Source: a virus. Taken from it: a stretch of 50,746 bases of DNA. This document shows, piece after piece, positions 1-50,746 of this stretch (position 1 is its first letter; each line of letters starts with the position of its first letter). The stretch covers positions 1 to 50,746 of the IMG/VR virus record IMGVR_UViG_3300050821_004749; one strand, written 5' to 3'. The translations under genes were made by a program, and so were the position numbers. The notes beneath the pieces are model-generated. The model had not been told where the DNA came from and ran no database searches. It was given only the letters and a program-made list of their open reading frames with translations.

Positions 1-299
1 AAGCGACCAATTCGCGTCACGCGCGGATCAGCCGCGATCTTGAAGAATCCATCCTTAGCCTCATTGCAGTGCCGCAATGAGTCCTTCAACTGCTCCGCCT
101 CGGGGACCATCGTGCGGAACTTCAAAATGTAAAAGTGCCGCCCATGCTGCCCGACACGGAGTTGTCGGAAGAACACGGGGCCACGACTGTCCAACTTGAT
201 GACCAAAGCAATGAGACACATCACTGGAACAATCAAAATACCTACCAATACCCCGACATAATCCAAGGCACACTTGAGTATTATCGATGAACGCTTCAT
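1..299 (-). CDS. Bacterial sugar-1-phosphate transferase, N-terminal part (cut by window edge)
   Basis: The gene starts at ATG 299 and runs off the left edge, leaving 99 codons. Seen: a basic N-terminus (MKRSS), one hydrophobic segment at about residues 7-36, then [29 protein letters not shown] and DPRVTRIGR. This series is the hallmark of the bacterial sugar transferase family (WcaJ/PglC-like phosphoglycosyl transferases). These membrane enzymes move a sugar-1-phosphate from a nucleotide sugar to undecaprenyl phosphate, the first step of capsule or O-antigen synthesis. AAGGAAA lies 4 nt before the ATG and a TTGACG/TACAGT promoter lies upstream. Such an enzyme is unusual in a phage; a role in altering host surface glycans is inference. 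The catalytic Asp-Glu region is only partly visible. Confidence 0.9.
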
Positions 300-323
300 G
301 GTTTCCTTATCTCGCTGTGATCA

Positions 324-352
324 ACTGTACACGAGCACACTGGGGTCGTCAA
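324..352 (-). promoter_or_regulatory. Sigma70-like promoter of the sugar transferase gene
   Basis: TTGACG (352-347), 17-nt spacer, TACAGT (329-324). Unlike most promoters here it leaves a leader of about 20 nt carrying a ribosome binding site. Confidence 0.6.
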
Positions 353-365
353 GAGAGTGATGCTG

Positions 366-560
366 CTATTTGAAGATGGCTGCGAGCACGACGCCGATCA
401 GGATCACCACGAAGACAACCAGGACGATCGCTAGTGGAATCCAGAGGGGGGCGAGCACCCAAAACCACGACCAACTGATGGTGTGGGTCAGCTTGAGCGC
501 AATGAACAGAATCGCCAACGCGCCTCCGAACCCAATGCCACCGGACCTTGACTCAGACAT
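366..560 (-). CDS. Small phage membrane protein
   Basis: 64 residues. A Ser/Gly-rich N-terminus is followed by two hydrophobic segments, about 10-22 and 31-62, with a Trp-rich patch (SWSWFWVLAPLW) between them. Small Trp-rich membrane proteins of this look are common in actinophages; no function is known to me. AGGAG sits 4 nt before ATG 560, inside the end of the upstream gene, so translation is probably coupled. It is last in its transcription unit. Confidence 0.7.
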   Translation of the reverse strand: MSESRSGGIGFGGALAILFIALKLTHTISWSWFWVLAPLWIPLAIVLVVFVVILIGVVLAAIFK

Positions 561-561
561 A

Positions 562-804
562 CTACTCCTCTTCTGGCTCGTAGAATTCAAGAAGGATTGC
601 CTCCCCGTCATCTACGATCTCGGTATGGACCTTGAGTCCATAGTTTTTGGCCGTGCGATGTGCCCCGACCCGGAACGACTTAGGCTGCCCATTGAAGTCT
701 ACCCCTTTGTGGAGCTTGTGAATCTTGCCATCCATCCACTTCTCCCACGGATAGACAGGGGGGCGACCTTGACGGCCCTCGAAAGTCTTTACAACCTCGC
801 TCAT
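562..804 (-). CDS. Conserved-looking small phage protein
   Basis: 80 residues, basic first half and acidic tail (EFYEPEEE). It contains GRPPVYPWEKWMDGK and a stretch resembling small nucleic-acid-binding folds (KSFRVGAHRTAKNYGLKV), but I do not recognise a family. Start ATG 804 overlaps the TGA of the upstream gene by 4 nt (ATGA), which fixes the start and suggests coupled translation. Confidence 0.65.
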   Translation of the reverse strand: MSEVVKTFEGRQGRPPVYPWEKWMDGKIHKLHKGVDFNGQPKSFRVGAHRTAKNYGLKVHTEIVDDGEAILLEFYEPEEE

Positions 805-1079
805 GCGAATATCTCTCGGATGAGGTTGTTCTTGGCGCACGTGTGCGCTCCAACGATCTTGTCCCAGTTGGCGATCTCGTCCTTGGGCAGTTCGTAGCCG
901 GTGCCCAGGAAGGTCGATTCGTTATCAACAGGGAAGGGAGGGAGGCAGCGCGAGTACCCGCGATGCTGCGGTACCGTGCGCTCCGGGGATACAGAATGGA
1001 GAAGGCGCGTTGCCTCTCTGTTGAGAGCAACGTGAATCTCCGCGCGTGCCTGCTCGTCTGGTCTAGGAACGTGGGCCAT
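801..1079 (-). CDS. Hypothetical protein
   Basis: 92 residues starting MAHVPRPDEQ. No domain recognised. The N-terminal third is Arg/Ala rich; the C-terminal half has LPKDEIANWDKIVG and a single Cys. The start lies inside the last codons of the upstream gene without a clear ribosome binding site, so coupling is likely. The start choice is the weakest part of the call. Confidence 0.5.
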   Translation of the reverse strand: MAHVPRPDEQARAEIHVALNREATRLLHSVSPERTVPQHRGYSRCLPPFPVDNESTFLGTGYELPKDEIANWDKIVGAHTCAKNNLIREIFA

Positions 1080-1443
1080 AGCAGAATAGGCAGTCGGGGT
1101 CAGGACAAGCACCTGCGCCGAGGCGATCGAAGAGAGTACGAAGACTCCCTAGCTCCTCGTTGCTGTAATCCTCGGGAGCCCTCGTGAATGGATCGATGCC
1201 GCGCTCCTCGAAGAAGTCGTTCAACGCTGTGAAGACCGCCTCCTCGTCGGGCTCTGCCTCCGTGCTCGGCTGCTGCACAGAGCGGATGGGGAAGAGATCG
1301 AGGACGCGCGGGTCGTCATCGAGCACGAAGTCAATGATCTCATCCCACCAAGGGTGGTCGGAGTCAGCCACGTAGGGCACGCCATCGAATAGGACGGTGA
1401 TGTTCTTGAGTCCCTCGTCGGGATGTGTCAGTACGAATTCCAT
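1063..1443 (-). CDS. Hypothetical acidic protein with C-terminal Cys cluster
   Basis: 126 residues, strongly acidic, ending CPDPDCLFC, which could bind a metal. ATG 1443 lies 6 nt after a TACACT -10 box, so the mRNA would be nearly leaderless; no Shine-Dalgarno is present. No family recognised. Confidence 0.65.
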   Translation of the reverse strand: MEFVLTHPDEGLKNITVLFDGVPYVADSDHPWWDEIIDFVLDDDPRVLDLFPIRSVQQPSTEAEPDEEAVFTALNDFFEERGIDPFTRAPEDYSNEELGSLRTLFDRLGAGACPDPDCLFCYGPRS

Positions 1444-1449
1444 GATTGC

Positions 1450-1479
1450 AGTGTAGCAGACTCTATTCGATGGGGTCAA
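1450..1479 (-). promoter_or_regulatory. Leaderless-type promoter
   Basis: TTGACC (1479-1474), 18-nt spacer, TGC-TACACT (-10 at 1455-1450), then 6 nt to ATG 1443. It overlaps the 3' end of the upstream gene. Confidence 0.55.
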
Positions 1480-1744
1480 GCCAGACCCGATTGTCGTCGC
1501 ACCAGTCGTACAAGTCGTGCTGGGCGTCGTTGAACATCTCCTCTGAGGTCGTCTCGGCCAAATACTCTACGGCCTCATAGACCTCGTTGTCCCAGAGCGC
1601 GCTATCCACGTCGAGGTAGCGAGTCAGCTTTGTCCGCAAGATGCGCACCACGCTATCGCGCATCTCCGTGAACTCGATCTCGCCATCGTCGTAGCGTTCC
1701 TTCAGCGGCGTGATGCCCTTGATATGTATGTTCCAGTGGGCCAT
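1463..1744 (-). CDS. Hypothetical phage protein
   Basis: 93 residues, acidic, mostly helical by composition, with many Asp/Glu and Trp (MAHWNIHIKG start). It resembles small uncharacterised actinophage proteins beginning with a short strand followed by a charged helix. ATG overlaps the preceding TGA by one base (TGATG), so it is the second gene of a coupled pair. Confidence 0.65.
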   Translation of the reverse strand: MAHWNIHIKGITPLKERYDDGEIEFTEMRDSVVRILRTKLTRYLDVDSALWDNEVYEAVEYLAETTSEEMFNDAQHDLYDWCDDNRVWLDPIE

Positions 1745-2043
1745 CAGTTACGCCCCTCTCCGAGCGCCGTGTCCCACTCTTCGCGCTTGGCCTGCGGGAT
1801 CGCCAGGTAGCGACGGAGAGCCGCCTCCGGTTCCATCGTGATTTCCTTCAGGGTGTTGGCAAACGGCTGGGCGTCATCGACACCCGCCGTCATACCGATC
1901 AGGCTCAGCGTAGGCGTCATCTCCGTGAAGTCATGGCGCATCTCGTACTGGAGGCGCACGACGGACGGATTGCTCCAGTCGATCGGCTGGCCGCTGAGCT
2001 TCTGAGCCAGCTTGTAGAGGGGATGTGTGCGGTAGGTCTGCAT
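1744..2043 (-). CDS. Hypothetical protein
   Basis: 99 residues, start MQTYRTHPLYKLAQKL. AGGAG lies 6 nt before ATG 2043. No known domain; mixed charged helices. Co-transcribed with the next gene. Confidence 0.6.
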   Translation of the reverse strand: MQTYRTHPLYKLAQKLSGQPIDWSNPSVVRLQYEMRHDFTEMTPTLSLIGMTAGVDDAQPFANTLKEITMEPEAALRRYLAIPQAKREEWDTALGEGRN

Positions 2044-2066
2044 GATGATCTCCTGTCGAGTAGAGA

Positions 2067-2261
2067 TTATGGGGTTAGTTCTGCATCTTCTGCTTCGCCC
2101 AATACGCCTCGATAGAACGTAGCTGCATGTTCTATCGAAGGGTGGCGACGCCTATCGAGTGGTCCTGATGCCTGTAGAGCATCGTTTAGGGGACCACGCA
2201 AATCGTAGTGACCCGTATCTGTGCCGCAACGCGGACAGATTATCTTGGTCGAGTTATTCAT
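2067..2261 (-). CDS. Small protein with a CxxC motif
   Basis: 64 residues. The N-terminus has CPRCGTDTGHYD, a half zinc-ribbon; no second CxxC is present, so metal binding may need a partner or dimer. ATG overlaps the upstream TGA (ATGA). Confidence 0.6.
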   Translation of the reverse strand: MNNSTKIICPRCGTDTGHYDLRGPLNDALQASGPLDRRRHPSIEHAATFYRGVLGEAEDAELTP

Positions 2262-2482
2262 CGAGATACCCCTGCGGAAATCATGAAACGGTCCCGTTCG
2301 AAGCGCGGGTTGTCCTGCGCGAACAAATCAGCTAGATCGCGCGCTACGTTGTCCACGACGAGCGTGCATGTTTCAAGCAGCCGCACGCTCTCTGGGCTCA
2401 AGCTAGTCTCCGCCGGAGGGGTATAGTCGCTCCGCTTCCGACGAATGACCTGCGCTACTTCTAGGTAGTCTTTCTTGGTCAT
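2258..2482 (-). CDS. Conserved small phage protein
   Basis: 74 residues, MTKKDYLEVAQVIRR...FAQDNPRFERDRF. The pattern of an N-terminal 'KKDY..IA..' and a C-terminal 'DNPRFxRxRF' recurs in many actinophage proteins of unknown role. Start ATG 2482 sits 6 nt after a TACACT box. Confidence 0.7.
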   Translation of the reverse strand: MTKKDYLEVAQVIRRKRSDYTPPAETSLSPESVRLLETCTLVVDNVARDLADLFAQDNPRFERDRFMISAGVSR

Positions 2483-2488
2483 GGGGAT

Positions 2489-2518
2489 AGTGTATCAGAT
2501 TCCTATAGCGTATGTCAA
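2489..2518 (-). promoter_or_regulatory. Leaderless-type promoter
   Basis: TTGACA (2518-2513), 18-nt spacer, TACACT (2494-2489), 6 nt to ATG 2482. Confidence 0.65.
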
Positions 2519-2532
2519 CAGCGAACGAAGAA

Positions 2533-3120
2533 CTATGCCACCATCTTGGCGGCTTGCGCCTTCGTGATCTTCTTGCCGCTCTGCCAGTCCAGCGGAGCCT
2601 CAGGGAAGCAAACGGAGCAGAGGGTCGGGCCGCATGTCTCGACGGCCTCGGCTTCGGTCTTGCCGGAAAGCTGAGGCATCCAGCCAAAGGTCGTGGTGGG
2701 GCGGCAGGTCGAGCAGTGCATTGAGGAGTGGATGTGGCCGCTCGATGAAGTGACGAGGAAGAAGCGACTCCAGCCTGTGTATACCCGCTCCATCTCCTTG
2801 ATCTTGGCGACGATCTCGCCAATAGCCTGGGCGGACTCGACAAGCTGCTCAAGCATCTGATCCGGGGTCTTGCCGTAGGAAATGACTCGCTCGTCCTGGG
2901 GCATCTCTCGCAGGGCGGCTACGGCCTCCTTATGAGTAGCCTCGCTACCATCGGAGAGGAAGTGCGTAAAACGCCGACCCTTATAGCCTGCGCGAAAGCC
3001 AGCCATGCCAGCGGCGTGCTGCTGATCTGACGTCCTGCGCATCTGCGCACGATCAAGAAGATGGTACTGCTCGGCAATCGCTTCATCGTGTGCCTGAGGG
3101 ATGTTCTCTGTAGCGTTCAT
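2533..3120 (-). CDS. Conserved phage protein with C-terminal Cys/His cluster
   Basis: 195 residues. The C-terminal half contains HIHSSMHCSTCRP, then TCGPTLCSVCFPEAP, i.e. two CxxC pairs and His residues likely to form a zinc site. A similar block is found in many actinophage proteins of unknown function. The N-terminal half is helical and charged. A longer frame extends upstream, but ATG 3120 lies 7 nt after a TATACT box, which decides the start. Confidence 0.7.
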   Translation of the reverse strand: MNATENIPQAHDEAIAEQYHLLDRAQMRRTSDQQHAAGMAGFRAGYKGRRFTHFLSDGSEATHKEAVAALREMPQDERVISYGKTPDQMLEQLVESAQAIGEIVAKIKEMERVYTGWSRFFLVTSSSGHIHSSMHCSTCRPTTTFGWMPQLSGKTEAEAVETCGPTLCSVCFPEAPLDWQSGKKITKAQAAKMVA

Positions 3121-3127
3121 AGGATGA

Positions 3128-3156
3128 AGTATAGCATAAATCAATAGCTTATGTAA
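3128..3156 (-). promoter_or_regulatory. Leaderless-type promoter
   Basis: TTACAT (3156-3151), 17-nt spacer ending TGC, TATACT (3133-3128), 7 nt to ATG 3120. Confidence 0.65.
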
Positions 3157-3172
3157 GACCTGGACGTTTGTT

Positions 3173-3463
3173 CTATGCCCCACAGCACTTCTTGAACTTC
3201 TTGCCGCTGCCGCATGCGCATGGCTCGTTGCGGCCCTGCTTGGGCGCACGAGGCTCAGGCGGATCGCCAAGGGCCAGCATTTCCTCATCGGTTTCGGGCT
3301 TTTCGCAAGCTGGACAGCGCGTCGAAGGCACGCCCCGGATGTATGTGGGGATGCCCTCCCATCCGCAGTCTTTCGCACAACAGCGAGCGATGCCGCCATT
3401 GCGTCGATTCCATGTATCCAGATCGAGCATGCCGCGCTCGTCTGTGATCTCGTCTGTGATCAC
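3173..3463 (-). CDS. SEC-C motif zinc protein
   Basis: 96 residues. The C-terminus GRNEPCACGSGKKFKKCCG is a textbook SEC-C motif, the zinc-binding tail first described in SecA and found on many unrelated proteins. Two further Cys pairs lie in the middle (CCAKDCGW, CPAC). ATG overlaps the upstream TGA. Function unknown; the motif suggests protein or ribosome binding (inference). Confidence 0.8.
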   Translation of the reverse strand: MITDEITDERGMLDLDTWNRRNGGIARCCAKDCGWEGIPTYIRGVPSTRCPACEKPETDEEMLALGDPPEPRAPKQGRNEPCACGSGKKFKKCCGA

Positions 3464-3663
3464 GACGGGCCGACTGTGCGCGGAATGACTGCTTTGATCC
3501 CCATCAGCTTGCGGAAGCGACGGGCATCTGCTGTGACTTCCGCAAAAGTCGAGAAAGCCGCCCTGGCGCTCTTGCAGACATAGCTAGCGTCAGGCAACTG
3601 CAACTTCCAGTTATATGTCCCGTATTCGGGATTGCGAAGAATGTCGAATCGTGCTCCCTTCAT
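3460..3663 (-). CDS. Small protein, possibly DUF1508-like
   Basis: 67 residues. It contains YNWKLQLPDASYVCKSARAA, a strand-turn-strand-helix pattern reminiscent of the YegP/DUF1508 repeat; similarity is weak. ATGA overlaps link it to both neighbours. Confidence 0.5.
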   Translation of the reverse strand: MKGARFDILRNPEYGTYNWKLQLPDASYVCKSARAAFSTFAEVTADARRFRKLMGIKAVIPRTVGPS

Positions 3664-3980
3664 GATCCCTCCTTGGCTGCTTTGAGAGTTGCCGACTCGC
3701 CCTGGCGCTTGGTCCAGTGCGATTTCTTCTTGTTGTACGGCGTCGCGGCATCCTGGAGCAAGTATTCGCCTGCGGCCTCGCGCGTGGTGAACTGGTGCTT
3801 GGATGCTTCGCGCCAGCCTCCGGCCTTCCCGTGGGCTTTCCAGAAGCGCTTCGTGCCGCGCTCGCCTGTCTTCATGTTGATGGAGTCGTACTCCTGCTTC
3901 TCTACGGTGCCGTAGAACGTCTCATCTTTCTCGCTCTTGTGGACCGAGTAGCGGTTACGACCGATGTCCTTGAAGTACAT
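3660..3980 (-). CDS. Hypothetical basic protein
   Basis: 106 residues, start MYFKDIGRNRY. Rich in Lys/Arg and Ser. ATG 3980 overlaps the upstream TAA by one base, which selects this start over an upstream in-frame ATG. No family recognised. Confidence 0.55.
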   Translation of the reverse strand: MYFKDIGRNRYSVHKSEKDETFYGTVEKQEYDSINMKTGERGTKRFWKAHGKAGGWREASKHQFTTREAAGEYLLQDAATPYNKKKSHWTKRQGESATLKAAKEGS

Positions 3981-4261
3981 TATGCGTGCTCGATCTCTGC
4001 GCCACCGAATGTGGTGTGCGGCCAATCGCCCCTCTGCTGCTCTCTCCAACTAGGGACAGTGCGCAAGGGGAATCTCTCGTGCTCATCGCTGATGCGAACC
4101 GAGCGCATCAGTTCGAGTGCCCAATCAAGCTCCTCGGCACAGACAATTGTCTCCACGTTATACGGGAGGTTCTTCCTCCACTGATCCATCAGCACGATCG
4201 CCTGCTCAAGCAAGATACTTGGGTTCGCCATGCCGTCGCTGCCCATCCCAAAGAAGCTCAT
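3980..4261 (-). CDS. Hypothetical protein
   Basis: 93 residues, helical, with VETIVCAEELDWALELM. Coupled by ATGA to the gene before it. No domain recognised. Confidence 0.55.
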   Translation of the reverse strand: MSFFGMGSDGMANPSILLEQAIVLMDQWRKNLPYNVETIVCAEELDWALELMRSVRISDEHERFPLRTVPSWREQQRGDWPHTTFGGAEIEHA

Positions 4262-4476
4262 GAGTTCAATATCTCTCCATAGTCGGCATAGAAGCGATCA
4301 CGATGGCCGATAAGCTCCTTGAGCCAATCGCCCGCGTCGTACAAGCCAAAGCGCGTGGCGAGGACGTGCAGGTCTTTCAACTGATCGTCCAAGCTCTCCT
4401 GTGACTGGTTAGCCGCTACGCCATTGCTGACGCGCTCGGCATCCAGTCGCAGGGTTCGTCCTTCGTCATACCTCAT
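4258..4476 (-). CDS. Hypothetical protein
   Basis: 72 residues, acidic helical protein beginning MRYDEGRTLRLD. Two nt separate it from the upstream stop codon. No family recognised. Confidence 0.55.
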   Translation of the reverse strand: MRYDEGRTLRLDAERVSNGVAANQSQESLDDQLKDLHVLATRFGLYDAGDWLKELIGHRDRFYADYGEILNS

Positions 4477-4478
4477 GG

Positions 4479-4721
4479 CTATACGGTCACCGGATTGAGG
4501 AGGGCAGTGTTTTCGTTGATGCCGATCGCAAATCCCTCCGCGAACGCCTGAAGCTCGTCCAACTCGGTCTGAGTCAACGGCTCCCGGTCCTTGCTAAACG
4601 ATCCCATCTGTGCAACGGTGTGTACCGCAGCATCGGCGCTGTAGCCCAACTTCAAGTCAGAGGCATCGCCCCGCATCAGGCCACAAACCAACTGTCGCGG
4701 TGTAAGGGTATCTATGTCCAT
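4479..4721 (-). CDS. Hypothetical protein, first gene of its operon
   Basis: 80 residues, MDIDTLTPRQLVCGLMRG. ATG 4721 lies 7 nt after a perfect TATACT box; no Shine-Dalgarno. Leads the operon down to 3173. No family recognised. Confidence 0.6.
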   Translation of the reverse strand: MDIDTLTPRQLVCGLMRGDASDLKLGYSADAAVHTVAQMGSFSKDREPLTQTELDELQAFAEGFAIGINENTALLNPVTV

Positions 4722-4728
4722 GTCGGAC

Positions 4729-4757
4729 AGTATAACCTATTGCTTAGCAGAAGTCAA
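4729..4757 (-). promoter_or_regulatory. Leaderless-type promoter
   Basis: TTGACT (757-752 of 4 kb), 17-nt spacer, TATACT (4734-4729), 7 nt to ATG 4721. One of the clearest examples of the class. Confidence 0.7.
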
Positions 4758-4765
4758 GAGCTAAA

Positions 4766-6022
4766 TTAGCGGCGTCTGGTGGCGGGTCCTGCTGGGGGTA
4801 CGTCGGGACGCGCGATGAGGTCGTTAGGCCAGAACCAGCCAGTGATCCCGTGCGATTCTAGTCTACCAGCTTCGGCCTGGGGTCCCGCAAAGTAGACGTT
4901 GACGAGCCCAAGCGGATCGGTGCCAAGGACCTCGCCAATACTATTGGTTGGGATTTCCTTGGTTTCGCCAGCGTTGAGGCCAACGGTCTGACCGTGATCC
5001 GCCTGCTTCAACTGGACCATATCGCCATTGCGGAACTGTGCAGCGGCGACGTGCGAGAATGTACCGCCAGCGTTCTGGACGGGGTTGAGAGGGCTCTGGG
5101 GCTTCTGCCCTGGTACCGAGACGGGATTGATAGCTGGCTGGAGCGCAGGGTCGAGCGGGTACTGCGGAATCAAGCTCTGCGGTTCTGGCGCTTGTCCGGG
5201 GACTGGGGACGGCTGAGGAGCAGGAGCGACCTGGTTTGGCATCCCCGGCTTCTGGGGTCCGGCGGCACCGGCTGGCGGGACTGCGCCCGTGCCCCCTCCA
5301 GGAGCCTGCCCAAATGGACTGGGTTGTGCGCCTGGTGCAGGTTGCCCAGTTTCCGCAGGAGCGCCACCTTCTCCGCCCGGCTGCGGTTCTTGCGGCCCTT
5401 CGGAACCAGGACCGATTTCTTCATCGAGCGGAGTAGCTAGAGCTTGCCAGTAGGTAGCGAGGACGTGCGAGCATACGCGACCCTCCAGGCGCTTCCACTG
5501 GCGCGTGCGCTGCCACGCGAACTGGTCCCACTTACATTCACACGACCACATGGCGATCGACTGCGAGTTGGGATCGTTGCGCTGAATTTCGGTGTTGTAG
5601 GTCCCGTGGTCACCTTCGACTACGCCTGCAACGATTTCAGGAGCATTGCGCACGATCTTGACCTTGCCCGTTTTGATGAGGCGCGTTGCCTTGGACTGGA
5701 TGTCAGGCCAACCCGCTTCCTTGATCAGCGTCTCGTCCGCGTAATCCCAGTCGAGCGAATAGGAGGCTGGCTGGATACCATGACCCTCTAGTTGGGCGGC
5801 GACGATCTTGTAGGCGTAGCGTCGATCGAGCGGCGTGCCGCCTGTGGCGAAGATGTGTGCCGTCCCCGGCAAAGTGGGGAACCATCCTGCCTCCACGGAG
5901 CCCAGACGCATTGTGCGCTCGGGGAGTTTGGCCGGGGCGCACGATAGCACTAGACGAACGTAGTCCTCAAAGAAGGCTTCGTCGTTCTGAGTAGCGGTAA
6001 TGTGCGACCAACGCTCTGACAT
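4766..6022 (-). CDS. SWIM-like zinc finger protein with Pro/Gly-rich tail
   Basis: 418 residues. Residues about 1-160 form a mixed domain. A Cys/His cluster follows (WSCECKWDQF...RVCSHVL), matching the SWIM zinc-finger pattern CxC...CxH that binds DNA or protein. Residues about 215-320 are very rich in Pro, Gly, Gln and Ala, a probable flexible linker, before a small C-terminal domain. Eight nt after the upstream stop; ATG follows CATAATGGATAG, the same string seen before the gene at 16209. It sits among very large virion-region proteins; role unknown. Confidence 0.6.
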   Translation of the reverse strand: MSERWSHITATQNDEAFFEDYVRLVLSCAPAKLPERTMRLGSVEAGWFPTLPGTAHIFATGGTPLDRRYAYKIVAAQLEGHGIQPASYSLDWDYADETLIKEAGWPDIQSKATRLIKTGKVKIVRNAPEIVAGVVEGDHGTYNTEIQRNDPNSQSIAMWSCECKWDQFAWQRTRQWKRLEGRVCSHVLATYWQALATPLDEEIGPGSEGPQEPQPGGEGGAPAETGQPAPGAQPSPFGQAPGGGTGAVPPAGAAGPQKPGMPNQVAPAPQPSPVPGQAPEPQSLIPQYPLDPALQPAINPVSVPGQKPQSPLNPVQNAGGTFSHVAAAQFRNGDMVQLKQADHGQTVGLNAGETKEIPTNSIGEVLGTDPLGLVNVYFAGPQAEAGRLESHGITGWFWPNDLIARPDVPPAGPATRRR

Positions 6023-6029
6023 CTATCCA

Positions 6030-9000
6030 TTATGCCATAGATGAAGCATCTAGCGATGGCTGCTCGTAGTCGAGGCCGCGCACCGGAAGTTCTTCATTGA
6101 CCTGGCTATCCCCGAGCGCCTTTTGGTGACCCTTCCATGCGCGATCGTAGGCCGTCTGGTAATCGTTGGAGCCTTCGGTCACATCGAGAATGACCTCATC
6201 GCCTTGAATCCAAGCCCCCACGAATTTGTCTGAATCGCGTAGACGGTCGCCAAACCGATGTATGAAGGATTCTACGTCGGCGGGAGTGAATGTCTTCAGC
6301 GCGAATGATGTCTGAGTCGCCAGGTCGGGAGCGAAGCCATAGCGCGTCTCTGGGCCTTCGCCAGCGAGATTGATGGTGCTACCTTCGCCAGACACCGCTT
6401 GCTCATAGACTCGCTGAGCGATCTGCTTGACGCCGATGTGCGCTTGGAAATTCCAGTGCGTGTCCTGGTCGGCTGGAGCGATCTGTGGTGGCTCCCCTAT
6501 ATAGGTGATCTCAGGATGCGCCTGTAGCTCCCATGCCGGGTTCAGAAGCTCAGTAGGCCGCGTGAATTTGGTACCAGGTACGGCGCGAATAAGCGCTTGC
6601 TCTGTGCGGTACTGCTGCCGCGGATTCTCGGTCCCTTTACCTTGCACTACGCGCGGGCGCGAGTACACTTCTCCATATCCGTTATGCGATAGCTCGCCGA
6701 ACATGGCGTTGGTTCGATCACTGTCCGTCCAGCCATTCCACACAGGGTGCTCAAACAGTTCGTTGTGCGTAGGATGCTCGCCCTCCAGCTTACCCATCTG
6801 CCCTAGCAACATACGATTCGTCGTAGGGTCATAGACGAACTTGGCGATCTGTCGGTAGCTGGGACCAGTGGAGGTCTTAGCTTTGGCCTCTGGTGCCCAC
6901 GAGTCACAGACCTCGATAGCGAGCACATCGTGTTCGCCGTACCCCCAACAGTGACCTTTGCCATCTTTGTTCTTCCAGTACATCGAGCAATTTCCGCACT
7001 TCGACTTGCCGACCTCGAACTCCTCGGCTAGTTCGGCTTTCTCATCAGGGGTGGGCTCATGCATATCGCGCAAATGCGGCGGAGCCTTGGGCGCGCTTGC
7101 GACTGTGGGGCGCTTTAGTTCGTCGTAGTAGCTGTGTAGCTCGCGCAGCGGGCCTACGTTGAATGAGAGGTTGGGATGATCGACTTCGAGCGGCGTAGGA
7201 CTATGCCCCAACGTAATGTGCGGCTTGTAGCCACCGGGGAAACGCGAAACAGGTAGGCCGCGCCCCTGCGCTTCGTTGATCAAGCGTTCGGTGTCTGCCT
7301 CAAGCTGAGGGTGGTGAAGGCAAAGGACGACCGGCACCTTATCCTCGGGCTTGGCGGGAGTGAAGTTATCCACACCGATCGTCTGGACCGGATAGGTTAG
7401 GCCGCTCTGAGCTTGCGCCCACATATGGTGGCTTGGGTCAGACCATCCCGTTGGACTGTACATGCCCGTGACGTAGTATCGGTCAGGCTGCTGCATGCGT
7501 GACCCCAGAGGCCACGGCAAAGTGTGCGCCCACTCGTGGATTTTCTGCTTGACATCATCAGGCACCATGTAAGATGGCGCAAACCAATCGCCTGCGGCCG
7601 TCTTAGAGAACGACCATTTTTCATTGACTTTGAGGCCAGGGACAGAACGCTGAAGCTCGGTGTGATGCGCCGGGTCTGCCCAACCGTCGAAGTCATTCCA
7701 GACGTTAGCGGTGCCATTTGGGTGAACTACGAAGGGGTCTGTATACTCGCCCAAACCGTTCTCTTCGGCGTAACCCGTGTGAGAGGGCTCCCAGTCCTCC
7801 TCTGTATGCGCAGTAGGCCACATATGGAGGTTGCCCGCTTCGTCCCACAGCCCCTTGTGCAGGCTCCCTGGAACATATTCGACATGCGCCGTCTTACCGA
7901 AGCGCTCTGGGTCTACCCACTCCTCGTGCTCAGGTGGCTGGTAGGTCTTCCAGTCCTCGATCTGAGGAAATCGATTTTGTTTCCGAGAACGCGACATAAT
8001 AAGCGGTGAAGAAGAAATGCTCTCGTTGTCGTCTTGAGAAGAATCGGGACGACTTCTATAACTCGAAGAGTCACCCAGATGGGAAGCAGCCGTATTGTGC
8101 TGAATGTCAGGGGGAATACCGAAAGTCCAAGGCTGGTCTGTATGACCGTCGATACTATGAACAAAATCGTCAGATGAAGATTGATGACCAGATTGCTCGA
8201 AAGCGAACTCGGGTTCTCCAGTTGAAGCAAGAGTTTGGCGGTCGCTGTCAACTATGTGGCTACTCGCGCTTTCTGAAGAGTCTTGCATTCCATCATCGTG
8301 ATCCGAGCACGAAGGAGTTTGAGATTGCCTCATCATCGCGTGGTCTTGCTGCTCTACGCGCTGAGGCTGCAAAGTGCGATCTCCTATGTCTGAATTGTCA
8401 TGGTGAGTTGCACGATGAGCTATATATTCCCCCGATGCCTCTGATATAGCGGGCATCAAACCCCGATTGGCGAGCATCTTGTAGACGATGTTGGACTCCG
8501 CAAAGTCGCCGTTGCCTGCGGCCATGTCCCGCTGCCGCTTCTTGTGAATCATGTGCCAGAATTCGATTGCCTGTTCAGGCTCGTACTGCAACAGACGTTC
8601 CATCTTGTCGGCCATCTGGAGCGCCCAAGCGTAGAAGCCCCCTTGCTCTGCACGCACGTCGTGAACCCGATCGCGTTCAGGGGGCACAATCCATTTGCCG
8701 TTGTCGAGGTTGTACCCAGACCGTAGACCCGGCTTGTACAAGTCGCTCGGCTTGATGCCCTCGCCGACAACGAAGTCTTGGAGGGGGAAGGGAGTGCCCG
8801 GAAGGGTCCTGCCGTCAAGGCGCTGCACCATGAGGCCGATCATCTCAGCGCGCGACCACTCAGGGAAGACCTTCGTGTCCACGAAAAGGCTAATATCCAC
8901 GTCACTATTAGCGCTGTACTGATACGTCGTCAGCGAACCCGTGAACACGCGCGTGAGCCATTTCTCTATATCGGTGTAGCCCGCGCCTTCTAGCGTTTTG

Positions 9001-9125
9001 TAGATTTGGCTCTTGATCCAGTGTGCATGCGTGGGCTTGAGCACGGGCTTCTCTGACGCCGGATCATCCCAAACGCTTGGCTCAAGTTCAACATGGATTG
9101 GATCGAGGATATTGCTGACTCTCAC
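6030..9125 (-). CDS. Giant multidomain protein: nucleotidyltransferase head and 2H-phosphoesterase-like region, interrupted by an antisense HNH gene
   Basis: 1031 codons, GTG start 9125 with GGAG 8 nt upstream. Residues 1-228: FTGSLTTYQYSANSDVDIS fits the GS...DxD signature of polymerase-beta-type nucleotidyltransferases. Residues about 229-376 are the reverse strand of an HNH gene (8006-8449) and are Ser/Asp/Gln/His rich, yet no stop occurs. Residues about 377-700 contain YYVTGMYSP and KPHITLGHS, the spacing of a 2H phosphoesterase with the first His replaced by Tyr. A Cys cluster (KCGNCSMYW) follows. The C-terminal third has VGAWIQGDEVILDVTE, a phrase common in large actinophage accessory proteins. 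It may be one protein with an insert, or two genes with the second starting at ATG 7997, which has no ribosome binding site. Confidence 0.55.
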   Translation of the reverse strand: MRVSNILDPIHVELEPSVWDDPASEKPVLKPTHAHWIKSQIYKTLEGAGYTDIEKWLTRVFTGSLTTYQYSANSDVDISLFVDTKVFPEWSRAEMIGLMVQRLDGRTLPGTPFPLQDFVVGEGIKPSDLYKPGLRSGYNLDNGKWIVPPERDRVHDVRAEQGGFYAWALQMADKMERLLQYEPEQAIEFWHMIHKKRQRDMAAGNGDFAESNIVYKMLANRGLMPAISEASGEYIAHRATHHDNSDIGDRTLQPQRVEQQDHAMMRQSQTPSCSDHDDGMQDSSESASSHIVDSDRQTLASTGEPEFAFEQSGHQSSSDDFVHSIDGHTDQPWTFGIPPDIQHNTAASHLGDSSSYRSRPDSSQDDNESISSSPLIMSRSRKQNRFPQIEDWKTYQPPEHEEWVDPERFGKTAHVEYVPGSLHKGLWDEAGNLHMWPTAHTEEDWEPSHTGYAEENGLGEYTDPFVVHPNGTANVWNDFDGWADPAHHTELQRSVPGLKVNEKWSFSKTAAGDWFAPSYMVPDDVKQKIHEWAHTLPWPLGSRMQQPDRYYVTGMYSPTGWSDPSHHMWAQAQSGLTYPVQTIGVDNFTPAKPEDKVPVVLCLHHPQLEADTERLINEAQGRGLPVSRFPGGYKPHITLGHSPTPLEVDHPNLSFNVGPLRELHSYYDELKRPTVASAPKAPPHLRDMHEPTPDEKAELAEEFEVGKSKCGNCSMYWKNKDGKGHCWGYGEHDVLAIEVCDSWAPEAKAKTSTGPSYRQIAKFVYDPTTNRMLLGQMGKLEGEHPTHNELFEHPVWNGWTDSDRTNAMFGELSHNGYGEVYSRPRVVQGKGTENPRQQYRTEQALIRAVPGTKFTRPTELLNPAWELQAHPEITYIGEPPQIAPADQDTHWNFQAHIGVKQIAQRVYEQAVSGEGSTINLAGEGPETRYGFAPDLATQTSFALKTFTPADVESFIHRFGDRLRDSDKFVGAWIQGDEVILDVTEGSNDYQTAYDRAWKGHQKALGDSQVNEELPVRGLDYEQPSLDASSMA
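8006..8449 (+). CDS. HNH homing endonuclease on the opposite strand
   Basis: 147 residues, GTG start (MKKKCSRC). N-terminal zinc knuckle CSRC...CAEC, then an HNH core: CQLCGYSRF, SLAFHHRDP, KCDLLCLNCHGELH. These metal-dependent nucleases cut DNA and spread by homing. It is the only plus-strand gene supported in the window. A CATAAT box lies 5 nt before the GTG, so it may have its own leaderless transcript. Closely related to the HNH gene at 18318-18659 (shared FHHKDP/TKEF and C-terminal NCH blocks). Confidence 0.85.
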   Translation: MKKKCSRCRLEKNRDDFYNSKSHPDGKQPYCAECQGEYRKSKAGLYDRRYYEQNRQMKIDDQIARKRTRVLQLKQEFGGRCQLCGYSRFLKSLAFHHRDPSTKEFEIASSSRGLAALRAEAAKCDLLCLNCHGELHDELYIPPMPLI

Positions 9126-9152
9126 GACTATTACTCCACCGAAAGGCGGTCC

Positions 9153-9281
9153 TCACTTCTTTGCGTCCTCTTTGTGAAGGACATATGTCTCAGTCGGAGT
9201 CTTGATCCCAACACAGAGAACGTGCTTCGGAAGCTCTTTGCTCGGGATCAACAACATGGATTTGATGGATTTAGAAGTCAT
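9153..9281 (-). CDS. Small hypothetical protein (42 aa)
   Basis: 42 codons, MTSKSIKSMLLIPS...HKEDAKK. ATG overlaps the TGA of the LAGLIDADG gene (ATGA). It may be the detached C-terminal remnant of a gene into which that endonuclease moved, or an independent small gene. The giant protein begins 28 nt downstream. Confidence 0.5.
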   Translation of the reverse strand: MTSKSIKSMLLIPSKELPKHVLCVGIKTPTETYVLHKEDAKK

Positions 9282-9706
9282 CGAAGTATCTCCAAAGCCC
9301 TTGTCACTTGGGCTTTTCGGCGTTCGCCTAGCTGATCAGCAATAGCATCAAGAATCTCAATTACCTCAGATTTCTTGCCAGCCGCCCATCGGAATGGTTG
9401 CTTATGACGATTACCTGATAGTGACGAAAGATTCACATTTCCATATTTTACAGCACAAAAGAAACGCTCCATAACATCAGCGTCGGTTGTCTCAAGAATC
9501 AAAACTACTTGAGGGCGACCGTTGGGTGCGCGTTGAATTGAAATACAACCCTCTCCCTCAAACAACCCTGCTACCCACAGTCGATTTTTTATCACAAATT
9601 TCCCATCTGTCTCTTCAAGAGTTCCATCCTCTCGCTTGGCGAACACGCGCTTTGCGCGCTTGGATCGATCGATGTACTTGACGCTACTTGGTAGACCCAG
9701 AGGCAC
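9278..9706 (-). CDS. LAGLIDADG-family homing endonuclease, single motif
   Basis: 142 residues from GTG 9706, which directly follows the TAG of the previous gene. The core LWVAGLFEGEGCISIQ matches the LAGLIDADG helix and first strand with its acidic catalytic residue. One motif and this length imply a homodimer. The first about 40 residues are basic and may belong to the interrupted host gene. A different homing family from the HNH genes around it. Confidence 0.75.
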   Translation of the reverse strand: MPLGLPSSVKYIDRSKRAKRVFAKREDGTLEETDGKFVIKNRLWVAGLFEGEGCISIQRAPNGRPQVVLILETTDADVMERFFCAVKYGNVNLSSLSGNRHKQPFRWAAGKKSEVIEILDAIADQLGERRKAQVTRALEILR

Positions 9707-9889
9707 CTAGCACAACTCCCGAGTCCATGCCTCATTCTGCTCTGCTTCCATTCGACGCCGAAGCTCAAGTAGCTCCGCGTCGTGGCGCACCTTCTCCTCG
9801 CGTACGGCCTGCTCGTAGCGCTCGATGTCCTCAGATTTCTGTGCCGTGCCGTCCTCGGCTAGGAAGTAGGTTTGTCCCTCTGCGTTCAT
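9707..9889 (-). CDS. Small coiled-coil protein
   Basis: 60 residues; from about residue 20 onward a charged helix (Glu/Arg/Lys with Leu/Ala spacing) likely to form a coiled coil. ATGA overlap with the CCA-adding enzyme gene. No known family. Confidence 0.55.
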   Translation of the reverse strand: MNAEGQTYFLAEDGTAQKSEDIERYEQAVREEKVRHDAELLELRRRMEAEQNEAWTRELC

Positions 9890-11547
9890 TGCCCCTCCGG
9901 CTGTGCGTTGATGTACTCTTGGGCTCGCTGTAGCAGCGCTCCGCGCTCATTGAGAGCGGGATCGCCGACTACATCGTTAGTTAGCTGTCGCAGGATTGTA
10001 CCAACTTGCGGCCCAGGTTTCAACCCCATAGCGATGAGGTCGTTTCCGTTGACGCTGATCTGGGATTGACTGGTGGGCACTCCGGCCTGCCGAGACTCCT
10101 CCACGAGGCTGCGCATCCTTTCTACGCCGACGCGCTCCGCGACCTCCTCGTCTGTCTGGCCCTTGCCGGTCATGTCCGCGTGTCGAAGCGTGAGCAGGTC
10201 GTCGGCAGCATCGCCCGCCCTGTTGAGGAAGCGTCGTGCGCCCCTCGGCGATGAGAACGCCGCGAACATATGGGAGTTGATCAGATTGTGGACGTTGCGG
10301 ATTTTCGAGACAGGGTAGTTGAAGGTGTCCCGCAGACGGTTCTCTGCCATGTCAGCGCCTACTCGCGCGTGGTCCGCACCTACCGGATGACCACCAAGCA
10401 TACCGGCGTAGTAATGCGTGACGCCAGTCTCAGGGTCTTCCCATGCAGACGCAGGCTTACCTATATCGTGCAAGAGCGCAGCTAGGCGAAGGTCTGGGTC
10501 TTTGGTATGCTGAGCGATATTGGCCAGCACGTTCAGACTGTGCTCGCCTAGAGTGTAATTATGATGAGGGTTTTTCTGATCGAAATCAAAGTTCGTGGCT
10601 AGCTCGGGGAAGAGATGTTTGAGTACGCCTGTTTCCTGAGCCAAGCGCACGCCGCTCGCTGGATTTGCACTCACCAAAAACTTCTCAAGCTGCTGCTTGA
10701 GCGCGTCCGGTGACTCCTGGTCCAAGCGATGTGCGTGTTCTTCCATCTCCTTGCGCGTCTGCTCGTCCGGGATCAGCCCGTGCCTTGAGTGCATAGTGAG
10801 AGCCCTAACAAGTCGCGTAGGGTCCTCATCGAATGAGTCCGGATGAGTAGTGCGCAGAGCGTGGGCCTCAATATCTCTAGCTCCGCCGTAGGGATCAACC
10901 AGTCTCCCTGAGTCGAGGTCCACGGCCATCGAATTAGCCGTGAAGTCTCGTCTTCGCAAATCTTTCTCAATTGGGAGGTTGTGATCGACGGTGATTTGCC
11001 CTTGTCCACGGGTGCCTCCTGGTTCGTAGGTGTCGGTGCGTGGAAGCGCGATCTCGACTTCCTGCCCTTTCGTGTGATAGCGGTACACGCCAAAGCGCTT
11101 CCCTGTCAAATCGACACGTCCAGGTAGGCGCTCCAAGATGTTATTTACGTCCTCGGGTGGTATGCCAGACACCATCAGGTCGATGTCCTTGGGCTCCTTC
11201 TGGAGCAGTGCATCACGTACAGCGCCGCCCACTACGTAGACCTTGCCTCCGGCTTCTTTGAGCGCCCGAGATGCCGTCCAAGCTGCGCCGTCGGCCGCTG
11301 TGATGGACTTGATGTACGTGCCTACGTCTGCTGACGCTACCTTGTGCTTGTTTCCGCTCTGGTCTTCCATTTCGAGGCTCGTGATCTCTAGTCCTGGATG
11401 GCTATAGTACCACAACTGCATCATGTGGTATGTGGAGAACGGGATAGTGGTCATCGTGTTGATAACCATCTTGCCCTTAGGTTCATAGTATCCCTCCACG
11501 ATTCCTCCCGCCGTAAAATGCTCTGGGCGCTTTCTATACCACGCCAT
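9886..11547 (-). CDS. cca: tRNA nucleotidyltransferase (CCA-adding enzyme) with HD domain
   Basis: 553 residues from ATG 11547 (GGGGGA 6 nt upstream; an upstream ATG 11568 is less likely). Residues about 1-90 are an extra N-terminal domain not typical of the family. Head domain: VYVVGGAVRDALL, KDIDLMVSG (DxD metal ligands), RRRDFTANSMAVD, LVDPYGGARDIE, EDPTRLVRAL. An HD phosphohydrolase domain follows (HNYTLGEHSLNV, AALLHDIGKP). The enzyme adds or repairs the 3' CCA of tRNA without a template. Almost all tRNA genes in this window lack encoded CCA, so it would be needed to mature them unless host enzyme suffices. A poly(A) polymerase activity cannot be excluded from sequence. Confidence 0.93.
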   Translation of the reverse strand: MAWYRKRPEHFTAGGIVEGYYEPKGKMVINTMTTIPFSTYHMMQLWYYSHPGLEITSLEMEDQSGNKHKVASADVGTYIKSITAADGAAWTASRALKEAGGKVYVVGGAVRDALLQKEPKDIDLMVSGIPPEDVNNILERLPGRVDLTGKRFGVYRYHTKGQEVEIALPRTDTYEPGGTRGQGQITVDHNLPIEKDLRRRDFTANSMAVDLDSGRLVDPYGGARDIEAHALRTTHPDSFDEDPTRLVRALTMHSRHGLIPDEQTRKEMEEHAHRLDQESPDALKQQLEKFLVSANPASGVRLAQETGVLKHLFPELATNFDFDQKNPHHNYTLGEHSLNVLANIAQHTKDPDLRLAALLHDIGKPASAWEDPETGVTHYYAGMLGGHPVGADHARVGADMAENRLRDTFNYPVSKIRNVHNLINSHMFAAFSSPRGARRFLNRAGDAADDLLTLRHADMTGKGQTDEEVAERVGVERMRSLVEESRQAGVPTSQSQISVNGNDLIAMGLKPGPQVGTILRQLTNDVVGDPALNERGALLQRAQEYINAQPEGQ

Positions 11548-11983
11548 ATGAATCCCCCAGATATCCAATCGCGGCCATCAAACGAATCGGATCGTCTTGA
11601 AAGTGACCCAATCCGATATTGCAATTGACACACAACAAACCACGTACAAACTTTCCCTCATGGCAGTGATCCACAACCAAGCGCTCGCCAATCGGCTCAT
11701 TCTTGCAAATGGCACATAGACCATTCTGTGCCGCTACACACTCTTCGTATTCCTTGAGGTCCAAGCCATATTTTTCACGCAAACGCCAGTTGAGTTCTTG
11801 TTCTGGAGAGGGTGGACGTAGTTTTCGTTCAAAGCGTTTGTTGCTGTTTACGCAATCACGACATTTGGAATTGCGAGGGAAGTCGGGATGTGCTTCACGA
11901 TATTTCTTTGTCCGCAAAGGAAAGGAGTCTAGTGGCTTGTCCCTGTGACATTGAGTGCAAAGTTTAGTTATTGTGCCAGACAT
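11534..11983 (-). CDS. Recombination endonuclease VII-like HNH nuclease
   Basis: 149 residues from ATG 11983 (GGGAGG 8 nt upstream). Zinc pairs CTQCHRD and CRDC lie near the N-terminus. The core is LCAICKNEP, VVDHCHEGKFVRGLLCVNCN, the signature of the endonuclease VII family (T4 gp49 related), which also includes free-standing homing nucleases. Start and stop overlap both neighbours, consistent with insertion between two virion-region genes. Resolution of branched DNA or homing are both possible; context favours homing. Confidence 0.85.
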   Translation of the reverse strand: MSGTITKLCTQCHRDKPLDSFPLRTKKYREAHPDFPRNSKCRDCVNSNKRFERKLRPPSPEQELNWRLREKYGLDLKEYEECVAAQNGLCAICKNEPIGERLVVDHCHEGKFVRGLLCVNCNIGLGHFQDDPIRLMAAIGYLGDSYGVV

Positions 11984-14126
11984 ATATCTCGCCTCCCAAT
12001 TCAACTTGCTGCCCCTCTTGCCCTTCAGGAGGCAATCCTACAGGAGGAATTGTAACAGGTTCCTCGCCGCCAACTGGCATCACGTCGGGGGTACGCATAC
12101 CGGGATGGCCGACCGTGATGTAGTCCTTTTCGATGTCGTAGATGAAGGGGATTGGTGCCTGAAGTAGATCCTTGCCTTCTTTGCCCCCTGCGGCCGTGCG
12201 GTGCCACCCAAAAAGATTTTCCGCATGAGCGCGAGCTTCTTCTTCGCGCTTAGGGGCAATCGACCATCCTTGGGGCGGCGAGGATTGATCAAGCTCTACG
12301 ATGCCCGTGGGATAAGGTCCACGGTAAGGCAAATCGTGGATTCCCAGCGAATCATAAGCGTGTTCGTCGTCATGTGCAAAGTAATGATGATACATCTTAC
12401 CGCGCTCAGGATCATATGCCATTCCTATACGTAGATCAGGACGCAATACCTGAAGCTGCCTGGCGTAAGTTCCACAATGAGCGTGCTGCCAACGAGCATC
12501 ACCGCTTACTGCGAAGCGCCATCCGTCTGACTGAGGGAAATGCCAAGAATCTTGTTGTATCGCTCCGATGACGGGGATGGCCGTAGGTTGCGATTGCGTA
12601 CCAAAACCTAGCGGCTCATCCAACGGTCGAATAGTCGGGAAATGACCGTCATCGATCGGCTCCGCCTCGGGGTCCTGGTGGTTCTGCGTGTGCAGCACGT
12701 ACGCTTTGAAATTTGGCAGCAACTCGCTGCAATAAGGACAGGTAAGCTTCCCCTGGGGCTCGCCATCGAATGCTTTACCCGGATCTGCTTCAGGATCGCC
12801 CTTGTCGTAGGTGGTCGGCCACTCCTTGTTCTTGACACGATCGTTCATGTCGGTGCCGCCTGGATACTCGGCTGTACGATGACCTTCCATGCGCAGGACT
12901 CCGCATCGAGGGCAAACGTGCAACAGCTTACCCTCGTAGGAGACTAGCTTGGTAGGGCTGCCACAAAAACGACAGGCTTGCTCTGCCTCATCGAAGGCCA
13001 GATGGTAACCAAAGTCCTTCGCCCATTCTTCGAGCCCTGGAAGAGCGAATGGGTTAGGCTCGCGGTTGAAGCTCGCTGTGCGACCGACTACCTCGATCTC
13101 ATCGAAGCTACCCCAGAAGGGTTGAGCGCTCAACTTTAGCTCACCGTCGCGCCAGCCATACCAGTAAGACTTCTTGGCACCGAAATAATCGTGAATAGGC
13201 TGACCAGAGCTATCGACCAATCCTCCCCACTTCCACCCTACGTTCTTGGTGTAGTCCTTCATCATTTTCACCAAGCCGCGTAGGCCGACGTTTGTCTCCA
13301 CGCTCCAAAGAGCATCGCGCCCACGAACGTTGATGTAACCGACTGCCATTGGTCCGCCATGATCTGGTGCCACCTGTGATTCTTCAGCCATATGTTCATG
13401 ACTGTCAGAGGGCGAGACTTTGAATTCACCATTGGCGTAGAGGAATTTGTACTCGTGCTCGACAGGTTCCTCCATCGAGAGGTTGAGGTCGTCTATCACG
13501 GGATCGTGGAAGTCGCGTAGATTGAATTCCTCTTCAGCCTGCGGGCCTTCTCCGGGATATGCGTCTGACCCCGATCCTCCGGCGTCAGCCTGCCTCGTGA
13601 TCTTACCCTCCAGGGCGGCGTTGGCGCGATCTGAGAATAGCTGTGCGCGCCCTTGAACGCTGGATTCTGGGTCCTCGATCGATTCCCAGATACGGCGGTC
13701 TTCGCGCGGCGCGGCAGGATCACCGATCACGCGGAACCCTTTGTACAGAGGGTTGCTCGCGGATGTGTAAATGATGGGTCCAGGGCGGTGGCGCATCTGC
13801 TCTGGCTCGAATGTGTAAGGCTCGTCCTCGGCGTCCTGGGGGCGCTCTGCCCACTTGACCGGACCATACGCATCTTGGTCGCCTGTCAAGTCAACAACGT
13901 AGTTGCGATCAGGGCTAACCCAGAAGAAATGCCCATCCTTGCTACCGATGTGACCTCCTCCAAACTTCGTCTGAAGCCACTTGGATGTCACATAGCAATG
14001 CCCAGCGCTTGGCTGCGGGTGGCCGTGCGAGTTCTCAGGACGTGTCTCGTCCGACCAGGCGTGTTCCGCTGCGCGGCGCAGTTCATGTAGGCGCTCCTGC
14101 GTGATGGTGTCTGGATCGAACGTCAC
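11964..14126 (-). CDS. Large virion-region protein with zinc fingers
   Basis: 720 residues, GTG start 14126 six nt after the HNH stop. Central Cys pairs CRFCGSPTK...HVCPRCG form a zinc ribbon; LTCPYCSELL...YVLHTQNH resembles a C2H2 finger. The short motif R-T-A occurs three times (GRTASF, HRTAEY, HRTAAG). No enzymatic domain recognised. It lies in a run of giant proteins between lysis/structural genes and small early genes; role unknown, possibly virion-associated. Confidence 0.6.
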   Translation of the reverse strand: MTFDPDTITQERLHELRRAAEHAWSDETRPENSHGHPQPSAGHCYVTSKWLQTKFGGGHIGSKDGHFFWVSPDRNYVVDLTGDQDAYGPVKWAERPQDAEDEPYTFEPEQMRHRPGPIIYTSASNPLYKGFRVIGDPAAPREDRRIWESIEDPESSVQGRAQLFSDRANAALEGKITRQADAGGSGSDAYPGEGPQAEEEFNLRDFHDPVIDDLNLSMEEPVEHEYKFLYANGEFKVSPSDSHEHMAEESQVAPDHGGPMAVGYINVRGRDALWSVETNVGLRGLVKMMKDYTKNVGWKWGGLVDSSGQPIHDYFGAKKSYWYGWRDGELKLSAQPFWGSFDEIEVVGRTASFNREPNPFALPGLEEWAKDFGYHLAFDEAEQACRFCGSPTKLVSYEGKLLHVCPRCGVLRMEGHRTAEYPGGTDMNDRVKNKEWPTTYDKGDPEADPGKAFDGEPQGKLTCPYCSELLPNFKAYVLHTQNHQDPEAEPIDDGHFPTIRPLDEPLGFGTQSQPTAIPVIGAIQQDSWHFPQSDGWRFAVSGDARWQHAHCGTYARQLQVLRPDLRIGMAYDPERGKMYHHYFAHDDEHAYDSLGIHDLPYRGPYPTGIVELDQSSPPQGWSIAPKREEEARAHAENLFGWHRTAAGGKEGKDLLQAPIPFIYDIEKDYITVGHPGMRTPDVMPVGGEEPVTIPPVGLPPEGQEGQQVELGGEIYVWHNN

Positions 14127-14132
14127 TATCTA

Positions 14133-14594
14133 TTACACCACCGATCTAGGGTCCTTGGAGGAGTTGCAGGAACGACACGCAGGGCGCAAATTAGCAGGCC
14201 AATTGGTGCCACCTTGACTCAACGGAATGACGTGATCAATCGTACGATCAAAAGAATCAAGGGAGAACCAATCGACACCACAGAGGTAGCAACGGTAGCC
14301 ATAGTATGCCAACCTTGCCTGCCATTGGGACTCGGTGTAGTCGCCCTTGGCATCTGCTCTACGCGCTCTGCGCCGATGAGCTTTATGACGAGCAATTGTC
14401 CGTGCCGCCTCTGCGTTTTCCCGTGTCCACCTCTTTGTTTTCTCTTTGACATCTTCGCGGTTGCGCAGATAATACGCGCGATTGTAATCTTGCGTATACG
14501 CGGGGTTGGCCTCAACAAATCTTTCTTTCGCTTGGCGCTTTGCTATTTTGCGTACAGGGTCTTGATCCCGCATTCGATCATACTCGACTCTCAA
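14133..14594 (-). CDS. HNH homing endonuclease
   Basis: 153 residues from TTG 14594, which overlaps the upstream stop; an internal ATG at 14573 is the alternative. Basic N-terminal half, then YRCYLCGVDWF, IDHVIPLSQGGTNWPANL, CRSCNSSK: a complete HNH/McrA-like core. Closely similar to the gene at 23675-24106. Confidence 0.85.
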   Translation of the reverse strand: MRVEYDRMRDQDPVRKIAKRQAKERFVEANPAYTQDYNRAYYLRNREDVKEKTKRWTRENAEAARTIARHKAHRRRARRADAKGDYTESQWQARLAYYGYRCYLCGVDWFSLDSFDRTIDHVIPLSQGGTNWPANLRPACRSCNSSKDPRSVV

Positions 14595-15358
14595 AATGGC
14601 AAATCATCTCCAGTAAGCTGCTGGGGCGAATGAGGCGCATTGTTATGAGGGTTGAGAAATGGATTGCGAAACGGTATCTCCTCCAAGAGGCGCTGACCGG
14701 CATTGCTGCGGAAAGTGGAAACCCCCTGGAGCGCCTGACCCTGCGAATTATGCCAAGTGCCTAGCGGCATCTCTTTGACATACACGGACGCCATACTCGT
14801 GCGATAGTTGAGCATCACGAGCACTCCTAGCACGCCCTTGAGCCCCATTTCGGCAGCGGCGGCGTTCTTCAGTTCGCGCTCGCGGGGACGACCAGGAACG
14901 AACCTATGGTGTTCTGCGTCGAAGCCCAGCGTCTTGACCTCGATGCCCCATTCATGCGTCGTGCCGTCAAGAGGAGAGTGGGCTCCCGAGCCTCCAGGGT
15001 GCCACCAGACGATTGGACCGTATCCCGGAAGACCATGCTGAGCGATCAAGTCCTCGCCAATCTGAGCCTGCTCTTCCATCGACAGACCGATACGTGTGCC
15101 CCCGCCAGCGGAGAAGGGCTCCAGATAGTCTTCGGGAGCGCCGTGCCACGGTAGGTGAGACATCGTGTCCCACGAGGTTTTGCATTTTGGGCAGGTGTAA
15201 TAGCCCGCGTCCGGGTGATCGTGTACTTCCTGCTGCGTCTCAGGAGAAAGGAAGAAGTTGCATCCGGGCTTGTAGCACTTCTCGTACCCGGACTTTGCTA
15301 GCTCTTCGGCTTCTTCAGGAGAATAACCGCGTGCCCCATTGTCATAGTCGAGGATCAT
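14591..15358 (-). CDS. Zinc-ribbon protein with possible PD-(D/E)XK nuclease fold
   Basis: 255 residues from ATG 15358. Residues about 25-65: CYKPGC...TCPKCK zinc ribbon. Residues about 120-210: a conserved-looking block with SPLDGTTHEWGIEVKTLG, where D...E-V-K fits the catalytic D-(D/E)xK triad of restriction-like nucleases, followed by a helix and GVLGVLVMLNY strand. The assignment is inference from motif spacing. Start overlaps the previous gene. Confidence 0.55.
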   Translation of the reverse strand: MILDYDNGARGYSPEEAEELAKSGYEKCYKPGCNFFLSPETQQEVHDHPDAGYYTCPKCKTSWDTMSHLPWHGAPEDYLEPFSAGGGTRIGLSMEEQAQIGEDLIAQHGLPGYGPIVWWHPGGSGAHSPLDGTTHEWGIEVKTLGFDAEHHRFVPGRPRERELKNAAAAEMGLKGVLGVLVMLNYRTSMASVYVKEMPLGTWHNSQGQALQGVSTFRSNAGQRLLEEIPFRNPFLNPHNNAPHSPQQLTGDDLPF

Positions 15359-15566
15359 TTGCTTCGCGCTTTTTCGCGGCTGCCACAGCGATGTCCCGAA
15401 TGGGTCCATCGCAATAGGGACAGACCGCAACCGGGGCGTGATACCGCATTGTGAAAGTGGGAAGACCTACCAGAGGGATCAGTGGCTTGCTTGACTTTTT
15501 CCACCGATCCTGGCAGTTCTCGCAAATGTCGCCTGCTGCTTGGAACTCGAAATTGTCAGCCCTCAT
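15342..15566 (-). CDS. Small zinc-ribbon protein
   Basis: 74 residues, start MRADNFEFQAAG. Two CxxC pairs (CENCQDRW; CPYCDGP) about 35 residues apart indicate a zinc ribbon. ATG overlaps the upstream gene's end. Function unknown. Confidence 0.6.
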   Translation of the reverse strand: MRADNFEFQAAGDICENCQDRWKKSSKPLIPLVGLPTFTMRYHAPVAVCPYCDGPIRDIAVAAAKKREANDPRL

Positions 15567-16209
15567 TGGCCTGAGCCCTTGCTTTGTGTTCCAAGATTTT
15601 CGCAATCGTGGCGTCCTGGAACGAAGCTGTCAAGTGAGCTAGCTGGGACTGGATGACAAGTGCGTGTTCGGGCTCGCGTGCGGCGTGAAAGACGCGAGGG
15701 ACGATCATGGGGGGTGCGTTCGGTGTCTCTGCGTACTCCAAAGCAACAAGCAAGTAGGCTGGTGCCTTGCCGATCGACTCCTGAGCCTGAGAGATGAGGC
15801 TATCCCATTCCTCCGAGGAACCCTCTGACTCCGGCTCGTCGCCCTCATCGGGCTCATCTGCCGGTGGCTCGGACTGCGGGTTGAGGGCAGTAACGAGAGA
15901 TTTGACGAAGGTATCCGTGATCCCTTTGACCTGCTCTTCAAGATTATTGGGTGTTGCGTCTGCCATCTCTTTCTCCTCTACCGCTTGGAATTGGCCCTCC
16001 CACGTCCAACCGTCCTGCTGCCCATTGTAGGCCCAGTGGTCCTTATCCCACTCGATCAGAACTTGAGGATATCCGTACTTGTCACGTTTGCGCTTCCTGA
16101 TCCATCCCTCGTTGCCGACTCGACTGAACCCACCATAAAGGCTAGGGTCTACCCCATCGCGCAACTTCACGCGCGTGTTGACCGGGAATCTCTGCTCAGG
16201 CTTGTTCAT
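15556..16209 (-). CDS. Hypothetical protein with SH3-like N-terminus and acidic linker
   Basis: 217 residues. Residues about 8-75 (VNTRVKLRDGVDPSLYGG...WIRKRKRDKYG) look like a small beta barrel of the SH3/KOW kind. A strongly acidic linker at about 112-135 follows, then a helical C-terminal domain. Family not recognised. ATG is preceded by CATAATGGATAG. Confidence 0.5.
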   Translation of the reverse strand: MNKPEQRFPVNTRVKLRDGVDPSLYGGFSRVGNEGWIRKRKRDKYGYPQVLIEWDKDHWAYNGQQDGWTWEGQFQAVEEKEMADATPNNLEEQVKGITDTFVKSLVTALNPQSEPPADEPDEGDEPESEGSSEEWDSLISQAQESIGKAPAYLLVALEYAETPNAPPMIVPRVFHAAREPEHALVIQSQLAHLTASFQDATIAKILEHKARAQANEG

Positions 16210-16216
16210 CTATCCA

Positions 16217-16573
16217 TTATGATCCCGCTGGTGTATCTTGTACAGGGTCAAGGTCTGGCTTCGGTGCCGCCTCCGCTTGTGCGGTGAAGACCGATGCCAG
16301 TAGCCGACCCGATTGAGCTACCATGCGCCCCTGCTGTACGATCGCGCCATTGAGGGCGTTGACGATCTTGATTCCCGTGTGACCCAGGAAGAAGAGGGCG
16401 AGTCCAACCCATAGCGTCGTAGCGCGGCCGAGGCAGAAACTACCGATCGCCAGGCTCGTCAGCGTGATGTCTGAGAAGACCGCTAGGAGAAGCCCGAATA
16501 GGTAGTTGAAGATGTAGACCGGGAACCCGGCGAAGATGGAAAGAACTGTTGGGTCTTGGTCTTGCTGGGTCAT
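16217..16573 (-). CDS. Membrane protein with three hydrophobic segments
   Basis: 118 residues. Hydrophobic stretches at about 9-33, 36-50 and 53-75 are followed by a polar, Ala/Pro-rich tail. ATGA overlap with the kinase gene upstream. Possibly holin-like, but it is far from the lysis genes; function unknown. Confidence 0.6.
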   Translation of the reverse strand: MTQQDQDPTVLSIFAGFPVYIFNYLFGLLLAVFSDITLTSLAIGSFCLGRATTLWVGLALFFLGHTGIKIVNALNGAIVQQGRMVAQSGRLLASVFTAQAEAAPKPDLDPVQDTPAGS

Positions 16574-17058
16574 GCTGTTGCCCCGATGATCGTGGTGGAT
16601 GTGTAAAGTTCGTCTAGGATAGCAGAGCGCGCTTCCTGAAAGAGGTCAAGCATCCGATACATAGCGTCCGGCGGTACGCACTGATTGCCTTTGCGAGAAG
16701 CATTTCGACCAAGCGCCTGATCAGGATTGTTGAAAAAGATCAGGTGCTTCTCGGCATCATAGTAAGCGGCGATGTCCGTGACTAGGCGGCGATGTGCCAG
16801 CACCAAATGGGTAGCATCTGCAACGATGTCCTTACCCTCCTCTAGCGCGTCACCGATTCGGCGATGGAATTCACCAAAGACCTCCTCGTTGCGCTTCGCG
16901 TCGTAAGGCTCGCCCGGCCATTTCGCCTCCCGGATGGCATCGCTGCTAACGACCTGCCAAGGGTGAAAGAAGGTGCGCGCCCAGGTGGACTTGCCGCAGC
17001 CAAGGATTCCCGCCAAGATGAACAGGCGCGGGCGTAGTTTTTCAATAGAGCCGTGCAT
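16570..17058 (-). CDS. Polynucleotide kinase-like P-loop ATPase
   Basis: 162 residues. Walker A GILGCGKST at residues 18-26; SSDAIR at 38-43 with the Asp equivalent to the catalytic base of T4 polynucleotide kinase; then ADATHLVLAHRR, matching the DxTN...RR block of the AAA_33 kinase group. This size is the kinase module alone, without a phosphatase domain. Such enzymes put a phosphate on 5'-OH ends, as needed to repair RNA cut by host anticodon nucleases. An RNA ligase gene is present at 48548-49270. A role in DNA metabolism or as a nucleotide kinase is the alternative. Confidence 0.8.
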   Translation of the reverse strand: MHGSIEKLRPRLFILAGILGCGKSTWARTFFHPWQVVSSDAIREAKWPGEPYDAKRNEEVFGEFHRRIGDALEEGKDIVADATHLVLAHRRLVTDIAAYYDAEKHLIFFNNPDQALGRNASRKGNQCVPPDAMYRMLDLFQEARSAILDELYTSTTIIGATA

Positions 17059-17287
17059 AGATATCGTCTCGCAGATCGGTCAGTTCCGTAGTGTGATCCA
17101 TGTCGCCGTCGCTCTCTCGCTCCAGCACGTCAAGGAGAACGCGGTACCAGCGCTCTAGCTCCTCGCGGCTCACGAGAGAGTCGCCGTCGGGCACCTTGGG
17201 CTTCTCAGAGCGATCGGCTACGCGAGGACGACGCTCGACAACCGGCTGATCAAAACTACTCGTCCTCTGAAACGGGCTCGCCATCAT
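17042..17287 (-). CDS. Hypothetical protein
   Basis: 81 residues, charged, C-terminal half helical (SREELERWYRVLLDVLERE). Overlaps both neighbours (17 and 32 nt). No family recognised; first Met could also be at 17284. Confidence 0.5.
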   Translation of the reverse strand: MMASPFQRTSSFDQPVVERRPRVADRSEKPKVPDGDSLVSREELERWYRVLLDVLERESDGDMDHTTELTDLRDDIYARLY

Positions 17288-17687
17288 TGTCCTCGTTGTC
17301 GTCTAGTAGACCAAGATACGCTGATAGCGTAGCATGCGAGCGCTCAAGCTGTCGCGCCAGCGGGCTTTCAGTAGGTATCCTCTGCCCCTGTCGGTAGCTC
17401 TCGGCTAGGTCTGTCGCCTGCGCAGCACTGAGAGCCATGTGGACGGTCCATAGTACCTCGTGCAGGTGATGGCGCATGACCGGGAGGTATTCGGTCGGGT
17501 CGTTCTCCGGGATGCGCTTCTCCTCCGGCTGCTCGTCCCATCCGGCATCGGGGTCGTTGATGATCGCGCTAGCGTGACGCTCACGCTCCGCTTTGTGCTG
17601 GATCGCTGCCGCGTCGGGATGATCGATGTTCTGCTCGGGCATTTCTATCGTGTGCTCGGTGATTGTGATTGTAGGGACTCCGGCCAT
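17256..17687 (-). CDS. Hypothetical acidic protein
   Basis: 143 residues from ATG 17687, chosen because GGAG lies 4 nt upstream. His/Asp/Glu rich, ending in an acidic tail. No domain recognised. Confidence 0.55.
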   Translation of the reverse strand: MAGVPTITITEHTIEMPEQNIDHPDAAAIQHKAERERHASAIINDPDAGWDEQPEEKRIPENDPTEYLPVMRHHLHEVLWTVHMALSAAQATDLAESYRQGQRIPTESPLARQLERSHATLSAYLGLLDDNEDNDGEPVSEDE

Positions 17688-17923
17688 ACATCTCCATTTT
17701 CTCGGCACTTTTTGGCCTCGTATGGTTTGACCACACGCTCGATGAAGTCCAGCTTAGCCCCCTCGATAGAGCCGAGTACCTCAGCGATGTGCTGGTAGCG
17801 CAATCCGTGGACTCTCAGATATTGCTCGATCGTCTGTTGAAGGACGTAGGTGAGGTCGCCCGCGTTTGCGGGCTCCGCACCGTGGTCCAGTTCCTTCTTG
17901 CGAGGAGAGATGATGTACGGCAT
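17645..17923 (-). CDS. DUF6899-like phage protein
   Basis: 92 residues. The pattern MPYI...R...LDHGAEP, GDLTYVLQQTIEQYL, AEVLGSIEGAKLDFIERVV, PYEAKKCRENGDVW follows a small family widespread in phages (DUF6899), function unknown. ATG overlaps the upstream TAA by one base. Confidence 0.75.
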   Translation of the reverse strand: MPYIISPRKKELDHGAEPANAGDLTYVLQQTIEQYLRVHGLRYQHIAEVLGSIEGAKLDFIERVVKPYEAKKCRENGDVWPESLQSQSPSTR

Positions 17924-18318
17924 TAGATACCGTGTGCCCTCTGGAATTCGCGTGATGACACCTTTTTGAGGCTCGGATAATAGACGATCTCCAAGCCAAG
18001 AAGGCGAGCGAAGTACGTCTCCAGTTTTGCCCCTTTGGAGTATTTCCAGCCAGGCAGAACGGCGATCCCTTCGACTCCTGTGTCACCGATCAATTTGAGG
18101 TCTTCGGACAACAGGGTTGCCCAAGAACGCGGACCTGGCTCAGAGCCATCCTTGGACGACAGCAATTGCCGACGCTCAGACGGGATGTCCATGTCCACCG
18201 GGAGGATGGCGTCATAGCCCTTTGCGATCAGGTCCTTTTGAGCCGCCAAGAACGCGGGGACATTGAACTTAGGGTGGCCTGACATTGGACCTGCGATATA
18301 AATCCTATGAGCCTTCAT
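17923..18318 (-). CDS. DUF4406 / nucleoside 2-deoxyribosyltransferase-like protein
   Basis: 131 residues from ATG 18318, set by AGGAGGT 7 nt upstream, inside the HNH gene. IYIAGPMSGHPKFNVPAFLA opens the domain; SWATLLSEDLKLI and GIAVLPGWKYSKGAKLE follow. This is the DUF4406 version of the nucleoside deoxyribosyltransferase fold, often phage-borne and thought to act on nucleotide metabolites. TATACT at 18348-18343 could supply a short transcript for it. Confidence 0.85.
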   Translation of the reverse strand: MKAHRIYIAGPMSGHPKFNVPAFLAAQKDLIAKGYDAILPVDMDIPSERRQLLSSKDGSEPGPRSWATLLSEDLKLIGDTGVEGIAVLPGWKYSKGAKLETYFARLLGLEIVYYPSLKKVSSREFQRAHGI

Positions 18319-18659
18319 CAAAATACCTCCTGATCGTGATGTAGTATAGCATGACAATTACGACACAAAACATCGCACTTTGCGATCTCCCGCCAAATAC
18401 GATCCTCCGCCATATTGAGTTGACGGCCTATGCCGAACTCCTTAGTATTTGGGTCTTTATGATGAAAATCGAGAGCATAAGCGCTCTCATTGTAACCACA
18501 GCGTTGACAACCTTGTTCAATCTTGAATTTCTGAATTCGCGCCAGCTTACGTGCCGTATACCGTCGTTGGTTAGCAACACAGCATGCACGACAAACCCCT
18601 TGAGTGTTACGGCCGACCTTTTCGGTGTCATGACCATGAATACACCAGCGCTTTGGCAT
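18318..18659 (-). CDS. HNH homing endonuclease
   Basis: 113 residues. GVCRACC zinc pair, CQRCGYNESAYALDFHHKDP core, then KCDVLCRNCHAILHHD. AGGAG just before ATG 18659. Its last codons provide the ribosome binding site and start of the DUF4406 gene (TGATG), so it inserted without breaking coupling. Paralogue of the plus-strand HNH at 8006. Confidence 0.88.
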   Translation of the reverse strand: MPKRWCIHGHDTEKVGRNTQGVCRACCVANQRRYTARKLARIQKFKIEQGCQRCGYNESAYALDFHHKDPNTKEFGIGRQLNMAEDRIWREIAKCDVLCRNCHAILHHDQEVF

Positions 18660-18664
18660 ATCTC

Positions 18665-18799
18665 CTAGAGTAGCAGAAGCGCATTTGCGCCTGCCAGCAT
18701 GATCGTCGCCACGCCCACCTTCCAGTTGTGTTCAGTGAGCGCAACGACGCCGATTAGAGCAAACGATACGACCGCGATGTAGGTGAGAACAACCCTCAT
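18665..18799 (-). CDS. Small membrane protein (44 aa)
   Basis: 44 residues, hydrophobic at about 3-19 and 28-44, a probable two-pass membrane peptide (MRVVLTYIAVVSF...GANALLLL). ATG overlaps the TGA of the gene before it (ATGA). Too short to place in a family. Confidence 0.6.
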   Translation of the reverse strand: MRVVLTYIAVVSFALIGVVALTEHNWKVGVATIMLAGANALLLL

Positions 18800-19206
18800 G
18801 CGCGCTTACGTGGTTTTTTCGCAGCTACGCGCTGCGGGGGTGGTAGCTCAGTGGGGATAGGTGACGGGAACGGACGATCGTCTGTGCCCAGTCCGCGAAG
18901 TGAGAAAGAGAAGAGTGCGAAGCAGTGCCACGCGGCGTGCGCCAGGTGGTGAAGCTGCGATTCCTCGTCGCGTTCCTCGCGGTCCCAGAAGAGATGAAGG
19001 TGGCGCTGGAGCGCGTCGTATGAAGAACTCCAGTCGTAGCCGCGCAGGTAGTTGAGGCGCGCGTACTTCTTGCGCCCGAATCCGCAGACCTTGGCAACCT
19101 CCATGAGCGCGCGAGGATCGATGTCCCCCAATACCGCGTCCTTCTGGCCCTTTTCCCCGCCCGTGCTGGGGTCAGCTACTCGTACCTCTGAATTGTCGAT
19201 GCTCAT
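18796..19206 (-). CDS. DUF5664 (dATP/dGTP diphosphohydrolase-like) protein
   Basis: 136 residues. GGEKGQKDAVLGDIDPRALMEVAKV, CGFGRKKYARLNYLRGYDW and HHLAHAAWHCFALF are the signature blocks of DUF5664, all-alpha NTP pyrophosphatase-like proteins of phages. One member in a cyanophage has been shown to hydrolyse dATP/dGTP. Basic tail (KKPRKRA). Coupled by ATGA overlaps to both neighbours. Confidence 0.85.
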   Translation of the reverse strand: MSIDNSEVRVADPSTGGEKGQKDAVLGDIDPRALMEVAKVCGFGRKKYARLNYLRGYDWSSSYDALQRHLHLFWDREERDEESQLHHLAHAAWHCFALFSFSLRGLGTDDRPFPSPIPTELPPPQRVAAKKPRKRA

Positions 19207-19544
19207 GCTACTACTGCCTCCTTGGGCCTCGTGGTATAGAATCCAACCTTACGGTTGGGGATTGGCTTGCCAAGCTCATCTACTTTAGTCGAAGGCGCTG
19301 TGAGGTCTTCGACCAGTCGTAGGTGCTCGCACTCCTCTCGCTTGCTGTGCTTGCGCCCACAGCGTTTGCACCATGTCTCGGTGCGGGTCTGCTTGCGCGG
19401 GCCAGGGCGCAGTGAATGATTGAGCTTGACCCACCAAGGGATGAGAGGATTCTCGTAGAACGCCTTCTCTTCGTCTGCCGACTGGACTTTCTCGAAGTCT
19501 CCAATCGGGATGATGGGGCTCTTAGGACCCTTGCGCAGTTTCAT
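19203..19544 (-). CDS. Hypothetical protein with Cys/His pairs
   Basis: 113 residues from ATG 19544 (ATGA overlap). Central TWCKRCGRKHSKREECEH suggests a small zinc site. Basic overall. No family recognised. Confidence 0.55.
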   Translation of the reverse strand: MKLRKGPKSPIIPIGDFEKVQSADEEKAFYENPLIPWWVKLNHSLRPGPRKQTRTETWCKRCGRKHSKREECEHLRLVEDLTAPSTKVDELGKPIPNRKVGFYTTRPKEAVVA

Positions 19545-19726
19545 GTCGTTGCGATGCTGATCAAGAGGTTGTGATTCATGGCAACCTCTAGGGTAGCATC
19601 TTCCCATTCGCGCTGAGCATCAGGGGAGATCGTCTCACCTGTCTGGTCATAGAGAACAATGCAAACGGCGTTCTTCTTCTGCTGGTACGTCGAGGCTTTC
19701 GCTTTCCTAGACTTGAGAGAGGGCAT
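19541..19726 (-). CDS. Hypothetical protein
   Basis: 61 residues, basic N-terminus then a short alpha/beta-looking part. AGGAG 6 nt before ATG 19726. No domain recognised. Confidence 0.55.
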   Translation of the reverse strand: MPSLKSRKAKASTYQQKKNAVCIVLYDQTGETISPDAQREWEDATLEVAMNHNLLISIATT

Positions 19727-19768
19727 CCCTCGCTCCTTTACTTCGACTTTTCGCTCGCTGAACGAGCC

Positions 19769-21100
19769 TTATTGGTACTGCTGGTCACGCCACAAGAGCG
19801 TGTCGTTGACGTAAGTTGCGTTCTCGATACGGAAGAACCCATCAGGGTGAACCGTAACAGTTGTGAAGCCCTGCTGCCAGTCAGGTAGTGGCGTGAAGTT
19901 CGGCCACTTGCGTCCCTTGTACGGTGTCTGATCGACTCGGCACATGCAGCCTGCCTCGGCTGCTGTCAGAGTCGTTGTCGCGCCGTCGATGTCGTGCGTT
20001 GTCTTGTAAATGATCGACTGACGATGTGTGTGACCAACGATCACGCTGTATCCCAGGTGTTCGAGCGTAGCCAGTGCTGACGCACCTGATCCCTGACGCG
20101 CGATCCATCCGTGGCGCACAGCCAGCTTGTCGCTGAGATTGATCTGCGCTAGATCATATGCGCCGTCGGGGCTTATGTACTCAATACCTAGCTCGTCCAA
20201 GCGAAGCAAGAATGGTAGTCCTAGAGCGACTGCCCCTGCACTCTCCGGCGAATCAGCTTGCTTTGCTCCATAAAGCGGCTGCATCGACGGCTTGTCGAGC
20301 AGAATGTTACGCAAGCGCTCGTCGTGGTTACCGGCGAGCTTGCGGATGCGAGCCTTCGGCGCTGCCCTACGGATACCGCGTAGCAAGTCGTAACCGCTCT
20401 GAGTACACTCGTTGACCGTAGCTGTGTTCTCCGGGTCCAGACGGTGGCGGCTGATCTCCGGGTAGTCTACAGTGTCACCAAGCAGTGCGATCTCGTCAGG
20501 TTCGTTCTCTTCGAGCCACGCGCATGAGAGATAGTGAAGCTTCTCGTCGTAGAAGGGAGCCTGTTGGTCACCCATGACCACAACGAGTTTGGTCCCCTTG
20601 GTTGAAGCTTTGCTGCGCTCAGGTGCGACCCATCCATCCGAACGTGCAGGAATCAGTTGCAACTCAGGGCGCTTGCGGCGGAGGTTGAGCTTCGCCTGGT
20701 GGTAGGTGACCATGCCCTCTTCGGCGCTCGGTCCATCCCACTCGTTGATCGTCGCGCTCTCGATGATCCACTCCTCTGGATCAAGACCGCGCTCGCGGAG
20801 CATTGCATCCGGATCGTCCATCGGATTCTTCCTGTGAGCGGAAGAGGTAACCTCGCCCTCGTCCCCAGTGATCTTGTAGCCTGCGTGAGCGGCTTTGTTG
20901 TTGACCTCTAGACCGTGACGTTTGCGGAAGCGACGAATCGACTTCTCGGTGGTTTCAAATCGGTGCTTCGATGCCCATAGAGACTTCACCACACCAGCGT
21001 TAGTCTCGCCTTTACCAATCAAGTCTTTGATGAAGCCAGCAATCGGCTCTAGGTCAAGCGGACTTTGGCTTTGCATTTGGTTACTCACTTGAGTCTTCAT
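19769..21100 (-). CDS. Calcineurin-like metallophosphoesterase
   Basis: 443 residues. Residues 1-170 include a helix-turn-helix-like N-terminus (FETTEKSIRRFRKRHG) and a linker. The catalytic domain carries VVVMGDQQAP (GDxH with Gln for His), EIALLGDTVDYPE (GDxxD), LAGNHDERL (GNHD) and VIVGHTHRQS (GHTH). These bind two metals and hydrolyse phosphoesters. Substrate unknown. Starts inside the end of the portal gene, so it is probably co-expressed with it; the HTH hints at DNA association. Confidence 0.85.
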   Translation of the reverse strand: MKTQVSNQMQSQSPLDLEPIAGFIKDLIGKGETNAGVVKSLWASKHRFETTEKSIRRFRKRHGLEVNNKAAHAGYKITGDEGEVTSSAHRKNPMDDPDAMLRERGLDPEEWIIESATINEWDGPSAEEGMVTYHQAKLNLRRKRPELQLIPARSDGWVAPERSKASTKGTKLVVVMGDQQAPFYDEKLHYLSCAWLEENEPDEIALLGDTVDYPEISRHRLDPENTATVNECTQSGYDLLRGIRRAAPKARIRKLAGNHDERLRNILLDKPSMQPLYGAKQADSPESAGAVALGLPFLLRLDELGIEYISPDGAYDLAQINLSDKLAVRHGWIARQGSGASALATLEHLGYSVIVGHTHRQSIIYKTTHDIDGATTTLTAAEAGCMCRVDQTPYKGRKWPNFTPLPDWQQGFTTVTVHPDGFFRIENATYVNDTLLWRDQQYQ

Positions 21101-23624
21101 CCTCGTTCGGTTTCGTTTGCAATGCTAGCGAGTCGATCATCGAATACTTCTTGCCTTCCTCGATTTTGACTTGCTTCTTATTCGGTACCTCTACGATGTA
21201 CTCCTCGCCACTGGCCTTCTTCTTGAGCGTTTGATTGGACTTTAGAACGAACTCCTCTTCCGGCTCTGCCAGTGTAGCAACCTCCTCTATCTCCTGCGCG
21301 GACGCCGCTAGTCTAGCAGCGACTTCATCCGCGACGCGCTGCTGGTAGGTAGAGGCATGCTTGGGCCATTTAGCATAAAGGTCATTGAGCGCTTTGCGCG
21401 AAATTTTCGCCAGGTCCTTGCCCCGGTAGTTGTCCGATAGGTAGTCTACGAAAGGCACGCCAAGGTCTGGATACTCATCCAAGAACTTGTCGATCTGTGA
21501 GCCCTCTGCCACGCTCAGGCGTGACGTGCCATCGTTAGATGTGTTATAGGTCAGGCCAGGGCGACGCTCATTGCTCACCTGTGGTACGCTGCCAGGCGGT
21601 CCAGGCTGCATAGGTGATGCTGGCGGCGGTCCTCCTCCTGGAGGCGCTGTGCCGGGTCCTGAGCCTAGTCCTGGGGGTGCTGGCGGCATGACTATTCCTC
21701 CGCCTCCTGGACCTGCTCCTGGGCCTCCTGGGGGCGGCGGGCCTCCCATCCCTCCCGGAGCCCCGCCAGCGCCCTGTGTAGCCCCCTGTGGGGCTCCTCC
21801 GCCGGAACCTGGACCGTGGAGTAGGACCGACTCACACTCGGCCTTGAGATCGAGCGGAACAGGCAGACCTTTGACGGTGAGCGCGTAGTAAGTCTCCATC
21901 TTCGCCTGTTGCTGCGCGATGGTCTGCTCCTTCAACTCAGTGTTGTACTCGGCGATCTTGTCCTTGTACTTCCAATCCACACCAATGAGCAGATCAGAGT
22001 TCGGAAGCGGTACGCCCATCTGACGTAGCTCCATGAGGAACTGACGCTCGGTCGCCTCGTCGCGCAAGTCGAATGTGGCAAAGGTGAGGTCCGGCACGAG
22101 GAGCTTGGGAACCTCCTTGACGCTCTTGTTACCTTCCTCGTCGTAGACAACAACGCGCTCGAAGATCGGCACGCGCGTCTGGCCCTTTTTTTCGTAGTCC
22201 TGGTGACCCTGCGCCTCGGCGACAATCAGAGCGCGCTCGCGGTAGTGGGCCTTGAGCATGTTCTGGAAGGTCTTGAGGATTTGGTTCATGAACTCGGCCT
22301 GAAGGGCGCTCGAAGCGTAAGGCTGTGAGTTCGAACCTGCGGAGAGGAGAGACGGGTTGACGCCGAACACCTGCATGATGCGACGCTCGATGCGATCGAA
22401 GTCGTCACCAAGACGAGGCATCTGCTCGCGCCCGAAGACAGATGTAATGTCAAGACCAAAGTGGTGAACCATCAAGCGGAAGTCAGACGCGAGTGCGATG
22501 TCGAGATCGTCACGTACTGACTCAAGCTCGGCGGGTGTCGGAATCCACGGAGGGAGTCCCTCGCCCATATCCATGATTCCAAGCTTGGCTAGGATCAACG
22601 GTGAGTACAAGCGCTCGGCGATAGCTTCCTGTGAAGCGAGAAGCTTTTCCTCGTAGAGCAGGGTGCGCAGACCACGGAGCAGGATCGGGGTCCCGTGGTC
22701 GTCCCAGTTGTTCATCTTGTTCGCTACCTGGCGAATCATGACTGGGGAGATCGGGATGTGCTCGCCCTTGAGCAGGTACGGGATGAGGTCGGCGTACTGC
22801 TCCTGGAGCAAGTACCACTCGCGCGCAGGGCTCTTGGTCTGAGCGATGCGGCGCAGATAGTCGGGCGGGACGATCTTCAACTGCTGCGTGTTGAGGAACG
22901 GGAAGTTGTCGATCACCACATCCTCGGGGTTGATCAACTCCTCGTGCTCCCAGACGCCAAGGTCCTCATCAAATGAGCCGAGAGGGAACGCCTCGCCTAC
23001 ACACCAGTACTCGCGCCCCAGCGAGACGAAGAACTCGTCGTAGCTGAGGTTGCGCATGAAAATCTCCTCGTAGATGTCCGTGAGCGCGTGATCCTTACAT
23101 TCGAACTCCATGCCGATCAACGGGAAGCGCGTGAAGATGTCGATCAGCGTCGGAACGAGGTAGTGAGTCGCGTAGTAGAGGCGCAACCACTTGTGAAGCT
23201 TGTGGCGGTGTCCCTCGTCTGCGACGTTCCACGGTAGCCCTGAGAGGTCCCAGTACTCAAGCGGGTCGTAGAAGCGCGGGATCGCGTTCTGTGCATCTGT
23301 GCCGGTAGGACTAATGCTAGCCGACGTGCGCTGCATGCGACGCGATAGAGTGCGTTTCGAGTCCATAGCCTGAATCTTGGCCTGGTTCTCTTTGAGCATC
23401 CGCTGAACCTCTGGCGAATGTAGGTTGTCAGCGGTGACCGCTTTGCCCACGCTGTAGGAGAGATTGTCTAGACTGACGCCAGCGGCCTTGTGAAGGGCGC
23501 GCGTTTGTGTTACTGCCTCACCATACGATTGTGCTGCTCGCCCCGAATGACGAGGCAGAACTAGGCCGTTGTGGCGCAAGCGCGCCAACTCTGCATCCAA
23601 TCGTTGCTGATCGTAGTCCGCCAT
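21081..23624 (-). CDS. Portal protein
   Basis: 847 residues. The first about 580 resemble portal proteins of large actinophages: DIFTRFPLIGMEFE, EYWCVGEAFPLGSF, INPEDVVIDNFPFL and a long stem-helix region (QQLKIVPPDYLRRI). Residues about 600-690 are an extreme Gly/Pro linker, followed by a charged C-terminal domain absent from simple portals. The portal forms the dodecameric ring through which terminase pumps DNA. Position downstream of terminase supports the call. No single catalytic motif exists, so identity rests on overall pattern and context. Confidence 0.8.
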   Translation of the reverse strand: MADYDQQRLDAELARLRHNGLVLPRHSGRAAQSYGEAVTQTRALHKAAGVSLDNLSYSVGKAVTADNLHSPEVQRMLKENQAKIQAMDSKRTLSRRMQRTSASISPTGTDAQNAIPRFYDPLEYWDLSGLPWNVADEGHRHKLHKWLRLYYATHYLVPTLIDIFTRFPLIGMEFECKDHALTDIYEEIFMRNLSYDEFFVSLGREYWCVGEAFPLGSFDEDLGVWEHEELINPEDVVIDNFPFLNTQQLKIVPPDYLRRIAQTKSPAREWYLLQEQYADLIPYLLKGEHIPISPVMIRQVANKMNNWDDHGTPILLRGLRTLLYEEKLLASQEAIAERLYSPLILAKLGIMDMGEGLPPWIPTPAELESVRDDLDIALASDFRLMVHHFGLDITSVFGREQMPRLGDDFDRIERRIMQVFGVNPSLLSAGSNSQPYASSALQAEFMNQILKTFQNMLKAHYRERALIVAEAQGHQDYEKKGQTRVPIFERVVVYDEEGNKSVKEVPKLLVPDLTFATFDLRDEATERQFLMELRQMGVPLPNSDLLIGVDWKYKDKIAEYNTELKEQTIAQQQAKMETYYALTVKGLPVPLDLKAECESVLLHGPGSGGGAPQGATQGAGGAPGGMGGPPPPGGPGAGPGGGGIVMPPAPPGLGSGPGTAPPGGGPPPASPMQPGPPGSVPQVSNERRPGLTYNTSNDGTSRLSVAEGSQIDKFLDEYPDLGVPFVDYLSDNYRGKDLAKISRKALNDLYAKWPKHASTYQQRVADEVAARLAASAQEIEEVATLAEPEEEFVLKSNQTLKKKASGEEYIVEVPNKKQVKIEEGKKYSMIDSLALQTKPNEDEDSSE

Positions 23625-23674
23625 GTATATTATCTCTTTGATAGGGGCTCAGTTGGAGCCCACACAGAGACTCA

Positions 23675-24106
23675 CTATACCAGGTCGCTCTTACGGATAT
23701 TGCATTTTCGACATGCCGGTCGCATATTGGATGGCCAATTCGTTCCGCCACGACTAAGAGGAATCACATGATCCCAAGTTTTGCACCACGATGATAGAGA
23801 CGCCCAATCACAACCACACAAATAGCAGCGCCAACCATAGAAAGCTGCGCGAGCGGCTAGTTGTAGCTCGGTGTAGACGCCTATCGCAGAGCGCCTACGA
23901 TGATCGCGCCTCCGCAAGTACACACGAACGACCTCGGGACGCTCTTCCCACCGTTTACGATCGTATCGCTTTCGTCCAGCTTTGAACACTGACGTTTTGC
24001 GATACGCGCGTCCCTTCATGGTTTTTCGCCACCCTTTGGTGTAGCAGCGATGACAAAGCCCAGAAGAGTGCTGCGGTTTTTCTCCACAGCGCGTGCAAAG
24101 CTCCAT
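23675..24106 (-). CDS. HNH homing endonuclease
   Basis: 143 residues; N-terminal zinc knuckle CTRCGEKP...CHRCYTKG, basic linker, then WRCYLCGCDWA, WDHVIPLSRGGTNWPSNM, CRKCNIRK. GAGGG precedes ATG 24106. Sits between two structural-region genes and is highly similar to the HNH at 14133-14594. Confidence 0.88.
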   Translation of the reverse strand: MELCTRCGEKPQHSSGLCHRCYTKGWRKTMKGRAYRKTSVFKAGRKRYDRKRWEERPEVVRVYLRRRDHRRRSAIGVYTELQLAARAAFYGWRCYLCGCDWASLSSWCKTWDHVIPLSRGGTNWPSNMRPACRKCNIRKSDLV

Positions 24107-24112
24107 AGCCCT

Positions 24113-25033
24113 CTATGATAGAAGGTGTGAAACGCGCTCAATGGTGGATGGCGAAACGAACCCGTCCCTGTCGAGGCTTCCTGTGACCTCTTTTTGTTTG
24201 CGACGAGTGCAATCTCCGCAAACCCCATGAGTCTCAGATACCATCGCTTCGACCGGGTTCATCGGCTTTCCACAATCCTTGCAGGTGGTTGATGAGTCCG
24301 TGTCATCCGCTGCCGTCTTGCTGATAACAGGGATTTGTACGCCCTCTGTGTTCTGCCCTTCTTGAGTGCGTTTCATCATTTCCCCCTGTTTTTCCTGAGC
24401 GGCTGCCATCGCTGCCTGCGGTGCTGCGCCCTGTGCTACGGCGCGCTGGTACGTGTACTGTGCGGCGGGGTGCATACCCTCAACTTCACCTTCGTATGCG
24501 CTCGGGTTATACGGGAGGGCTGTCTCTTTGGGCTCTACTGGGGCTCCCTGCGGTGGCATTGACGCATCAGCTTGGTGAGCCATGATCGGCTCCTCGTTGC
24601 CGCAGTTTGGACATACCGCACCGCGCTGACCCTCGAAAGTCACCATGCCGTGGCCGCAGTTGTGACAAGCCTGCATGCCTCCCCAGCCTACGGGTGAGGG
24701 AGGCTGGCGATCGTTAGGGTGAGAGTACTCCTGCGCAGGAGGAACGAATTGCTCCTGGAAAATAGGGGCAGCCGTGTGTGAACCCATGACGCCCTCCCAG
24801 CGGATAGGCTCCTGTTTGCCTCCGCAGTGCGGGCAGTTCAAACGGTGCTCAACCACAAACGGAGCAAGCGCCGCTCCGCACTGTGTGCAGGGAAGCGTCT
24901 GCGGATTCTTGTTGGTTGGAGGTACAAGGAGGTCCGGGTTGTGCATTGCCGGTTCAGCAAGCGCATCCGCCATGTGGTATTTACCTTTTGCGAGCCATTC
25001 GTCGCGGGCGGCTTTGTCAAAGCTCTGAGGCAT
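24113..25033 (-). CDS. Multi-zinc-ribbon protein
   Basis: 306 residues with three CxxC pairs-of-pairs: CTQCGAAL...CPHCGG, CHNCGHG...CPNCG, and CKDCGKPM...CGDCTRR. Pro/Ala/Gln-rich linkers between them. ISKTAAD occurs before the third ribbon. Likely a structural or packaging accessory protein by position; no enzymatic motif. Confidence 0.6.
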   Translation of the reverse strand: MPQSFDKAARDEWLAKGKYHMADALAEPAMHNPDLLVPPTNKNPQTLPCTQCGAALAPFVVEHRLNCPHCGGKQEPIRWEGVMGSHTAAPIFQEQFVPPAQEYSHPNDRQPPSPVGWGGMQACHNCGHGMVTFEGQRGAVCPNCGNEEPIMAHQADASMPPQGAPVEPKETALPYNPSAYEGEVEGMHPAAQYTYQRAVAQGAAPQAAMAAAQEKQGEMMKRTQEGQNTEGVQIPVISKTAADDTDSSTTCKDCGKPMNPVEAMVSETHGVCGDCTRRKQKEVTGSLDRDGFVSPSTIERVSHLLS

Positions 25034-25989
25034 TATGCCTCCAAGGACTCTGATTTGACGGGATCAGTCTGTCCGCCATCACCAAAGGTTTTCGTGTGAG
25101 GAGCCATGTCCTGGTTGTTATCTGCGAAACCAGCACCATCCAAGCCCGTGCCCGTAGGTAGCTCCTCGGTGGTCGTCCAAGACCAAATCTCATCAATGTT
25201 ATGCGCGTCGCCCGGAGGTCCCTCGTTGTTTTTCGGGATGACCTCTGTAACGTCCTTCTGAATGGTAGGATGGCGCTCGCTCGGAACGTCGATAGGCTGA
25301 ACACTCTTAGGCGTCCAGCGCTTCTTGTCCATCTTCGGTGAAGGTCCGGCTAGACCCGTGTTACCAGCGGGAGCGGCAGTCTTTGACTCCTTGTCCGGAG
25401 GAGTGTGCATGTCGGGGTTGACCAACTGGAAAATACCATTCGGCCCTATCTTACCTCGCCCTTCGCGGATCAGTTGATGCTCGTGCTCAGTGAGATTGTC
25501 CTCGCCGCTACCGCTAGCGGGCTCAACGAGTGCTGCTTGAACAAAAGGGGCAACACCAGCGGTCTTGGCCGCAAACTCAAGCGAGTCATCCCCCTCATCG
25601 TCATCTGAATCCTCGCCCTTGTCCTTCTTGTCCTTCTTCTTATCCTTCTTAGACTTGGGCTTCTCGTCCTCGTCGCTCTCCTCGTCGCCGTCGTCCTCTA
25701 GCCACGGTGGCTTGCCTGCCGCGCGGTAGTGAGCATGTAGCGTCTCGACAAGGCTATCGGGGTCACCGTGTCCGACCTCCTCCGCTGCAACGCGGACGAT
25801 CCCCTCGAAGTCCTCAGAAACGAGGTCATAGCGTGCGTCGAATTCCTCGGGGCTGCGAGAAGCACCGAGGAACTTACCAAGGCGAGCGTCGATACGATCG
25901 CGTGAAAGTACAAGAGCCTTACGTGAAGCAACACGAGCGTCGTGCTGGTCAGATGCTAGTACTTCGAAAATTCCTGCGAAATCAGTCAT
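25033..25989 (-). CDS. Acidic/lysine-rich virion-region protein
   Basis: 318 residues. N-terminal helical domain (about 1-95), then a highly charged low-complexity block of Asp/Glu and Lys (about 97-132), then FAAKTAGVAPF and a disordered tail with ESKTAAPAG. Could be a scaffold or prohead component; inference from charge and position only. Confidence 0.55.
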   Translation of the reverse strand: MTDFAGIFEVLASDQHDARVASRKALVLSRDRIDARLGKFLGASRSPEEFDARYDLVSEDFEGIVRVAAEEVGHGDPDSLVETLHAHYRAAGKPPWLEDDGDEESDEDEKPKSKKDKKKDKKDKGEDSDDDEGDDSLEFAAKTAGVAPFVQAALVEPASGSGEDNLTEHEHQLIREGRGKIGPNGIFQLVNPDMHTPPDKESKTAAPAGNTGLAGPSPKMDKKRWTPKSVQPIDVPSERHPTIQKDVTEVIPKNNEGPPGDAHNIDEIWSWTTTEELPTGTGLDGAGFADNNQDMAPHTKTFGDGGQTDPVKSESLEA

Positions 25990-26008
25990 TTGACTAGAAT
26001 ACCTTCCA

Positions 26009-27013
26009 TTACAAGAAGAGGGCGTCGTCAGGGAGCTTCTTGGCCTTCTTCTCTTTCTTCGCCGTCTTCTCCGCCTTTTTCTTCGCCGTCTTGGTACGAT
26101 CCTTCAACTCATCGCGGCGAGCCTGCTCAACTTTAGCTAGGAACTGCTCGCGGTACTCCTCAATGGCCTCTCCCTGGTAACCAGCCGTCTTAGAGACGAT
26201 GTGTGAGAGCGCCATGTCGCGCGTGATTCCTTGGTCAGCCAGAGCGGCGATGTCAAGATCAACAACGAACTGACCGGGACCCTCGGAAAGCAACTGATCA
26301 AAGTCCTGGCTAGCGCTTTCTGCGATCATCTCGCCAACAGTCTCATCGAGCCATGTGCCATCGCCTGCGCCGAGTGAAGCCTGCTCAACTGCGCCCGTGA
26401 CAAATGGAGCCGGAGGAGCGAACGCTTCTGCGTCGGCAAGCTCTAGGTGTGCAAGAGCGTCGCGGACCTCGCGCTTCTCGTGCTCAGCCGAGATGACGAT
26501 CTCGCTAGCTTTGCGCTGATCCTCGTATGATGCGTGGCGCTGGAACTCTGTAGCCGCAAGGACTAGCTGGTCAAGATTCTCGATGCGCGCAGCCAATGAC
26601 TCCTTGGTTCCCTCGGGGACCTCATTCAAAGTGCCTTCTAGATACTCTAGGGCGCTCTCAGGAGCGGCAGCCTCGACCGTCTGGTAATCGATGTCGCTGT
26701 CGTTACCCGCGTGAGCTTCTAGGCGCACGATGCGGTTGTTCTCTAGGCGCACGGTGACAAGCTTCTCTCCCCACTGCCCCTCGTGGTTGCCCAGGATTTC
26801 TCCTTTGAGCCCGCTCGGAGTGACGATATGGGTAGCGCGTGCCTTCTTGCGCTCTACGTCCTTGGTGTTGCGGTCCAAATCGAGCCCCTCAAGGTACTCT
26901 AGAGCGGACTGCTCAACCTGTGCAAAGACGGTTCCTTGCGCAATAAGTCGGTCCTCGAAAAAGGCTAGAACCTTGCTGCCTTCACGAACAAAAGTGGGCG
27001 CGAGTGTTGTCAT
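26009..27013 (-). CDS. Virion-region protein with basic tail
   Basis: 334 residues. SALEYLEGLDLD recurs as SALEYLEGTLNE about 83 residues later, suggesting a repeated unit. C-terminus is an Ala/Lys-rich basic tail, preceded by VSKTAGYQG. ATG 27013 follows CATAACGAGTG. May be a scaffold or protease-region protein; no catalytic motif seen. Confidence 0.5.
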   Translation of the reverse strand: MTTLAPTFVREGSKVLAFFEDRLIAQGTVFAQVEQSALEYLEGLDLDRNTKDVERKKARATHIVTPSGLKGEILGNHEGQWGEKLVTVRLENNRIVRLEAHAGNDSDIDYQTVEAAAPESALEYLEGTLNEVPEGTKESLAARIENLDQLVLAATEFQRHASYEDQRKASEIVISAEHEKREVRDALAHLELADAEAFAPPAPFVTGAVEQASLGAGDGTWLDETVGEMIAESASQDFDQLLSEGPGQFVVDLDIAALADQGITRDMALSHIVSKTAGYQGEAIEEYREQFLAKVEQARRDELKDRTKTAKKKAEKTAKKEKKAKKLPDDALFL

Positions 27014-27051
27014 CACTCGTTATGACGCAGAAGCTAGAGTTTTGTAAGCTC

Positions 27052-29184
27052 CTACCAACGGGCTCGGTTACCTCTGCGACCGCCCCTTGCGCGTCCCAAT
27101 GTGCCTCGGGTTGGTGATTGATATTCCAATTGGGCCTTGCGGAAGTTGTCAAACTCATACTGCTCCAGGTTGGGCGGGGCTCCTCCGGGGCGTAGGGGTG
27201 TGCCGCTAAAGCCAATGCCGTAGCCACCTTCAGCGCCACCCATCAGGACGCTTGTAGAGAGTCGTTCGCGTGTACGGTTAGCGATCTGGTTACCGATCAA
27301 CGTATTGATGCACTCAGCTACGCAGTCCGCCATATCCTTGGTCTGCACAGGTCCGATTTCTTGCCTGTCCACACGCGGGAACTTGCTGGTACCGCCCTGA
27401 ATCTGGAGGAACTTCAACTCCTGCGAGCACCAACGCAAATCCTCCGTGTCGTTGGGAGCGTGGATGAGTTTCGCGTAGATCGATGTCTTGCAGACCTCCC
27501 AGCGGTGCCAGTTGAGTTCAGCCGTAGCGGGCTTGATGTACACGCGCGTTGGGATATTGCGTTCGTTCAGTTTTTCCGTGAGTTCCTGAACCGGCTGGGA
27601 TGACTCGTGCTGATCGAAGGTGATCTCGAATGGGAAGAAGTATTCAGCATATTTCATGACCTCATCAAGGATGGTCGGCCAGCGGATGACTTTGCCGGGG
27701 AATTTCTGTGGTTGCCAGCGCTTGATCAAATCGAAGACGACGTGTTGCTCACTCATGCCCTTCCAGTCGGGGATCATCTCTGTGTGAGCGATAGCAAATC
27801 CGAAGCCAGCGGTGGTGCTTGAGGGATCGAGATGGAACTTGTACCGGAAGAGGTTGGTGGCCTCCTTACCCGTGTTGGTGCGGAAGGGCTTTAGTGCGAG
27901 TCGCGGAACGTCGGGGTTATCAGACCCTTGATCGAAGACCCATTCATCTGGGAGCCCTGCGAACATTTCATCAATGCGTCGCGGTTCCATATAAGCGTCC
28001 ATGACCTCGGCGAATTTGCCACGATACTCGACCTTGAATCCCTCAGGGTTGGCCTGCTCTTCTGCTCGCGCTGTGCGAATAAGCTGCTTGTCTTTAGCGG
28101 TCCATAGGTCGTTGCCCTCCTCGTCTTTCTCGTCTGGGTTCCATTCTGGAGATGCCATGAGGACACCTTTTAGTTTGGCTCGGTTTTTGGCTTTCTGGTA
28201 ACCCTCGTAGAGCCCCCACGAGGGGAACTGGATGACCATGAGTCGAGGTTCACCGTTGCGGTCCCTCAAGTCAAACCCATCATCTAGGAGAGGCGCAGGC
28301 TCGTCCACAGGGCGTGTGGGATCGAACTCGATCATGCCCTCGACGTACTTTTCGTAGAAGAGCCCGATCTTCGTGTAAGGTGAACTGTTGAGGAAAGCTA
28401 GACCGTCAACGCCGAACTGACCAAGCGACGGGTTCGCAGCTTCATAAATCTTGTTGGGCGACGACTTAGACTCGCCGGGGAGCATGAACGCGATCTCGTC
28501 AATGCAGTATGCCATCATGGCGAGTCCACGGATGGTACCTGCGTTCGCTGCCATAGCGTTGCCCCGTAGTCGAGCGATGTCTTTCTGGATGCGGTTGCCT
28601 CGGTTTTTCTCCTGAGCGATACGGCGTAGGTCTGCGTTGGTAGCTACGCGAATCTCCGTCTCCAGGGACTTGACGAGGTAAGGGTCGAAGACCTTGCATG
28701 TCTCGACGGTGGACGAGAAGTCGGCGTACTGACGGCCCTGAGCCTGTTCCTGCGAACCGGCGATACACGAGAAGTAAATCTCCTTCTCAGGGTCGATGCC
28801 GTAGTGCGCGCCGGGGTCCTGCAACTGTAGGGTGGACCACATGACCTTAGCCATCGCCACGCCCGTGCAGAATCCCTTGGAGCTACGACGACCACCCACT
28901 AGGGCGATCTCGCGGAAGTGGGGGTATCCTGCCTCGCGGAGCCATTCGACGCGCTCGCGGATGTTGGGGGAGATCACGAAGTCGGTACCGTTGCTACCGC
29001 CGTTGATCCAGTAGGTGAGAATGTCCTCCTCCTCGCCCGTAAGCTCCTCCAGAAAGATCGTCTTGAGCAGTACCCGTTGCCCTGGATAGAGGTTACGGTT
29101 ACAGTACTCGGAGGATTCAGTGAACTCCTCGATGCCCACATTCTTGGGGGCAAGCTGATTTAGCGCTTGCGCAAGTAAGTCCAT
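27052..29184 (-). CDS. terL: Terminase large subunit
   Basis: 710 residues. ATPase: Walker A-like GGRRSSKGF at about residues 97-105 and Walker B MAYCIDEIAF. C-terminal RNase H-like nuclease: FHLDPSSTTAGFGFA (first Asp), EITFDQHES (second acidic), and KDMADCVAECINTLI (third Asp). The protein packages DNA into the prohead by ATP hydrolysis and cuts genome ends. AAGGG lies 8 nt before ATG. Basic Gly/Arg tail (RARGGRRGNRARW) is unusual and may bind DNA. Confidence 0.93.
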   Translation of the reverse strand: MDLLAQALNQLAPKNVGIEEFTESSEYCNRNLYPGQRVLLKTIFLEELTGEEEDILTYWINGGSNGTDFVISPNIRERVEWLREAGYPHFREIALVGGRRSSKGFCTGVAMAKVMWSTLQLQDPGAHYGIDPEKEIYFSCIAGSQEQAQGRQYADFSSTVETCKVFDPYLVKSLETEIRVATNADLRRIAQEKNRGNRIQKDIARLRGNAMAANAGTIRGLAMMAYCIDEIAFMLPGESKSSPNKIYEAANPSLGQFGVDGLAFLNSSPYTKIGLFYEKYVEGMIEFDPTRPVDEPAPLLDDGFDLRDRNGEPRLMVIQFPSWGLYEGYQKAKNRAKLKGVLMASPEWNPDEKDEEGNDLWTAKDKQLIRTARAEEQANPEGFKVEYRGKFAEVMDAYMEPRRIDEMFAGLPDEWVFDQGSDNPDVPRLALKPFRTNTGKEATNLFRYKFHLDPSSTTAGFGFAIAHTEMIPDWKGMSEQHVVFDLIKRWQPQKFPGKVIRWPTILDEVMKYAEYFFPFEITFDQHESSQPVQELTEKLNERNIPTRVYIKPATAELNWHRWEVCKTSIYAKLIHAPNDTEDLRWCSQELKFLQIQGGTSKFPRVDRQEIGPVQTKDMADCVAECINTLIGNQIANRTRERLSTSVLMGGAEGGYGIGFSGTPLRPGGAPPNLEQYEFDNFRKAQLEYQSPTRGTLGRARGGRRGNRARW

Positions 29185-29679
29185 CTACTTACCCTTTTGC
29201 TTGTGGCGCTCCCGTTCAGCGCGTCGTTTATTCTTCCCTCCGTGATCCTTTTGACCAAAGTAGGCTTCACCTTTATCCGTAGCGTGCTTTACCTCCCACG
29301 ACTTCTTAGAGTGGTCGAGCCCATATTTAGCGATATCATGAGACGGGAGTGCCCCTGCAAGCTCTACAATCGGCGGTTCTCCCTCAAAGACAGGCGTAGC
29401 ATCCACTGTGGCGTAAACATGTAACTTGGTGGCGAGTTCATACTTCAACTCCTCTTCAAATGCATCAAGTGCTTCAAGCGCTAACTCAGGAGTGAATATA
29501 CTATGCGGACCAAAACTCTTGGTGAATTTCTCATGCCACTTGGTACTGATACGAACGATCATCTCAAACGCGCGCTTGATTTCGTCGTCGGTTAGCTCCT
29601 GCGTAAGTGCGTCAGAGAACTGCTTGGCGGATGAGACAATGCCATCGCTTACGGGCAATTGGGGTGAAGTTACAGACAT
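29185..29679 (-). CDS. Hypothetical protein upstream of terminase, possible small terminase
   Basis: 164 residues, ends one base before the terminase ATG. Helical N-terminal half, basic C-terminus (KNKRRAERERHKQKGK). Position is that of a small terminase, but no helix-turn-helix is evident. ATG 29679 is 7 nt after TATAAT. Confidence 0.5.
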   Translation of the reverse strand: MSVTSPQLPVSDGIVSSAKQFSDALTQELTDDEIKRAFEMIVRISTKWHEKFTKSFGPHSIFTPELALEALDAFEEELKYELATKLHVYATVDATPVFEGEPPIVELAGALPSHDIAKYGLDHSKKSWEVKHATDKGEAYFGQKDHGGKNKRRAERERHKQKGK

Positions 29680-29686
29680 TTCATTG

Positions 29687-29725
29687 ATTATAGCAGAGGA
29701 GCGCCCTATTACAAGCGCTCCTCTG
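29687..29725 (-). promoter_or_regulatory. Promoter overlapped by an 11-bp inverted repeat
   Basis: TATAAT (29692-29687), TTGTAA 16 nt further upstream, 7 nt to the ATG. A perfect 11-bp inverted repeat (29694-29704 with 29715-29725, 10-nt loop) covers the spacer and frames the -35 box. It has no T-run on the transcribed side, so operator or cruciform is more likely than a terminator. Confidence 0.55.
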
Positions 29726-29747
29726 ATTTGCTACTTTATAGAGCGAG

Positions 29748-29993
29748 TTAGTTGATTACAGCCCAATTGACTTTGTAACCCGTTTGACCACTGTGATTAG
29801 TGGTAAGCGTGAACCCTGTGCCTGCGGTTCGAGAAACAATCCCAACCGTTATGTTGTAACTCGTCCCACCTTCGACCGCAAAACCGCCCTCTGATGAAGT
29901 CACAATTACAGAGGTACTAGTAACCGCTGGGGCTGAAACACTAGCGTGTTCTTCTCCGGGCCAACTAATAGTTCCGCATTCGACGGGGATCAT
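29748..29993 (-). CDS. Small beta-rich surface protein
   Basis: 81 residues from ATG 29993, one base after the upstream stop. Almost all Ser/Thr/Val/Gly strands (SVSAPAVTSTSVIVTSSEGG), typical of phage head or tail decoration or fibre-tip proteins. Specific role unknown. Confidence 0.55.
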   Translation of the reverse strand: MIPVECGTISWPGEEHASVSAPAVTSTSVIVTSSEGGFAVEGGTSYNITVGIVSRTAGTGFTLTTNHSGQTGYKVNWAVIN

Positions 29994-29994
29994 G

Positions 29995-31008
29995 TTAGAG
30001 AAGGACTCTCGCCAATGTATCAAGCCCAGACACAAGGACCGGAGTGGTTGATGCGGTGAGCGTCTTGTAGACAGTCAATTGCACCGCCCCTGCCGGAACT
30101 TCACCTTCGGTCTTAGCCTGAAGACCAGCGGTTTTTTCTGCAACTTCAGCACTGACAACGGATTCAATCAGATTCGTGCGTGGGTTGTAGTAATATACGG
30201 CAATGACTTCTTTGCCTGCTGCTGGTTTCCCGGTGTTTGCGCCTTTGGCGACTTTCGCTTCAGCCACTTTGCGAAGGGTTCCAGTGCTGCGCTGAATCCA
30301 TTCGACTTCTGCGCCCTGAAATTTGACTTTTTCAGCTTCCGGCGTCTGCGTCACCGCTGCGGACCACGGAGCCCAATCGTTCGGGTTAGGCGTGAGATTA
30401 CCAACGACCGTGATTGCGCCAATTGCCTGGTGGTTCGCCAACTCGTGGCGTGTTGACCACGAGGTACCACCCGTGTTGTAGAACGTGTTGTTCACAGTCG
30501 GGAGGATCTGCGTCTTGAGAGCAACTCCCGTATCTAGGTACGACTGTGCGCCAGTCGTTGTCGGTGTCACGGTTGCGATAAGTTTTGGTGCTGCTGCTTC
30601 AGCCAGCGCAGCGGTGGCATAACCTGTTGCAGCTACGCCCGCACGATAAATATTGTACTTCGTTGCACGATCAACGGCGACAAATTTGACTTCAACGAAG
30701 TTGTATTCGCTTTCGACTTCTGCCCCTTTGCCTGCCAGTGCAGATACAACGAGCGTCGGAGTTGTCTCGTTACCGCTTGCATCAACGGCTGTGACGTAGT
30801 AGGCAAAGTAGACTTCCTTTTTCAGTCCTTCTCCGCCTTCTTTGAATTCGGCTTTTTTGCCGACTTCGACAGCCGCTTTGGTAGGCGTGGCTGGAACGTC
30901 GAGATAACCCAAGTCAATGTACGCTGTTACATTGGTCTTGATCGTTTTGCCGCCGATACGGACGGCCTGTGAGCGAGAATTCGCTCGAATTGGTAGGTAT
31001 GATGGCAT
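29995..31008 (-). CDS. Tail/surface protein with fibronectin III-like repeats
   Basis: 337 residues. KEVYFAYYVTAVDASGNETTPT with RATKYNIYRAG is typical of fibronectin type III folds in phage structural proteins, repeated in variant form near the C-terminus. AAGGA lies before ATG. Downstream of the collar-domain genes, so a tail or capsid-surface protein is likely. Confidence 0.65.
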   Translation of the reverse strand: MPSYLPIRANSRSQAVRIGGKTIKTNVTAYIDLGYLDVPATPTKAAVEVGKKAEFKEGGEGLKKEVYFAYYVTAVDASGNETTPTLVVSALAGKGAEVESEYNFVEVKFVAVDRATKYNIYRAGVAATGYATAALAEAAAPKLIATVTPTTTGAQSYLDTGVALKTQILPTVNNTFYNTGGTSWSTRHELANHQAIGAITVVGNLTPNPNDWAPWSAAVTQTPEAEKVKFQGAEVEWIQRSTGTLRKVAEAKVAKGANTGKPAAGKEVIAVYYYNPRTNLIESVVSAEVAEKTAGLQAKTEGEVPAGAVQLTVYKTLTASTTPVLVSGLDTLARVLL

Positions 31009-31142
31009 GGTATGGTTCCTTTGTATAGATGGTCGGTACCTACTACGTCACCTACGACCTTACCAGGGAATCGGCAACTCGGTATCTAACTCTTATGAGT
31101 CGGCGTAACCGAAAAAGATAGCGACGCTGCCACTTCATTATT

Positions 31143-31382
31143 CTAACCTTCTTCCCAATCATCAAATTCTTCCTCCCACTTCTTCCAGTCTTCAGACTCC
31201 ATCCCCTCCTTGATGTCGTCTATCTTCTTTTGTTTATCATCGTCGCTTTCGCCTGTTGCAACAGCGCTATGCGATGATTTGGGCGGTTTACGATATCCAC
31301 CACCAGTTTGTGTCTTCAGATCTCTCACACAGTCTGAGAGACCCTTCTTCTTAGAATCGGGCTTTATGATCGTCAAAGTCAT
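31143..31382 (-). CDS. Hypothetical acidic protein
   Basis: 79 residues, Lys/Asp/Glu/Trp-rich tail (EDWKKWEEEFDDWEEG). TATACT and GGAG lie within 16 nt of the ATG. No family recognised. Confidence 0.55.
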   Translation of the reverse strand: MTLTIIKPDSKKKGLSDCVRDLKTQTGGGYRKPPKSSHSAVATGESDDDKQKKIDDIKEGMESEDWKKWEEEFDDWEEG

Positions 31383-31403
31383 AACTACTCCAGTATAGCA
31401 ACT

Positions 31404-32420
31404 CTATTTTACGCGCATAATGTAAACGAGCCCTACAAAAGGTGGCGTCACTGAAACGCTAGTTAGCTGAGTATCGGTTGTTACCGAGCCAGAGAGGGAG
31501 CTACCGCCAGACGCAAAAGCTGCACTTAGCCCAGTTGAACCACCATGATTATGTTCGCCACCCTGATCCATTGAGGCATTTGCGCCTTCTTCACCTTCAT
31601 GGAATTCAGATAGGTAAAGGCTCTGGAGTGCCGCTTTATGACCTTCAAGAACAATATTGTTTGTGAAAGCATTTTTTCGTGACGCAATCTGGAAACCACC
31701 TTCAAAGGTATGGTGGTGTTTACCATCAACAGCGATGCTATGATTGTGAGCACCGATCGTATGTGAGTGTTCGAGCGAACCAGAAGTGATGTTGTGCGCG
31801 TGTGCCAGATTGATCCCTGCGGTTCCCCCGACTTCCCCCGTGTGGTTCAGATCGGTACCGCGCGCAAATCGTTCGCGCAAGTCAGGGATATTGCCAGAGC
31901 TAAGACCCAGAGAGTTGGGGATGGACGCCCAGGCGGTTCCATCGCAGATGTGCCACAAGTCTCCCGGCGCAGCGCCGACAGAGTATTTGAACCAGAGGAT
32001 GACGCTTCCTAGCGTGAGGATGTTCGGATCGAGCTTGTCGATCGTGATCGTTTCCTCTTTGATCGTCCTGTCGTCAACGGATTCGTCACCAAGGTGTCTG
32101 TTGAGCACATTTTCCAGAGCGATGTTTTCAGACTCGACTCCTTCGATGTCGATCTGCTGGTGAGCCACTGAGCGCAGCTTGAGCAAGTAACGTCGGATGG
32201 CTTCGGGTTCGATCGCGCCCGTTTTGATTGCAAGCCCAAGACCCAGGTTGGTCCAGTGGCCAGCGCCAGGTAGTTCATCGTGTGAGTTGAGCGCTTCTGA
32301 CAACCCACCCAAGTGGCTGTGCGCGTCTATGCGGACGAAGTTGTCCGCCAACTGTGAGTGTTCGAAGTCGTCATTCTCACTGTCCCAGACAGTGAGCCCA
32401 AGGTTGGCCGTCGTTATCAT
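31404..32420 (-). CDS. Phage tail collar-domain protein (tail fibre)
   Basis: 338 residues from ATG 32420 (ATGA overlap). N-terminal module LGLTVWD...HSQLADNFVRIDAHSH is shared with the upstream gene. Residues about 140-210 form a collar domain (GSVILWFKYS, GDLWHICDGTAW, IPDLRERFARG). A His-rich C-terminal fibre follows (LAHAHNITSGSLEHSHTIG, HNHSIAVDGKHHH), where His residues probably line a metal-stabilised trimer. Ends VTPPFVGLVYIMRV as usual for the family. Confidence 0.88.
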   Translation of the reverse strand: MITTANLGLTVWDSENDDFEHSQLADNFVRIDAHSHLGGLSEALNSHDELPGAGHWTNLGLGLAIKTGAIEPEAIRRYLLKLRSVAHQQIDIEGVESENIALENVLNRHLGDESVDDRTIKEETITIDKLDPNILTLGSVILWFKYSVGAAPGDLWHICDGTAWASIPNSLGLSSGNIPDLRERFARGTDLNHTGEVGGTAGINLAHAHNITSGSLEHSHTIGAHNHSIAVDGKHHHTFEGGFQIASRKNAFTNNIVLEGHKAALQSLYLSEFHEGEEGANASMDQGGEHNHGGSTGLSAAFASGGSSLSGSVTTDTQLTSVSVTPPFVGLVYIMRVK

Positions 32421-32965
32421 GCGACCCTCCAAATCGACAAGCGCCCTTGAGTAAAGGTGCAGGAGTGCCCAGAGCCGTGACAACCGATGGTCAGAGCGTC
32501 TTTTTCTTTCAGTTCGGCGCGCACAAAGTTAGTCGTGGTGATTTGCGCTTCTTTGGTCGCCGACGCCCAGTTGAACAAGGTGTAGGTGGGCGTGCCGTTG
32601 ACGCGCACGGACCCTTTGAGGGTCGTAAGTTCGTTGACGTTGACCTCGCCCGTGAGGAAGAGTCCGATTTCGTATTTGCCTGTAGCAGGAGCTTCGATCG
32701 TCGGTCCTCCAGCGAGGACTTTTTCTTCTGCCGCTGCGATCGTCATTTCGCCACCGACGGCGCTGACTGTCGGGAAGACCGACGAAGCGATCAATGGAAA
32801 GGAGATAGCTTCAAGTGCGACGCCCTCGGTAGGGATCAGCACTCCGCGTCCGGGCGAGTGGTCGTGTGCGTCAACCTTAGCCCAGTTGTCAGCTAGCTGT
32901 TCGTGGTCATAGGGGTCGAGGAGCAGGTTCCAAATCCTGAGCCCCATCTTTGCCGAAGTACGCAT
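32417..32965 (-). CDS. Minor tail protein related to the collar-domain protein
   Basis: 182 residues. The N-terminal block MGLRIWNLLLDPYDHEQLADNWAKVDAHDH matches that of the next gene, an attachment module shared by tail proteins of actinophages. The rest is a C1q/jelly-roll-like beta sandwich by pattern (GKYEIGLFLTGEV). ATG 32965 follows CATAACCAGTG. Confidence 0.7.
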   Translation of the reverse strand: MRTSAKMGLRIWNLLLDPYDHEQLADNWAKVDAHDHSPGRGVLIPTEGVALEAISFPLIASSVFPTVSAVGGEMTIAAAEEKVLAGGPTIEAPATGKYEIGLFLTGEVNVNELTTLKGSVRVNGTPTYTLFNWASATKEAQITTTNFVRAELKEKDALTIGCHGSGHSCTFTQGRLSIWRVA

Positions 32966-32995
32966 CACTGGTTATGCGCTTGAAATCGACTACGA

Positions 32996-33023
32996 AAAAG
33001 CCCCGATCAATTTCGGGGCTTTT
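32996..33023 (-). terminator. Rho-independent terminator
   Basis: 11-bp stem AAAAGCCCCGA/TCGGGGCTTTT with 6-nt loop, T-run on both sides so it can work in both directions. It separates the lysis genes from the tail genes. Confidence 0.85.
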
Positions 33024-33053
33024 CCTAACGACGCGGTGATGTGGGGGAGAGCG

Positions 33054-33296
33054 CTATGCAGTGGGGGTCGGGGGAGTCGGCGGTGATGCCGGAGACACTT
33101 TGGACCTGACAACCTCGCCGCTAAACAAGACTCCTAGCAGGATAGTGACAGCGGTGGTCACAGACGTTTCCTGTACAACGAAACCGAAGTTCGTTGCCAC
33201 GAACAGGACTGCTCCTGTTACTGCGGAAATGACTCGCGCTGGCTCTGTCTGCCATGCCTTGTTCAATAGCGCCTCTAGGTTGGTAAAAATCGACAA
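33054..33296 (-). CDS. Holin-like membrane protein
   Basis: 80 residues from TTG 33296, decided by AAAGGAG 7 nt upstream. Two hydrophobic segments (about 22-41 and 47-61) and a polar, Pro-rich tail, like actinophage holins. Lies directly after the endolysin-like gene. A TACAAT box precedes it. Confidence 0.65.
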   Translation of the reverse strand: MSIFTNLEALLNKAWQTEPARVISAVTGAVLFVATNFGFVVQETSVTTAVTILLGVLFSGEVVRSKVSPASPPTPPTPTA

Positions 33297-33335
33297 TATG
33301 ATTCTCCTTTCTAGTAATTCTATTGTAGCAGGCGG

Positions 33336-34052
33336 CTACAAAAACCAGGGCTCGCAAAGCGAGACATCGTAAAGTTCATGGTGGTCTTCCCACTGAGTTG
33401 CATCTGAGCCGGGCTCGATGTGTGGTGTGTCCGTATAGTGGGCGGTCCAAACGAGGTATTCGTCGCGCTTGATGTCGTCATGTGTGAGGGCGTTTACGAC
33501 GATCCCGATGGTGCTCGTGTTAGCGTAGACGACAGGACGCTTGATGCCGCGCGCATGCTGACGGCGGACCCAGCCGGGGGCGTCGGCTGGAGTAGCGTCG
33601 CCGTTCTCGATGTCGAGGCAATGTGCGTCGTGGCTTGAGCTAACCGCGATCGAAAGGTGTTTCGCGTGCGGGAAGCGCCGCACAAGCTCGTTGAAGTTTT
33701 CGAAGGCTCCATTCACATAACCCGCTACGGCCTCAGCGTCAGATGGGATATTGTCCACGTTCGTGGAGTCATACATCGTGAAGCGCTGCGGCTTCGGGGG
33801 CGGTGGTTTCGGAGTAGGTTTGGGCGCTGGAGGTTTGGGAGCAGGTTTCGGCTGCTCCTTTTCAAGCTTCGCTAGTTCCTTGCGCCGATGTGCATTGAGC
33901 GCTTCTAGCCCGCGAAGCTCCTCCCTGAGGAGATGAGCCTTGACGCGCGCAGAAGTCTTGTTCTCAGCTTCTAGAGCGTGGATTTCGTGACCGAGCCTGA
34001 CGCCGTGCAAGTGCGTCTGCTGAATCAGTTCCTTGAGCCTCTTGATGGTCAT
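33336..34052 (-). CDS. Probable endolysin (GH25/DUF1906-like hydrolase)
   Basis: 238 residues. Residues 1-65 coiled coil, 66-90 Pro/Lys linker, then a TIM-barrel-like domain: MYDSTNVDNIP, VAGYVNG, HLSIAVSSSHDAHCLDIENGD, GIKRPVVYANTS, YLVWTAHY and ATQWEDHHELYDVSL. The order of strands with an Asp-rich 'LDIENGD' and final 'QW' resembles glycoside hydrolase 25-like domains of lysins. Adjacent holin-like gene supports a role in peptidoglycan cleavage. ATGA overlap with the upstream 40-aa gene. Confidence 0.7.
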   Translation of the reverse strand: MTIKRLKELIQQTHLHGVRLGHEIHALEAENKTSARVKAHLLREELRGLEALNAHRRKELAKLEKEQPKPAPKPPAPKPTPKPPPPKPQRFTMYDSTNVDNIPSDAEAVAGYVNGAFENFNELVRRFPHAKHLSIAVSSSHDAHCLDIENGDATPADAPGWVRRQHARGIKRPVVYANTSTIGIVVNALTHDDIKRDEYLVWTAHYTDTPHIEPGSDATQWEDHHELYDVSLCEPWFL

Positions 34053-34171
34053 GGGTCAACCGTCCGTTTTACCTTGTGACACCGTGAGCAGACAAGGAAC
34101 CACTCGCCACTGTATGCCTCGAAGGAATACCACGAGTGGCGTTTGAGGAGTTTGCAAACGAAAGCAAACAT
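34049..34171 (-). CDS. Small Cys-containing protein (40 aa)
   Basis: 40 residues, MFAFVCKLLKRHSWYSFEAY...CSRCHKVKRT; resembles short zinc-ribbon-like phage proteins. Its TGA overlaps the endolysin ATG, implying coupled translation. Confidence 0.5.
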   Translation of the reverse strand: MFAFVCKLLKRHSWYSFEAYSGEWFLVCSRCHKVKRTVDP

Positions 34172-34252
34172 CTGGTAGGGTCCCTGTCCATAGCTCTCTA
34201 CCAGTTATGCGACCGGAGGAGGGAGTAAATAAGAATCTCCCATTGTACGCTC

Positions 34253-34277
34253 AAAAGCCACCGTTAGAGTGGCTTTT
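34253..34277 (-). terminator. Terminator ending the tRNA array
   Basis: Perfect 9-bp stem AAAAGCCAC/GTGGCTTTT with 7-nt loop, T-run on the minus strand. Lies 35 nt past the last tRNA. Confidence 0.8.
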
Positions 34278-34311
34278 GGGTACACTATGGGATAGTGTCG
34301 CGCCCGGAAAA

Positions 34312-34380
34312 TCGCTCCGGCAGGAATCGAACCTGCGCCTGGTGATTATGACTCACCTTGGCAACCATAGCCTCAGAGCG
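34312..34380 (-). tRNA. tRNA with anticodon CAU (Met or Ile2)
   Basis: 69 nt. Seven-pair acceptor CGCTCTG/CGGAGCG, anticodon stem GGTGA/TCACC, loop GTCATAA, T-loop TTCGATT, base 73 A, no CCA. Short D-arm (3-bp stem). Last tRNA of the array. Elongator Met versus lysidine-type Ile cannot be told here. Confidence 0.8.
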
Positions 34381-34447
34381 TGGCTTTCACCTACCGCTTG
34401 CACGGATAGTCGGCTACTCGTGTAACGCGCCACCTATGTGTCAGCGA

Positions 34448-34594
34448 TTAGTGCAATCTGTCGTGAACGTCTTTGAAGGCTTGACGCATTTCGATGGATT
34501 CTCGATTCGCTGACCCCTCTGGCTCCATCAACCAAGCGGTCACAGCGCAACCCACAATGAACCCCAAGACGAATATAACGATCAGCCCACCCAT
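34448..34594 (-). CDS. Small membrane protein (48 aa)
   Basis: 48 residues, MGGLIVIFVLGFIVGC then a charged helix; one membrane segment. ATG one base after the upstream TGA. Together with the next gene upstream it forms a pair of membrane proteins, each with a charged, Cys-containing part; function unknown. Confidence 0.6.
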   Translation of the reverse strand: MGGLIVIFVLGFIVGCAVTAWLMEPEGSANRESIEMRQAFKDVHDRLH

Positions 34595-34595
34595 T

Positions 34596-35150
34596 TCAGC
34601 ACTGACACTGCGGCTGACAGGACTTGCCGGAACCGCGTTCTGCGTATTCCCGCTGACATTCTTCGTTCTTCTCCGTCGTTTCCTTTTCGCCGATGGCGAT
34701 TTCCTTAGCTTCTGTGAGAGGCTGTTCACGAGCCGACTCGCAGAACTTGGAGAGGAGAGGATGATTGCGCGAGCACGTTTCGATCTGTGATCGCTGAGCG
34801 GAGGAAGACCGTTCATAGACACACGACCTTTCTTCTGCGCTGTCTTTCGCCTGTTCACAAGCTGCAACAGAAGGACTTTCGGTCTTTGCTTCGCTGGCCG
34901 GTGCGGAGGCCGCAACCTGTTGTTCTACGCGGGCCGTTTCGTGTGACGTGTTGTTGTGCAACGCCACGGCAAAGATGATGCCGAACCAGATAGCAGAGGC
35001 CACCCACATCGTCAAAAGGAGGCCCAGGCCAGCACCTACCCGCTCCCTGACAAAGTGGATTACGGCCAGAGGAATAGCCACGATAGGCACCAAGATGGTC
35101 GCAACCAACTCGATGATGATGCGTTTGGTAGCTGCCGGTTGTGTGTTCAT
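34596..35150 (-). CDS. Membrane protein with Cys-rich outer domain
   Basis: 184 residues. Two hydrophobic segments (about 10-30, 40-63), then a long hydrophilic tail with several Cys (CEQAKDSAEERSC, CSRNH, CQPQCQC) that may be disulphide-bonded outside the cell. Similar plan to the protein at 43850-44335. ATG 35150 is 7 nt after TAGACT. Confidence 0.65.
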   Translation of the reverse strand: MNTQPAATKRIIIELVATILVPIVAIPLAVIHFVRERVGAGLGLLLTMWVASAIWFGIIFAVALHNNTSHETARVEQQVAASAPASEAKTESPSVAACEQAKDSAEERSCVYERSSSAQRSQIETCSRNHPLLSKFCESAREQPLTEAKEIAIGEKETTEKNEECQREYAERGSGKSCQPQCQC

Positions 35151-35157
35151 GCGCCGC

Positions 35158-35186
35158 AGTCTACAGGACTGCTAGACGGAAGTCAA
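35158..35186 (-). promoter_or_regulatory. Leaderless-type promoter
   Basis: TTGACT (35186-35181), 17-nt spacer, TAGACT (35163-35158), 7 nt to ATG 35150. Confidence 0.65.
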
Positions 35187-35636
35187 GTGGTACTTGCGCT
35201 CGATCTCTCGATGGCAGTTGGAGCAGACGAGGATGCACTTCTTGGCCTCCTCGCGGGCACTATCCATGTCGCCCTTCCAAGTCGATAGGTTGCCGACCTT
35301 GGTGGCGCGATCAAGATGGTGGAAGTCCAGGGCAGCCATGTCGCGGTCGTAGCCGCCAGGGACCGCACAATCAGCCTGCTGACATTTGCCACCACGCTCC
35401 GCTATCAATGTCTCCCGGATCACTTTGCGGCGCTTAGAGACGGCCTGAGCCCTACACGGGGGACATTTCTTGACCCCGTGTGCAGAACACCCAATAGGAC
35501 GCTCTGGCGGGTGAGTCTCAAGACCTAGCTTGTCCAGATGATATCGAACACCGGACTGACTCGCGCCCAGACGTTTGGCTATTGCCTTCTGACCAAGGCC
35601 CTCATCGACCAAGCTACGCAACGCGGTAACATCCAT
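35172..35636 (-). CDS. HNH endonuclease with N-terminal HTH
   Basis: 154 residues from ATG 35636. Residues 1-35: helix-turn-helix (LGQKAIAKRLGASQSGVRYH) for DNA recognition. Then CSAHGVKKCPPC zinc pair and an HNH core AALDFHHLDR, KKCILVCSNCHREIE. Its 3' end overlaps the promoter of the next gene. Confidence 0.82.
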   Translation of the reverse strand: MDVTALRSLVDEGLGQKAIAKRLGASQSGVRYHLDKLGLETHPPERPIGCSAHGVKKCPPCRAQAVSKRRKVIRETLIAERGGKCQQADCAVPGGYDRDMAALDFHHLDRATKVGNLSTWKGDMDSAREEAKKCILVCSNCHREIERKYHLTSV

Positions 35637-35800
35637 GCCAATTATGACACCGATGTTACCTAAAACCCTAGTCCGGGGTGCGGTACATAGCAAGGATGAC
35701 GCGAGTCGGCGGATCACAGCCAGCCGAACTGAATCTGCAAGAAGCTACGCCTAAAGGATCGTCCGCGAATAGCTGATCAGGCCAGACCGGACTTTCGCAG

Positions 35801-35872
35801 AACGGGTAAGGGGCTTCGAACCCCTGACCTCAGCTTGGAAGGCTGATATGTTGCCAACTACACCATACCCGC
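35801..35872 (-). tRNA. tRNA-Gly(UCC)
   Basis: 72 nt. Anticodon stem TCAGC/GCTGA, loop CTTCCAA. Acceptor GCGGGTA/TACCCGT with a G-U first pair, base 73 T, no CCA. Starts 3 nt after the PTH2 stop codon. Confidence 0.9.
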
Positions 35873-35875
35873 ATG

Positions 35876-36364
35876 TTACAACTGGCCCTTTCGGGCGAAA
35901 GGCTCCTTCTCGGCCGCGTTGAGCCGTCTCCTGCGCTTGATCGCGTATGGCCCGTGGTGACGGGTCAACAACGCCTGCAAGTCGCTCAGAGAGGGTATTA
36001 CGGTCTTCTCCTTGTACAGCTTGAACTCGCCAAACGTGGCAGCCGTATGAGGGTCGTCACGATCGACTACTGCGACGCCTAGCGCCGTCATCGACAGCGG
36101 GCGAATCTCTGTCCGACCCTCGTCAATGATGAGCTTGGTCTTGAAGCCTCGCTCCTCAATGTACTTCTGGATCGTGAGAAGATGAACGTCGTCGTCGGCG
36201 ACCATCACGAGCTTGCAGTAGTGGCCTCCCAGATACCAAGCATCCAACAGGTCTTGGTCGCTGATGCGGAAAGCCTCCACGGCTGCGTGCTGCGCCTGAG
36301 CGGCGATCTTACCGGGCGTCATTCCAAGACCCCGGTTCACAAAGCTATACATAGCAGGCCGCAT
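35876..36364 (-). CDS. Peptidyl-tRNA hydrolase, PTH2 family
   Basis: 162 residues. MYSFVNRGLGMTPGKIAAQ then HAAVEAF matches the PTH2 signature (GMxxGKxAAQxxHA, with catalytic Lys and His). DEGRTEIRPLSMTALGV matches the family's DAGRTQIAPGSxTVLGI (catalytic Asp and Thr). The enzyme frees tRNA from peptidyl-tRNA dropped by stalled ribosomes. PTH2 is the archaeal/eukaryotic type; most bacteria use the unrelated Pth. Lies inside the tRNA array, right after tRNA-Thr; ATG 36364 is 7 nt after TATACT (36377-36372). Residues after about 120 are a basic extension. Confidence 0.88.
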   Translation of the reverse strand: MRPAMYSFVNRGLGMTPGKIAAQAQHAAVEAFRISDQDLLDAWYLGGHYCKLVMVADDDVHLLTIQKYIEERGFKTKLIIDEGRTEIRPLSMTALGVAVVDRDDPHTAATFGEFKLYKEKTVIPSLSDLQALLTRHHGPYAIKRRRRLNAAEKEPFARKGQL

Positions 36365-36371
36365 TGCGACT

Positions 36372-36377
36372 AGTATA
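36372..36377 (-). promoter_or_regulatory. -10 box of the PTH2 gene
   Basis: Extended TGC-TATACT, 7 nt before ATG 36364 and 9 nt beyond the 3' end of tRNA-Thr. No good -35 box, which would fall in the tRNA. Confidence 0.5.
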
Positions 36378-36386
36378 GCACAAAAG

Positions 36387-36460
36387 AGCCCACTCTCGGA
36401 ATCGAACCGAGTCTATTCTCGCTTACAAGGCGAGCGCAGCACCATTTCTGCATAGCAGGC
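36387..36460 (-). tRNA. tRNA-Thr(UGU)
   Basis: 74 nt. Anticodon stem CTCGC/GCGAG, loop CTTGTAA; acceptor GCCTGCT/AGTGGGC; base 73 T; no CCA. Its 5' end lies 4 nt after the 3' P1 strand of the RNase P RNA. Confidence 0.92.
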
Positions 36461-36464
36461 ACTA

Positions 36465-36795
36465 TGTAGTCGATAAGCCGGATTCTGTCGTTGGACGATC
36501 ATCTTTCTCACGCTTGCGCGTGGCGTCTAGGGTGTTACCCCTACGCTGCCCCCAACCCGCTATGACCATAGGCTAGCCCTTAGGTTTCGCTTCTTGAGGT
36601 TGCATCCTCACCAGCCGTGCTCGGTTCGAGCGCCCGTACTACTATCGACGCCGCTCTCGCAGAATCGATCTCAACAAGGCTCCCGCCACACGTCGATTGT
36701 CTATGCCTCCTGGTTACGGAAGCGATCGAGTTTCCCCGACCAGGATGTCCGGACTTTCCTCTGTGGGATCGGACCACAGCGACCGTCTGACTACA
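36465..36795 (-). ncRNA. rnpB: RNase P RNA
   Basis: About 331 nt. Seen: P1 TGTAGTC (36795-36789) with GACTACA (36471-36465); P2 GACGGTC (787-781) with GATCGTC (500-494); P3 hairpin CTGTGG/CCACAG (779-761); CR-I GAGGAAAGTCCGG (761-749); and CR-V AGAATCCGGCTTAT (486-473). CR-I and CR-V pair as helix P4 (AAG/CTT, bulged T, CCGGA/TCCGG). Relative to the usual CCGGG/CCCGG this is a compensatory change that keeps the helix and the catalytic bulged U. The 3' context CCAACGACAGAATCCGG mirrors E. coli. The central specificity region is shorter than usual (about 350-400 nt for the family) and I could not align it. RNase P removes 5' leaders of pre-tRNA; the protein subunit is not seen in this window. 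Confidence 0.93.
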
Positions 36796-36796
36796 G

Positions 36797-36867
36797 AGCG
36801 ACATGCGGGAGTTGAACCCGCGCATCCTGCATGGCAAGCAGGTAGGCTACCACTACATCAATGTCGC
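36797..36867 (-). tRNA. tRNA-Gly(GCC)
   Basis: 71 nt. Anticodon stem CCTGC/GCAGG, loop TTGCCAT; acceptor GCGACAT/ATGTCGC; base 73 T; no CCA. Its 3' end is 1 nt from the start of the RNase P RNA. Confidence 0.93.
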
Positions 36868-37145
36868 GTGTGCCCCGTTTCTTCGCGGGGAGAGGCAACC
36901 CCGTCCATTTTTATCTGCCCTACGCTTCGCTGTTCACGTTACCGTGGCGGGTTTCAAACCGCGCTTATCGTGTATCTGGGCTTTCTACGAAGTCCTCCCC
37001 TGTGCGAACATCGCTATTCGCTGGTAGCGTCACAGGGGTAGCTAACCGAGGGTTCACCACAACCCCGCCAACAGTCGGCTCTTAGAGGTATGGTGCCTCG
37101 CCGACCAAGTTCTTTTGCGCATGCACGGCGAACCAAGCCGCTTAG
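36868..37145 (-). other. Structured spacer, possible small RNA
   Basis: No gene. Minus-strand hairpins in a row: GGGTT/AACCC, an 8-bp CCCCTGTG/CACAGGGG stem around a shorter stem, and CCCCG/CGGGG with loop CGAAGAAA. A T-arm-like palindrome is present but lacks TTC, so it is not a tRNA. Confidence 0.4.
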
Positions 37146-37218
37146 CCCCCTTGGCAGGATTCGAACCTGCGCCGCCGGGCTTCGAAGACCCGCGCTCTGT
37201 CCACTGAGCTACAAAGGG
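37146..37218 (-). tRNA. tRNA-Arg(UCG)
   Basis: 73 nt. Anticodon stem CGGGT/GCCCG, loop CTTCGAA; acceptor CCCTTTG/CAAGGGG; base 73 G; no CCA. Confidence 0.9.
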
Positions 37219-37222
37219 ATAG

Positions 37223-37294
37223 TGGGTCGCCTGGGACTTGAACCCAGAATCGTCGGAGTAAGAGTCCGGTGCTGTACCATTTAGCTAACGACCC
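37223..37294 (-). tRNA. tRNA-Lys(CUU), copy 1
   Basis: 72 nt. Loop CTCTTAC on stem CGGA/TCCG; acceptor GGGTCGT/GCGACCC; base 73 A; no CCA. Confidence 0.88.
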
Positions 37295-37401
37295 AAGCCC
37301 CGACTTTCACGGGTCCATCTCACGAGCCGCTTATCAGGCGACGCCCGCGTGACCATCCTGGTTCTACCAGGTCTGAGAGCGACTTTACGCTCAGGAGTTA
37401 G

Positions 37402-37474
37402 TGGGACCGGCAGGCTTCGAACCTGCGACCTTCCGGGTAAGAGCCGGTTGCTCTGCCAACTGAGCTACGATCCC
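37402..37474 (-). tRNA. tRNA-Lys(CUU), copy 2
   Basis: 73 nt. Loop CTCTTAC on stem CCGG/CCGG; acceptor GGGATCG/CGGTCCC; base 73 A. Body differs from copy 1, so not a recent duplicate. Confidence 0.88.
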
Positions 37475-37489
37475 TGGAGCATCTAACGG

Positions 37490-37555
37490 TAGTCTATCCC
37501 CGTGTCCTCCGCCCTAAATGGCGGTGCTCTACTGGTGGTTCTGAGCTATAGACGC
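37490..37555 (-). pseudogene. Decayed tRNA lacking its T-arm
   Basis: D-arm (TAGCTC...GAGC) and an anticodon stem CCGCC/GGCGG with a 6-nt loop are present, but only 11 nt separate the anticodon stem from the 3' acceptor strand. Five of seven acceptor pairs remain (GTCTA/TAGAC). Confidence 0.65.
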
Positions 37556-37557
37556 AG

Positions 37558-37631
37558 CCTCCCTAGTTGGATTCGAACCAACGACCTCCGCCTTCGCAGG
37601 GCGACGCTCTATTCCGCTGAGCTATAGAGAG
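37558..37631 (-). tRNA. tRNA-Arg(GCG)
   Basis: 74 nt. Anticodon stem TCGCC/GGCGG, loop CTGCGAA; acceptor CTCTCTA/TAGGGAG; base 73 G; no CCA. Two nt from the decayed tRNA. Confidence 0.9.
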
Positions 37632-37693
37632 AAGTGGAGTGACTATTCATCGCGGTCACTCACCGCTGTTTCTGGCCAGAACCAGATCATCCT

Positions 37694-38308
37694 TTATTCA
37701 CTCTGGTGTGAGAACCTACCCTCCTGCCAGTCGTGGATCAACCACCACTCGTAGGAGTTGTTATCACCCTGAGCGATCAAATCGAAAAGAACGGGGCGTA
37801 CTTCTTTGAGGCTTTCGATTAGATGATCTGCTATATCGCTCTCTGCCTCGGTGAGGTAGGGCGCGATTGATTTGTTACTGTCGCCATCTCGCAAGTGCAA
37901 GAACCTGTGCCAACCAGTGCAGGCAGGGATCGTGCAATATGTCCGAGGGGCGTAACTAAGATAGTCGGGTAGCTCCAGCATCAACCAGCGGGGCACGAAG
38001 TGGTGCCGCGTGATGACGCCTTCACATTCCTTGGGGTCGTCGTGGTAACGACAAACTAGCGGCTTCTGAGTCAGGAGAGAGCGAGCGCGCTTCTGCTCGA
38101 TGATCTCGTGAGGGATCAGGCCGCTGTTGTGGTTTAGTCGGTACAGGACCGCGCGAGTGGAGAGCCGTTCATCGAGAATGTCGTCAATGTCGGCATCCTC
38201 CATTTCTGCGAGGACTTCGATCTGCTCCACTGTCGCTTGCGAGTCATACGCATCGAACCACAGAACCTCGCCCGTGACCGGATGTGTCCAATCTCTTGCC
38301 CGCGACAT
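37694..38308 (-). CDS. Hypothetical protein with HNH-like Cys/His motif
   Basis: 204 residues from ATG 38308, which lies 6 nt after an extended TGG-TACAAT box. ITRHHFVPRWLMLELPDY, CTIPACTGWHRFLH and a Cys near residue 80 resemble a divergent HNH fold (HH...C..C...H) but the core Asn is not evident. Lies between tRNA genes. Possibly another homing-type nuclease; unsure. Confidence 0.55.
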   Translation of the reverse strand: MSRARDWTHPVTGEVLWFDAYDSQATVEQIEVLAEMEDADIDDILDERLSTRAVLYRLNHNSGLIPHEIIEQKRARSLLTQKPLVCRYHDDPKECEGVITRHHFVPRWLMLELPDYLSYAPRTYCTIPACTGWHRFLHLRDGDSNKSIAPYLTEAESDIADHLIESLKEVRPVLFDLIAQGDNNSYEWWLIHDWQEGRFSHQSE

Positions 38309-38329
38309 GAGCATATTGTACCAGAAAAG

Positions 38330-38401
38330 TAGCGCAACGGAGAGTCGAACTCCGGCTTCCGGCATGAGAGGCCGGTGTCCTAACCGCTAGACGATTGCGC
38401 C
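38330..38401 (-). tRNA. tRNA-Glu(CUC), copy 1
   Basis: 72 nt. Anticodon stem CCGGC/GCCGG, loop CTCTCAT; acceptor GGCGCAA/TTGCGCT (G-U first pair); base 73 A; no CCA. Confidence 0.9.
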
Positions 38402-38406
38402 ATAGT

Positions 38407-38477
38407 AGTCCGCCGAGGATTCGAACCTCGAACCAACCGCTCATAAGACGGATGCTCTAACCATTGAGCTAGCGGAC
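38407..38477 (-). tRNA. tRNA-Ile(UAU)
   Basis: 71 nt. Loop CTTATGA on stem CCGT/GCGG; acceptor GTCCGCT/GGCGGAC; base 73 T. A UAU anticodon reads AUA directly and is rare in bacteria, which usually use CAU with lysidine. Confidence 0.85.
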
Positions 38478-38505
38478 CATATGTCCCTCCGAAGAGGGAC
38501 CGACT

Positions 38506-38886
38506 CTACATGGTAGAGCCAACTGCTTGACAGCTTGTGCTGAGCAGTTTGGGAGTGTGTTCGGTGAACGTTTTGCCACCAAAGGTTGATTCGCGGCTGG
38601 CACTACTTGAGTAGGTGATTTCCAGCGGGCGTTTGAATGGTTTCTGGTTCCATTCTTCCCAGTACCACGGACGCACATACGGTCTTGGTGCGGGCACCGG
38701 GTAGGGGCATGGATAGGGCTGAGGGACCGTGATCGGTCGTTTTGCCAACTCCGCCTTCAGTAGGCGGATACAGTCGTCCGTCGTCGGCTCCTTGCCGTGG
38801 TCACTCCAGGAGAGTCCACAGACGGAGCAAATCGTCGTAACGGCGACTGGCTCAGGTGTATTTACGGCTTTCTTGCGTGCGGCCAT
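38506..38886 (-). CDS. Hypothetical protein with Cys pair and Pro-rich middle
   Basis: 126 residues. TICSVCGLSWSDHG near residue 17-30, then a Pro/Tyr-rich stretch (PQPYPCPYPVPAPRPYVRP), then Ser/Thr-rich end. Overlaps the upstream gene by 35 nt. No family recognised. Confidence 0.55.
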   Translation of the reverse strand: MAARKKAVNTPEPVAVTTICSVCGLSWSDHGKEPTTDDCIRLLKAELAKRPITVPQPYPCPYPVPAPRPYVRPWYWEEWNQKPFKRPLEITYSSSASRESTFGGKTFTEHTPKLLSTSCQAVGSTM

Positions 38887-39115
38887 GATTGTCTACAGAG
38901 AGGCCCGAAGGCATTTCACCGCGATTGACACGTTTTTCAGTCATACCGCCCCAAACATGCCCGCGTGCAGAATCGAGTGCTTTACCCGCTGACGTAGTAG
39001 ACATATTGAGCATCTGACCTATCTGCGGAACCGTGTTGCCCTCGAAGTACAACTTGAAGGCATCGTATTCCGTCGCGTTGAGACAGTACACAGTTTCTAT
39101 GTCTTGCCTCCCCAT
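38852..39115 (-). CDS. Small helix-turn-helix protein
   Basis: 87 residues. LNATEYDAFKLYFEGNTVPQ...GQMLNMSTTSAGKALDSAR reads as a sigma-region-4/LuxR-like helix-turn-helix, so DNA binding is likely. Two ATGs lie two codons apart; AAAGGAGG is 6-7 nt before the second (39115) but touches the first, which decides the start. Confidence 0.65.
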   Translation of the reverse strand: MGRQDIETVYCLNATEYDAFKLYFEGNTVPQIGQMLNMSTTSAGKALDSARGHVWGGMTEKRVNRGEMPSGLSVDNHGRTQESRKYT

Positions 39116-39156
39116 TTTCATCCTCCTTTAGGATGTCGTTTGGTTTGGGTGCTACA

Positions 39157-39229
39157 GGGCGATCAGAGGGAATCGAACCCTCGTGGCCGGGATCACAACC
39201 CGGAGCTTTACCACTAAGCTATGAACGCC
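39157..39229 (-). tRNA. tRNA-His(GUG)
   Basis: 73 nt. Anticodon stem CCGGG/CCCGG, loop TTGTGAT; acceptor GGCGTTC/GATCGCC with one T-T mismatch; base 73 C as expected for His; no CCA. Confidence 0.88.
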
Positions 39230-39294
39230 ATGATAGTGCCAGTCGCATACCCACTGCCGTCGCAGTATTGAGCAGAGGCGGGGCTGGCACGTAG

Positions 39295-39365
39295 CTGGGG
39301 AAGAAGGAGTCGAACCCTCATTCACAGATTCAAAGTCTGCTGTCTTGCCATTAGACGATTCCCCA
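39295..39365 (-). tRNA. tRNA-Gln(UUG)
   Basis: 71 nt. Loop CTTTGAA on stem GCAGA/TCTGT; acceptor TGGGGAA/TTCCCCA; base 73 G; no CCA. Confidence 0.9.
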
Positions 39366-39370
39366 ATGAG

Positions 39371-39462
39371 TGCGCCGGACGGGACTTGAACCCGCATCCG
39401 CTGGTGTGAAAAACCAGTGCTGGGGACGGTGTTTGCCGCCTCTACCATTCAGCTACCGACGC
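39371..39462 (-). tRNA. tRNA-Glu(UUC) with hairpin insert in the D-loop
   Basis: 92 nt instead of about 73. Acceptor GCGTCGG/CCGGCGC, anticodon stem CTGGT/ACCAG, loop TTTTCAC, normal T-arm. Between GAG and the CAGC that closes the D-stem lies an added hairpin, GGCGG/CCGTC around CAAACA. The variable loop is short, so this is not a class II tRNA. Confidence 0.8.
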
Positions 39463-39557
39463 ATATTTAGGACGACTACACCTGCCAGGTTGAAGACCTC
39501 GCGCGGACGCCCAGAGTCCGCTCCTCGCAACCTTTGGACAGTTGCGTGTGCTTTTAG

Positions 39558-39630
39558 CTGCGGGACAAGGATTCGAACCTCGATCCCCTGGCTCAGAACC
39601 AGGTCACTTGCCGTTAGTACGATCCCGCAA
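39558..39630 (-). tRNA. tRNA-Gln(CUG)
   Basis: 73 nt. Anticodon stem CCTGG/CCAGG, loop TTCTGAG; acceptor TGCGGGA/TCCCGCA; base 73 G. Its 5' 27 nt double as the last codons of the upstream protein gene. Confidence 0.9.
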
Positions 39631-39864
39631 TGCTTTTCGTTCATCCGCCAGTATCTTGATGCATGCCTTCACATCATCGAGATACTGAGGGTTCCATATC
39701 GTTTCGGGCTCCGGATAGAAGGCATATTGACGCCATGCGCCGTACCACCTAATTTCACCCAAAACAGAGCAATGCCGCTTACTGAGAATCACGATTCTCT
39801 GGGTCTTGCCCTCGTAGTGATCATCCTCTATGAATGTCAGATACTCTGACTCAATTCCGTCCAT
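39604..39864 (-). CDS. Conserved small phage protein
   Basis: 86 residues from ATG 39864. LGEIRWYGAWRQYAFYPEPETIWNPQYLDDV is very like a phrase common in actinophage proteins of unknown role (KWFGRWRQYAFFPEP...). The stop codon lies inside tRNA-Gln(CUG). Confidence 0.7.
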   Translation of the reverse strand: MDGIESEYLTFIEDDHYEGKTQRIVILSKRHCSVLGEIRWYGAWRQYAFYPEPETIWNPQYLDDVKACIKILADERKALRDRTNGK

Positions 39865-39876
39865 ATGGATGAAGTA

Positions 39877-39949
39877 TAGCGGAGGCGGGATTTGCACCCG
39901 CGATCTGCTGGTTATGGGCCAGCCGAGATAGCTGCTTCTCCACTCCGCG
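39877..39949 (-). tRNA. Initiator-like tRNA-fMet(CAU)
   Basis: 73 nt. Anticodon stem GCTGG/CCAGC, loop CCCATAA. Base 1 C opposes T72 (unpaired first position, as in initiators) and pair 11-24 is A-T, also an initiator trait. The usual three G-C pairs of the anticodon stem are incomplete (T29). T-loop TGCAAAT. Base 73 A. Confidence 0.75.
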
Positions 39950-39985
39950 TCGTTGTACTGCAATAGCGGCAGAAAGAATCGAACT

Positions 39986-40174
39986 CTACCTACCTTCTTC
40001 TGGAATTTCTCTTTCCTGAGTTTCATAATCATGTGGGTTGCCATACCAGGCAGGGCCATGATTATGAGCCGCCTGGGCGATCATACTATATATGAAGAAG
40101 CACACGATGGCAACGATAAGATATACAAGCATGCACGACAAAACCTTTTGGAATCGAGATTCTTGTTTGATCAT
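39986..40174 (-). CDS. Small single-pass membrane protein
   Basis: 62 residues from ATG 40174, 7 nt after a TATGCT box. Hydrophobic at about 11-33, then His/Pro/Glu-rich soluble tail. Unknown role. Confidence 0.65.
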   Translation of the reverse strand: MIKQESRFQKVLSCMLVYLIVAIVCFFIYSMIAQAAHNHGPAWYGNPHDYETQEREIPEEGR

Positions 40175-40181
40175 GCCCCAT

Positions 40182-40210
40182 AGCATAGCATAAGTCGTAG
40201 CGTATGTCAA
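40182..40210 (-). promoter_or_regulatory. Leaderless-type promoter
   Basis: TTGACA (40210-40205), 17-nt spacer ending TGC, TATGCT (40187-40182), 7 nt to ATG 40174. The -35 box includes the stop codon of the 33-aa gene upstream. Confidence 0.7.
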
Positions 40211-40308
40211 GGCCCGAACATTTTGATCGCGGCACGTTCTCTTAGCCATCTGATACGGGTAACTAGGATTTCACCGCCTTTGGCGGCTAGATACCATCGA
40301 TTCTCCAT
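40207..40308 (-). CDS. Very small basic protein (33 aa)
   Basis: MENRWYLAAKGGEILVTRI...KMFGP. AAAGGAG 8 nt before ATG 40308 supports translation. Too short to classify. Confidence 0.45.
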   Translation of the reverse strand: MENRWYLAAKGGEILVTRIRWLRERAAIKMFGP

Positions 40309-40333
40309 GCTCTTTGCTCCTTTGGCGTATTTA

Positions 40334-40405
40334 TAGCGGACCCGAGAGTTGAACTCGGCTCTCAAGATTATGAGTCTTGAATGGTCACCGGACCACCTGA
40401 CCGCG
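40334..40405 (-). tRNA. tRNA with anticodon CAU (Met or Ile2)
   Basis: 72 nt. Anticodon stem CAAGA/TCTTG, loop CTCATAA; T-arm CCGAG/CTCGG. Acceptor CGCGGTC/GTCCGCT has C-T at the first and T-T at the sixth pair. Its 5' 21 nt encode the end of the upstream HNH protein. Confidence 0.75.
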
Positions 40406-40744
40406 CCGTTGTCTCGTGCGTCGTCTGTGACAGATCGCACAAACAAGCTCGCACTTATCTACCTCTATCATCAGCTTTTGCATTGAGGTTACGCCTCTAG
40501 TCATTGTGCTGATGTTCGCAATCTTCTTTCCTCGTATGTGGTCAAAATCCATAAGGTCCGGCTCACCCGGATAAGTGATTCCACAATCGACACAAGGATG
40601 TTCCTTTAGAAGGTTGATTATTTGGGTAAATTCTTGTCTTTTCTTATCGCGATTCTTGGCAGCGCGGGCTATCATCTCGTCACGATTTCGTTCGTAATGG
40701 CGACGAGCGGAAGCTGCCTGATCTTTCTTATCCTTGTACGCCAT
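40385..40744 (-). CDS. HNH homing endonuclease overlapping a tRNA
   Basis: 119 residues from ATG 40744. Basic N-terminus; CVDCGITY...LMDFDHIRGKK...KCELVCAICHRRRT core. Paralogue of the HNH at 44434-44760. The stop codon lies in the D-arm of the CAU tRNA. Confidence 0.82.
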   Translation of the reverse strand: MAYKDKKDQAASARRHYERNRDEMIARAAKNRDKKRQEFTQIINLLKEHPCVDCGITYPGEPDLMDFDHIRGKKIANISTMTRGVTSMQKLMIEVDKCELVCAICHRRRTRQRRGQVVR

Positions 40745-40826
40745 ATACATTATGCACAAGGATGGCATCATAACCTTATCTTCGGATATGAGCCACAAAT
40801 GGTCGGCCAGACCACCTTACCGCAAG

Positions 40827-40909
40827 TGCCGCTGGTGAGACTCGAACTCACACGCTCTTGCGAGCACTCGGGTTTGAACCGAGCACGTCTACCATTCCAT
40901 CACAGCGGC
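40827..40909 (-). tRNA. tRNA-Leu(CAA)
   Basis: 83 nt, class II. Anticodon stem CTCGG/CCGAG, loop TTCAAAC, long variable arm TGCTCGCAAGAGCG; acceptor GCCGCTG/CAGCGGC; base 73 A. 21 nt of its 5' half recur in the fragment at 47641-47671. Confidence 0.93.
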
Positions 40910-40913
40910 AAAG

Positions 40914-40988
40914 TAGCCCGTGTCGGATTCGAACCGACGTTCACGCGGCCTGAGAAGCCGGTATCCTAAACCACTAGACCAACGGGCC
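40914..40988 (-). tRNA. tRNA-Glu(CUC), copy 2
   Basis: 75 nt. Loop TTCTCAG on stem CGGC/GCCG; acceptor GGCCCGT/ACGGGCT; base 73 A. Confidence 0.88.
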
Positions 40989-40992
40989 ATGT

Positions 40993-41030
40993 TTATGCTA
41001 AACCTCGCATGCACACGAGGCAAATTTTTC
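40993..41030. repeat. Copy 1 of a 38-bp dispersed repeat
   Basis: Identical at 35 of 38 positions to 47678-47715. Contains a small CTCG/CGAG hairpin and an A/T run. Follows tRNA-Glu(CUC). Confidence 0.75.
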
Positions 41031-41055
41031 CGAGACGGGATGTTTTCCCTTTGGA

Positions 41056-41127
41056 TTGGAACACTGAGAGTCGAACTCAGAATACCACCTTATCAGAGTG
41101 GCGTGATCACCATTTCACCATGCTCCA
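41056..41127 (-). tRNA. tRNA-Ile(GAU)
   Basis: 72 nt. Anticodon stem CCACT/GGTGG, loop CTGATAA; acceptor TGGAGCA/TGTTCCA; base 73 A. Confidence 0.9.
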
Positions 41128-41212
41128 TTGTTGTGCCGCCTAGTTCAAGTTGCCACCTTGAATCTCCTACCTTGGCTAAAGGGGACGGGCTTTTCACTCC
41201 TCAGGGGAGCTA

Positions 41213-41285
41213 TGGCAACGGCGGGAATCGAACCCGCGACACCACGCTTTTCAGGCGTGTGCTCTACCGACTGAGCTACATTGCC
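41213..41285 (-). tRNA. tRNA-Phe(GAA)
   Basis: 73 nt. Anticodon stem CACGC/GCGTG, loop CTGAAAA; acceptor GGCAATG/CGTTGCC; base 73 A. Confidence 0.93.
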
Positions 41286-41302
41286 GTGATTACTACGTAC
41301 AG

Positions 41303-41388
41303 CGGAAGGTTAGGGAATCGAACCCTAGAGGGCTTTCAGACCCCAGCCGCTTTCAAGGCGGTGTCCTCGTCCATGCCGGGCACCTTCC
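41303..41388 (-). tRNA. tRNA-Ser(UGA)
   Basis: 86 nt, class II. Anticodon stem CCGC/GCGG, loop CTTGAAA, long variable arm; acceptor GGAAGGT/ACCTTCC; base 73 G. Confidence 0.92.
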
Positions 41389-41394
41389 AAACAG

Positions 41395-41465
41395 ACGCAT
41401 CGATCGGATTCGAACCGATGTGAGCCGGGTTGCAGCCGACCGCGTAGCCTCTCCGCCACGATGCG
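41395..41465 (-). tRNA. tRNA-Cys(GCA)
   Basis: 71 nt. Anticodon stem GTCGG/CCGGC, loop CTGCAAC; acceptor CGCATCG/CGATGCG; base 73 T as usual for Cys. Confidence 0.92.
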
Positions 41466-41778
41466 AGAACGATAGACAGGACTCCACCTGTAACCGAGGG
41501 CAATGATTGGAATTAGCAATCTCCTCGGTGCCTCCACAGTGCTGATGGGCTGTACATTGTCAAGGTGTCTCCACCCGTCGATTCGTTTGCCTGATGGGCA
41601 TCGCTTCCCAGTGTCGCCACCGGACCAAGCGCCTCCCTGTCGCACACTTTCGCGTTGACGCGGGACTTGCCTTCGTTGTTACGACCGAACCATAGTGTAC
41701 CCGTGGGCACAATAGGGGCACGCATTGCTGCACCCCTTATTCTGTCACTATCTCGACCCGGCGCTAACCGGATCGTAG
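41466..41778 (-). other. 313-nt spacer without a convincing gene
   Basis: Contains a stem CCGAGG/CCTCGG enclosing about 23 nt near 41490-41525 and a 70-codon frame from ATG 41722 with AGGGG upstream. Composition is unlike the other proteins, so I do not call it a gene. Confidence 0.4.
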
Positions 41779-41850
41779 CTGGGAGGGAGGGACTCGAACC
41801 CCCAATACCTGGGTAACAGCCAGGCGTGATGCCAATTTCACTACCAACCA
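41779..41850 (-). tRNA. tRNA-Asn(GUU)
   Basis: 72 nt. Anticodon stem CCTGG/CCAGG, loop CTGTTAC. Acceptor TGGTTGG/CCTCCCA has two mismatches (T-C, T-T) in the middle. Base 73 G. Confidence 0.82.
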
Positions 41851-41956
41851 ATGATGAATCACCTACACGTAACCTTGGGGTCCGGACCCCTTGATTATCA
41901 CCACCGCCAAACGGCTTATCGAGACTTTCACTCTTGCGTTTCCTCGATGATCCAAG

Positions 41957-42041
41957 CGGAAGGGGTGGGATTCGAACCCACGGTGGCTTTCACCACGCCG
42001 AGTTAGCAACCCGGTACATTCGGCCTCTCTGCCACCCTTCC
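41957..42041 (-). tRNA. tRNA-Ser(GCU)
   Basis: 85 nt, class II. Stem CCGGG/CTCGG, loop TTGCTAA, long variable arm; acceptor GGAAGGG/CCCTTCC; base 73 G. Confidence 0.92.
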
Positions 42042-42119
42042 AGGTGCGCCAATGTCCTTGACCCATAGCCTGGCGCACAGCTATGGCGGCTCGCTTTCCC
42101 TGCATGCCGGTACTTACGA

Positions 42120-42192
42120 AGCCCCTGGTGGGAGTCGAACCCACGACCTGCGGTTTAGGAAACCGTCACTCTATCCGCTGAGCTACAAGGGC
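42120..42192 (-). tRNA. tRNA-Arg(CCU)
   Basis: 73 nt. Loop TTCCTAA on stem CGGT/ACCG; acceptor GCCCTTG/CAGGGGC; base 73 T. Confidence 0.9.
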
Positions 42193-42202
42193 GTACTACC
42201 CA

Positions 42203-42373
42203 CTACCAGTTTTTGAAAAACGCTGTGATTGCTCCGAAGAAGATGACGACTTCGAAGATCGCAATGAGCCCACCAAAGATCAGCAAAACCAGACCGATCG
42301 ATGATGCTCCGTTGAACCACTCGGGGTTCAGGCGGAGTACGATTCCTCCCAGGATAAACCAAAGGGAACCCAT
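42203..42373 (-). CDS. Small membrane protein (56 aa)
   Basis: MGSLWFILGGIVLRLNPEWF then hydrophobic residues about 23-52; one or two membrane segments. AAGGAG 4-5 nt before ATG 42373. Follows the frame-shifted gene at 42385. Confidence 0.65.
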   Translation of the reverse strand: MGSLWFILGGIVLRLNPEWFNGASSIGLVLLIFGGLIAIFEVVIFFGAITAFFKNW

Positions 42374-42384
42374 GTTTCTCCTTA

Positions 42385-42599
42385 CTATGCGTCTTGCAAG
42401 CTGTCAAGCAAGCTCGTCTTCGCCGACGAACGCTCGGTACCCGCAATTGCGTGGTCGCTCTCAGCATCAGACAGAGCTTCGGAGAGGGCGGTTACCCTCT
42501 TCTTGGCTGATCTGTGCTCCCGTACCGCCCTCTGATGTGCTTTCAGGGCAGCAAGCTGGCTCCGCTCATCGGACGAGCGGGGGGGGGGATCAACGACAT
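42385..42599 (-). pseudogene. Small coding region broken at a run of ten C
   Basis: ATG 42599 has AGGAG 6 nt upstream but its frame stops after 18 codons. The long frame ending at 42385 (ERSQLAALKAHQRAVREH...SLLDSLQDA, helical) has no start codon of its own. Ten C (minus strand) near codon 5 separate them; eleven C would join the two frames. A sequencing indel, a mutation or slippage-dependent expression would all explain it. Confidence 0.55.
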
Positions 42600-42639
42600 T
42601 TGACTCTCCTTGGTTGCATTGCTCTCTACTATAGCACAG

Positions 42640-43021
42640 TGGACCCCGAGGGAATCGAACCCTCGTCTCCGATGTACGTAAAGCGTCACTATTCAGCAGC
42701 TTAGGTCCGTCAGAGAGGACCAATCTCATGGGACAGGCTTCCGCCCGTCTCCACCACTCGGTTTACGTCCGAGAACGTGCTACTCGCGGGGTGCTACCAT
42801 CGCACTTTCTGTTCACAGGTAGTGCGTACCCGGCTAAGGCTATTTAGGCCAGAGCGAGATGAAGCTCGCGTGCCCCAACTCCCGGAAGAGAATGACCTTC
42901 CTGGAAGCTCGCGGGGATAGCGAGAGTGTCATCGGTGCCAATTATGGCTTGTGGCAGGTAGGTGTGCCGACCGCTGCGTAACTAACTCTCGAATCTCACC
43001 AGATCGAAGCCTGTGAGGCCC
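42640..43021 (-). ncRNA. ssrA: tmRNA
   Basis: 382 nt. The ends form one tRNA-like half: acceptor GGGCCTC (43021-43015) pairs with GGGGTCC (42647-42641), with two G-U pairs. T-arm GAGGG-TTCGATT-CCCTC; base 73 A; no CCA. The 5' end carries GGCTTCGAT, the conserved GGnTTCGA of tmRNA. The 3' domain CTAAGCTG... resembles bacterial tmRNA 3' parts. No tRNA anticodon arm joins the halves. A likely tag frame at 42873-42844 reads ARELHLALA-stop. With SmpB, tmRNA frees stalled ribosomes and tags the product for proteolysis; SmpB is not seen here. Confidence 0.85.
42844..42873 (-). other. Candidate tmRNA tag-peptide frame
   Basis: GCA resume codon, then CGC GAG CTT CAT CTC GCT CTG GCC TAA: peptide ARELHLALA. 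A hydrophobic Leu-Ala end is typical of protease-directed tags. It begins at nt 149 of the RNA, later than the usual 80-95, so the assignment is tentative. Confidence 0.55.
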
Positions 43022-43189
43022 ATGTTCTGCTCAAGGCGAGGGTCGCCCATTCTTGCTTGTCTTGGATCATACGACCCTCGCCAAGAAACAAGATACTGGA
43101 TCACCACCTTCCCTGTTGCAGTTATACGCCCTTTGCTGCGAGTAGTCAACCCGCACAGGGCTCTCCACAGGTATTCAACCTGGGAGCAG

Positions 43190-43260
43190 TGGACGATCTG
43201 GGTATCGATCCCAGTACCTCCGCCCTGTCAAAGCGGCGCTCTCCCACTGAGCTAATCGTC
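43190..43260 (-). tRNA. tRNA-Val(GAC)
   Basis: 71 nt. Stem CCGCT/GGCGG, loop TTGACAG; acceptor GGACGAT/ATCGTCC; base 73 A; no CCA. Confidence 0.9.
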
Positions 43261-43266
43261 CATCAG

Positions 43267-43339
43267 TAGTCCCTCTGGGAATCGAACCCAGTCAGACGCG
43301 GGGTGTAAACCCACCGCTCTCCCAATGAGCTAAGGGACT
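43267..43339 (-). tRNA. tRNA-Val(UAC)
   Basis: 73 nt. Stem GTGGG/CCCGC, loop TTTACAC; acceptor AGTCCCT/AGGGACT; base 73 A. Confidence 0.9.
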
Positions 43340-43520
43340 GTAGTAAAATCGCCTCTCCGTTTCCTCCGGCCTTGATCCGTGCGGGCGTGAGATATTGTTT
43401 ACGCTATGCCCTACCATAGCTTTGCCGGTGTAGGGAACCGGGCGACGGTGAGTTTACTGGCGCAAGGAAGGAGTCTAGTATCCCAACCGAACACCGGGTA
43501 TAGACGATCACCACGTCTAG

Positions 43521-43592
43521 TACACTCGTGGGGAATCGAACCCCAGCTTTGAGGGTAAAAGCCTCCTGGTCTACCACTAACCATACGAGTGC
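43521..43592 (-). tRNA. tRNA-Lys(UUU)
   Basis: 72 nt. Loop CTTTTAC on stem GAGG/CCTC; acceptor GCACTCG/CGAGTGT; base 73 A. Confidence 0.88.
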
Positions 43593-43607
43593 ATGTGGTA
43601 CTGCAAG

Positions 43608-43681
43608 CGGGACCTACGGGACTCGAACCCGCGACCTCTGCCGTGACAGGGCAGCGCTCTAACCAACTGAGCTAAGGACCC
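43608..43681 (-). tRNA. tRNA-Asp(GUC)
   Basis: 74 nt. Stem CTGCC/GGCAG, loop CTGTCAC; acceptor GGGTCCT/AGGTCCC with one T-T mismatch; base 73 G. Confidence 0.9.
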
Positions 43682-43775
43682 AAAGACCGTGCATTGCGGT
43701 AGTCAATTCCGAAAGCACGGCAGCATTGGCTACAGGTCATGACTCCTGTAGATGACCGAGACTAAACCGATCAAG

Positions 43776-43840
43776 CGGGGCGAGAAGGAATTGAACCCTC
43801 GCCTGCGGGTTTGGAATCCGCAGGTCCATCCAGGCGTCCC
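43776..43840 (-). tRNA. Degenerate or D-armless tRNA-Trp(CCA)
   Basis: Only 65 nt. Long anticodon stem CCTGCGG/CCGCAGG around ATTCCAAAC, T-loop TTCAATT, base 73 G as in Trp. Just 9 nt separate the acceptor strand from the anticodon stem, so no D-arm can form, and the acceptor has two mismatches. A canonical tRNA-Trp lies at 44374. Confidence 0.5.
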
Positions 43841-43849
43841 GGTTACTTC

Positions 43850-44335
43850 TTAGTTTTCGAGCGAACCGTGATTGCACGTCAAACCTTCGGGGAAGGGAGT
43901 AGTGCTTTCTGGTTTCTCTTTGCATTCCTTGATCTCTCGATCAGTTCTTTCGGATTCGGTTTCCTGTGGAGGTTCGCTGGAAGATTCGGAGCCAGCAGAT
44001 GCAGGAGCAGAGCATGTACCACGCCAAGTGTAGCCTTTGACATTGTGTTCGATGTCCGACGTGCCACCTGTCGATGTGCATTTTGTTTCGTAGGCCGAGA
44101 CTTCATTTTCGACCTTTGATTCTTCCTTCTCTTTCTTTTCCGCCACTTCGGTTTCACGCTTGAGTTGTATTTCCTCAGCGTGCCATTCCTTCTTGACATG
44201 CGTAACAGCAGTACGCACATCCTCAACGATTTCGATACGACGGTATTCCCAACCCCCGACAAAGCCAATGCCGAGAACGACAACAAAGGCGATAGCGAGG
44301 ACGATACGTTTATGTGCCGCCATGAATGTAGTCAT
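43850..44335 (-). CDS. Membrane-anchored coiled-coil protein
   Basis: 161 residues: hydrophobic segment at about 11-28, coiled coil at about 30-80 (Glu/Lys/Val rich), then a Ser/Glu-rich tail with four Cys (CTSTGG, GTCSAP, ECKE, TCNHG). The plan resembles an inner spanin or an exported anchored protein, but no match is claimed. ATG 44335, 8 nt after TAGACT. Confidence 0.6.
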   Translation of the reverse strand: MTTFMAAHKRIVLAIAFVVVLGIGFVGGWEYRRIEIVEDVRTAVTHVKKEWHAEEIQLKRETEVAEKKEKEESKVENEVSAYETKCTSTGGTSDIEHNVKGYTWRGTCSAPASAGSESSSEPPQETESERTDREIKECKEKPESTTPFPEGLTCNHGSLEN

Positions 44336-44343
44336 GGCGCGGT

Positions 44344-44372
44344 AGTCTACAGGACCACCGCTTGCCTGTCAA
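44344..44372 (-). promoter_or_regulatory. Leaderless-type promoter after tRNA-Trp
   Basis: TTGACA (44372-44367), 17-nt spacer, TAGACT (44349-44344), 8 nt to ATG 44335. The -35 box begins one base after base 73 of tRNA-Trp. Confidence 0.7.
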
Positions 44373-44373
44373 G

Positions 44374-44442
44374 CGGGAGATCGAGGAATCGAACCCCGTC
44401 CTAGAGTTTTGGAGGCTCCTTGGCTGCCATAGCCTATCTCCC
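44374..44442 (-). tRNA. tRNA-Trp(CCA)
   Basis: 69 nt. Loop CTCCAAA on stem GGAGC/ACTCT (C-A at 31-39); acceptor GGGAGAT/ATCTCCC; base 73 G. First 9 nt are also the last codons of the upstream HNH gene. Confidence 0.85.
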
Positions 44443-44760
44443 TCGTTGATGCGTGCGCTCCCTGTGGCAGTTAGCGCATACGACTTCGCACTTAGCAATC
44501 TCAGCCTTGATGGTATCCCATGAGGCAGACATTTTACCAAGGCGGTTCAGGTTGTACTTCTTCTCCCCGCGTACATGATCGAACTCCATCACGTAGTAGG
44601 GGTAAGTCACCGTGCAGTCGGCGCAAGGACGATTCTTCGCCTCACGGATGAGGCGTCTCTGTGCCTCAAGCCTTTCCTTCTTACGGGCTAGAAGCGCCTC
44701 ACGATTATCCCTCTGGTACTGGCGTTGATACTCGATCTTGGCTGTGCCTTCAAGTGTCAT
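44434..44760 (-). CDS. HNH homing endonuclease overlapping tRNA-Trp
   Basis: 108 residues. Basic helical N-terminus; CADCTVTYPYYVMEFDHVRGEKK and KCEVVCANCHRERTH core. The stop codon TAG lies inside the tRNA-Trp acceptor/D junction. ATG 44760 follows CATAACTGGCG. Confidence 0.85.
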   Translation of the reverse strand: MTLEGTAKIEYQRQYQRDNREALLARKKERLEAQRRLIREAKNRPCADCTVTYPYYVMEFDHVRGEKKYNLNRLGKMSASWDTIKAEIAKCEVVCANCHRERTHQRGR

Positions 44761-44781
44761 CGCCAGTTATGTAGGTGAAGG

Positions 44782-45021
44782 TCATGGTTTTACTTGGTCA
44801 CCATGACCTTCACCCCATTGTGTGTTACAAAGTACTTTCCGTCGATTCAGATCGATCACCAGCGCTTTTCGGAACTTGTCCAACCAACCGAAGGGCAACT
44901 GAGGCCCATCGTAGGTTTCTAGCATTGCGTGATTGACCGCTGCACCAATTTGGCTATGAAGCTCGTCCCAATTGGCGGGCGGGCGATCCAAACGTCGAAG
45001 TGGTCGTAGTTCCGATGCCAT
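44782..45021 (-). CDS. Hypothetical protein
   Basis: 79 residues, MASELRPLRRLDRPPANWDEL. ATG 45021 lies 7 nt after extended -10 TATAGT (45034-45029), which sits right at the 3' end of tRNA-Thr(CGU). No family recognised. Confidence 0.6.
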   Translation of the reverse strand: MASELRPLRRLDRPPANWDELHSQIGAAVNHAMLETYDGPQLPFGWLDKFRKALVIDLNRRKVLCNTQWGEGHGDQVKP

Positions 45022-45037
45022 GCGAACCACTATACCA

Positions 45038-45109
45038 AGCCCACTGGGAGATTCGAACTCCCTCTACTTCATTACGAGTGAAGCGTGCCACCACAAACAC
45101 TTAGCGGGC
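45038..45109 (-). tRNA. tRNA-Thr(CGU)
   Basis: 72 nt. Stem CTTCA/TGAAG, loop CTCGTAA; acceptor GCCCGCT/AGTGGGC; base 73 T. Confidence 0.92.
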
Positions 45110-45261
45110 GCAAAAGACAAGTGCCGGACTTTCAACTTAGCTTCCCCAGATGCGAGTGCCGCTCGCTGAGGAGTGAGCCGTAAAACATCCACCAAACGTG
45201 CATAGGCATTTCTTGAGAACGCCTGGCTTACACGAGTCTTTCTAGGAGGAGCAACCCTCCA

Positions 45262-45333
45262 AGCCTACACCGAGAATCGAACTCGGGACCCCTGCTTACC
45301 ACGCAGGAATGATACCACTTACACCATGTAGGC
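45262..45333 (-). tRNA. tRNA-Thr(GGU)
   Basis: 72 nt. Stem CCTGC/GCAGG, loop GTGGTAA; acceptor GCCTACA/TGTAGGC; base 73 T. Confidence 0.9.
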
Positions 45334-45368
45334 AAGCCCTCTTTCGAAGGCAAGCCCTCTTTCGAGGG
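45331..45368. repeat. Short tandem repeat
   Basis: GGCAAGCCCTCTTTCGA occurs twice in a row, two bases apart, directly upstream of tRNA-Thr(GGU). Confidence 0.7.
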
Positions 45369-45420
45369 GCGCTCCGTCCGCTTGCCCTCTACCGGGGGCC
45401 GACCGAGCAATACGATTTGA

Positions 45421-45494
45421 TCAGGGCAGGAGGACTTGAACCTCCGACCTCTCCCGTCCGAGGGGAGCACTCTACCAGACTGAGCTATGCCCTG
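45421..45494 (-). tRNA. tRNA-Pro(CGG)
   Basis: 74 nt. Stem CTCCC/GGGAG, loop CTCGGAC; acceptor CAGGGCA/TGCCCTG; base 73 A. Confidence 0.92.
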
Positions 45495-45504
45495 TTACTA
45501 CTAG

Positions 45505-45578
45505 TCAGAACGGCGGGATTTGAACCCGCGACCTCTTCAACCCCAATGAAGCGCGCTACCAAGCTGCGCCACGTTCTG
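45505..45578 (-). tRNA. tRNA-Pro(GGG)
   Basis: 74 nt. Stem CTTCA/TGAAG, loop TTGGGGT; acceptor CAGAACG/CGTTCTG; base 73 A. Starts directly after the CCA of the upstream tRNA-Glu. Confidence 0.92.
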
Positions 45579-45677
45579 TGGTGCGCCTACGGGGGATTGA
45601 ACCCCGGACCTGCGGTTTGAAAGGCCGCTGCTCTTCTCCCACCCGAGAGTGAGATTTGACCACTGAGCTATAGGCGC
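45579..45677 (-). tRNA. tRNA-Glu(UUC) with hairpin insert in the D-loop and encoded CCA
   Basis: 96 nt plus encoded CCA. Acceptor GCGCCTA/TAGGCGC, stem GCGGC/ACCGC, loop CTTTCAA. D-stem GCTC/GAGC encloses an extra segment that folds as TCTCAC/GTGGGAGA. The only tRNA here with encoded CCA. Confidence 0.8.
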
Positions 45678-45770
45678 GTGCCTCATCGAGCGAGCCTCCA
45701 AATGACTAACCATGAGAACTGATACGGACTGCACGCATCAGATGCTATCACGAATCCTAAATGATCCGAA

Positions 45771-45846
45771 TCAGGGTGGCAGGATTCGAACCTGCGACCT
45801 CTCGCTTCCAAAGCGAGTGTGTTAGACCAGACTGCACCACACCCTG
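45771..45846 (-). tRNA. tRNA-Pro(UGG)
   Basis: 76 nt. Stem CTCGC/GCGAG, loop TTTGGAA; acceptor CAGGGTG/CACCCTG; base 73 A. Confidence 0.92.
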
Positions 45847-45912
45847 TGGAGCACCCAAACGGTTATTAGCCGCCAAGGTGCATATGGGGAAGGAACACTT
45901 CCCCGACGCTGC

Positions 45913-46470
45913 TTATTCTACGTAGGTGAACGTGGCCTCTGCGACTGCCGGGCTCGTCCCCACCGGAGTGGTGACTGTGACCTCGACGGCGCTTCCGTCA
46001 GTTCCTACCGGGCTCTCGGCCGTGACCTCCGTGTCTGACACGACGGTTACGTTCGTAGCCTCGACCGTTCCAAAGTCAACTGCGGTTGCTCCCGTGAGAG
46101 CCGTACCTGTGACCGTGACGACGGTTGCTCCCGCCTGCGGTCCACTGGCAGGAGAGATTCCTGTTACCGTGGGCGCGACTGGAGGGTTCACCGCACTGTT
46201 GAGTGATGCCGTGTTGGCCTCAACCTGCGTGGTGTTGGTCTGGACAGCCGACGTTGCCGCGTCTACCGCAGCCTGATCAGCGTCGTTCTTGATTGCTGCG
46301 ACCGCTGCCTCGACGGCGGTCGTGTTGGCCGCGACTGCGGCCTCGTTAGCGGCAACTGCCGCCGTAAGTGCATCGGTATTTGCCACTAGATTCCTCTGTT
46401 CTTGTAGTAGTATCTCCAAGACCTCCAAGAGAGGATTGTCGTGACGGTGATGATGTCTGTACTCCTCCAA
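45913..46470 (-). CDS. IPT/TIG Ig-like domain protein
   Basis: 185 residues. Start proposed at TTG 46470 with AAGGAG 7 nt upstream, because in-frame ATGs lie in or beyond tRNA-Ala. His-rich start, coiled-coil repeats of the type AANEAAVAANTTAVEAAVAA (about 35-90), then an IPT/TIG domain (PTVTGISPASGPQAGATVVT, GTALTGATAVDFG). Such Ig-like domains decorate phage capsids or tails. It is out of place inside a tRNA array. Confidence 0.75.
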   Translation of the reverse strand: MEEYRHHHRHDNPLLEVLEILLQEQRNLVANTDALTAAVAANEAAVAANTTAVEAAVAAIKNDADQAAVDAATSAVQTNTTQVEANTASLNSAVNPPVAPTVTGISPASGPQAGATVVTVTGTALTGATAVDFGTVEATNVTVVSDTEVTAESPVGTDGSAVEVTVTTPVGTSPAVAEATFTYVE

Positions 46471-46497
46471 AAGAAGGCTCCTTGGTTTGGTCAGGGA

Positions 46498-46569
46498 TGG
46501 AGGACAGGGGAGTCGAACCCCTAACTCCTGCTTGCAAAACAGGTGTGTTCCCATTAGCACCAGTCCCCC
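46498..46569 (-). tRNA. tRNA-Ala(UGC)
   Basis: 72 nt. Stem CCTGT/GCAGG, loop TTTGCAA; acceptor GGGGGAC/GTCCTCC; base 73 A. The only Ala tRNA seen. Confidence 0.9.
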
Positions 46570-46681
46570 GAGTCCAGAGCAGAGCGCAAACGCTTCAAAG
46601 CCATCCGGCTCCACGTCTGCGATTACTCTGGGGTGCTGCTATTACGCGATGTGATTATGAATACCGCCGTTATGGGCGGAG

Positions 46682-46765
46682 TGCGGCCCGTGGGATTCGA
46701 ACCCACACGCTCTGAACGAGCACCAGGTTCTAAGCCTGGCATGTCTACCATTCCAACAGAGCCGC
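46682..46765 (-). tRNA. tRNA-Leu(UAG)
   Basis: 84 nt, class II. Stem CCAGG/CCTGG, loop CTTAGAA, variable arm TGCTCGTTCAGAGCG; acceptor GCGGCTC/GGGCCGC; base 73 A. Confidence 0.93.
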
Positions 46766-46851
46766 ATGCTACCCGTCGCGGTACCAGTACCCACGGGCGG
46801 TTTCTCTTGGGCGGTGGCCATCTCCCCCTCACAACCGAACTACTTACTGGA

Positions 46852-46899
46852 TACGCTGAGTGGGAGTCGAACCCACACGGGCCGAAGCCCATCACGTCC
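46852..46899 (-). pseudogene. 3' fragment of a tRNA-Leu
   Basis: Acceptor 3' strand TCAGCGT plus base 73 A, full T-arm GTGGG/CCCAC and a variable-arm hairpin GGGC/GCCC remain. The 5' half and anticodon are replaced by the HNH gene, whose stop codon is 5 nt away. Confidence 0.65.
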
Positions 46900-46904
46900 T
46901 GTGG

Positions 46905-47354
46905 CTAGTGCTTTTGACTATGACAATTGGGGCAGAGAAAGCGCAGATTATGCTCTTCGTTGTTGTGCCAATCACCATCCCGATGATCTACTTCTAGAGT
47001 CAGGCTCTCGCCCGACCATGTTCCAGTATTCCCGCAACCCTCACAAACGTACTCTCGACCAATCTCGATCAAGGCGCGGCGCAGGTACTTTCCCTGCATG
47101 CGATAAGCCCCTTGGGACAAACGCACAAGAATCTCCGCCGCAGTTTTGCGATTGCGTGCAGGCTGACCCTTGCGACTGGCTTTACCCAGGAAGTGCGAGG
47201 TATTGATCTCCAACTCTTTGAGTCGCTTGCCGATGTTAGTCTGCGAACTGCCTCCGGGATTGTTGATCCCGAGGTATTTACAGACCCCGGCCACCGACGC
47301 ACTGTTGGCGGCTGCCTCTTCAAGGATATCTTGTGTGTACTTCTGGATGTACAT
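46905..47354 (-). CDS. HNH homing endonuclease adjoining tRNA-Leu sequences
   Basis: 149 residues. N-terminal HTH-like part (SVAGVCKYLGINNPGGS), a basic middle, then YVCEGCGNTG, LEVDHRDGDWHNN, LRFLCPNCHSQK core. The A of ATG 47354 is base 73 of tRNA-Leu(GAG), and the gene ends 5 nt before a tRNA-Leu 3' fragment. Confidence 0.85.
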   Translation of the reverse strand: MYIQKYTQDILEEAAANSASVAGVCKYLGINNPGGSSQTNIGKRLKELEINTSHFLGKASRKGQPARNRKTAAEILVRLSQGAYRMQGKYLRRALIEIGREYVCEGCGNTGTWSGESLTLEVDHRDGDWHNNEEHNLRFLCPNCHSQKH

Positions 47355-47437
47355 GTTCCTGCCGGGAGTCGAACCCGGACGACCTTTCGGTCACGCGGCT
47401 CTCAACCGCGCCTGTCTACCTATTCCAGCACAGAAAC
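47354..47437 (-). tRNA. tRNA-Leu(GAG)
   Basis: 84 nt, class II. Stem CGCGG/CCGCG, loop TTGAGAG, variable arm TGACCGAAAGGTCG; acceptor GTTTCTG/CAGGAAC; base 73 A. Confidence 0.93.
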
Positions 47438-47440
47438 CAA

Positions 47441-47629
47441 CTACTTTGAAAGCTTGTCTGCCAAAACTTCATCTACATGCGCCTCCAAGGCATCCATCAC
47501 TCGCATGAGATACTGAAAAGCCGTCTCTTGACATGCGGCTTCTGGAATCCAACCACGACGCTGCCATTCTTGCCGCCTGGCATCCTCACGTTGAAGGTGA
47601 CGTTGCTTGTAGCCCTTGAACAAACCCAT
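47441..47629 (-). CDS. Small basic helical protein
   Basis: 62 residues, MGLFKGYKQRHLQREDARRQ. TAATAT lies 6 nt before ATG 47629, at the end of the tRNA-Leu 5' fragment. No family recognised. Confidence 0.5.
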   Translation of the reverse strand: MGLFKGYKQRHLQREDARRQEWQRRGWIPEAACQETAFQYLMRVMDALEAHVDEVLADKLSK

Positions 47630-47640
47630 CGCTACATATT

Positions 47641-47671
47641 AGCAGCACGTCTACCATTCCATCACCAGCGC
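47641..47671 (-). pseudogene. 5' fragment of a tRNA-Leu
   Basis: GCGCTGG acceptor strand and D-arm, with 21 nt identical to tRNA-Leu(CAA) at 40827; it ends in the anticodon stem. Confidence 0.65.
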
Positions 47672-47677
47672 AGGTGA

Positions 47678-47715
47678 TTATGCTAAATCTCGCATACACG
47701 CGAGGCAAATTTTTC
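47678..47715. repeat. Copy 2 of a 38-bp dispersed repeat
   Basis: 35 of 38 positions match 40993-41030. With the adjoining tRNA-Leu 5' fragment it marks an old segmental duplication. Confidence 0.75.
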
Positions 47716-47848
47716 AAGAAAGGACTGGCATTGGGTCAAGGGTCCCCGCATCCCGCCTGGTGGCGGTGCCAGGGACCCCGACTAACAATGTGGTCGGAGT
47801 CATGAATCTCCTTCCAGGCCACCGCTGTACAGGCAGTGCCCCAGTTAG

Positions 47849-47933
47849 TGCGTGCCGTAGGAATCGAACCTACCAATGCCAGGGGCGACGGGGTTACAGC
47901 CCGCTCCGACAAACCAATAGTCGGCTGACACGC
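47849..47933 (-). tRNA. tRNA-Tyr(GUA)
   Basis: 85 nt, class II. Stem CGGG/CCCG, loop CTGTAAC, long variable arm; acceptor GCGTGTC/GGCACGC; base 73 A. Confidence 0.9.
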
Positions 47934-48130
47934 ATGCAACATCAGGTCCTAGATTCCGGGCGCGATCCGACGAGCAACTTGATCCCACGACCTTACTCGT
48001 TTCGGGACCATGCGGTATGGTTACCGCTGCACTCTAGGGGTTTGCCCTGATGCTGAAGGCGTTGAGTATGTACGGTGCCTTCTGTGCCGTTCGACTCCGA
48101 CTATAGCACATGGCTTTCGTCTTTGTCTAG

Positions 48131-48203
48131 AGCCCCATCCGGGAGTCGAACCCGGTTGTCGCGCTTTAGAAGAGCGCTGCCTTTTCCGTTTGGCTTATAG
48201 GGC
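48131..48203 (-). tRNA. tRNA-Arg(UCU)
   Basis: 73 nt. Stem GCGCT/AGCGC, loop CTTCTAA; acceptor GCCCTAT/ATGGGGC; base 73 T. First tRNA of the array; TGC-TATCAT just upstream is a weak promoter candidate. Confidence 0.92.
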
Positions 48204-48237
48204 ATCTTCGATGATAGCACATCCCTCAAACAAGAAG

Positions 48238-48257
48238 AGCCCCGATCTCTCGGAGCC
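48238..48257 (-). terminator. Probable terminator before the tRNA array
   Basis: 8-pair stem GGCTCCGA/TCGGGGCT (with G-U pairs), loop GAGA, followed on the minus strand by TCTTCTTGTTT. Confidence 0.6.
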
Positions 48258-48290
48258 CCCTACAATCGACCGATCCTGGCGTCGTAGGGG

Positions 48291-48347
48291 TTAGTTCACG
48301 GCTTTGCCGTGTCCCATGTCTTCGTTCTGCTTGGGGAGATACGTCAT
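48291..48347 (-). CDS. 18-residue leader-type peptide
   Basis: MTYLPKQNEDMGHGKAVN. ATG 48347 is 7 nt after TACAAT with TTGAAA 18 nt upstream. Its last codons form hairpin CACGGC/GCCGTG, and a 7-bp stem CCCCTAC/GTAGGGG follows, so it may be a leader peptide. Confidence 0.4.
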   Translation of the reverse strand: MTYLPKQNEDMGHGKAVN

Positions 48348-48354
48348 CTCACGT

Positions 48355-48384
48355 ATTGTAGCAACGGAGGAAGGAAAGTTTCAA
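48355..48384 (-). promoter_or_regulatory. Leaderless-type promoter ahead of the array
   Basis: TTGAAA (48384-48379), 18-nt spacer ending TGC, TACAAT (48360-48355), 7 nt to ATG 48347. Confidence 0.6.
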
Positions 48385-48551
48385 GGGTGCTCTTCAAAAG
48401 ATTTCTTGGCAGCCAGATCGTAGCCCGCCTCGTAAGCCTTGCGCGCCCCTGCCGTGAACCGATCGCCTACGTTGGCATCGCCGCGCTCGCCGTCTTCATA
48501 GCCGTACCTGTAGAGGGTCGGCCACTGCTTGAATTTGGCCGGGACTTTCAT
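48381..48551 (-). CDS. Small protein coupled to the RNA ligase gene (56 aa)
   Basis: MKVPAKFKQWPTLYRYGYED, then FTAGARKAYEAGYDLAAKK. Repeated G-x-x-A/R-Y-E patterns; basic. ATG overlaps the ligase TGA (ATGA). No known family. Confidence 0.6.
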   Translation of the reverse strand: MKVPAKFKQWPTLYRYGYEDGERGDANVGDRFTAGARKAYEAGYDLAAKKSFEEHP

Positions 48552-49270
48552 GCTCCCTGCTCCTTGCCCTTGTCGTCGTCCTTGATCGTCGTCTTGAAGA
48601 GTGAGTTGCTGTGCTTGTGGTAGGTGACGATACCCTCGGGGTCCATGAACCCAGGTGCAGCCATTGATCCTTCCTCGGCGAGGTCCGCGACCGTCGCGCG
48701 GATGGCATCCGTATCGAACTCCTCGAATTCAGCGAGCACCGGAACGACATGGCAGCACGGAGGACGATCGGTCGTGTTGATGATCTCCCCGAAGCCATTC
48801 ATATCCTCTTCATCGCGCCAGCGGTTGACGTTGAAGAGACTAAAGCGCTTCTCGTCCAGTCCGTATTTGCGCTGGATGCCAGAGCCCCACCACTCTCCGA
48901 AGTGTACGCCCTCACCCAGGTAGCGAGCTAGCTCATGGGCGTTCTCGCGTACCCATCCAGCGAAGCCAAAGTTGTCATTCTCAGGAGAGATGACTCGCTT
49001 ACGTGACTGAGCGTACACATACCTTGGGAAGAACCCGTCCATGCGTCGCCCATCGGTATTGACGACGATACCTGGACCTACCACCTGGCCGTTCTCATAG
49101 ATGTACGGCTCGACCGGACTCACCACTACGGCCGCGTTCGTGCCGTCGATCTTCTCCGTGATAATGATCGGACGGAACAAGCGACTGATCTTGGGGAACC
49201 CTGTAAAGGTTGCCTCCGGTGTGAATGAATCCTCCGGAACGCGCACCGGAAAGTCTACGTCAACTCCCAT
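48548..49270 (-). CDS. RNA ligase (Rnl2/DRB0094-like)
   Basis: 240 residues. Nucleotidyltransferase motifs in order: I, EKIDGTN with Lys40 as the AMP acceptor; a conserved Ser-Arg (QSRKR); III, HFGEWWGSG; IIIa, RFSLFNV; IV, DPEGIVTYHK; V, LFKTTIK. The enzyme joins a 3'-OH to a 5'-phosphate in RNA, using ATP. With the kinase at 16570 it could repair tRNA cut by host anticodon nucleases. Start overlaps the upstream gene's end by 11 nt. Confidence 0.9.
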   Translation of the reverse strand: MGVDVDFPVRVPEDSFTPEATFTGFPKISRLFRPIIITEKIDGTNAAVVVSPVEPYIYENGQVVGPGIVVNTDGRRMDGFFPRYVYAQSRKRVISPENDNFGFAGWVRENAHELARYLGEGVHFGEWWGSGIQRKYGLDEKRFSLFNVNRWRDEEDMNGFGEIINTTDRPPCCHVVPVLAEFEEFDTDAIRATVADLAEEGSMAAPGFMDPEGIVTYHKHSNSLFKTTIKDDDKGKEQGA

Positions 49271-49775
49271 CCCACTCTACCTCCATGTCTGCGTTGGTGT
49301 CAGTGTGGTGACGGACATACAGTGTGTCGATCAGCCTCCACTCGTGTGTCACTGTCATCGGATGAGCCCGCTCCGTTTCTCTCATGACTGCAATCACATC
49401 ATCGGGAGTCGGGTTCTCAGGTGCATCGCCGTTGGGCCAAATCTCATCGACCCCCAACTCAACCTCAGGGAATGAGATCACGAACTTGCGTCCGCCTTGC
49501 TGCGGACCCTTGGCTGTTCCTGTGATGCGCTCATAGATGTCGTCAAGGGTGCGCGCCTCCTCCAAGTCAATCACAGGGACGACGAGCGGACTACTCGCCG
49601 ATGCAACCTCGACTGCCTTGATCAACTTCGAACAAGTCTCTACCAGCGCCTTCTCTACAGGAGAGAGGACACTACCAACACGAGTTTCGCCCATGTATGT
49701 ACCGCGCAAAGCTTGACGAGCTTCGATCGTAAGCTGCTGCACCGCGTGCTCTTGCTGACCTTCTGCGATTGGCAT
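49260..49775 (-). CDS. Hypothetical protein
   Basis: 171 residues from ATG 49775 (MPIAEGQQEH), 7 nt after TGC-TATAGT (49788-49783). Alpha/beta-looking, with KFVISFPEVELGVDEIWPNG. First gene of the RNA ligase operon. No family recognised. Confidence 0.6.
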   Translation of the reverse strand: MPIAEGQQEHAVQQLTIEARQALRGTYMGETRVGSVLSPVEKALVETCSKLIKAVEVASASSPLVVPVIDLEEARTLDDIYERITGTAKGPQQGGRKFVISFPEVELGVDEIWPNGDAPENPTPDDVIAVMRETERAHPMTVTHEWRLIDTLYVRHHTDTNADMEVEWDGS

Positions 49776-49797
49776 GGCAGGCACTATAGCAAGCTCA

Positions 49798-50040
49798 TCA
49801 CTGGAGCGCTACGACCCTGGTGGTAGCCACCTTATCCTGCCTGGATTGGCGGTCTGCCGTCGCCTTCTCTTGGGCGTCCTCGATTGCCTGCTCTTCCGTA
49901 TCGGCTGAGCCGTCAGCAACCTTGAGGTCTTGGCTCCAGCCTTGAGCCATGCGCGTTTTGACGTAGACGTAATAGTTGTAGCGCCCGTTTTCAAGCTCGT
50001 ACAGCTTGACCTCATAGCGCAGGCCGTCTAGCTCCCCCAT
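49798..50040 (-). CDS. Small hypothetical protein
   Basis: 80 residues, MGELDGLRYEVKLYELENGR. A beta hairpin-like start (YNYYVYVKTR) and charged helical end. AAAGGA 7 nt before ATG 50040. Confidence 0.6.
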   Translation of the reverse strand: MGELDGLRYEVKLYELENGRYNYYVYVKTRMAQGWSQDLKVADGSADTEEQAIEDAQEKATADRQSRQDKVATTRVVALQ

Positions 50041-50140
50041 CCTCCGTCCTTTCCGCGCGGATGATTGATTGGCTTGCACTCTGCCAACGGACGGCCCGGG
50101 GGGAGCAACCTGAAAGCAGGGTGGTGGTCGTAGTGGGTCC

Positions 50141-50188
50141 GGCGAGGCTCTTTGCTCGCCTTGTCTGGTCGATCCTTTTTCATCGACC
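50141..50188 (-). terminator. Two hairpins after the reductase gene
   Basis: GGTCGAT/ATCGACC (50167-50188) and GGCGAG/CTCGCC (50141-50160). A/T-poor tails, so termination is only probable. Confidence 0.45.
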
Positions 50189-50204
50189 AAGAGTCTAGCA
50201 GGAG

Positions 50205-50746
50205 TTAGACTCCGCAAGCCCCGGAACGACACTGAGCCGTGCGCGCTGCATCCTCTTCGAACGTAACGCCGGTCTGCCCGAGCGCCGTCTCGTAAGGGAC
50301 TCCCTCAAGGGGTTGACCAGCGCGAGCGCCGTTCGGATAGCATGTCACACCACGCAGGCGCGGCAGGTAGGGGTAAAGCGTCTCGGCGAATTCCAAAATC
50401 TCTGACGCATCAGTGATTGGGTAGGGCAGATTGATCGTGGACGCGATGCCGTGATCGACATACTCCTGTAGCTCTGCCTGGAACTTGATGCGACGCTCGA
50501 CGTTGTAACTCAGCGCATAAGCGTCTTCGATGTCGTCAGGTGACACGCCGCTTTCGATCAAACGGTAAGCTGTCGGGTCGATCACGTACTGATACTTCCA
50601 TTTGCCATCTGTACTGTCGAGGAAGCGACGCTTGTACGCCACGCAGAAGATGGGCTCGGCAGAAGTGGTTGTCTCTCCGATGATTCCGATCGTTCCATTA
50701 GGAGCGATGGCCCTCGTCTTCACTGGACGGCTGAGCTTGTGCTTGT
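50205..50746 (-). CDS. nrdJ: Ribonucleotide reductase, class II type, C-terminal part
   Basis: 180 codons to the right edge; the gene begins outside the window. IAPNGTIGIIGETTTSAEPIFCVAYKRR, DPTAYRLIESG, DIEDAYALS, DHGIASTINLP, YLPRLRGVTCYPNGARAGQPLE match the adenosylcobalamin-dependent reductases (NrdJ). The C-terminal CRSGAC likely carries the reducing Cys pair. It makes deoxynucleotides for phage DNA synthesis without oxygen dependence. Class I cannot be wholly ruled out without the upstream half. Confidence 0.88.
   Translation of the reverse strand, partial: KHKLSRPVKTRAIAPNGTIGIIGETTTSAEPIFCVAYKRRFLDSTDGKWKYQYVIDPTAYRLIESGVSPDDIEDAYALSYNVERRIKFQAELQEYVDHGIASTINLPYPITDASEILEFAETLYPYLPRLRGVTCYPNGARAGQPLEGVPYETALGQTGVTFEEDAARTAQCRSGACGV

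Follow-up and report, generated by a model that had tools for sequence, protein, structure and literature searches.

A virus contig of 50,746 bases, here called the window and analysed over its whole length, carries on its minus strand an RNA element (36465–36795, P1 to P1′) that is a homologue of bacterial RNase P RNA. It sits directly between two genes of a phage tRNA array, tRNA-Gly(GCC) and tRNA-Thr(UGU). Few ribozymes are considered standard cellular genes; RNase P RNA is among them. The literature searched, which included papers on phages and RNase P but was covered incompletely and with few preprints, gave no earlier account of an RNase P RNA in a phage, and a phage-borne copy is likely new to the literature. 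We propose that the RNA is probably functional, being part of a tRNA-maturation kit and borrowing the host protein RnpA to mature phage tRNAs.

The RNA and its setting

The covariance model RF00010 matched window positions 36458–36798 (minus strand) over model positions 1–367, with 63.4 bits and an E-value of 7.2e-19 in an 801-base scan, and with an E-value of 1.1e-20 when the whole 50,746-base record was scanned. The claim of the original prediction that a phage genome holds an RNase P RNA is thus upheld as to homology: the full-model match on the minus strand is significant, and P1, P2, P3, CR-I and CR-V were all found where it had placed them. The score nevertheless stays below the Rfam gathering score of 100 for RF00010, because the specificity domain fails to align.

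On the minus strand, P1 is formed by 36795–36789 pairing with 36471–36465, P2 by 36787–36781 with 36500–36494, and P3 by 36779–36774 with 36766–36761. CR-I (GAGGAAAGTCCGG, 36749–36761) and CR-V (ACAGAATCCGGCTTA, 36474–36488) were located in the sequence; J18/2 (AGAAAGATG, 36500–36508) agrees with AGAnnnAUG at six of six positions in a motif scan, and the 3′ side of L15 with its GGU, together with the 3′ strand of P15, lies at 36549–36560. Along with P5, all these elements are intact. The folding z-score of the RNA against dinucleotide shuffles is −2.6. Taken with the E-values, and with the finding that pairs at four related viral loci change in a compensatory way and never break (see below), it indicates that the match is more than chance. 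A change in P4 relative to the commoner G-C pair had also been noticed, and the A-U pair (CCGGAC/AATCCGG) is indeed present; as a special feature it was rejected, since the exact pattern carrying it matches at least 115 bacterial genome stretches.

The surrounding contig is that of a phage, with a portal protein (21081–23624; phrog_2833, E = 1.5e-156), a terminase large subunit (27052–29184; phrog_2, E = 5.9e-10), a tail fibre and tail genes. The portal and terminase genes lie on the minus strand, as do the tRNA genes and the three RNA-related genes described next. ARAGORN finds 39 tRNA genes between 34312 and 48203; among them tRNA-Gly(GCC) (36796–36867) is directly upstream of P1, and tRNA-Thr(UGU) (36386–36460) starts 4 nt past P1′. 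Three further genes concern RNA metabolism: a CCA-adding tRNA nucleotidyltransferase (9886–11568; phrog_2244, E = 1.4e-63; PF01743), a PTH2 peptidyl-tRNA hydrolase (35876–36364; PF01981, E = 5e-18) and an RNA ligase (48548–49270; PF09414, E = 4.2e-12). None of the 39 tRNA genes encodes CCA, in agreement with the presence of the CCA-adding enzyme. Since the portal shares about 40% identity with its counterparts in phages of Rhodococcus and Gordonia and in cluster C mycobacteriophages, we infer that the host is likely actinobacterial.

Two side observations concern the array. A tmRNA at 42639–43021, scoring 35.3 bits with RF00023 and hence below the Rfam cut-off, has an unusually long tag of 31 residues ending in LALA. 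In most tRNA genes of the window, of G003 (L199–L207) and of contig L029, the acceptor stem is followed by N-C-U in place of CCA; U75 occurs in 28 of 39 genes in the window, 30 of 37 in G003 and 17 of 25 in L029, and in 6 of 29 in phage Alice. Conserved C74 was considered as a co-adaptation to the phage RNase P and rejected, because 27 of the 29 genes of Alice, a phage without the RNA, have it as well.

Related loci and the viral distribution

Three further viral contigs, L004 (170 kb), L218 (84 kb) and L223 (168 kb), carry an RNase P RNA before the same tRNA-Thr(UGU), and in each of the four members P1′ stops 4–7 nt short of this tRNA. In the window and L218, tRNA-Gly abuts the RNA at its 5′ end; in L004 the RNA is flanked by the same pair of tRNAs, and additional DNA with an HNH gene lies on its tRNA-Gly side. 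The portal, CCA enzyme, PTH2 and RNA ligase of L004 are 89, 85, 78 and 70% identical to those of the window, and L004 was the only relative found by a PTH2 scan of viral contigs.

Across the four loci we compared 32 pairs in P1, P2, P3, P5 and P8, leaving out the P8 of L218: 15 varied on both sides, 4 on one side, 13 were invariant and none was broken, a count that leans towards structure since the alignment was made by hand from sequences already taken as homologous. Chiefly on account of these two-sided changes without any broken pair, the fold is taken to be under selection in this family.

The specificity domain (36608–36742), enclosed by the P5 strands and about 135 nt long, contrasts with the catalytic core. 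It had been described as short and unaligned; it is indeed unalignable to RF00010, but it is not short. It contains a P8-like GAAA hairpin (36741–36724) and a stretch, GGCGGGAG, common to the window, L004 and L223. The canonical J11/12 and J12/11 motifs were not found in the window by a simple motif scan, which is not a structural test; the best score for each was 6 of 8 in the window and L004, against 7–8 of 8 in most higher-scoring RNAs. That these motifs are missing is only suggestive of altered substrate choice. A further-reaching proposal is that such RNAs form a class of RNase P RNA specific to viruses, in which a rebuilt specificity domain would provide a new mode of recognising phage pre-tRNAs and the RNA would free itself from the tRNA transcript; this proposal is tentative and in our judgement doubtful.

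Exact-pattern scans of IMG/VR, followed by RF00010 on the records, gave about 26 viral contigs besides the window with matching RNAs in or near tRNA genes, a count that includes L004, L218, L223 and a few near-duplicates (e.g., L010/L021 and L035/L042). They belong to several lineages, and their scores range from a weak 21.6 bits (L031) to 280. The RNAs form several groups between which the sequence varies greatly. In one (L219, L220 and L222), a gap of exactly 1 nt separates most neighbouring tRNA genes, and the RNase P RNA among them is very divergent (50–60 bits); in some others the next tRNA is 60–650 nt away or none is close, and L011, L026 and L030 (202–497 kb) have the RNA without a tRNA close by. 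In groups B, C and D, respectively 15, 24 and 9 predicted consensus pairs changed on both sides, and 22, 5 and 5 were broken in some member. The window, L004, L032 and L037 have a portal of the family phrog_2833 in common, yet L032 and L037 have RNase P RNAs very unlike that of the window, which points to repeated capture or fast change.

About 20 further viral contigs with an RNase P RNA were left out of the count since, judged collectively by score, contig end and neighbours, they look like prophage edges or bacterial DNA. Eight contigs (L012, L013, L018–L020 and L022–L024) have RNAs of near-identical score (331–334 bits) at one contig end, in two cases with tRNA-Met beside the RNA; these are probably prophages or islands inserted near the host rnpB.

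The original prediction knew of no well-studied phage with an RNase P RNA. This holds for those searched with RF00010: none was found in 17 isolated phages (ten cluster-C-like phages with complete genomes and seven others, most of them jumbo) or in the enrichment-culture virus Rctr197k, one of the two isolate searches having stricter filters that could lose weak matches. Weak matches in Stormageddon (7 bits), in or beside ssb, were taken as chance. Blastn against GenBank phages matched six records: two UNVERIFIED metagenome scaffolds without annotation, two Acinetobacter MD-2021a contigs, Microcystis phage MaAM05, and a Salmonella contig whose annotation gives a bacterial RNase P RNA. Of the Acinetobacter contigs, the one inspected represents a prophage flank that carries tRNA-Met, and the MaAM05 match is surrounded by bacterial housekeeping genes; both were rejected as phage-borne, and a match in a Tsukamurella ‘plasmid’ has chromosome-like neighbours. 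The MaAM05 record MW495066.1 (L049, L217) holds acnA, rpoD, rny, fliM, fabI, glyS and the RNase P RNA-like stretch, has no phrog_2 terminase match, and may be bacterial DNA. Its locus tags match those cited for PhiMa05 (PMC13157829), and if it is bacterial, this bears on the claim of phage ribosomal proteins made in that paper.

A possible role in phage tRNA maturation

A search for RnpA (PF00825) was negative in all 44 virus records and positive in the control genomes; as most of the 44 are fragments, the gene may be encoded elsewhere in those genomes. Presumably the RNA relies on host RnpA or acts alone, and a hybrid enzyme with the host protein, as had been suggested, fits this absence. We envisage that the RNA is transcribed inside the tRNA array, that 3′ processing of tRNA-Gly would set its 5′ end, and that its 3′ end would be generated by RNase P as it cuts at the start of tRNA-Thr, in an act of self-release; its placement as the leader of tRNA-Thr is why RNase P presumably makes that end. 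The freed RNA would join the host RnpA in a hybrid holoenzyme removing 5′ leaders from phage pre-tRNAs, its putative substrates, and the phage CCA-adding enzyme would then complete the tRNA 3′ ends.

The basis for this role is homology, location, a conserved catalytic fold and the absence of RnpA from the examined records. Thus, a full-length model match with intact catalytic elements is joined by 15 two-sided, 4 one-sided and no disruptive pair changes; by the placement just before tRNA-Thr in four of four loci and the tRNA-rich setting in the other contigs; and by a CCA enzyme, PTH2 and RNA ligase on a contig whose tRNA genes lack CCA. Against it stand the score below the gathering cut-off, the absent specificity-domain motifs, and the 17 isolated phages that do without the RNA, some of them rich in tRNAs.

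The close spacing to tRNA-Thr in all four members, as well as the missing RnpA, would also suit a cis-acting ribozyme that cuts itself from this tRNA without protein and has little activity in trans. We consider this quite unlikely, as the adjacency is not general among the other groups and the 38 other tRNAs of the array also need processing. A phage RNA with a retained catalytic domain, a changed specificity domain and no RnpA of its own might instead be a decoy that occupies the host RnpA and thereby inhibits host RNase P; this, too, is improbable, given that the RNA retains the elements on which catalysis and CCA binding depend (CR-I, CR-V, J18/2 and the L15 GGU) and that the tRNA-array setting points to processing.

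A captured host gene hitchhiking in the array without function would account for the low model score and the great variation between groups, but hardly for the two-sided compensatory changes with no broken pair or for recurrence in several lineages, and we hold it to be very unlikely. Least credible is bacterial contamination or a chimeric assembly, despite the some 20 excluded contigs that resemble prophage edges or bacterial DNA: the window RNA is embedded between phage tRNAs on a contig that also encodes a phage portal, terminase and tail, three other contigs show the arrangement again, and none of the bacterial sequences compared is close outside the conserved regions. Its assignment to a phage therefore stands.

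Comparison with known systems

RNase P RNA in phages of several lineages, with a rebuilt specificity domain, widens the set of translation components that viruses are seen to appropriate. It also provides natural variants with which to ask which elements of RNase P determine the choice of substrate, and the arrangement suggests how a ribozyme could be matured from a tRNA transcript by its own activity.

Bacterial type A RNase P RNA (rnpB; RF00010) has P1–P5, P15 with the L15 GGU, CR-I, CR-V and J18/2 in common with the window RNA, which differs in being phage-borne, inside a tRNA array, below the family cut-off and, as far as detected, without a canonical J11/12 or J12/11 motif. The nearest precedent comes from Mycobacterium austroafricanum and M. 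sp. YC-RL4, whose genomes hold additional RNase P RNAs that the authors suspect of having been horizontally transferred (PMC9569102). By their description, these RNAs are alike in keeping the conserved residues while differing in the specificity domain, and an endonuclease gene adjoins them; unlike the window RNA, they are in bacterial genomes and were not assigned to phage.

Among phages, theta ribozymes of gut phages are likewise tied to tRNA genes, and 20.6% of such genomes have a CCA-adding enzyme (PMC10879173), but they are HDV-like, self-cleaving and unrelated to the window RNase P RNA. Huge phages carry tRNAs, CCA-adding enzymes, tmRNA and other translation parts, the main text of that report making no mention of RNase P (PMC7162821). 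Finally, the cluster C mycobacteriophages and their relatives (Ceeclamvirinae, Rhodococcus phages Finch and E3, Gordonia phage Skog and others), whose portals are the homologues of about 40% identity, include Alice with a large tRNA set as in the window; unlike the window, the ten complete genomes tested yielded no RNase P RNA.
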